From: a virus
Virus record (IMG/VR): IMGVR_UViG_3300042516_005813
Coordinates: 1-26,651 of that record
DNA length: 26,651 nt
Reading direction: 5' to 3' (one strand)
Shown here: positions 1-26,651 of the stretch, one piece after another
Layout of the letters: every line of letters begins with the position of its first letter
Position numbering within the stretch: the first letter of the stretch is position 1
The notes under the pieces: generated by a model
Told to the model about the DNA's origin: nothing
Databases searched by the model: none
What the model saw: the letters and a program-made list of their open reading frames with translations, nothing else
Made by a program: the position numbers and the translations under genes

Positions 1-284
1 TTGGCACCAATGTCCAGGCTTACGACGGCACACTCGCCGCCCTCGCAGGAGTCACCGTAGCCGCCGACAAGGTTATCTACGCCACCGGCGCGGATCAGTT
101 CAGCACTGCTGACCTCTCCAGCTACGGACGCAGCCTCATCGACGACGCCTCCGCCTCCGATGCCCGCACCACGCTCGGCCTCGGCAGCATCGCCACACAA
201 GCCGCAAACAATGTCGCCATCACCGGCGGCAGCATCAGCGGCGTCACTATCGACGACATCACCGTCGATGGAGGAACTTTCTAA
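1..284 (+). CDS. Tail fibre protein, C-terminal end (5' truncated)
   Basis: The reading frame is open from base 3 and ends at TAA 282-284, giving the last 93 residues of a longer protein. The text has the pattern common in phage tail fibres: [19 protein letters not shown], then [21 protein letters not shown], and a run like [14 protein letters not shown], followed by a short Gly/Ser/Thr-rich tail with [19 protein letters not shown]. These segments are known from host-recognition fibres, where they form trimeric shafts. The rest of the gene lies outside the window. It sits upstream of further fibre-like genes in the same orientation, which supports a receptor-binding or side-fibre role. The family pattern is clear; the exact position in the virion is inferred. 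Confidence 0.8.
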
Positions 285-352
285 AGTTCCCCTCCCTCCC
301 CACAGCGGTGGCGCGGTTCATCCCGCGCCATCGCTCCACGGAGCCACTGCTT

Positions 353-385
353 AAAACTTAATCCTTAAAACTTAAAACTTCCCAA
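353..385 (+). promoter_or_regulatory. A-rich leader with CTTAAAACTT repeats
   Basis: The gap before the next gene holds three near-identical copies of (A/C)CTTAAAACTT and no Shine-Dalgarno sequence. A related leader (AACTTAAAACTCCAAAAC) stands before the collar-fibre gene at 7879. This may be an SD-independent translation signal or a processed intercistronic element. The function is inferred only from recurrence. Confidence 0.35.
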
Positions 386-754
386 ATGGCCACGGTCATC
401 CAGCTCCTCCGCTCCACGGTTCCAGGCCGAGTCCCCACCGCCGCGCAAGTGGCCCAAGGCTCCCTCGCCCTCAACCTCGCCGACCGGCGCTTGTATTCCA
501 AGGACCACACCAACGAAGTTTTCAGAATAGCCCGTCCCCGCGACCCCAGCGACTACCAGCTCCTCCACGCTGCGGACGGTAACCACCTCTACCTCGGCCG
601 CCTCGCTTGGGCAGACTACCCCGCCTCAGGCCCCGCCGAGGACTCCACCGCCTGGACAATTTACAAAATTACCACCAACTCCGCAGGCGATGTCGTCTCG
701 GAGCAATCCGCCACCGGCGCGTGGTCTTCAAAAGAAACTCTCACCTACAGCTAA
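386..754 (+). CDS. Small tail-tip protein with Mtd-N-like start
   Basis: This is a 122-residue protein. Its N-terminus (ATVIQLLRSTVPGRVPTAAQ, then QGSLALNLADRRLYSKD) matches the short segment found at the start of many phage fibre or tropism proteins, where a string like PtaaeLaxGELAlNxaDgkLYtkd precedes the receptor-binding part. The rest (residues about 45-122) is polar with many Thr/Ser/Tyr residues and resembles a small beta domain. There is no signal peptide or membrane segment. It is followed after 3 bases by a large fibre-like gene, so the two probably work together in the adsorption apparatus. The start is ATG without a clear ribosome-binding site, after the A-rich leader. The specific function is unknown. 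Confidence 0.7.
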   Translation: MATVIQLLRSTVPGRVPTAAQVAQGSLALNLADRRLYSKDHTNEVFRIARPRDPSDYQLLHAADGNHLYLGRLAWADYPASGPAEDSTAWTIYKITTNSAGDVVSEQSATGAWSSKETLTYS

Positions 755-757
755 AAC

Positions 758-2044
758 ATGATCGCAAACGCACTCCCTCGCCCGCTCACCGCAGGCTCAG
801 TTGACAACGCCATCCTCCGCGCAGACGGCACTGGTGGAGCAACACTGCAAAACTCTGGGCTTATTATCGAAGATACGATTGTTTCATTTGCAGTCACTGG
901 CGTTGCCGCAACTGACATCATTACAGCAACAGGGTCTACATTTCAGAATGGTCAACCCGTTCGATTCACCGCGTTGACTGGAGGAGCGGGTCTTAATACT
1001 ACGACGAACTACTATGTTATCAATGTAAGCGGAGCAACATTTCAAGTTAGCACAAGTGTTGGTGGTGGTGCATCACTTTTTACAACAAACATCACCGCAG
1101 GCACGCTGCTCACGGGCCATAGTGTATCTGCAAATGTCACCCTCTCCGAAAACACGACAGAAACAAATTCTGATCTCGTTCTCACGCCGAAAGGCACGGG
1201 GGCATTCATTCTTGGCTTCAAACCAGATGGGACTACGGCTGGTGGAAATGCAAGGGGGGCTGGCTCAGTAGATTTGCAACTCTCGCGTTCTGCCGCAACC
1301 ATGGTGGCGTCTGGTGCTAATTCGGCAGTTTTGGGCGGTATAAACAATGCTTCATCGGGACAATTTTCCGTGTGCGTTGGCGGGTCGGGAAATTCTTCTA
1401 CCACTGGTGCAGCGAACTTTATTGGAAGTGGGACAATAAACATTTCTTCTGGGGCACAATCCTTTGTTGGCGCAGGACGTTACAACCAATCGACATCTCA
1501 ATCGTCCGTTGTTGTTGGTGGAGGTGTTAGCACGGCAGGCAATACAGCAAACGCAGATCAATCTGCAATTCTTGGTGGCCTTGGTGGTCTTGCCAATAGA
1601 TATGGGATGCAGTCTCACGCAAGCGGGTCTTTTTCTGGAACAACAGGATCGGGGGACGCTCAACGCGCCAGGTTCGTGCTTCGCAACAAGACGACAACGA
1701 ACAGCGCAGTCGAGCTATTTCTGGACGGCTCCTCGACACGCCTCACGATCCCATCTGGCAAAGTCCTCGGCCTCACAATCAACATTGCAGGCATTAGCAG
1801 CACCGGGGCAGCAGTAGCGCACTACCTTCGCCAATACGCTCTCAAGAATGTCTCTGGCACTACAAGCGAAGTTTACGCACCAATCACCATTGGAACCGAC
1901 AACGCCGCAGGAACATCCATTGCGCTCTCCGCAGGCGATGACGCAAATGGCGAATATCTAAAAGTCAGCGTCACCGGCACAGCGTCCACAATTTGGCGCT
2001 GGGTGGCCTCGGTCGATGCCGTCGAAATCGCCTTCGGAACTTAA
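758..2044 (+). CDS. Tail fibre / adhesin-like protein with beta-roll repeats
   Basis: This 428-residue protein has fibre-like architecture. An N-terminal segment (RPLTAGSVDNAILRADGTGG) is typical of phage fibres. Residues about 184-278 form a series of short repeats built on S/A-x-x-V-x-G-G-x-x-N (for example SAVLGGINNASSGQFSVCVG and SQSSVVVGGG), like the left-handed beta-roll heads of YadA-type trimeric adhesins. The C-terminal 130 residues look like a compact beta domain. Bases about 840-1600 are visibly less GC-rich and use more A/T-ending codons than the flanks, as expected for a swapped host-range module. It starts 3 bases after the preceding stop with no Shine-Dalgarno. A receptor-binding role is inferred from architecture and position. 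Confidence 0.75.
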   Translation: MIANALPRPLTAGSVDNAILRADGTGGATLQNSGLIIEDTIVSFAVTGVAATDIITATGSTFQNGQPVRFTALTGGAGLNTTTNYYVINVSGATFQVSTSVGGGASLFTTNITAGTLLTGHSVSANVTLSENTTETNSDLVLTPKGTGAFILGFKPDGTTAGGNARGAGSVDLQLSRSAATMVASGANSAVLGGINNASSGQFSVCVGGSGNSSTTGAANFIGSGTINISSGAQSFVGAGRYNQSTSQSSVVVGGGVSTAGNTANADQSAILGGLGGLANRYGMQSHASGSFSGTTGSGDAQRARFVLRNKTTTNSAVELFLDGSSTRLTIPSGKVLGLTINIAGISSTGAAVAHYLRQYALKNVSGTTSEVYAPITIGTDNAAGTSIALSAGDDANGEYLKVSVTGTASTIWRWVASVDAVEIAFGT

Positions 2045-2057
2045 CCAAACACACACC
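2042..2057 (+). promoter_or_regulatory. SD-less intercistronic leader, copy 1 (AACCAAACAC)
   Basis: The stop codon and leader TAACCAAACAC are followed within a few bases by ATG. The same 11 bases precede the gene at 2312 (bases 2295-2305). No purine-rich Shine-Dalgarno is present at either. The shared string suggests a common SD-independent initiation context or a small duplicated junction. Confidence 0.4.
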
Positions 2058-2297
2058 ATGAGAACATACGGCCTTATATTCGCAGACGGACGCAAAGAAC
2101 TCGCCAGCATCGTGCTGGACGAAAACGACGAGCCACGCATCGACACCATTCGCCCATACCCTTGCCCCGAAGATTGGGTGGACCCGCAGATCGTGCCTCT
2201 CATCAAAATCGATCAACCCGAAAGCGGCGACTGGGAACCGAACCTCGTCTGGTTCGCAGATCGCGTCGAGCGCCAGTGGCTTCCAGCTAACTCCTAA
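2058..2297 (+). CDS. Small hypothetical protein, fibre-associated position
   Basis: This is a 79-residue acidic protein (MRTYGLIFADGRKELASIV...). It is rich in Asp, Glu, Pro and Trp, with no membrane segment or cysteine. The ATG at 2058 is preferred over an in-frame ATG at 2016, because the latter lies inside the preceding gene and would add 14 residues with no similar character. It lies between a fibre gene and another tip-like gene, so a virion accessory or chaperone role is possible. I do not recognise a family. Confidence 0.65.
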   Translation: MRTYGLIFADGRKELASIVLDENDEPRIDTIRPYPCPEDWVDPQIVPLIKIDQPESGDWEPNLVWFADRVERQWLPANS

Positions 2298-2311
2298 CCA
2301 AACACGACCAC
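2295..2311 (+). promoter_or_regulatory. SD-less intercistronic leader, copy 2 (AACCAAACAC)
   Basis: This is the second copy of TAACCAAACAC, placed like the first between a stop codon and the next ATG (2312). No Shine-Dalgarno sequence is visible. The role is inferred from recurrence only. Confidence 0.4.
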
Positions 2312-3040
2312 ATGCCAAACGAACTCAACATCGCCCTCGCCACCACCGGCCTCACCGTCGCCGCGCAGCCATACCAAAACGGAGCCGCCGTAGGCTCTGC
2401 CATCTCCTGCCCCGAAACCGGAAGCACCGGATTCTACTCTGGGAACATGGCGGGAAGCGCCGGAACCTACCAAATTGCCTTCCGCGCCGCCGGAGCCAAT
2501 GTCGGCAGCGGCAGCATCGTGTGGGACGGAACCGCTGAAGTCGCCACCAGCACCCTGACCGCCGCGCAAGTCAACGCCGAAGCGGACACAGCCCTTGCCG
2601 ATGTCGGCCTCACAAGCACCGTTACCGGGCGCATCGATGCCGCTATTTCATCAAGGCTCTCGCCATCCGGCACGCTTGCCGTTGTGACCACTCTCACCAA
2701 CGCGCCGACCGTCCCAAGTGCAACCGATATTGCCACACAGGTTCGCGCCGAACTTGCCACCGAGCTGGCCCGAGTCGATGCCGCCGTGAGCACCCGCCTT
2801 GCAGGCAGCGCCTACACAGCGCCAGCAAACAGCGACATCTCGGCCATCAAAGCCAAAACCGACAACCTGCCTGCCTCACCAGCAGCGACCGGAGACATCC
2901 CTACAGCCGCGCAAAACGCCACCGCCGTCTGGTCCAAACCGGCAAATGAATTGACGGTGGCAGACTCCATCGGTGAACGCGCCAAGCAACAAAGCACGGT
3001 AGCAATTACCGGTGCGCAGCTCGCAGCCGCTCTTAGCTAA
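2312..3040 (+). CDS. Phage structural-type protein with helical stalk
   Basis: This is a 242-residue protein. Residues 1-80 look like a small beta-sandwich (ALATTGLTVAAQPYQNG, TGFYSGNMAGSAGTYQIAF). Residues 85-242 are Ala-rich and helical with heptad-like spacing and the phrases QVNAEADTALADVGL, VTGRIDAAISSRL and ISAIKAKTDNLPASPA. I recall that wording from many phage hypothetical proteins next to fibre genes, where it probably forms a trimeric coiled stalk. It ends in TAATG, with the stop overlapping the start of the first lysis-type gene. A structural role is likely but the place in the particle is unknown. Confidence 0.65.
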   Translation: MPNELNIALATTGLTVAAQPYQNGAAVGSAISCPETGSTGFYSGNMAGSAGTYQIAFRAAGANVGSGSIVWDGTAEVATSTLTAAQVNAEADTALADVGLTSTVTGRIDAAISSRLSPSGTLAVVTTLTNAPTVPSATDIATQVRAELATELARVDAAVSTRLAGSAYTAPANSDISAIKAKTDNLPASPAATGDIPTAAQNATAVWSKPANELTVADSIGERAKQQSTVAITGAQLAAALS

Positions 3041-3222
3041 TGGACACACACCAAGCCACAGCCTCCTTCACCGGCCTCCTCGCAACAGCCGGAGGTCTCA
3101 CGGTCTCTATGCTGCCGGAGCTTGAGGCGTGGCTGCGTGTGGCCTCGCTGGTCATCGGCTGCCTCGTCGGCCTTGCTTCGCTCTATGCAATCCTACGCAA
3201 CAAAAAGCACCCCCATGAATAA
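3040..3222 (+). CDS. Small membrane protein, holin candidate
   Basis: This 60-residue protein has a short polar N-terminus. It has one clear hydrophobic segment at about residues 33-52 (LRVASLVIGCLVGLASLYAI) and a weaker one near residues 10-25. It ends in the basic and polar tail RNKKHPHE, which suggests a cytoplasmic C-terminus. The start overlaps the previous stop (TAATG), so translation is probably coupled. It is followed by another small membrane protein, a lipoprotein and an endolysin candidate. That order is typical of lysis cassettes, so a holin or antiholin role is inferred from topology and neighbours rather than from a recognised family. Confidence 0.6.
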   Translation: MDTHQATASFTGLLATAGGLTVSMLPELEAWLRVASLVIGCLVGLASLYAILRNKKHPHE

Positions 3223-3382
3223 ATTCCTCTCGCACTTAAAACAACCGTCCACCTTTCGCGGTTTGGCCGTGCTCGGCGGCCTCGCTGGTTTGAGCCTTTC
3301 TCCCCAGCATTGGGAAAGTATTGGCAGCGCCGTGGCGGCGGTCATAGCCCTCATCGAGATTTTCCGCAACGAGAAGAAATGA
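3215..3382 (+). CDS. Second small membrane protein, holin candidate
   Basis: This 55-residue protein (MNKFLSHLKQPSTFRGLAVL...) has a hydrophobic Gly/Leu segment at about residues 15-27. A second lies at about 33-47 (SIGSAVAAVIALIEIFRN), and the C-terminus is charged. The ATG at 3215 lies within the last codons of the preceding gene (ATGAATAA overlap), and the stop overlaps the next start as ATGA. This layout and topology resemble small two-helix holins. An in-frame upstream start at 3122 would lie wholly inside the preceding gene and is not used here. Assignment as holin is by context. Confidence 0.6.
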   Translation: MNKFLSHLKQPSTFRGLAVLGGLAGLSLSPQHWESIGSAVAAVIALIEIFRNEKK

Positions 3383-3546
3383 TCCACCCCGCCCAGATCG
3401 TCACCGGCCTGCTCGCCACTGCCTTTGCCGTAGGAGCCCTCCTGCTCCTCGGTGGATGCAGCACGCTGGGCATCTCGCTCCAGACGGACTACGGGCAATT
3501 CAGCTACACGCTGCCGGAGCTGCCAAAGCCTACATCGAGCAAATGA
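3379..3546 (+). CDS. Short lipoprotein, outer-membrane spanin candidate
   Basis: This 55-residue protein has a lipoprotein signal peptide: a hydrophobic stretch at residues 7-24 followed by the lipobox L24-G25-G26-C27. The mature part is only about 29 residues and ends in a proline-bearing tail (LPELPKPTSSK). Short mature lipoproteins of this kind next to holin and endolysin genes are the known pattern for o-spanins (Rz1-like), which disrupt the outer membrane at the last step of lysis. No separate i-spanin is obvious, though one of the small membrane proteins just upstream might serve. It starts by ATGA overlap with the previous gene. A Gram-negative host is implied if the call is right. Confidence 0.65.
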   Translation: MIHPAQIVTGLLATAFAVGALLLLGGCSTLGISLQTDYGQFSYTLPELPKPTSSK

Positions 3547-3568
3547 CCCATAAATTTTAATCCTCCCG

Positions 3569-4114
3569 ATGCTCCCCCCGAGCCGCCCACAACAAGCCAA
3601 GTCCAAGACGCAAGCCCTGCTCACCAAGGCCCGCGTGGATGATGCCGTGGCGCTGGTGGGCATTCGTGGCTACTACCGCGACAGCATGGGAGTGCCAGGC
3701 GAGAACGACCGAGGCATCTACGACGACGCCATCTTTCTCGTTAGCCCAAACGCCTACGCCACTTTCAACGCCAACACCGATCCGAGCGTGAAGCGCCAAG
3801 GCATCGCTGTGCTGAAGCCTGGCGTGCATCGCTACCGCAAAGGCAAACACGGCCTCAGCAAGCCCGGCGGCGGCTATCCTGCCTTGCGCCCCGCGAACCC
3901 CGCCGAAGAACTCCCCGTGACCCGTGACGGCCACGGCGACAGCATGGGCATCGCCATAAACATCCACAAAGGCGGCACCCGCACCACCAGCAGCGAAGGC
4001 TGCCAGACCATTTACCCCAGCCAGTGGGAGTCTTTCATTTCCCTGGTCTATTCCGAAATGGACCGCGCCGGGCAGAAGACAATCCCTTACCTGCTCGTCG
4101 AGGAGGAAGCATGA
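3569..4114 (+). CDS. Endolysin candidate with L,D-transpeptidase-like HxG...SxGC motif
   Basis: This 181-residue protein probably acts on peptidoglycan. After a short basic N-terminus it has GIRGYYRDSMGVPGENDRGI, then a central region with PGVHRYRKGKHG. Its C-terminal motif has NIHKGG (His133) followed by SSEGCQTIYPSQW (Ser142, Cys145). The spacing and residues recall the YkuD/L,D-transpeptidase catalytic motif H...S-x-G-C. I recall phage proteins ending SSxGCQTI..QW. No signal peptide is present, so it would need the holin for release. It lies directly after the membrane-protein and lipoprotein genes, which supports a lytic role. It could instead be a virion-associated wall enzyme. The stop overlaps the next start (ATGA). 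Confidence 0.65.
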   Translation: MLPPSRPQQAKSKTQALLTKARVDDAVALVGIRGYYRDSMGVPGENDRGIYDDAIFLVSPNAYATFNANTDPSVKRQGIAVLKPGVHRYRKGKHGLSKPGGGYPALRPANPAEELPVTRDGHGDSMGIAINIHKGGTRTTSSEGCQTIYPSQWESFISLVYSEMDRAGQKTIPYLLVEEEA

Positions 4115-4344
4115 GCGCCAAACGCAAGCCCGCCACCCGCAAAGCCGTGCTGGAGCGCATCCGAAAAGAACTCGTCGAGCAATTCGATGTCGGCCTCGCA
4201 GTGGTGAGTTGGGAAGAGGGCGGCACGACCTACCACATGGATTTGAAATTCGGGAACCAATACGCCGTCGAAGCCCTGGCAGATAGGACCAGCGACATTT
4301 TGTTCCCGATGGAAGACGACGAAGAAGAAGAGGAGGAAGTATGA
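4111..4344 (+). CDS. Small acidic-tailed hypothetical protein
   Basis: This 77-residue protein has a basic N-terminus (MSAKRKPATRKAVLERIRKE) and a mixed middle. Its extremely acidic end is MEDDEEEEEEV. A strong Shine-Dalgarno AGGAGG (4101-4106) lies 4 bases before ATG 4111. The acidic codons at its own 3' end create another AGGAGG (4331-4336) for the next gene. Both junctions are ATGA overlaps. The function is unknown; an acidic C-terminus is sometimes a DNA mimic or a binding tail, but nothing more can be supported. Confidence 0.7.
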   Translation: MSAKRKPATRKAVLERIRKELVEQFDVGLAVVSWEEGGTTYHMDLKFGNQYAVEALADRTSDILFPMEDDEEEEEEV

Positions 4345-5348
4345 AAACATCCTGGAGTTCCATAGCCCGCGAGCAAGCGGACAAAGCGCACAAGACCGAG
4401 GTCGATGCGCTCAAAGCCAAGCTCGCGCAATACCAAGCGAGCGTCGAGTCGCTGGAGAAGCAACTCGGCATCGCCTTGAGCCTCGGCAAGACACGCATCC
4501 GCCCGCAGCCGCTCTCCGTCTCGATGAACGACAAGGCCGAAGCCGTCGCCATCGCACTGGCCAGCGATTGGCATGTGGAAGAGACGGTGGAAGCGGCATC
4601 GGTAAACGGCCTCAACGAATACCGCCTCCCCATCGCCAAAACCCGCATCGAGAAATTTTTCAGCACCATTTGCCGCCTCACCGAAATTGAGCGCGGCGGG
4701 GCCAAGATCGACGACCTCATCCTCTGGCTCGGCGGCGATTTAATGACCGGAATGATTCACGAAGAGCTCGCCGAATCGAACTCCAAGACGCCGACGCAAG
4801 TCATCCTCTGGCTGCAAGACCGCCTCGCAGACGGCCTCGCCACCCTCAAGCCGCACTTCAAACGCATCATCATTCCGACCAGCTACGGCAACCACGGCCG
4901 CACCACCGTGAAGCCCCGCCACGCCACAGGTGCAGCGCACTCTTACGAGTGGCTTCTGTATCGCATCCTCGAAGGCCGCTTCGCCGATGACCAGCAGATC
5001 GAATTTCAGATCGCGGACAGCTATTTCAACTTCATGGAAGTGTATGGCCGCCGCCTGCGCTTCCACCATGGCGACGGGCTCAAATTTCAAGGCGGCATCG
5101 GGGGCCTCACGATCCCTACCGAAAAAGCAATAGCATCATGGAATAAGTCGCCGAACCGAGCCGACCTTGATCTCTTCGGCCACTGGCACCAATACCAACA
5201 GAACCGCCACTGGCTCTGCAACGGAAGCCTCATCGGCTACAACGCCTACGCCCTCTCCATCAAAGCCAGCTACGAGCCACCGACGCAGACCTATTTTCTG
5301 CTCGATAAGAAACGCGGCCGCACCATGACCTCCCCCATCTACCTATGA
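4341..5348 (+). CDS. Calcineurin-like metallophosphoesterase
   Basis: This 335-residue protein carries the full set of metallophosphoesterase motifs in order: D76-W-H78 (DxH), G131-G-D133, G183-N184-H185, H243-G-D245 and G280-H281-W-H283. These residues coordinate a two-metal centre that hydrolyses phosphate esters or diesters. Residues about 10-50 form a coiled coil (KTEVDALKAKLAQYQASVES). There is no signal peptide, so it is cytoplasmic or packaged. Several phages carry such enzymes near structural or lysis genes, with substrates mostly unknown. It starts by ATGA overlap behind a good Shine-Dalgarno, and its stop overlaps the next start. The substrate (nucleic-acid end, cyclic nucleotide or modified protein) cannot be read from sequence. 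Confidence 0.85.
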   Translation: MKTSWSSIAREQADKAHKTEVDALKAKLAQYQASVESLEKQLGIALSLGKTRIRPQPLSVSMNDKAEAVAIALASDWHVEETVEAASVNGLNEYRLPIAKTRIEKFFSTICRLTEIERGGAKIDDLILWLGGDLMTGMIHEELAESNSKTPTQVILWLQDRLADGLATLKPHFKRIIIPTSYGNHGRTTVKPRHATGAAHSYEWLLYRILEGRFADDQQIEFQIADSYFNFMEVYGRRLRFHHGDGLKFQGGIGGLTIPTEKAIASWNKSPNRADLDLFGHWHQYQQNRHWLCNGSLIGYNAYALSIKASYEPPTQTYFLLDKKRGRTMTSPIYL

Positions 5349-5785
5349 CCTGGAAACACCTCGCCAAAAAGTCCAACTCCCTCCCGTCCGGCTGGAGCAC
5401 CGCCGACGAAATCGCCGCCGACCTCGACTGCGAACCAAATGAAGTCCCAAAAATCCTCGCCGCCGCCATCCGCGACGGCCAAGTCGAGAAACAGAACTTC
5501 CCCCACTGGCAACCCGGCAGCCGTCAGCTCCTCTACCAAACCGGCTACCGGCAGAAAACCGGCAAAGTTGTGTCGGAAAAAAGCCCACATATTTCTGACA
5601 AAACCCCAGATTCCATCCCCGGCATCCCCGACGATCTGCTGCCCAAGGTGCGAAACAAAATCCTTGCGAACCCGCACAAAACCGCCAGCGCCATCAAGGA
5701 TCTGTTTTCCACAAACAACCGCATGCGCCTGAGCGTAGCCGCCATTCGCGGGCTACTTGACAAGCATCCGCACAATAGAAAGTAG
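5345..5785 (+). CDS. Hypothetical protein with winged-helix-like segments
   Basis: This is a 146-residue basic protein. Residues 15-50 (SGWSTADEIAADLDCEPNEV, then PKILAAAIRDGQVEK) look like a helix-turn-helix or winged-helix fold, in which helix, turn and recognition helix precede a short strand. The C-terminal 40 residues (NPHKTASAIKDLFSTNNRMR and following) could be a second such unit. It sits by ATGA overlap between the phosphoesterase and the large tail protein. It could bind DNA during packaging or regulate late expression. The family is not recognised. Confidence 0.65.
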   Translation: MTWKHLAKKSNSLPSGWSTADEIAADLDCEPNEVPKILAAAIRDGQVEKQNFPHWQPGSRQLLYQTGYRQKTGKVVSEKSPHISDKTPDSIPGIPDDLLPKVRNKILANPHKTASAIKDLFSTNNRMRLSVAAIRGLLDKHPHNRK

Positions 5786-7861
5786 ATGCCCGATGACCAA
5801 ACAATCGTAGAAGGCGATGCCGGATTCCTCGGCATGGCCAGCCGCTTAAACCCGCTGCAACTCCAGCCGGGCATGGTCCAATACGCCGAAAACATGCGCC
5901 TCGACCGAGGCGTGGCGCAGACCCGCAAAGGCGCGAAGCGGCTTGGCGAATCCATCGGCTACATTGGCGAGGCGCTGACCGTTCCTTTCCAGCTCGGCAC
6001 GGACAAAACAATCTCCTCACTGACTCGCGGCGGCATCGGCAACCTCACGGCCACGGCCACTCTCGCCGCGCATGGCTACGCCACCGGCGACCGCATCAAC
6101 ATTCGCGGTGCCTCGCCTGCGCAATACAACGGCGACTTCTACATCACGGCCACGGGCACAAATACCTTCACCTACACGATGGCTGCCGACCCCGGCGCAA
6201 ACGCCACCGGCACGCTTGTGGCTAACAAAGGGCCTATCGTTCAAACCACTTACACCGGCGGCATCATCGGCGCGGGCATTTACTCCTCGCCGCGATTGGA
6301 TAATTCCAACGAATACATCGTCCTTGCCGGACCGAACTCTGTTTACCTCTGGCGCGACGGCGCGAATCTCCAGACGATCCAGCTTCCCAATACCGACACG
6401 CTGGTTGCTGGCGATGACATCGAGATTATCCAAGCCTTCGATAAGCTCTACCTGCTGCGCACCCGCGAGGAGTCGCTGATCCGCCTCCAGACGCTCACGC
6501 AGGCCAGCGGCACGGCCACAGCTACCACGCTGGGCACTCACCCCTACCAGACCGGCGAGGTGGTGCGCATCAGCGGGGCAGGGGAGGCCGGTTACTTGGC
6601 CGACTTTGAGGTGACGCGGCTTTCCTCCACGCAGTTTTCGTTTTCTGTTCCCTCCGCCACGGCGGCTTCTGCCAGCGGCACGATTATTTCCCAGCGTGTG
6701 CAACCTGCCTTGGTGTGGGACGGCATTCTGGCAAATGGTTTCGCCCGCGTTGCACAGGGCACGCATCCGATTGATGTGACCTACTCGCGCCTGCCCAGCA
6801 CCAGCACGGCGACCTACTACAACAATCAACTTGTGATCGCCCGCAACCGCGATGAGGTGTTGATTTCGGATGTCTTCGACGCCGAGACCTACGATCCAGT
6901 GAGCAAGGCATTCCGCGCCAACTCAGGCTCGAACGACTACATCGTGGCCCTGCACCCCTATGCCGAGGGCCAAGTGCTGGTCTTCTGCCGCAAATCCATC
7001 TGGCTCGCCACGGCGGCCATCGGCGCGGATGGCGTCTCGATTGACCCCGCCGCTTCCAGCCTACAACTCCTCACCGACGAGATCGGTTGCTCGGCCAAGC
7101 GATCCATCGCCACCGCAGGCGTGTATGTGTTTTTCCTCTCGGACAACGGCGTTTACCGGTTGGACAATCAATTTGACCTCAAGCTACGCGGCAGCACGCA
7201 GACACTCTCGGACCCCATCGCCGATCTCATCGCCGAGATCAACGCACCGGCAGCGCACCTCAGCAACGGCATTTATTTTGCCAACCGCTACTACCTGGCC
7301 GTGCCGCTCGGCAACAGCACCGACCCGAACGCACTCTTCGCCTTCAACATGCTGAACCAGCAGTGGGAGACCAAAGACATCTACGGCTTCCCGCTGAACC
7401 GCCTGCTCGTCTCCGACTACGGCACACAGCGCCGCCTCTTCGCGGCCACCACCACCGGCAAGCTCTTCCTCCTCGATGAGCAAGAGACCGGAGCCGACGA
7501 TACCCAAAGCGGCCTCGGCAGCACCCCTGTCCTCGGCAGTCTCCTGACCCGCCGCTACGGCTGGGGAAGCCTCAACGCCAAACGCCTCACTCGCACCAAA
7601 GCCAGCGTCGTCCTGCCCGCCGAAAGCGCCTGCACACTCGATGCCGTGACAACGGATTTCGACGCTGATTTCCAGATCGCCTCCTTGGTCAACACCACCG
7701 CCGACCAAGAGGACTACACACTGAAGGCTCCGCTGCGCTGCAAGGCAACCGCCCTCGACCTCCGCTTCCGCACCACCTCCGGCCGCCCCATCCTCCGCAC
7801 CCTCAGTGCCGAGGCGACAATCAATGGGCCGGTGAGCGCCGAAACCCGCACGCTCAACTAA
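5786..7861 (+). CDS. Podovirus-type tail / DNA stabilisation protein
   Basis: This 691-residue protein begins with GDAGFLGMASRLNPLQLQPG and then AENMRLDRGVAQTRKGAKRL. That opening is characteristic of large tail-tube or packaged-DNA stabilisation proteins of podoviruses, which I recall as the P22 gp10/T7 gp12-like group. The middle and end (NQLVIARNRDEVLISDVFDA, RKSIWLATAA, FFLSDNGVYRLDNQFDLK, YYLAVPLG) read as blades of a beta-propeller. Two insertions share a pattern: residues about 93-148 and 249-302. Each starts TLxxHxYxTGdxVxIxGA, continues with Y..dF.vT....FtfT/S and ends in ASGT or ATGT, so they are probably duplicated Ig-like domains. It begins one base after the previous stop. The role as a distal tail or hub component is from family memory and position. 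Confidence 0.75.
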   Translation: MPDDQTIVEGDAGFLGMASRLNPLQLQPGMVQYAENMRLDRGVAQTRKGAKRLGESIGYIGEALTVPFQLGTDKTISSLTRGGIGNLTATATLAAHGYATGDRINIRGASPAQYNGDFYITATGTNTFTYTMAADPGANATGTLVANKGPIVQTTYTGGIIGAGIYSSPRLDNSNEYIVLAGPNSVYLWRDGANLQTIQLPNTDTLVAGDDIEIIQAFDKLYLLRTREESLIRLQTLTQASGTATATTLGTHPYQTGEVVRISGAGEAGYLADFEVTRLSSTQFSFSVPSATAASASGTIISQRVQPALVWDGILANGFARVAQGTHPIDVTYSRLPSTSTATYYNNQLVIARNRDEVLISDVFDAETYDPVSKAFRANSGSNDYIVALHPYAEGQVLVFCRKSIWLATAAIGADGVSIDPAASSLQLLTDEIGCSAKRSIATAGVYVFFLSDNGVYRLDNQFDLKLRGSTQTLSDPIADLIAEINAPAAHLSNGIYFANRYYLAVPLGNSTDPNALFAFNMLNQQWETKDIYGFPLNRLLVSDYGTQRRLFAATTTGKLFLLDEQETGADDTQSGLGSTPVLGSLLTRRYGWGSLNAKRLTRTKASVVLPAESACTLDAVTTDFDADFQIASLVNTTADQEDYTLKAPLRCKATALDLRFRTTSGRPILRTLSAEATINGPVSAETRTLN

Positions 7862-7878
7862 ACTTAAAACTCCAAAAC

Positions 7879-8574
7879 ATGGCAACCGTCACCCCAGGCT
7901 ACACATTTACGAACGAAGAAGTCGTTACCCCATCCAAGCTCAACTTGGCGGCAACGCCAATAGTCTCAAACATAGTTACGGCTGATATTGTTGACGCCAA
8001 TGTAACTACGGCAAAAATTGCAAACGGAGCGGTCACGCAGGAAAAACTCAACTCCAGCGTCACGCTTGTGCCGACTGGAGCCATTATGCCGTTTGCCATG
8101 AACACCGCGCCAAGTGGATGGCTCGCAGCCAATGGATCGGCAGTGTCTCGCACGGCCTTTGCCGCTCTCTTTGCAGCCATCGGGACAACTTACGGTGCTG
8201 GCGATGGTAGCACCACATTTACCCTTCCTGACTTGCGTGGCTATTTCGTTCGAGGATCAGGAACGAATAGCGATGGCGTTGCCGCTGGCACTTTTGGAGC
8301 CAAGCAAGCGGATGGTGTTATCAGCCACACGCACTCAGGAACCACCGGCAATGATTCGCCGGATCATACGCACCAAAATGTAGGCCCCAGTTCTGGGCAA
8401 AACCAGCAAGGCAACCTTGGCGGGGCTGTAGCTTGGGCTGGAGGCCAAATGTATACCACCTCTGGTGCCTCTGCCCGCCACCAGCACGCATTCACTACCT
8501 CCAGCCAATCCCCTGCTGGAGACACCGAGACCCGTCCGCGCAACATCGCCATGTTGTATTGCATCAAAGCCTAA
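7879..8574 (+). CDS. Tail fibre with phage tail collar domain
   Basis: This is a 231-residue protein. Residues 1-65 form a shaft-like N-terminus (VTADIVDANVTTAKIANGAV, then QEKLNSSV). Residues 66-120 carry the phage tail collar domain: PTGAIMPFAMNTAPSGWLAA, SRTAFAALFAAIGTTYGAGD and TFTLPDLRGYFVRG. The C-terminus has H-x-H pairs (SHTHSG, DHTHQ, RHQHAF) and ends ETRPRNIAMLYCIKA. H-x-H pairs bind iron along fibre tips in related proteins such as T4 gp37. It is therefore a short fibre or receptor-contacting protein. The leader AACTTAAAACTCCAAAAC has no Shine-Dalgarno. The stop overlaps the next start (TAATG). Confidence 0.9.
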   Translation: MATVTPGYTFTNEEVVTPSKLNLAATPIVSNIVTADIVDANVTTAKIANGAVTQEKLNSSVTLVPTGAIMPFAMNTAPSGWLAANGSAVSRTAFAALFAAIGTTYGAGDGSTTFTLPDLRGYFVRGSGTNSDGVAAGTFGAKQADGVISHTHSGTTGNDSPDHTHQNVGPSSGQNQQGNLGGAVAWAGGQMYTTSGASARHQHAFTTSSQSPAGDTETRPRNIAMLYCIKA

Positions 8575-8936
8575 TGCTCCCCTGGGAACGAGCCCGCAAC
8601 TGGCATGACGACAACACCACCGAATCCTTTGAATCCCTCCTCGCTTGGCACATGGCCCACGGCCTCGTTTTCAACACCCCGCAAGTCTTCCTCCTCGCCC
8701 ACGAAGTCCACTACTCCCAAGACACTAACACCATGACCTACGACCTCCCCTCAAACGCCTGGTTCGTCGAGCTGGCCGCCTCGGTCGGCCACGCGAATCC
8801 CGTCCGCGAATTTCTCCGCGTCGCCACGCACCCCCAGGAGTGGGCCATCTGGCACCGCCGCAATTCCTTCCAACCCCACGCCTACCCATGGGCCAAACTC
8901 GCCCGCCGCGTTGGTCTTGAAAGGGGGATAGCATAA
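8574..8936 (+). CDS. Hypothetical protein between tail fibre and ejection genes
   Basis: This 120-residue protein is rich in Trp, His and Phe (PWERARNWHDDNTTESFESL, FVELAASVGHANPVREFLRV, QEWAIWHRRN). It has no signal peptide, cysteine or membrane segment. The ATG at 8574 overlaps the previous TAA, and its TAA overlaps the ATG of the next gene. A longer in-frame start at 8433 would lie inside the collar gene and is rejected. I have a faint memory of similar small proteins before internal virion proteins in podoviruses, but no name can be supported. Confidence 0.7.
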   Translation: MLPWERARNWHDDNTTESFESLLAWHMAHGLVFNTPQVFLLAHEVHYSQDTNTMTYDLPSNAWFVELAASVGHANPVREFLRVATHPQEWAIWHRRNSFQPHAYPWAKLARRVGLERGIA

Positions 8937-10111
8937 TGGGAGGTAGTTCAGCAGAAAAACCCAAGCAGCAAAAAGCTCCACCACAAGCGCAGCCTATCGA
9001 CTACGGCGCTTTGATGGCGCAATCGCGTGCGTCCGCAAAAGAAGACTACCGCGACCAGCTCAACGCGCAGATCGAAGCCTATCCGAAACTTGAATCCCTT
9101 CAGCTCGGCACGATTGGCAAACTCTCCGATAGCCTCTCTGGCAACAATAACGCCTATACCCGCCGCGCTACCGACCAGCTGATCGCCGCTGAAGACCAAG
9201 CCACCCAACTCGGCCGCATCGGCGACTACACCGAGCAACTCGGCTACCAAGCCGCCCGCGACCTTGAAGGAACGGACATCGAACGCGAGCTCCAACGCCA
9301 AGCCACCAGCGAACTCGCCCTCGGCCGCGCCCTCAGCCCCGAGCAGGAGCGCCAAGCCACCCAGCAAGCCCGCGCCGGAATGGCTGCCCGTGGCCTCGGC
9401 GTCAGCAACTCCGCCCTCGCCGCAGAAGTCCTCAACCGCGACGCCTACGCTTCCCAACGCGAGGCCGACCGCCGTAACTTCGCTGGTTCCACCAATCAAA
9501 TGCTCGTCGGCAACCGTGCCAACCGCATCGGCCAAGTCGGCACCATCCTCGGCCAGTCCGCCAACACCCGCCTCAACCAAGCCAACCTCCGCAGCAGCCT
9601 TGCCGGAGCCAACATCACCATCGACCCCTACGCCCGCGCCATGAACCCAGCCCTCGGCATGGGGGCCAGCACCCTCGGCAACTCCGGCCAGATGATCGGC
9701 AACACCTACTCGAACGCCACGCAGATGGCCGGAAATGTCGCAGGCGTCAACGCCTCCATGCTCGATTCTCGTTGGAACACCGTGCAAAACAACAACGCCT
9801 CTCTGCAAAGCTCTTACATGGGAGCCAGAGCCAGCGACAACGCCGCAGGCTTGGGCCTCCAGGGAGCAGCCATGGGAGCCAGCGCCGTCATCGGAGCCGC
9901 CGCTGCCGCCTGCTGGGTAGCCCGCGCCGCCTTCGGCACGGCCACTACTCGTTGGATGGAATACCGCCGCGCCATGCTTCGCCATGCCAGCGACCGCACG
10001 ATCCGCCTCTACTGCCAGCACGGCCAATCCATCGCCGCCGCCATCACCACGCCACTTCGCCGCCTCGCCGCCCGCCTCACACTCCGCACCCTTCAATGGT
10101 CCTGGAACTAA
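8936..10111 (+). CDS. Internal virion / ejection-type protein with Cys-containing C-terminal domain
   Basis: This is a 391-residue protein. Residues 1-310 are Gln/Ala/Asn/Arg-rich, helical and low in hydrophobicity, with KEDYRDQLNAQIEAYPKLES, QATQQARAGMAARGLGVSNS and RNFAGSTNQMLVGNRANRIG. These are typical of podovirus internal or pre-ejectosome proteins. Residues 305-325 are a hydrophobic Ala/Gly stretch (LGLQGAAMGASAVIGAAAAA). A compact C-terminal domain follows, starting C326-WVARAAFG, then RWMEYRRAML, then LYC360QHG. C326 and C360 are its only cysteines. From memory, a domain beginning CWVAR.(V/A)(Y/F)G...RW..(F/Y)R ends many unrelated phage structural proteins. A Shine-Dalgarno-like AAAGGGGG precedes the ATG. 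The last 16 bases overlap the YcaO start. Confidence 0.7.
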   Translation: MGGSSAEKPKQQKAPPQAQPIDYGALMAQSRASAKEDYRDQLNAQIEAYPKLESLQLGTIGKLSDSLSGNNNAYTRRATDQLIAAEDQATQLGRIGDYTEQLGYQAARDLEGTDIERELQRQATSELALGRALSPEQERQATQQARAGMAARGLGVSNSALAAEVLNRDAYASQREADRRNFAGSTNQMLVGNRANRIGQVGTILGQSANTRLNQANLRSSLAGANITIDPYARAMNPALGMGASTLGNSGQMIGNTYSNATQMAGNVAGVNASMLDSRWNTVQNNNASLQSSYMGARASDNAAGLGLQGAAMGASAVIGAAAAACWVARAAFGTATTRWMEYRRAMLRHASDRTIRLYCQHGQSIAAAITTPLRRLAARLTLRTLQWSWN

Positions 10112-11271
10112 CAGAGAAAATCCGACTCGAAGGAGCCCACCGCGCCTGCACTCCAGAGCAAACGCTGGAGCGCATGCGGCCGCATTTTCACGCCGCAGGC
10201 ATTACCCGCCTCGCCGAGATCACCGGGCTCGACCGCATCGGTATCTGTGTCGCCCAGTGCATTCGGCCAGATGCCATCGTGCTGGCCGTGGATTCTGGCA
10301 AAGGAGCCACCCCCGCCGCAGCAAAATGCTCGGCCATGATGGAAGGCTTTGAGCGCCATGTCGGCGAAACCAGCCGCCCTCAGCACATACTTGCCACCGC
10401 AGTGCAACTCGGCGACAAAGCCGAGACACGCCTGCCGCTTTCCAAAGGAGCTGTCTTCCACCCCACCGCCCTCATGCCGTGGACCGAGGTGCGTGGCCTA
10501 CGGAGTGGAGCCGCCCGCATGGTGCCCACCGACACCGTGCGCCTTCTCGCCCGTCCAGACCCAGCTCCGCTTACCAGCCTGCCATTTGCCTACACAAGCA
10601 ACGGCCTCTCCTCTGGCAACACCTACGCCGAAGCCGTCGCCGGTGGCCTCTACGAATGCATCGAACGCGACGCCACAGCCATCGCCCAGCACAGGCTGCA
10701 AGATTTCCCCCGCGTCGATCTCGATACCATCACCGACCCCACCGTAGCCCGCCTCGTCCGCACACTGCGAGACGCCGACATCACCCCCGTGCTCCTCGAT
10801 GTCACCAGCGACATCGGCCTGCCCACCTACATAGCCTACCTCATCGACTGCGAGAGCGGCTGCGGAGTCAATAAAGGCTACGCCGCCCACCTTGATCCAG
10901 CCGTGGCCCAAGCCCGCGCTCTCACCGAGACCATCCAAGCCCGCGCCGTATGGATCGCCGGGAGCCGCGACGACTTCCTCCACGCCCGCTACGAGAAAGT
11001 CAAAGCCACCGACTCCTCCGCCATCCTCGCCCGCCTCTACAAACACGCCACCACCAGCGCAAACGCCCATCCCGACCGATCCGGCGACACCTTTGAGGCA
11101 GACATAGACGCCCTCCTCGATCTCCTCGATGCCGCCGGTATCCCCGAGCCACTCGTCTATGAGTTCACCCACGACTACCCATGCAGCGTCGTGCGAATCA
11201 TAACCCCTATGCTGGAAGGCTACACCTTCGACTACTCGCAACCAGGCCAACGCGCCAGGAGGGCCAAATGA
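10096..11271 (+). CDS. YcaO-domain ATP-dependent cyclodehydratase / thioamide synthetase
   Basis: This 391-residue YcaO enzyme activates peptide-backbone amides with ATP so that a thiol, hydroxyl or sulfide can attack. Visible motifs are D66-SGKGATP, then the Mg/ATP helix C78-SAMMEGFERH (E83, E86, R87), then T167-SNGLSSGN and E187-CIERDA (E187, E190, R191). All match the family. The proline-rich PxPxP end of azoline-forming YcaOs is absent. It is coupled to a TfuA gene by an ATGA overlap, the arrangement known for thioamide formation (as in McrA thioglycine). ATG 10096 is chosen because the family homology starts there; a frame open from 9772 overlaps the previous gene. The position inside a phage late operon is unusual. 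Confidence 0.95.
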   Translation: MVLELTEKIRLEGAHRACTPEQTLERMRPHFHAAGITRLAEITGLDRIGICVAQCIRPDAIVLAVDSGKGATPAAAKCSAMMEGFERHVGETSRPQHILATAVQLGDKAETRLPLSKGAVFHPTALMPWTEVRGLRSGAARMVPTDTVRLLARPDPAPLTSLPFAYTSNGLSSGNTYAEAVAGGLYECIERDATAIAQHRLQDFPRVDLDTITDPTVARLVRTLRDADITPVLLDVTSDIGLPTYIAYLIDCESGCGVNKGYAAHLDPAVAQARALTETIQARAVWIAGSRDDFLHARYEKVKATDSSAILARLYKHATTSANAHPDRSGDTFEADIDALLDLLDAAGIPEPLVYEFTHDYPCSVVRIITPMLEGYTFDYSQPGQRARRAK

Positions 11272-12284
11272 AAATCTTCCTCGGCCCCACACGCCCCGCA
11301 AATATCCCCGCCGATGCCGACCTCCGCCCCCCGGCACAGCAAGGCGACATCGCCGCCGCCGCTCTCGAAGGCCCAGATACCATCCTTTTAATCGACGGCC
11401 TCTTTCACCAAAGCCTCGCCCCCTGGCACAAGGAAATCCTCTTCGCCATCGAGCAAGGATGCCGCGTCATCGGCGCAGGCAGCCTCGGCGCACTCCGCGC
11501 CGTCGAGTGCGCCCGCTATGGAGCCGAGCCTGTTGGCATCATCGCCGGGTGGTATGCCGAAGAATCCTGCACCGACGATGCGGATGTAGCCCTCGCTCAC
11601 GGCCACGCCGAAGACGGCTACCGCGCCCTCTCCATTCCAATCGTCAACCTCCGCGCCACCGCCGAGTGCCTCGTCGCCGACGGCCTCCTGCCCGCAGCCG
11701 ACCTCGCAGGCATCCTCTCCACAGCCCGCAGCATATACTATGTCGAGCGCAGTTGGCCTCGCCTACGCCAAGCCCTCGGCCCCGTAGCAGACCTCCTCCG
11801 AGAGAACTACCGCGACCAGAAAGCCCTCGACGCAGAGGAAGCCATCCGCCACGCCCAGCATGTCGCCGCTCCCATCCAGCGTGACACTCCCCGCCACACG
11901 CACAGCGCCTATTTCCTCGCCCTCCTCGCCAACGACCTGCCAACCGGCGACGGGCAACGCCAGCACCACCTCACCAGCGAAGCCGACCGCACCCTCGCCA
12001 CCGACCTCCACCTCGTCTCCGAGTTGGCGCAACTCCTCGGCATCGTCACCACGCCCGAAGACATCTTCGCCGCCAGCACCCGCATGTGGCAGCGCCTCGG
12101 CATCACCGACCCCACCGCCGCGCAAGCCTGGCTCACCGACCACGCCTGGACCGACCAGCAATGGTATGCCCACGCCCAGCGCGAAGCCCTCCGCCAAGCC
12201 GCCCGCGATTGGCACGCCGCCACCGGAGCCTGCTTCGATACCGTCCCACTCACCCTCGCCCACAAACTCCTCAACCCCACCTAA
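11268..12284 (+). CDS. TfuA-like protein, YcaO partner
   Basis: This 338-residue protein has the TfuA core domain in its first 140 residues: LLIDGLFHQ (I42-D43-G44), W53-HKEIL, G69-AGSLGALRAVE, G90-IIAGWYAEE, then D103-DADVALAH and LSIPIVNLRATAE. TfuA proteins partner YcaO enzymes in thioamidation, probably by delivering or activating sulfide. The C-terminal 190 residues are helical and less conserved. AGGAGG (11257-11262) lies 5 bases before the ATG, and the start overlaps the YcaO stop, so the two are made together. No sulfurtransferase or rhodanese gene is visible nearby, so sulfide would come from the host. No peptidase or transporter typical of secreted peptide natural products is present. 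Confidence 0.95.
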   Translation: MKIFLGPTRPANIPADADLRPPAQQGDIAAAALEGPDTILLIDGLFHQSLAPWHKEILFAIEQGCRVIGAGSLGALRAVECARYGAEPVGIIAGWYAEESCTDDADVALAHGHAEDGYRALSIPIVNLRATAECLVADGLLPAADLAGILSTARSIYYVERSWPRLRQALGPVADLLRENYRDQKALDAEEAIRHAQHVAAPIQRDTPRHTHSAYFLALLANDLPTGDGQRQHHLTSEADRTLATDLHLVSELAQLLGIVTTPEDIFAASTRMWQRLGITDPTAAQAWLTDHAWTDQQWYAHAQREALRQAARDWHAATGACFDTVPLTLAHKLLNPT

Positions 12285-12290
12285 TCCCCC

Positions 12291-12899
12291 ATGCAATACG
12301 CCCCCGCCGTCACCGACCGCTCCGCCGAGATTTACGCCCAAGGAGCCAACAACGCCGCCAACCTCCGCGCCCAAGGAGTTGCAAACATGCAGAACTCCCT
12401 CACCTCCTCGTTCAATACCGTCATGGGAATGGTGAATAAGCGCGTCGAACAGAACAATCAAGACAACGCCAAGATGGAGCAATCCATGGCAAGCGGCCAA
12501 GCCATGATGAGCCTCTCCGACAACTACGGAGAGCAAGGCGAAAAATTCAAAATCTCCCTGGCTAAAGCTCTCGAAGACACCAAAGGCAACGCCAACAAAA
12601 TGTCCGGCGCAGTCATGGCCCACGCCGCTGAGTTTGAAAACATGCAGAAGCAGCAGTTGGCAAGAGAGCAATACACTGCCCTCGGCAACGCCTACGCAGG
12701 CAAGGCCGCTGCGACCGCCGCTGCTAAAGCAGCGCAGCCCGACAAGATGAACGCCGAGACGATTCGCTCTTATGCGCGAGACGCAGCCGCCCAAGGTGCG
12801 ACGCAAGATCAAATCAAAGCCGGGCTTTTGAATGGTTTTGGTCAATGGGCCGTCGATGCTGTGTTTCCACAGGCTAAACAAGGATTTTGGGGGCCTTAG
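12291..12899 (+). CDS. Internal virion-type protein, helical
   Basis: This 202-residue protein is largely helical with coiled-coil character. Its composition (Ala, Gln, Asn, Met; no Cys) is like the gene before the YcaO pair: TDRSAEIYAQGANNAANLRA, NMQNSLTSSFNTVMGMVNKR, KTKGNANKM-like stretches. A short Ala/Gly run lies at about residues 132-146 (AYAGKAAATAAAKAA). The C-terminus DQIKAGLLNGFGQWAVDAVF could be amphipathic. It starts 6 bases after the TfuA stop with no Shine-Dalgarno. Its place before the giant gene fits the three-protein ejection sets of podoviruses. The assignment is by composition and context only. Confidence 0.65.
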   Translation: MQYAPAVTDRSAEIYAQGANNAANLRAQGVANMQNSLTSSFNTVMGMVNKRVEQNNQDNAKMEQSMASGQAMMSLSDNYGEQGEKFKISLAKALEDTKGNANKMSGAVMAHAAEFENMQKQQLAREQYTALGNAYAGKAAATAAAKAAQPDKMNAETIRSYARDAAAQGATQDQIKAGLLNGFGQWAVDAVFPQAKQGFWGP

Positions 12900-12913
12900 T
12901 ATAATAGCATTCC

Positions 12914-15900
12914 ATGGCTCTAAACCCCCTTCTGGACATCATCCGTTCCTCTGGCTCGTCGGCTCGCGCCGGTGCGCTGGCTATCGACCAAGACACCCCG
13001 CTGCCTGAGCAGGGAGAGGTGCCGTATCCGCAATCTGATCTCGTCGGTGCGTTGGATAGCATGGACCTCACGGGAGACGCGCCGCAGGATGTTGCGGCAA
13101 ACGAGCCCCCTGCCGAGCCAGCGCCGCCGCCGAAGGGCAATCCCCTCATGGACATCATCAGGGGCAATGCCCCCGCTGCGCCGACATTACCGAAGGGCAA
13201 TCCCCTGCTCGATGTGATCCAGGCAAACGAAGCCGCCACCCAGCAAGCCGTCGCCGAAGCCACCACGCCCACCGAGAATCTCCCCGTCCTCAAGTCCGAC
13301 CTCGCCAATGCCCTCGGCGTGCTCGATTACCGCGACCCCGAGGAAGGCCAGCGCCGCCAGCAAGCCACTGCCATGGGCGAGATCCTCGGCCTGCCGGAAT
13401 ACGAGAAGGTCCAACTCGGAGCCGCCCCGGTGAACGCCGATGGCACCGTCACCATCCGCCGCGCCCAGGCCGTGAGCCCCGAAGCAAATGCCGCCGCTGC
13501 CAAGCAGCTTGCAAATATGCAGACGATGGCCGCTGGCGAAATGCTCGTCGAAGAATCTCCCAAAGAAGTCGGCTCCCTCCAAGGCATAGCCAACGCCGCG
13601 CAGAATGCTTTCGACTCCGCCCGCCAAGCCCTCATGGCCACCGATGGGCTGGATGAGAACGACGCCTCGCAGATCGCCCGCATCGAATACAACAAAGCCG
13701 CCCGCCGTGTGGCCCCAGGCTACGCCGCCTACCAGCAAGCCGAAGGTTGGGATGCCGTAAAAGCCTTTGCCAAAAATCCCTTTGAGGTTACGGCAAATAT
13801 CATCACCGAGGGTCTTGCTGGTAGCTGGCCTGCGCTCGCAGGAGGCCTTGCCACAGGTGCCACTACTGCGCTTGCGACCGGTGCCGCTGGATCAGTTGTG
13901 CCAGGCGTGGGTAATGTCATCGGCGCAGGCGGAGGCTTCACCGCAGGCATGGTCGGAGGCACAGCCGCCGGTTCCTTTGCCACAGAATACGGCAGCAAAA
14001 TCCTCGAAGAATTGCAGACCGCCGGGATGAATCCCAAAAATCCCGAGAGCATCGCCAAATTCTTCAGCAACGAAACGCTCATGGCCGAAGCCAAAGACGC
14101 CGCCCTCAAGCGAGGCGTTCCCGTTGCCGCCTTCGACGCCCTCTCCGCAGGCATCGCCGGGCGAGTCGGCTCCCTCATCCGCGCCGCCGCCAAGACCCCC
14201 GTCCGCCTAGCCGTCACAGAAGGAGTCATCCAAGGAGGGCTCGGAGGAGCTGGCGAGGTAGCCGGATCCGTCGCAGCCGGAGACCCAGTAAACCCCAAAG
14301 CCGTTTTCGGAGAAGTCATCGGCGAAGTCGGACCAGCCGCCATCGAGATCGCCGCCGGACGCCAAGCCGCAGCCCCCGCCGAAGTCCCGCAAAACTTCAC
14401 CCCCATTTCCTCCCCGGCACCAGCCGCCCCCACCGGCCAAGCCCCACGCACTCTCGGCGAAGTCCGCGCTCCCGAAATCCCCATCGACCAGACCGCCCTC
14501 AATGAAGCCTTCGGCTCGACCTTCGCCCCGCCGCCCGAGGTATCAAATGATACCTTCGCCCCGCCTGCCGCAGTTAACCCACAGGTTAACCCTGCGCCCG
14601 CTCCGGTTTCCGACATTCCCGCTGCCGTTTCTTTGATGCGCGGAGATAAATTTACCGATGAAAGCGGGCAAGAGTTCCAAGTATGGAAAAACCGACAAGG
14701 AACTATCGAAGCTCATCCAGTAATCGACGGTAAAGCGGTAGTAAACAATGCCAGTGGCGTTCGATTTTCTGTCACAGCAGAAGCTGCCGCAAGAAACCCT
14801 AACGATAAAATTTTTCCTCCTGCCGCCCCTATTCCCCCGAACACCTCTACGGCCCCAGCCGCCGCAAGTGGAGCGCCTGCATCAACAGGATCACCCGACC
14901 TGATCACCGGGGAGGGGGCATCTGTTTCTCCGACAGCGGTTCTTCCATCTACTGAGACTACCCCCGCCGCCGCCGCTCCTCGCCCGTTCTCCGAAATCAT
15001 GGCAGAGAACATGAAGCGTAAAGGCGAGGCCGGATACATCGACTTCGGCGTGGTGCAGGATTTCGGACGGAGCATCTACCAAGCGGGCATGGATTTCGCC
15101 GCATGGTCTGGGCGTATGGTGCAGAAGTTTGGTGAAACCATCCGCGATGTCCTCTCTTCTCTCTGGCAAGCCGTCTCCGGCGGACAATACCTACCCCAAG
15201 CCCGCGAGCGTGGCAGCGTAAACATTTCTCCTGGCACTGGCCCCAAGCCCCGCAAGTTCGGCCAATCCCTCCAAGCCGCCCCCGGCGTTGCGCCCGAAGT
15301 CAAATCCCGCCTCACCTCGCTGGACTACGATCCTGTCTCGAACGCCCAAACCCTCGCCAACGCCCGCGCCCGCATCGACTCCGCAGGCAGCATCGACACC
15401 GCCTTTACCGACCTCATGGGCAAGCCCGCCATCGAAGGCTGGCAGCCCACCGCCGAGGATTACGCCACCGGCATGGAACTCATGGCGCAACTCCAAAACC
15501 GCAACCGACATGCCGATGCCGCCTCCATCGCCAACATGATGGCCACCCGCGCCACCGACCAAGGCCGTGCCATCCAAGCCCTCTCGATGATTGGCCGTCT
15601 CGGGCCGCAAGGCATCGAGCTTTTCGCCCAGAGCCAACTCCAAGCCGCCGCCACCAAGCCCGCTAAGACGGATAAGCAGAAGGCCGATATCCAAGCCAAG
15701 ATCACCGAGGCCGGGCAGTTGCAAGGCGAGGTGGACAAACTCCGCCGCGACTCCACTACCGCCGCCATCGTCGGCAATAAAGACCTCATCAAATCCTCGC
15801 TCCCCGCCGGAGTCGATGCCGTGCAGGTGAACATCGCCATCCGCGAAGCGATCCTCGGCGCACCTACGCCGCTTGCCGCTCAAGCCGCGACCTCTTCCAT

Positions 15901-18223
15901 CCTGACCGGCCAAGGTCTCTCCGACAAAGGAGCCGCCCGCATCTCCGGCAGCATCGTCCGCGACTTCCTCAAGACCACGCAGGACACCCGCGCCAAAGTC
16001 CTCCAAGACCTCCTCGCCACCGCCGACTCCGACCGCCGCCTGGATAAATCCAAGCTCGGATCCCTCATCCGCCTCAACCGCGAAGGCAAGCTCACCGATG
16101 CCAGCCTCCACGCAGGCATGGCCAAAATGCTTGGCATCCCGCATTGGAGCGCCGAGCACAGCGCCAAGGTCCGCCGCATCCTCGCCCAGCACGAGAAAGC
16201 CACCGACCCCCGCATCAAACTCGTCAAAGCCGCTGAAGCCCTTGATGTCGTTTACCGCGACTTCATGCCGCCAGGCTTCCTCGATAAAGTGGACACCATC
16301 CAGACCATTGGCATGTTGCTGAACCCAAAAACGCCGATACGAAATGTCATTGGCAACGCTCTCATGGCTGGGGCCGACCTCGCTGCCGATACCGTCTCCG
16401 TGCCGATGGATGCCTTGGTTTCCCTCGGCACCGGCCAGCGCACCCGCACCGGCCTTTCATTAGGTGAACGCCTCATGGGCCTGGGAGCCGGAGTAGGGGA
16501 CATCAAAGCAGGCTACGACTTCGCCCGCTCCGAAGGCCGTGGCCGCATGGGAAGCATCGCCGAGGGCGTCGATACGCTGGTCCGCCTCGGCCGCCTGCAA
16601 TCCTCGGGCAAATACAACGCCTCCGACATCTCCGCCCTTAGCGGCCCCACCTTCACCGCTCCCGTCCTTCGCCAACTGGAATCCACTCTTGGCCTCGTCC
16701 TCTCTATCTCAGACCGTGGCTTTTACGAATCTGCCTTTCGAGCCAGCCTCGACACCCGCATGAAAGCTGCCGCCGCAAGTGGCACCCCCATGCTTGCCCC
16801 TGATCCAGATATGGTCACAGCCGCCCGCATGGATGCTGGCCGAGCCATTTACCAAGACCCCAATCTTGCCAGCCGCACGCTCGGCAACCTGCGCCGCGTC
16901 CTCAATTTCAATCAACGGTGGGGCATCGGCTCCCTGCTGATGAAATTTACCCAAGTCCCGGGCTCGATCCTCACCCGCGCCGTGGAATTTTCACCCTTTG
17001 GATTTATCAACACCGCCTACCAAAGCCTCGCGCCGATGCTCTCCAACTCCCGCGAGTTTGACCAGAAAGCCTTTACTGATTCCTTCTCCCGCGCCCTCGT
17101 CGGCACCACCGGCCTCGTCGCCACCGGCTACTGGCTCGCCCACCTCGGCATCATCTCCGCTGGTGGAGATGCCAAAGATGAAGACAAGCGCAACCTCAAC
17201 CGCGCCACCGGCTGGGGATCCTACAAACTCAACACCAGCGCCCTCAAACGAGCCCTCATGACCGGCAACTTCTGGACCCCTCAGAAACAGCAGCGCGACG
17301 ACATGGTGATCGGCTACGATTGGGCACAGCCCCTCTCCATCGGCGTCGCCATGGGAGCCTACTCCCGCGAGAATCAAGAGGCCATCAAGCAAGACATCCT
17401 CGCAGGTAAGAAGCAAAGCCTCGCCGCCACCGGCCTCAACTGGCTCGCCTACGCAGGCGGAGCCGCCACCGGAGCCATGAACTCTCTCGTCGAGCAGCCG
17501 CTTCTCACCGGCCTCAATCAATTTGCCCGCGATGTCGGCTACGACAACATCCCTGGTGCTCTCCTCAAAACCGCCGCCGACGCCCCCGGCACCTTCATCC
17601 CCACCGCCGCCCGGCAATGGATGCAACTCACCGACAACGCCGCCCGCGAAACCCGCGACAGCTCCCCAGCTCGCCAGTTTATCAACGAACTCAAAGCCCA
17701 ACTCCCCGGCCAAAGCCAAACCCTCCCGCCAAAATACGACATCACCGGGCAACCCGTCGAACGCTGGGCCAAGGACAGCAACACGCTCTTCAATGTCCTC
17801 TTCAACCCCTCGATGGTCTCCTACATCAAAGGCAGCCCCGCGCTCACCGAGATGAGCCAGGTTTACAAATACACCGCCGAGACCGGAGCCATCCCCAACC
17901 AGGTCAAGCCAGAGTTCACTGTCGAAGGCGTCAAAGTCCGCCTCACCTCCGAAGAGATAAGCGCCATGCAGAAAGACATGGGAGCCCTCAGCATCGCCGC
18001 GCTGGAGAAATTCGTCCTCTCCGATCCCCGCTACGACAAAGCCACATGGGACATCAAAGCCAAAGCCATGACCCGCGCCCTGGAGAAAGCCAGCACCGCC
18101 GCCAAATACCGCATCCTCCTCGCCCGCCCCGACCTCAAGACCCGCGCCAAGCAGGAATACGAAGCTGCCATAGCCAACCGAAATTCCACCCAAGCCGATA
18201 TGCTCGCCCCAACTGGGCCGTGA
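12914..18223 (+). CDS. Giant internal virion / DNA-ejection protein (1769 residues)
   Basis: This protein has 1769 residues. The N-terminus has three copies of a short motif NPL(L/M)D(I/V)I at residues 4, 76 and 95. Residues about 289-366 form a long Gly/Ala-rich hydrophobic region (GLAGSWPALAGGLATGATTA, VVPGVGNVIGAGGGFTAGMV) that could insert into membrane as a hairpin. Residues about 490-700 are Pro/Ala-rich linker. Residues about 780-1180 are helical, and residues 1180-1769 have more hydrophobic stretches (LIRAAAKTPVR occurs earlier; TGLVATGYWLAHLGIISAGG near 1400). No protease, lytic or polymerase motif is recognised. Size, composition and the position after two helical proteins suggest a podovirus ejection protein. 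I see no cysteine. Confidence 0.75.
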   Translation: MALNPLLDIIRSSGSSARAGALAIDQDTPLPEQGEVPYPQSDLVGALDSMDLTGDAPQDVAANEPPAEPAPPPKGNPLMDIIRGNAPAAPTLPKGNPLLDVIQANEAATQQAVAEATTPTENLPVLKSDLANALGVLDYRDPEEGQRRQQATAMGEILGLPEYEKVQLGAAPVNADGTVTIRRAQAVSPEANAAAAKQLANMQTMAAGEMLVEESPKEVGSLQGIANAAQNAFDSARQALMATDGLDENDASQIARIEYNKAARRVAPGYAAYQQAEGWDAVKAFAKNPFEVTANIITEGLAGSWPALAGGLATGATTALATGAAGSVVPGVGNVIGAGGGFTAGMVGGTAAGSFATEYGSKILEELQTAGMNPKNPESIAKFFSNETLMAEAKDAALKRGVPVAAFDALSAGIAGRVGSLIRAAAKTPVRLAVTEGVIQGGLGGAGEVAGSVAAGDPVNPKAVFGEVIGEVGPAAIEIAAGRQAAAPAEVPQNFTPISSPAPAAPTGQAPRTLGEVRAPEIPIDQTALNEAFGSTFAPPPEVSNDTFAPPAAVNPQVNPAPAPVSDIPAAVSLMRGDKFTDESGQEFQVWKNRQGTIEAHPVIDGKAVVNNASGVRFSVTAEAAARNPNDKIFPPAAPIPPNTSTAPAAASGAPASTGSPDLITGEGASVSPTAVLPSTETTPAAAAPRPFSEIMAENMKRKGEAGYIDFGVVQDFGRSIYQAGMDFAAWSGRMVQKFGETIRDVLSSLWQAVSGGQYLPQARERGSVNISPGTGPKPRKFGQSLQAAPGVAPEVKSRLTSLDYDPVSNAQTLANARARIDSAGSIDTAFTDLMGKPAIEGWQPTAEDYATGMELMAQLQNRNRHADAASIANMMATRATDQGRAIQALSMIGRLGPQGIELFAQSQLQAAATKPAKTDKQKADIQAKITEAGQLQGEVDKLRRDSTTAAIVGNKDLIKSSLPAGVDAVQVNIAIREAILGAPTPLAAQAATSSILTGQGLSDKGAARISGSIVRDFLKTTQDTRAKVLQDLLATADSDRRLDKSKLGSLIRLNREGKLTDASLHAGMAKMLGIPHWSAEHSAKVRRILAQHEKATDPRIKLVKAAEALDVVYRDFMPPGFLDKVDTIQTIGMLLNPKTPIRNVIGNALMAGADLAADTVSVPMDALVSLGTGQRTRTGLSLGERLMGLGAGVGDIKAGYDFARSEGRGRMGSIAEGVDTLVRLGRLQSSGKYNASDISALSGPTFTAPVLRQLESTLGLVLSISDRGFYESAFRASLDTRMKAAAASGTPMLAPDPDMVTAARMDAGRAIYQDPNLASRTLGNLRRVLNFNQRWGIGSLLMKFTQVPGSILTRAVEFSPFGFINTAYQSLAPMLSNSREFDQKAFTDSFSRALVGTTGLVATGYWLAHLGIISAGGDAKDEDKRNLNRATGWGSYKLNTSALKRALMTGNFWTPQKQQRDDMVIGYDWAQPLSIGVAMGAYSRENQEAIKQDILAGKKQSLAATGLNWLAYAGGAATGAMNSLVEQPLLTGLNQFARDVGYDNIPGALLKTAADAPGTFIPTAARQWMQLTDNAARETRDSSPARQFINELKAQLPGQSQTLPPKYDITGQPVERWAKDSNTLFNVLFNPSMVSYIKGSPALTEMSQVYKYTAETGAIPNQVKPEFTVEGVKVRLTSEEISAMQKDMGALSIAALEKFVLSDPRYDKATWDIKAKAMTRALEKASTAAKYRILLARPDLKTRAKQEYEAAIANRNSTQADMLAPTGP

Positions 18224-18226
18224 TCC

Positions 18227-19408
18227 TTAAAGCGGGTCAGGCTCAGTAACCAAGTCGTGGTAATAAGCCCAAGTGGTCTGCGTGCTGGCGTGGCGAAGCA
18301 TACGGCTTGCCACCTCGAGCCCGTCGCGCATGGCGACCTCCGCGCCGAACTGCATGCGCAAATTGTAGGCCAGTTTTTTACCACGACGGGACAGGAATTT
18401 TTCCACAAAACGATTCACCGCCCGCTCGCAAATTTTCTCCGCGTCAGTCTGGCACTCGCGGGGAATGACAAATTCCTCGCTTTCTGGAAACGCCGCCCGC
18501 AACTGCTCAAGCAAGTCGGCCCTCACCGGCACGGCTCCAGCCCGCCCCTTCGGGTAGTAAAATTTTCCTTTTCCCAAGTCACGAGTAGTAAATTCCAACA
18601 CCATGCTTTTCTTCCCCTGGCGAATCCAATCCCACCGCAAATCGATCGTCTCATGGTTGCGCAGGCCGCACCAACGCATGAGCGCAAAGACCGCCCACAC
18701 TTGGCGATCTTCCAGCGCATCACTGGTGCGCAGCGCCTCGGCCGCAGCCTCCATCCGCGCCAACACATCAGGCGGGATGCACACGAAAGCGGCACGCTTC
18801 ACAGCGCCCTTCGACTCGCGGCGGCGCGTGCTGAAAACCACGCTACGAAATGCCTCCACCGGCGGCAATTTGAGATCGGAATAAGCGTAGAGCACGCTGG
18901 GTTGCAAAACGGATTTGATAGAATTGACATCCGAACGAATGCCATCCTCTCCCCTACCCGCCGCCGCCGCCGCTTGTGTCCACTTGCGGAACACCTCGCC
19001 ATCCAGCGCACGGTCCAGCTTCTCCTCCCGAGGAGTCGTCGTCTGAAGCGCCGCCGCAACAAACCGCTCAAACCTCCCCGACACAGCCGGAGCGCTCTTG
19101 ATCGGCCCTGCCTTTTCCCAGCGGTCCAGCAATTCCCCCACCGTCGAGAAGCCCGGCCGAGCCACCATGGCATCAAGCGCCACCTGGTCCTTCTCAAGAA
19201 TCGCCCGAGATAATTCCTTCGCCTTCCGCTCCGCCGTCTTCTTCTCCGACTTGGAACGAATCTCCGTGGATCGTTTGTAGCGCTTGCCATCAACCTGCAC
19301 GCGATAATACCAAGCCCCCTTCTCCTCATCCCAATAAACCGTCGCTTCACCATGCTTGCGCTTCGATTTTTGGGGGCCACTTTGGGTGCCACTTGTGTTT
19401 GTATTCAT
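18227..19408 (-). CDS. int: Tyrosine recombinase integrase
   Basis: This 393-residue protein has an N-terminal arm-binding-like region (GEATVYWDEEKGAWYYRVQV). A SAM-like core-binding domain follows, then a catalytic domain with R250 in MRWCGLRNHE, R351 in YNLRMQFG and H373 in LRHASTQTTWAYY. Y382 is the likely nucleophile. The first histidine of the usual HxxR is Tyr, a known tolerated change. It would catalyse site-specific recombination between attP (19495-19541) and a host tRNA-Lys gene. The ATG at 19408 is preferred; an in-frame TTG at 19444 would add 12 residues but coincides with a -35-like TTGACT. The gene converges on the giant virion gene with only 3 bases between stops. Confidence 0.93.
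   Translation of the reverse strand: MNTNTSGTQSGPQKSKRKHGEATVYWDEEKGAWYYRVQVDGKRYKRSTEIRSKSEKKTAERKAKELSRAILEKDQVALDAMVARPGFSTVGELLDRWEKAGPIKSAPAVSGRFERFVAAALQTTTPREEKLDRALDGEVFRKWTQAAAAAGRGEDGIRSDVNSIKSVLQPSVLYAYSDLKLPPVEAFRSVVFSTRRRESKGAVKRAAFVCIPPDVLARMEAAAEALRTSDALEDRQVWAVFALMRWCGLRNHETIDLRWDWIRQGKKSMVLEFTTRDLGKGKFYYPKGRAGAVPVRADLLEQLRAAFPESEEFVIPRECQTDAEKICERAVNRFVEKFLSRRGKKLAYNLRMQFGAEVAMRDGLEVASRMLRHASTQTTWAYYHDLVTEPDPL
19372..19394 (+). repeat. Arm-type site candidate, copy 1 (tandem)
   Basis: GGGGGCCACTTT (19372-19383) is followed at 12-base period by GGGTGCCACTT (19384-19394). It lies inside the 5' end of the integrase gene, about 100 bases from the att core. The same string recurs at 19481 and 19579 on the other sides of the core. 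Short direct repeats flanking the core are the usual form of integrase arm sites; binding here is inferred. Confidence 0.5.
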
Positions 19409-19444
19409 TGAGCGGAATAGACAGATTAGACGCTCGAAAGTCAA
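19409..19444 (-). promoter_or_regulatory. Integrase promoter candidate, leaderless
   Basis: On the minus strand TTGACT (19444-19439) is followed by a 17-base spacer and TCTATT (19421-19416). After 7 bases comes the ATG at 19408. Five of six bases match the -35 consensus and four of six the -10. If used, transcription would begin at or within a base or two of the start codon, giving a leaderless mRNA. There is no Shine-Dalgarno before this ATG. Confidence 0.4.
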
Positions 19445-19480
19445 GGTCAGTTGATCATTTTCCCTACTGAAAGGGTAAAA

Positions 19481-19497
19481 GGGGCCACTTTAAGTGG
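19481..19497 (+). repeat. Arm-type site candidate, copy 2, with inverted repeat
   Basis: GGGGCCACTTT (19481-19491) continues into AAGTGG, making the inverted repeat CCACTT-T-AAGTGG (19485-19497) that touches the CCA end of the tRNA fragment. On the minus strand the inverted repeat is followed by CCCCTTTT, so it could also act as a weak terminator for the leftward genes at 19600-20164. Confidence 0.5.
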
Positions 19498-19541
19498 TGC
19501 GCCCCCCGGGACTCGAACCCGGAACCAATTGATTAAGAGTC
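19495..19541 (-). other. attP: attP core: 3' part of tRNA-Lys(CTT)
   Basis: Read on the minus strand, this stretch gives GACTCTTAATCAA (anticodon loop CTCTTAA, anticodon CTT), then TTGG, then the T arm CCGGG-TTCGAGT-CCCGG, then the acceptor strand GGGGCGC-A and CCA. It closely follows bacterial tRNA-Lys from the anticodon stem-loop to CCA. The 5' half is missing, because bases beyond 19541 do not complete the anticodon stem or form a D arm. It lies about 90 bases upstream of the integrase start. Phages that integrate in tRNA genes carry such a 3' part to restore the gene. Phage genes on both sides indicate attP rather than a prophage end. Confidence 0.8.
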
Positions 19542-19578
19542 GAGTAATTTTTGTTGGCGAATAATGGGTTATGATAAA

Positions 19579-19601
19579 GGGGGCCACTTTGGGGGCCAGT
19601 T
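19579..19601 (+). repeat. Arm-type site candidate, copy 3 (tandem)
   Basis: GGGGGCCACTTT (19579-19590) is followed immediately by GGGGGCCAGTTA (19591-19602), again at a 12-base period as in copy 1. It lies on the far side of the att core from the integrase gene, overlapping the end of a leftward small gene. Together the three sites surround the core at roughly 100-base spacing. Confidence 0.5.
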
Positions 19602-19815
19602 ACCTTTGAATTTGGCTGCGTTCTTCAGCGGTGGCTTGGTTGAGTTTCTCGCGGATCCAAGCGCTTAGTTTGGCGGGCTTGGCGGCACGGACCCAGGCGC
19701 TTTTTTCTTCGGGGTAGCAGAAGAAGAGGATTTTGGCGGTCATGTTGTCGGCTTCGGGGTCGCGGGCGTTGTTTCGGTTGCCGGTGTTGCCGTGGGGCTC
19801 GATGTCGGGTGTCAT
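19600..19815 (-). CDS. Small basic protein, RHH-like DNA-binding candidate
   Basis: This 71-residue protein has a polar N-terminus (TPDIEPHGNTGNRNNARDPE) and a core resembling ribbon-helix-helix or mobilisation-type regulators. A strand-like AKILFFCYPEEKSAWVRAA is followed by AKLSAWIREKLNQATAEE, like the common (L)SAWIRE.L helix. The ATG at 19815 overlaps the upstream stop (ATGA). A later in-frame ATG near 19743 (MTAKILFF) is an alternative start that keeps the whole core. It is the last gene before attP, so a recombination-control role is possible, but this is only contextual. Confidence 0.55.
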   Translation of the reverse strand: MTPDIEPHGNTGNRNNARDPEADNMTAKILFFCYPEEKSAWVRAAKPAKLSAWIREKLNQATAEERSQIQR

Positions 19816-19985
19816 TGATTAAATGGGATGGGATGTTTCAAAAGAATTTTCTCTGCTGCGCGGATGGCTTGGGCAAGGTAATCGAGATTGGCGGCAAAGG
19901 TGTCTGGATTGTCTTTGTCACGCAAGACGAGCTTTGCTGTGTCGGTAAGCAATGCCAGGGCATTGTAAAGTTTGAGATTTTCCAT
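19812..19985 (-). CDS. Small hypothetical protein
   Basis: This is a 57-residue, mostly helical protein (MENLKLYNALALLTDTAKLV, then NLDYLAQAIRAAEKILLKHP). ATG 19985 is chosen over an in-frame TTG at 20000, because GAGGTG lies 7 bases before the ATG. It is in a leftward operon with a small membrane protein upstream and an RHH-like protein downstream, the latter by ATGA overlap. No family is recognised. The repeated alpha-helical amphipathic pattern suggests a small dimeric or partner-binding protein. Confidence 0.6.
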   Translation of the reverse strand: MENLKLYNALALLTDTAKLVLRDKDNPDTFAANLDYLAQAIRAAEKILLKHPIPFNQ

Positions 19986-19996
19986 GCTCGGACACC

Positions 19997-20164
19997 TCAA
20001 ATGTTGGGGTTAAGATGACCGGCAATAAGGCTGAGGGCGTAAAATCCGGCAAGGCCGAGGACAAATGCAGCGGGGCCGTGGGTGAGGGTGAACGACGAGC
20101 CAAGCGCGAGGCTGGCGGTGGATGCTGTGGCGAGTGTCACAGCAAGGAGGTTTTTAATTTTCAT
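19997..20164 (-). CDS. Short membrane protein
   Basis: This 55-residue protein begins MKIKNLLAVTLATASTASLA and ends LALSLIAGHLNPNI-like text (GFYALSLIAGHLNPNI). Two hydrophobic segments, residues about 5-22 and 32-49, are joined by a short polar loop (GSSFTLTHGP). The first could also be a signal peptide with a cleavable Ala site. The protein is very small and its codons match its neighbours. The ATG is the last base triplet abutting the second of two tandem hairpins, and the stop lies 11 bases before the next ATG. The role is unknown. Location in the lysogeny operon makes superinfection exclusion or host-envelope modification possible. Confidence 0.65.
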   Translation of the reverse strand: MKIKNLLAVTLATASTASLALGSSFTLTHGPAAFVLGLAGFYALSLIAGHLNPNI

Positions 20165-20219
20165 TTTTCGTTCCCGGATTCGCCGGGCCGATTTTTATTT
20201 TCCAGATTCGCTGGACCGA
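20164..20219 (-). promoter_or_regulatory. Two tandem 28-nt hairpin units in the leader of the leftward operon
   Basis: On the minus strand two 28-base units follow each other directly: 20219-20192 and 20191-20164. Both begin TCGG and contain a 5-bp stem around the loop CGAAT, then an A-rich tail. The stems differ but both pair: TCCAG/CTGGA in the first, CCCGG/CCGGG in the second. The paired changes preserve the fold, which argues for selection on structure. The second unit ends at the A of the ATG. A leader RNA or translational operator is inferred; the element is not one I recognise. Confidence 0.5.
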
Positions 20220-20357
20220 GGCGGGCCGTGGTTGGCTCGCTTAAAAATGAATGTATAAAGATTCAAAAGTGGCGCAAGAATTATTTCTATATTATAAAAA
20301 TATTTTTTCAGAAAATGCTTGACGCCTGCGAAAGCTGATAAAATCAACCTCTGCGGG
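20220..20357. other. AT-rich intergenic stretch
   Basis: No gene is supported in this 138-base gap. It is markedly AT-rich from 20240 to 20345, with TATAAT-like text on the minus strand near 20285-20295 and TTGACG on the plus strand at 20319. It must carry the promoter for the leftward operon at 20164 or read-through from the lipoprotein gene. I could not define a clean -35/-10 pair or a terminator. Confidence 0.4.
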
Positions 20358-20786
20358 TCATGGCCCTTTTTTCTGCGTGAGGTTTTTATTTTGCTCGGCG
20401 ATAATTTCGAGAAGGGGATTGCGGGCGGCGGGGCAGATGATGGCAATGCGTTGGGGCGGTAAGGCGTCTTTTCGAAAGTGCTCGAAAGCGGTTTTTCCGT
20501 TGGGCCAACGGGCGCGGAATATGTGCAATAAATTTCCGGTGTCTGGCCATGCAGGACGGCCTCCAGCAACAAGACGGGGCGTGATGGTGAGGGTGACGGG
20601 TGCAACGCCTAAAACATCGCCGTTCCAATCCACAAGGCCGCCCGCCGGGCTTGTCTCAATGAGAATTTCCATGGGAGTAGGCGAGGGAAGCGGAGCGGGC
20701 CGCCAGATTGGCTCAGGCTCAGGCTCAGGGCTGGCGCAGGAGCATAGAGCGGCCGCTAGAATTAGGATGGATGCGGGTTTGAACAT
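20358..20786 (-). CDS. Lipoprotein with PEGA-like domain
   Basis: This is a 142-residue protein. The signal peptide (MFKPASILILAAALCSCASP) has lipobox L14-C15-S16-C17, followed by a Pro/Glu-rich linker (PEPEPEPIWRPAPLPSPTP). A region follows with ILIETSPAGGLVDWNGDVLG and APVTLTI. That matches the PEGA pattern (S.P.GA.V..DG...G.TP..l), known from surface and envelope-associated proteins. The tail is basic and mixed. The ATG at 20786 is chosen because it gives a clean signal peptide; a frame open to 20918 overlaps the upstream gene. In the leftward lysogeny operon it may change the host surface (lysogenic conversion) or act in exclusion. Domain match is moderate. Confidence 0.7.
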   Translation of the reverse strand: MFKPASILILAAALCSCASPEPEPEPIWRPAPLPSPTPMEILIETSPAGGLVDWNGDVLGVAPVTLTITPRLVAGGRPAWPDTGNLLHIFRARWPNGKTAFEHFRKDALPPQRIAIICPAARNPLLEIIAEQNKNLTQKKGP

Positions 20787-20790
20787 GATT

Positions 20791-21054
20791 TTATTGCACC
20801 GGTATCCATTGGCCGTCTTTCTCAAATTCGTATTTTCCGGTCTCTGAGTTTTTTCTGGCTTCTCGAATATAGACTGAACCAAAGAGGTAATGCATGAATG
20901 GTGATGTAGGTTCTTCAACGAACAATCTTGTATTCTGCTTTACCAATACAGGCTTAGGGGGATTGATGAGCCAACCGTCAAGGTTCCGGTAAATTATAAA
21001 TGCAAGAAAAACCAAGGCAAAAAGCCATGTTCCGACTTTCTTTAAGATTTCCAT
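20791..21054 (-). CDS. Small single-pass membrane protein
   Basis: This 87-residue protein has one N-terminal hydrophobic helix (MEILKKVGTWLFALVFLAFI) with basic residues before it. A periplasm-type polar region of about 60 residues follows (NPPKPVLVKQNTRLFVEEPT, then SVYIREARKNSETGKYEFEK). It lies between an RHH regulator gene and the lipoprotein gene, with 4 bases before the latter. Low GC compared with the structural genes suggests separate origin. It could interact with the lipoprotein in envelope modification. No family is recognised. Confidence 0.65.
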   Translation of the reverse strand: MEILKKVGTWLFALVFLAFIIYRNLDGWLINPPKPVLVKQNTRLFVEEPTSPFMHYLFGSVYIREARKNSETGKYEFEKDGQWIPVQ

Positions 21055-21084
21055 TTTTTTAAGAAGTAAGATCGATGACTTCGC

Positions 21085-21384
21085 TCATCCAGCCTGGAGG
21101 GAGTTCGTGGTTGTCTGAATTGAGGATCCACCAACGGAGCGCTGCCATGGTTCGAGGGGTGGCAAGTTTCCCGATGATTTTGTCACCTCAGTGTTTTTCG
21201 TGATGCTGTAAACGGAAGCCTCCTGCGCCGCTTCTGTAAGCGCTTCCCTCGCCCATTGGCTGCGTGTGATCCCGCCAGTAGCGGCCAGCCTGTCTATTTC
21301 CGCGCTAATTTCAAGGTCAACGGTGGTGCTTACATTGGCTCGCCCTTTGCCGGGCCCGTTCGGCTGCTTTTTTCTTTTTGGCAT
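21085..21384 (-). CDS. Ribbon-helix-helix repressor candidate (leftward)
   Basis: This 99-residue protein has a basic N-terminus (MPKRKKQPNGPGKGRANVST). A ribbon-helix-helix pattern spans residues about 15-55: strand ANVSTTVDLEI, helix SAEIDRLAATG, turn, helix TRSQWAREALTEAAQEA. A Ser/Thr/Pro-rich tail follows. ATG 21384 is used; a frame open to 21477 runs back into the operator region. It diverges from another RHH gene at 21488 across an operator-like region. By analogy with Arc and Mnt of phage P22, it could be the lysogeny-maintaining repressor. Binding is inferred. Confidence 0.7.
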   Translation of the reverse strand: MPKRKKQPNGPGKGRANVSTTVDLEISAEIDRLAATGGITRSQWAREALTEAAQEASVYSITKNTEVTKSSGNLPPLEPWQRSVGGSSIQTTTNSLQAG

Positions 21385-21430
21385 GAGCCAATGTAAATCA
21401 GTTTTCACTAAATTAAATTTTTTTGTTGCG

Positions 21431-21476
21431 GTTCTAATTAGAACATGACAAGAACAAGTGAGAAGTGAGTAGAACA
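21431..21476. promoter_or_regulatory. Operator array between divergent RHH genes
   Basis: A perfect 14-bp palindrome, GTTCTAATTAGAAC (21431-21444), is followed by AGAA units at 21440, 21451, 21461 and 21471. Three read AGAACA and one AGAAGT, with steps of 11, 10 and 10 bases, about one DNA turn. RHH proteins bind such repeats as adjacent dimers. The array lies between two divergent RHH genes. I could not place -35/-10 boxes with confidence. Confidence 0.6.
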
Positions 21477-21487
21477 CCCCACTTGAT

Positions 21488-21640
21488 ATGACAAAAATCG
21501 TTCAAACCAAAATCCCCGCAGAGGTTGATGAAATCATCACCGAGCTGGCCAAAAGCCAGATGGTGAGCCGGGCCGCCATCGTGCGGCAGTTGCTGGTGAA
21601 AGCTGTCGCAAAAGCCAAAGCTCAGGAGGGCCAGATATGA
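21488..21640 (+). CDS. Ribbon-helix-helix protein (rightward), 50 residues
   Basis: This 50-residue protein begins MTKIVQTKIPAEVDEIITEL. The ribbon-helix-helix pattern fills it: strand KIVQTKIP, helix AEVDEIITELAKS, turn QMVSR, helix AAIVRQLLVKAVAKA. It is the first gene rightward from the operator array, the position of Cro-like or Arc-like early regulators. AGGAGG at its 3' end (21624-21629) serves the next gene, whose ATG overlaps its TGA. It would bind the 21431-21476 array or a nearby site. It is missed by searches that require longer proteins. Confidence 0.7.
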   Translation: MTKIVQTKIPAEVDEIITELAKSQMVSRAAIVRQLLVKAVAKAKAQEGQI

Positions 21641-21783
21641 GCCGCCTTTTTTTGTGCCGGGCGATGGATCCGCTGCGCGGTCCGTTTGGCGACTATGTGA
21701 GGGCGTCGACCAGAGAAGGTGCTCGCCGCCGTTTTTTTGAAATTTTCGGACTTAGGCCGTTTTCGGTGGAGGTGGACAAATGA
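21637..21783 (+). CDS. Very small basic hypothetical protein
   Basis: This is a 48-residue protein (MSRLFLCRAMDPLRGPFGDY, then STREGARRRFFEIFGLRPFS). It is preceded by AGGAGG, and ATGA overlaps join it to the genes before and after, which supports translation. It has one Cys and several Arg/Phe residues. No family is recognised. It lies in the early control operon, so a host-takeover or regulatory peptide is possible. Confidence 0.55.
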   Translation: MSRLFLCRAMDPLRGPFGDYVRASTREGARRRFFEIFGLRPFSVEVDK

Positions 21784-21887
21784 TCACCCCGGATGCGATT
21801 CATTTCATCGGTTGGACCTGGGAGGCGCTGTGCGCTCTCGGACCGGCTGCGGCGCTGGCGTTGCTCGCCTGGAGGATCGGGGAATGA
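21780..21887 (+). CDS. Tiny membrane peptide
   Basis: This 35-residue peptide begins MITPDAIHFIGWTWEALCAL and ends LALLAWRIGE. One hydrophobic helix covers residues 13-32. A GGAGGTGG sequence lies just before its ATG. It is joined to both neighbours by ATGA overlaps. Evidence for translation is contextual only: frame continuity, spacing and ribosome-binding site. The function is unknown. Confidence 0.5.
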   Translation: MITPDAIHFIGWTWEALCALGPAAALALLAWRIGE

Positions 21888-22099
21888 TTGAGCAACATTA
21901 TTCCTGCCGCCAGTTGGCCGCAAAACTCGGGGTGTCTCATGGCACGGTGCACAAGTTTGTAACTGAGGGGCGCATCGGCCATGTGAGTTTCGGGCACCGG
22001 CTGCTGATCCCCGAGTCCGCAATCCTGCAATATCTGGAAACTCACCGGCTCGGGCCTGCGCCGACTCGCCGACTGACCCGGCCGGGCGTAGCTGCCTGA
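21884..22099 (+). CDS. Excisionase-like helix-turn-helix protein
   Basis: This 71-residue protein has the compact winged helix of the excisionase/MerR-like family: HYSCRQLAAKLGVSHGTVHK, then FVTEGRIGHVSFGHRLLIPE and SAILQYLETH. The pattern is start-x-x-A-A-x-L-G-V-S-x-x-T-V, a wing around GRIGHV, then a final R-x-L-I-P helix. Such proteins bind near att to favour excision, or act as transcription factors. A frame open upstream to 21719 is not used, because the ATG at 21884 overlaps the previous stop. With the integrase some 2.5 kb away, it is the best excisionase candidate. Confidence 0.75.
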   Translation: MIEQHYSCRQLAAKLGVSHGTVHKFVTEGRIGHVSFGHRLLIPESAILQYLETHRLGPAPTRRLTRPGVAA

Positions 22100-22120
22100 C
22101 CGCCGCCTTTTTTGTTTTTT

Positions 22121-22978
22121 ATGGAATCCACCCCTTTGCAATCCATGAAGGCCGCCGAGTCTGCCGCGCCTTTTCTTTTTAATTTTGAGGAATTGAGTGC
22201 CGAGAAACTGGAAGGCGTCGGGGAGTTCACCGGCGAGCGTTTGCTTGCCCGCCGGCCGGATGCTTACCAGGCAATCATCCGCATGAGCGCCGAGGGACTG
22301 AGTATTTCCGCCCAGGCTCGGGCGCTTGGGGTGAGTCGAAACACGGTTTGCGCCGTGAGAGATCGGGAAGGGTTTTCTATAGAGCAGGATAAAAAGGATT
22401 TGTTGCGGGATGTTCGGCGGGCTGCCCGGCTTTCGGTGGAGAGGGCCATCGAACTGGTGCCTTGTATCCAGAACGCTAAGGACGCGGCCATCGTTGCGGC
22501 CGTGATGGTGGACAAGATGCAGTTGCTGTCGGGTGAAGCTACCGCCCGCATCGAGAAGGTAGAGGTTAGCCAGGACAAACTCTCGGAGATGCTGGCCAGC
22601 TTGCCGGTGCTCGAAGCTGAGGTAGTGCCAACCGGTTTACACGGGAGCGGGTCGGGACAAAAGGGGCCGGATGCGCTGGGGCTGCCGGGTGCCGGTTCGG
22701 TGGGTGCTGAGGGCTGGATTGATATAGGATCAACTGATTTGGGGGCCATTCACCTACTGAACGCCGAAGCGGGGGCCACTTTGAGGGGCCACATGGCCGA
22801 AGGTCAGGCCGTCGAGCCGGTCGAGGTCGAGGCCGTGGCGGTCGATCAGGAGGGGGGGGGGGGGTCTGGATTTTCGGACACCCCCCCTATGACACCCACT
22901 GATTTGGGTGAGCAGAAAATTTTATGCAAAGGGGTCTCTGCGTCGCAGGAGGCCGCTGAGGAGCTTTCAACTAACTAA
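22121..22978 (+). CDS. HTH regulator with low-complexity tail and poly-G tract
   Basis: This is a 285-residue protein. Residues about 51-84 form a helix-turn-helix (AIIRMSAEGLSISAQARALG, then VSRNTVCAVRDREG), similar to resolvase or terminase-small-subunit type DNA-binding domains. Residues 90-160 are helical (RRAARLSVERAIELVPCIQN, AVMVDKMQLLSG). After about residue 170 the protein is Gly/Glu/Ala-rich and poorly ordered, with the 13-G run encoding GGGG at about residue 246. The ATG at 22121 is preferred over an in-frame TTG at 22112. It could be a regulator of early genes or a small terminase-like protein. Its tail also contains GGGGGCCACTTT-like DNA (22741-22790). Confidence 0.6.
   Translation: MESTPLQSMKAAESAAPFLFNFEELSAEKLEGVGEFTGERLLARRPDAYQAIIRMSAEGLSISAQARALGVSRNTVCAVRDREGFSIEQDKKDLLRDVRRAARLSVERAIELVPCIQNAKDAAIVAAVMVDKMQLLSGEATARIEKVEVSQDKLSEMLASLPVLEAEVVPTGLHGSGSGQKGPDALGLPGAGSVGAEGWIDIGSTDLGAIHLLNAEAGATLRGHMAEGQAVEPVEVEAVAVDQEGGGGSGFSDTPPMTPTDLGEQKILCKGVSASQEAAEELSTN
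22852..22864 (+). repeat. 13-G homopolymer within coding sequence
   Basis: Thirteen consecutive G lie in the HTH regulator gene, followed after 15 bases by ACCCCCCC (22880-22887), which can pair with GGGGGGGT. Loss of one G gives a frame ending at TGA after GLDFRTPPL; gain of one ends after VWIFGHPPYDTH. Either change would remove the last 35 or so residues, so the tract is a possible contingency (slippage) locus. Confidence 0.55.
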
Positions 22979-22981
22979 CCT

Positions 22982-23269
22982 ATGGCTGACTCAAAAAATA
23001 AAAAAAACGCGGCGGTGGCCGCTGCTGTGACTCCGGAGGCGGTGACGCCGGAGCCTGTGAAGGTGAAGGTGTATCGCCCGACTCCGAACCGCTACTTGGT
23101 GCAGGTGCAAATCCCTACAGGCGAGGCGGGCACGATGCGCGTGGCGCTGATGCGCGTGAAGGACAGCCGGTTCTACCGCCCTGGCGAGATGATTCCGGCG
23201 CTGCCTGGAGATCGGGACATCTGGGCTCCTCTCAAACAACGGTTCTCCCCTGCTATTGGCACTTTATGA
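22982..23269 (+). CDS. Small hypothetical protein
   Basis: This 95-residue protein has a Lys/Ala/Pro-rich N-terminus (NKKNAAVAAAVTPEAVTPEP) that contains a small VTPE repeat. A folded-looking domain follows (VKVYRPTPNRYLVQVQIPTG, MRVALMRVKDSRFYRPGEMI). Its TGA overlaps the ATG of the next small gene. It lies in the early operon before replication genes. No family is recognised and no function can be offered. Confidence 0.65.
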   Translation: MADSKNKKNAAVAAAVTPEAVTPEPVKVKVYRPTPNRYLVQVQIPTGEAGTMRVALMRVKDSRFYRPGEMIPALPGDRDIWAPLKQRFSPAIGTL

Positions 23270-23361
23270 AAAAAACAACAACCCTGTTTCAGTCTGCGGC
23301 TGTGAGCGTTGCGCTCTATCGCCGTTTTCTTGAGCAAAAAAAAACAACCGCGAAAAAATGA
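23266..23361 (+). CDS. Tiny basic peptide
   Basis: This 31-residue peptide is MKKTTTLFQSAAVSVALYRR followed by FLEQKKTTAKK. It links two genes through ATGA overlaps at both ends (23266 and 23358). The middle is helical with basic ends. The overlaps are the only support for translation; it might be a coupling cistron or a small host-interaction peptide. Confidence 0.45.
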   Translation: MKKTTTLFQSAAVSVALYRRFLEQKKTTAKK

Positions 23362-23588
23362 AAATGACTACAGAGGACACAGAGGACACAGAGATGGAGT
23401 GGCGGGATGCTTCCGTAACGCTTCCCGACGATGGCTATACGGTCATCATCCACACGCTGGGTGGTGAGGTGTGGACGGGATTTATTGATGGCGATGTCTG
23501 GCGCAATGTTCTTGGGGCTCGCATTCACGAGGAGGAGGCGGTTTTGCATTGGATGCCGTTGCCGTATCCACCGAAGGAGGCGAAATGA
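23358..23588 (+). CDS. DUF551-like small protein
   Basis: This is a 76-residue protein. Residues 14-76 follow the DUF551 pattern known from phages: WRDASVTLPDDGYTVIIHTL, then GEVWTGFIDGDVWRN and the hallmark HWMPLPYPP. The function of the family is unknown. The first 12 codons (MKMTTEDTEDTE) come from a tandem 9-base DNA repeat. A second ATG at 23394 (MEWRDASV) may be the ancestral start. ATGA overlaps join it to both neighbours. AGGAGG (23575-23580) at its end serves the exonuclease gene. Confidence 0.8.
   Translation: MKMTTEDTEDTEMEWRDASVTLPDDGYTVIIHTLGGEVWTGFIDGDVWRNVLGARIHEEEAVLHWMPLPYPPKEAK
23370..23393 (+). repeat. ACAGAGGAC tandem repeat (2.7 units)
   Basis: ACAGAGGAC-ACAGAGGAC-ACAGAG lies at the start of the DUF551-like gene and encodes TEDTEDTE. 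I recall nearly the same string (CACAGAGGACACAGAGGACA) as a widespread intergenic repeat in many environmental bacterial genomes. Here it sits in a coding start. The match to that element is from memory and short. Confidence 0.5.
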
Positions 23589-24163
23589 AATCACGACTTA
23601 TTGTCATCGATGTGGAGACGGGGGGTTTTGACCCCTCGAAGAATGCGCTTCTTAGCGTGGCGGCGGTGGATTCCATGGATAACGAGGCTTTTACTGCGAT
23701 TATCCGGCCGAATCCTGAGTGGCTTTGCGAGCCTGATGCGTTGGCGAAGAATGGCTTTACCCTCGATTTTCTGGAAAAAAACGGGCGGCCGGAGCGCGAT
23801 GTGATGCAGGACTTGGCCCTCTGGCTGGGTGAGCGGCGCTACTCGGTGCTGGCTGGCTGCAATGTGGCGTTCGACCGCGACTTCCTGCGGGCGGCGTTTG
23901 CGCGGAATGACCTGACTTGGCCGATGGGCAAGATGGTGGACCTGCAAGCAACGGCGTGGCTGGCCTACGAGGTGGGGGCGCTGAACCTGCCGGTGGGCAA
24001 GGATGGGCAGCCTCGACTGAATCTCGACCATATCGCGGCGGCGCTGGGCTTCTCCCGCTCGGGCAAGACGCACAATGCTCTGGAAGATGCGCTGATGACG
24101 CTGGCGTGCTTCCACCGCCTGCGGCGGCGCGTGGAGATGGCACCGGAGACCATCACAGCATGA
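23585..24163 (+). CDS. DnaQ-like 3'-5' exonuclease (DEDDh)
   Basis: This 192-residue protein has the DEDDh exonuclease motifs: Exo I V7-I-D9-V-E11-T, Exo II near N93-VAFD97 and Exo III H163-NALED168. It would remove nucleotides from 3' ends using two metal ions, either as a proofreading-type subunit or in recombination and degradation. No DNA polymerase gene is visible in the window, so it may act alone or with a host polymerase. AGGAGG at 23575 is 4 bases before the ATG. The ATGA overlap with the previous gene fixes the start, while a frame open from 23549 overlaps it. It ends in a further ATGA overlap. Confidence 0.88.
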   Translation: MKSRLIVIDVETGGFDPSKNALLSVAAVDSMDNEAFTAIIRPNPEWLCEPDALAKNGFTLDFLEKNGRPERDVMQDLALWLGERRYSVLAGCNVAFDRDFLRAAFARNDLTWPMGKMVDLQATAWLAYEVGALNLPVGKDGQPRLNLDHIAAALGFSRSGKTHNALEDALMTLACFHRLRRRVEMAPETITA

Positions 24164-24372
24164 AAGAAATACCCTACGACGAGTTTCGGGCTCTGGTCAG
24201 TGACAATGGTTCCATGAAGGCGCTGCACAACTCCGATGCACGGGTGGGCGGAATTTCCATGCGGCAGGCGCTGCAAATGTCGGCGGCCTGCGACCGGTGG
24301 CTGGCCAGTCGGGGGCTCCGGACGGGGGGCGCTTGGGGAGAAAATAGAATCCAATTTGGGAAGAAAAAATAG
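24160..24372 (+). CDS. Small hypothetical protein
   Basis: This 70-residue protein (MKEIPYDEFRALVSDNGSMK) has a helical core (SMRQALQMSAACDRWLASRG) and a basic end. It starts by ATGA overlap with the exonuclease stop and ends 3 bases before the DUF1376 gene. No domain is recognised. It might be a partner of the exonuclease or of the replication protein, by position only. Confidence 0.6.
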   Translation: MKEIPYDEFRALVSDNGSMKALHNSDARVGGISMRQALQMSAACDRWLASRGLRTGGAWGENRIQFGKKK

Positions 24373-24375
24373 AAA

Positions 24376-25257
24376 ATGCACTTTTACAGATTTAATATCA
24401 AGGACTATGCGGTTAATACAACGCATCTCACTAATGAGGAAGATTTAGCGTATCGCAGGCTTCTTGACCTCTACTACACTGACGAACAACCTATACCAAA
24501 CAATAACCAATTGGTTAGTCGTAGGATTCGTATTGCGGCAGAAGTTGTCGATGTTGTGTTGAACGAGTTCTTCGTGCTCACGGAAAATGGCTGGATTTGC
24601 GGCCGAGTAGAGGAAGAAATCGAAGGTTACCGGAATCTTTGCCGTAAGCGTAAAGAGGTGGGGGCCAGTGGTGGACGCCCTCCAAAAAAACAAGCTAAAC
24701 CAAAAGGAAAGCAAGATGAAACCAATAGGTTAGCAATTGCGCCGATACCAGTAACCAATAACCAGTATATATCCCCTATAGTCCCCACAGGGGACATGGA
24801 GTTGGAAATCGAAGAAACTCCAAAGCCAGAAACGACGCATCCTGTCCTGACCCGCTTCCGAAATCTCTTCAACCTTCGAGACTCGACACCTCTTGACTCC
24901 TCCTCCTCCCGTGCTTGGGAGAAAAATAAAAAAGCGGCGGTGGCCGTGAGCGAAGATGATTGGCGCTTCCTGGAGTGGGCCTATCGGCAAAAAGAAGGCG
25001 CGGCGGCGCAGTTTCGCCGCAAGGACTTAGCTACGCTTTTGAATAACATTCTCACCGAGGTGAGCCGGGCAAGGGATTGGGCAGGGCGCAGTGGGGCGAG
25101 CGTGAGCGCAACGGCTCCTGTCTCCACCGAACCCGCTGGATGGCGTGATCTTATCGAGACGGAATTTCCCGAAGTGAACCTCACCACTTGGGCGCTTCTC
25201 CCCGACAGCATGAAATCTTGGGTTCGTGAAAAACAACGCGAACTCGCAGCAGCATAA
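24376..25257 (+). CDS. DUF1376 phage replication protein
   Basis: This is a 293-residue protein. The N-terminus (MHFYRFNIKDYAVNTTHLTN, then EEDLAYRRLLDLYYTDEQPI) is the DUF1376 domain, known in phages next to DnaB or DnaC-like genes and thought to act in replication initiation, like phage O proteins. A basic and Pro-rich linker spans residues about 95-180. The C-terminal part (DDWRFLEWAYRQKEGAAAQF, LATLLNNILTEVSRARDW) is helical and may bind the helicase or origin. Bases 24376-24850 are AT-richer than the neighbours, a sign of separate origin. It stands two genes before the DnaB-type helicase, which supports a joint role. Confidence 0.85.
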   Translation: MHFYRFNIKDYAVNTTHLTNEEDLAYRRLLDLYYTDEQPIPNNNQLVSRRIRIAAEVVDVVLNEFFVLTENGWICGRVEEEIEGYRNLCRKRKEVGASGGRPPKKQAKPKGKQDETNRLAIAPIPVTNNQYISPIVPTGDMELEIEETPKPETTHPVLTRFRNLFNLRDSTPLDSSSSRAWEKNKKAAVAVSEDDWRFLEWAYRQKEGAAAQFRRKDLATLLNNILTEVSRARDWAGRSGASVSATAPVSTEPAGWRDLIETEFPEVNLTTWALLPDSMKSWVREKQRELAAA

Positions 25258-25268
25258 TAAAAACCAAC

Positions 25269-25586
25269 ATGATACAAACAATCGAAACAATAGAAAAAGA
25301 AGGCGTGGTCTATGTCGTGACACGGCATAACCCCGAGTGCAAGAATGATTTCCTGCAATGGCAGGTGGGCGTCTATGAGAGCCGCCCAGTCGAAGACCCG
25401 ATCTACGAGACCATGTGGCGCGAGGATGGATCGCCGGTGACAAGCGATGATGGGGCAATCCAATACCGCCTCATGGGTTACGAGTTGAATACACGGGTGT
25501 CGTGTCAGGTTTTCAACCTCCTCGGGTTTGGCTCAAATTTAAAAAAGGCGCGGGCCATGGCGAAACATAAACTCCTCGCTGCGTGA
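25269..25586 (+). CDS. Hypothetical protein in the replication module
   Basis: This 105-residue protein (MIQTIETIEKEGVVYVVTRH) has mixed beta/alpha character with several aromatic residues (NDFLQWQVGVYESRPVEDPI, YRLMGYELNTRVSCQVFNLL). The basic C-terminus is LKKARAMAKHKLLAA. It starts 11 bases after the DUF1376 stop without a Shine-Dalgarno. Its TGA overlaps the ATG of the helicase gene (TGATG). No family is recognised; the coupling suggests a role with the helicase, such as a loader or modulator, but this is inference. Confidence 0.65.
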   Translation: MIQTIETIEKEGVVYVVTRHNPECKNDFLQWQVGVYESRPVEDPIYETMWREDGSPVTSDDGAIQYRLMGYELNTRVSCQVFNLLGFGSNLKKARAMAKHKLLAA

Positions 25587-26651
25587 TGAAAAGCATCCTT
25601 CCCGAAAATCAAATCGCCGAAAAAGCCGTGGTCGGCGCGGCGATCACCGATGGCCGCACGGCAGATAGCGTGTTGGAGGCGCTGTCGCCCGAGCAGTTTG
25701 TGCTGCCCGCGCATCAGACGATCATGGGTATTGTCGCCGCCATGCGGCAGGCTGCCCGGCCGGTGGACCTTATCCTGGTGACGACCGAGTTGGAGAAGGC
25801 GGGCCAGCTTGAGGAGTGCGGCGGCTATGCCTATGTGACTGAGCTGGTGCAGGAACTATCCATCACGATGAATTGGCGGCACTACGCTGCCGAGGTGCTG
25901 GATGTCTGGAAACGCCGTGCCATGCGCCAAGCGGCCCTCGCCATGGCCGAGGCGGCAAACGACTTTGCACTCACCACAGAGGATGCCCAAGAACGCTGCG
26001 AGCAGGCGCTGTATGCCCTCCGAGAGCACTCGACAAGGGAAAACCCTGTCTCGCACTGCAAAAACGCCGTGCTGGCCGCCGTGGAGCATATCGAGAAGGT
26101 GTATCACACCCGAGGCGAGACCGTGGGGCTGGAGACCGGCATCCATGATCTGGACCGCTCGACCGGCGGGTTCCTCGGCGGGCAGATGATCGTCATCGCC
26201 GCTCGCCCTGCCTGTGGCAAATCGGCGCTTGGCATGCAGATAGCCCTCCACGCGGCCATGCAAAATGCCGTGCCGACGCTGGTCTTTTCGGTGGAAATGC
26301 CCAGCTCCGAGCTGATGATTCGAGCGATCTGCTCCGAGGCAGGCTTGGACCTCCAGCGCACACGCGACGGGTTTTTTGACGGCCGAGCCATGGGGAATGT
26401 CTCGGGCGCAGCCACCCGGCTGGTGCAGAGCAAGCTCTACCTCGACGACACGCCGGGCCTCACCGTGGCGCAATTCCGCAGCCGGGCGCGGCGGGCCAAG
26501 TCGCAGCACGGCCTCGGCCTCATCGTGGTCGATTACCTGCAATTCATGCACGGATCCTCCAAGCGGGCAGGCGAGAGCCGGGCGCTGGAAGTGAGCGAGA
26601 TTTCCAAGGCGCTCAAGACCACGGCCAAGGAGCTGAACATCCCCATCATCG
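25586..26651 (+). CDS. DnaB-type replicative helicase (3' truncated)
   Basis: The first 355 residues of a DnaB-family helicase are present and the gene runs off the window end. The N-terminal domain (LPENQIAEKAVVGAAITDGR, FVLPAHQTIMGIVAAMRQAA) precedes a linker. The RecA-like domain has Walker A A-R-P-A-C-G211-K212-S213 and Walker B VVD316YLQFM. DnaB unwinds the fork as a hexamer. The ATG overlaps the previous stop. With the DUF1376 protein it gives this phage its own initiation set, which fits theta-type replication of a circular form. The Walker A has Cys before GKS, a tolerated position. Confidence 0.92.
   Translation, partial: MKSILPENQIAEKAVVGAAITDGRTADSVLEALSPEQFVLPAHQTIMGIVAAMRQAARPVDLILVTTELEKAGQLEECGGYAYVTELVQELSITMNWRHYAAEVLDVWKRRAMRQAALAMAEAANDFALTTEDAQERCEQALYALREHSTRENPVSHCKNAVLAAVEHIEKVYHTRGETVGLETGIHDLDRSTGGFLGGQMIVIAARPACGKSALGMQIALHAAMQNAVPTLVFSVEMPSSELMIRAICSEAGLDLQRTRDGFFDGRAMGNVSGAATRLVQSKLYLDDTPGLTVAQFRSRARRAKSQHGLGLIVVDYLQFMHGSSKRAGESRALEVSEISKALKTTAKELNIPII

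Follow-up and report, generated by a model that had tools for sequence, protein, structure and literature searches.

What is the role of two tandem hairpins that abut the start codon of a small phage gene? The question arises on the minus strand of a 26,651-base IMG/VR virus record (hereafter the window, i.e. the whole stretch of DNA that was analysed), which encodes a tail collar fibre protein, an exonuclease, a DnaB helicase and a tyrosine integrase and can, on the strength of these genes, be regarded as a temperate tailed phage. Comparisons of its DnaB and of an 80-aa protein yielded no placement of the phage. The integrase gene (18227–19444, minus strand; PF00589, phrog_1) is adjoined by a stretch that reads as the 3' half of a tRNA, probably tRNA-Lys(CTT) (19497–19550, minus strand), and is a likely attachment site; ARAGORN detected no complete tRNA in the window. 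Repeats of GGGGCCACTTT (19372–19388, 19480–19492, 19579–19595 and 22771–22787) surround this tRNA-Lys piece and the start of the integrase gene and may be integrase arm sites. The window also contains a 22-nt inverted repeat with 86% complementarity (20336–20357 versus 21515–21536), one arm of which lies in the start of a CopG-like gene and the other upstream of the hairpins described below, perhaps as a gene remnant.

Organization of the leader

Two adjacent 28-nt units precede the 55-aa ORF (19997–20164, minus strand). Read on the minus strand, the first (20219 to 20192) is TCGG-TCCAG-CGAAT-CTGGA-AAATAAAAA and the second (20191 to 20164) is TCGG-CCCGG-CGAAT-CCGGG-AACGAAAAA, its final A being the A of the ATG. 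Both hairpins, which we call H2 (20201–20215, minus strand) and H3 (20173–20187, minus strand), form when the window sequence is folded as RNA, and the end of H3 is separated from the start codon by an 8-nt A-rich spacer, AACGAAAA (20165–20172, minus strand), devoid of a Shine-Dalgarno sequence. The tandem arrangement is thus as reported in the preliminary description of this locus; the three paired changes counted there between the units reduce to two (T-A to C-G and A-T to G-C), and that description had overlooked both a further hairpin, H1 (20221–20240), and a pair of promoter-like boxes (20250–20277).

With these elements included, the leader spans about 115 nt and comprises, from 5' to 3', the promoter-like boxes, H1, H2, H3, the A-rich tail and the ATG. 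The −35-like box TTGCGC (20272–20277, minus strand) is followed after 16 nt by the −10-like box TACATT (20250–20255, minus strand), and a promoter consensus scan of the leader called no promoter. H1 (GCGAGCC-AACCAC-GGCCCGC, minus strand) contains a single A.C mismatch, which on the opposite strand would be a G.U pair. The fold energy of the window sequence alone is not unusual (z of −0.44 for a 63-nt piece and −1.7 for 171 nt), so that the window by itself gives no proof of selection on structure.

Conservation and covariation among related phages

Relatives of the leader were collected by pattern scans of viral contigs and sorted into groups A–E by stem sequence. A covariance model detected one strong copy (72–89 bits) in each of 22 related viral records; weaker matches lie 0.6–2.9 kb downstream on the same strand, with a single upstream exception in the record of L048. 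A REP-like dispersed repeat, which is present in many copies per genome, is rejected on the same count, and the earlier suggestion of a small mobile repeat is not supported for the full leader; single H3-like hairpins do occur at other starts of the same operon. Searching named phages and plasmids with the leader by blastn gave no match. Genomes, scanned for the tandem pair of group A alone, returned a single match, a tandem repeat of another hairpin (CCCGCGAATCGGGAAAAATCGGTTA; L077:6179–6222) that is unrelated and comes from a Ruminococcus bin.

The leaders share the consensus TTGC[AG]C, 16 nt, TANNTT, H1, H2, H3, A-rich spacer and ATG. In the alignment the first box is found in most leaders; the second, as judged by inspection only, takes the form TA-N-N-TT in most relatives, with the variants TACATT, TAGATT, TAGGTT, TAAATT and TAGTTT. 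H1 is nearly invariant, its mismatch moving to the next pair in groups D and E and being replaced by an A-U pair in L094. H2 and H3 vary extensively, and in each of them five of the six pairs are changed on both sides. In group D the counterpart of H2 is GUCGGU-CGGCA-ACCGGC, in group E it is CGAGG-CGGCA-CCUCG. The H3 stems come in at least eight variants (CCCGG, UCCGG, CCCAG, CCAGG, GCCGGA, GCCAGA, AUCAGA and GUCAGA, with their complements), the core of which is always paired. Across 14 distinct leaders, in an alignment hand-trimmed to the hairpins and hence biased towards structure, 89% of the cells are paired and 11 of the 19 pairs are changed on both sides, a count that is also inflated by kinship among the leaders. 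None of 500 shuffles reached the covariation score, which dropped from 0.45 to 0.10 or less when the partner was slid by one to three columns; a set of ten leaders gave the same picture. The proposal that the hairpins are under selection for structure, originally argued from the two units of the window, therefore draws its support from covariation between genomes, far beyond chance, and not from the fold energy of the window.

Two further features were seen in subsets of the relatives. In L019, L083 and L107 an array of 7-nt tandem repeats lies approximately 520–680 nt upstream of the leader, producing 72-nt identical matches that step by 7. In the group B leaders L078, L079, L081 and L088 an ATG about 8 nt past H2 begins a short reading frame that traverses H3 (MARHIRERK...). 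This frame either coincides with that of the main gene or stops at a TGA overlapping the main ATG, and possibly encodes a leader peptide.

Exchange of genes behind the leader

The 55-aa hydrophobic protein encoded directly behind the leader in the window has relatives in 20 viral loci and no match in Pfam. In most records the first gene likewise encodes a hydrophobic protein of 55–57 aa. Elsewhere its place is taken by genes for ArdA (L003, L066), ArdC (L048, L131, L134), an LPD29-domain protein (L031, L150) or DUF932 (L140, L167), some of these assignments having been made from a match to the N-terminus only; RadC-like and additional DUF932 genes follow further along in several records. The second gene of the window operon encodes a 57-aa protein (MENLKLYNALALLTDTAKL...; 19812–19985, minus strand) homologous to the product of a fixed downstream gene (METLKLYN...). 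The third encodes a 71-aa protein (MTPDIEPHGNTGNRN...; 19600–19815, minus strand) without a match in PHROG and overlaps the preceding stop, as it does in relatives, where the operon runs from the 57-aa gene through a gene of 71–80 aa to the integrase.

Among records that carry leaders of the same group and different first genes, blastn shows a likeness that sets in about 500 nt upstream, covers the leader and breaks off at the ATG; many alignments of group A with group E end past H1. In relatives the METLKLYN... gene is preceded by a hairpin of its own, which its homologue in the window lacks, and in L126 the H1–H2 part of the leader is joined straight to this hairpin, the cargo gene being absent. 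Internal genes with an intergenic gap carry GCCGGA-CGNNN-TCCGGC 8–10 nt before their ATG in several relatives. Since the hairpin is lacking at several other starts of these operons, it is not required. A second hairpin type, GGCGAGGG-TCCGATC-CCCTCGCC, was observed 9–13 nt before internal ATGs in L118, L111–L114, L120 and L124. Taken with the exchange of first genes at the ATG, the leader is probably a fixed expression platform for exchangeable cassettes, often anti-defence genes.

Start-associated hairpins in other phages

Hairpins of the form CCGC-stem-CGGHW-stem-A, located closely upstream of start codons, constitute a wider class. A search of viral contigs for CCGC-GCCGGA-CGNNN-TCCGGC-A retrieved 77 stretches, many of them in phages not otherwise visibly linked, with a stop codon before the hairpin and a Shine-Dalgarno sequence behind it; 66 of the 78 distinct sites with this stem precede an ORF starting with ATG. 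A control search for loops not beginning in C gave 20 stretches, mostly inside open frames. With the stem GCCCGG/CCGGGC, 94 stretches were counted and 84 distinct sites analysed, of which 74 precede an ATG ORF and 58 lie behind a preceding stop. For both fixed stems together (166 distinct sites in IMG/VR), a sense start lies within 34 nt of 141, against 25 that lie before an antisense start; these sites are not all independent, since many of those with the second stem precede one small-protein family (MRAKM...). The loop consensus is C-G-G-H-W, and positions left free by the pattern are conserved as well, position 3 being G in 117/141 and position 5 being A or T in 134/141. We considered a CsrA/RsmA site and rejected it: the loops in the window are CGAAT, and in the class a GGA arises only where loop position 4 is A (39/141), so that most loops lack the GGA and binding by CsrA is unlikely.

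The distance from hairpin to ATG is mostly 8–9 nt where there is no Shine-Dalgarno sequence and about 17–26 nt where there is one, and hairpins between cistrons often begin directly behind the previous stop. Among the genes downstream are members of the gp49/gp66, Acb2/Tad1 and ArdC families. In L175 (1080–2190), five start-associated hairpins occur in a row before small genes, each with a nearly identical ribosome-binding region (CAGATATGGAG), and one of the five has a compensatory closing pair. When the collected loci were scanned for CG-loop hairpins near starts with stems other than GCCGGA, a single additional site was found (L127), and the generality over stems consequently rests mainly on the GCCCGG search. 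In named phages of Rhizobium, Mesorhizobium, Bradyrhizobium, Synechococcus and Bacteroides the hairpin occupies a gap of 43–56 nt between annotated genes, and in Pseudomonas JBD5 a matching hairpin lies in a gap of 219 nt; the four named phages examined have at most one or two such hairpins per genome. Among the carriers with a named host, either phages or apparent prophages, are L204 (Bradyrhizobium), in which the loop has six bases, L299 (Pseudomonas JBD5) and L306 (Paracoccus megaplasmid).

H3 combines a paired stem of 5–6 bp, a C-G-[GA]-N-[AT] loop and a position closely upstream of an ATG (CCCGG-CGAAT-CCGGG, 8 nt). H3 and, by ancestry, H2 belong to this class of start-associated hairpins, defined by a 5–6 bp stem and a CGGHW or CGAAW pentaloop. 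The hairpins of unrelated phages could be convergent rather than kin. The search of other genomes proposed in the preliminary description has thus located the unit in many phages, where it recurs before start codons with compensatory stem changes, in agreement with the original view of it as the leader of a gene; it may, as also suggested there, be a translational operator or a processed leader.

Comparison with known elements

At the gathering threshold, Rfam 15 gave no match in the window or in 13 loci of the wider class, with weak chance matches only, and the hairpin class was not found described in the openly accessible literature that was searched. In the Frpo/ssi regions of conjugative plasmids it is the promoter that folds, in single-stranded DNA; unlike these, the leader has its hairpins downstream of the promoter-like boxes and resides in tailed dsDNA phages. 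The two have in common a hairpin-bearing control region before antirestriction genes, e.g. ardA and ardC (PMC11541004, PMC9849209).

The nearest described kind are the SAS/ESAS elements of cluster K mycobacteriophages, whose function is unknown and for which a role in translation initiation has been proposed (PMC3203893, PMC12699233). They too are short conserved elements directly 5' of phage start codons, associated with unrelated genes and in some cases consisting of inverted repeats (PMC3203893, PMC12699233), but their defining sequences are absent here: SAS, located at the ribosome-binding site, is a 13-mer of fixed sequence, GGGATAGGAGCCC (PMC3203893), which the leader lacks, and ESAS consists of 17-bp imperfect inverted repeats with a 4–13 bp spacer and conserved sequence, whereas the leader has variable stems of 5–7 bp and a conserved pentaloop. 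Hairpins near phage starts that act on initiation are also known from T4, where a structure in gene 25 aids initiation and gene 43 has an operator (PMC3014915); these concern single genes and have other loops (UAAC in gene 43), with a known protein ligand in one case (PMC3014915).

Proposed function and alternative explanations

We consider it fairly probable that, in a family of temperate tailed phages, the element forms a structured 5' leader to a transcription unit, within which a hairpin of the wider class defines or insulates the initiation region, with exchangeable cargo behind it. Transcription probably starts right behind the −10-like box, and the mRNA would therefore open with H1, H2 and H3, followed by an A-rich start free of a Shine-Dalgarno sequence. 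More generally, phages position such a hairpin immediately before the ribosome-binding region, both at operon starts and between genes, where it may delimit the initiation region on its 5' side and keep the A-rich or Shine-Dalgarno segment single-stranded. By separating the initiation region from upstream sequence, it would allow a new gene to be translated on its own terms. The conservation of the loop suggests recognition by some factor, possibly a widely conserved one of the host and perhaps the ribosome itself. The predicted openness of positions −8 to +6 is higher in the leaders than at other starts of the window (0.81 versus 0.65, p 0.003, with rows that are not independent), this interval having been picked, to exclude the stem, after the predicted accessibility over −12 to +6, stem included, had proved equal in leaders and other starts.

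Alternatively, the hairpins might serve mRNA stability or processing, shielding the 5' end, or a cut site between cistrons, from nucleases or marking processing between cistrons, with only an indirect effect on translation. Such a role would suit the position of H1 near the predicted 5' end and the frequent placement of intercistronic hairpins right behind the previous stop; it nevertheless appears unlikely, as the spacing tracks the start codon and shifts with the presence of a Shine-Dalgarno sequence, and protection alone needs no fixed loop sequence. The exchange of cargo at the border between leader and ATG, and the direct junction in L126 between H1–H2 and the hairpin of the 57-aa gene, might instead point to palindromes that act at the DNA level, possibly as single-stranded hairpins, and delimit modules for cassette exchange. 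Homologous recombination, however, does not need stems that vary with their pairing kept, and both the orientation and the spacing of the hairpins follow the start codon, so that we regard a recombination boundary as slightly less likely again. An integron attC site in particular was rejected, inspection of the window leader having revealed neither its GTTRRRY core nor RYYYAAC.

The position of the hairpins directly behind promoter-like boxes and upstream of an operon also recalls promoter-proximal antitermination RNAs of the HK022 put or lambda nut type, in which nascent hairpins modify RNA polymerase. The put RNA reportedly has two hairpins directly behind early phage promoters, a likeness of description only. 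It antiterminates as a nascent RNA that requires no protein, acts on RNA polymerase (PMC9378689) and has no tie to start codons, whereas the hairpins considered here hug them and occur between operon genes as well, far from promoters, which renders antitermination improbable. A DNA operator bound by a dimeric repressor near the promoter would account for inverted repeats right downstream of the boxes, but most sites of the wider class are intergenic, and the arms of H2, H3 and their relatives are too unlike for a single sequence-specific dimer to bind them all, leaving this explanation very little room. An intrinsic terminator on either strand is hardly credible: on the plus strand H3 is followed by CCGATTTTTA, but with a four-base offset of the T run; H2 has none, and no T run stands behind the hairpins of the window on the sense strand.

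Returning to the leader as a platform for initiation, a bolder generalization is conceivable, which we put forward tentatively: that a start hairpin with conserved structure and a specific loop, common to tailed phages of several bacterial phyla and read by a conserved host component, constitutes a plug-in translation-initiation module for foreign cassettes (ArdA, ArdC, Acb2/Tad1-like, gp49/gp66 and others) wherever they land. The finding raises the question of which conserved cell component reads the CGGHW pentaloop beside a start codon. A single promoter-leader that takes different antirestriction genes, joined at the start codon, offers a sequence handle on the expression of accessory genes, and the hairpin class could help to locate accessory genes, and genes against host defences, in phages that lack annotation.
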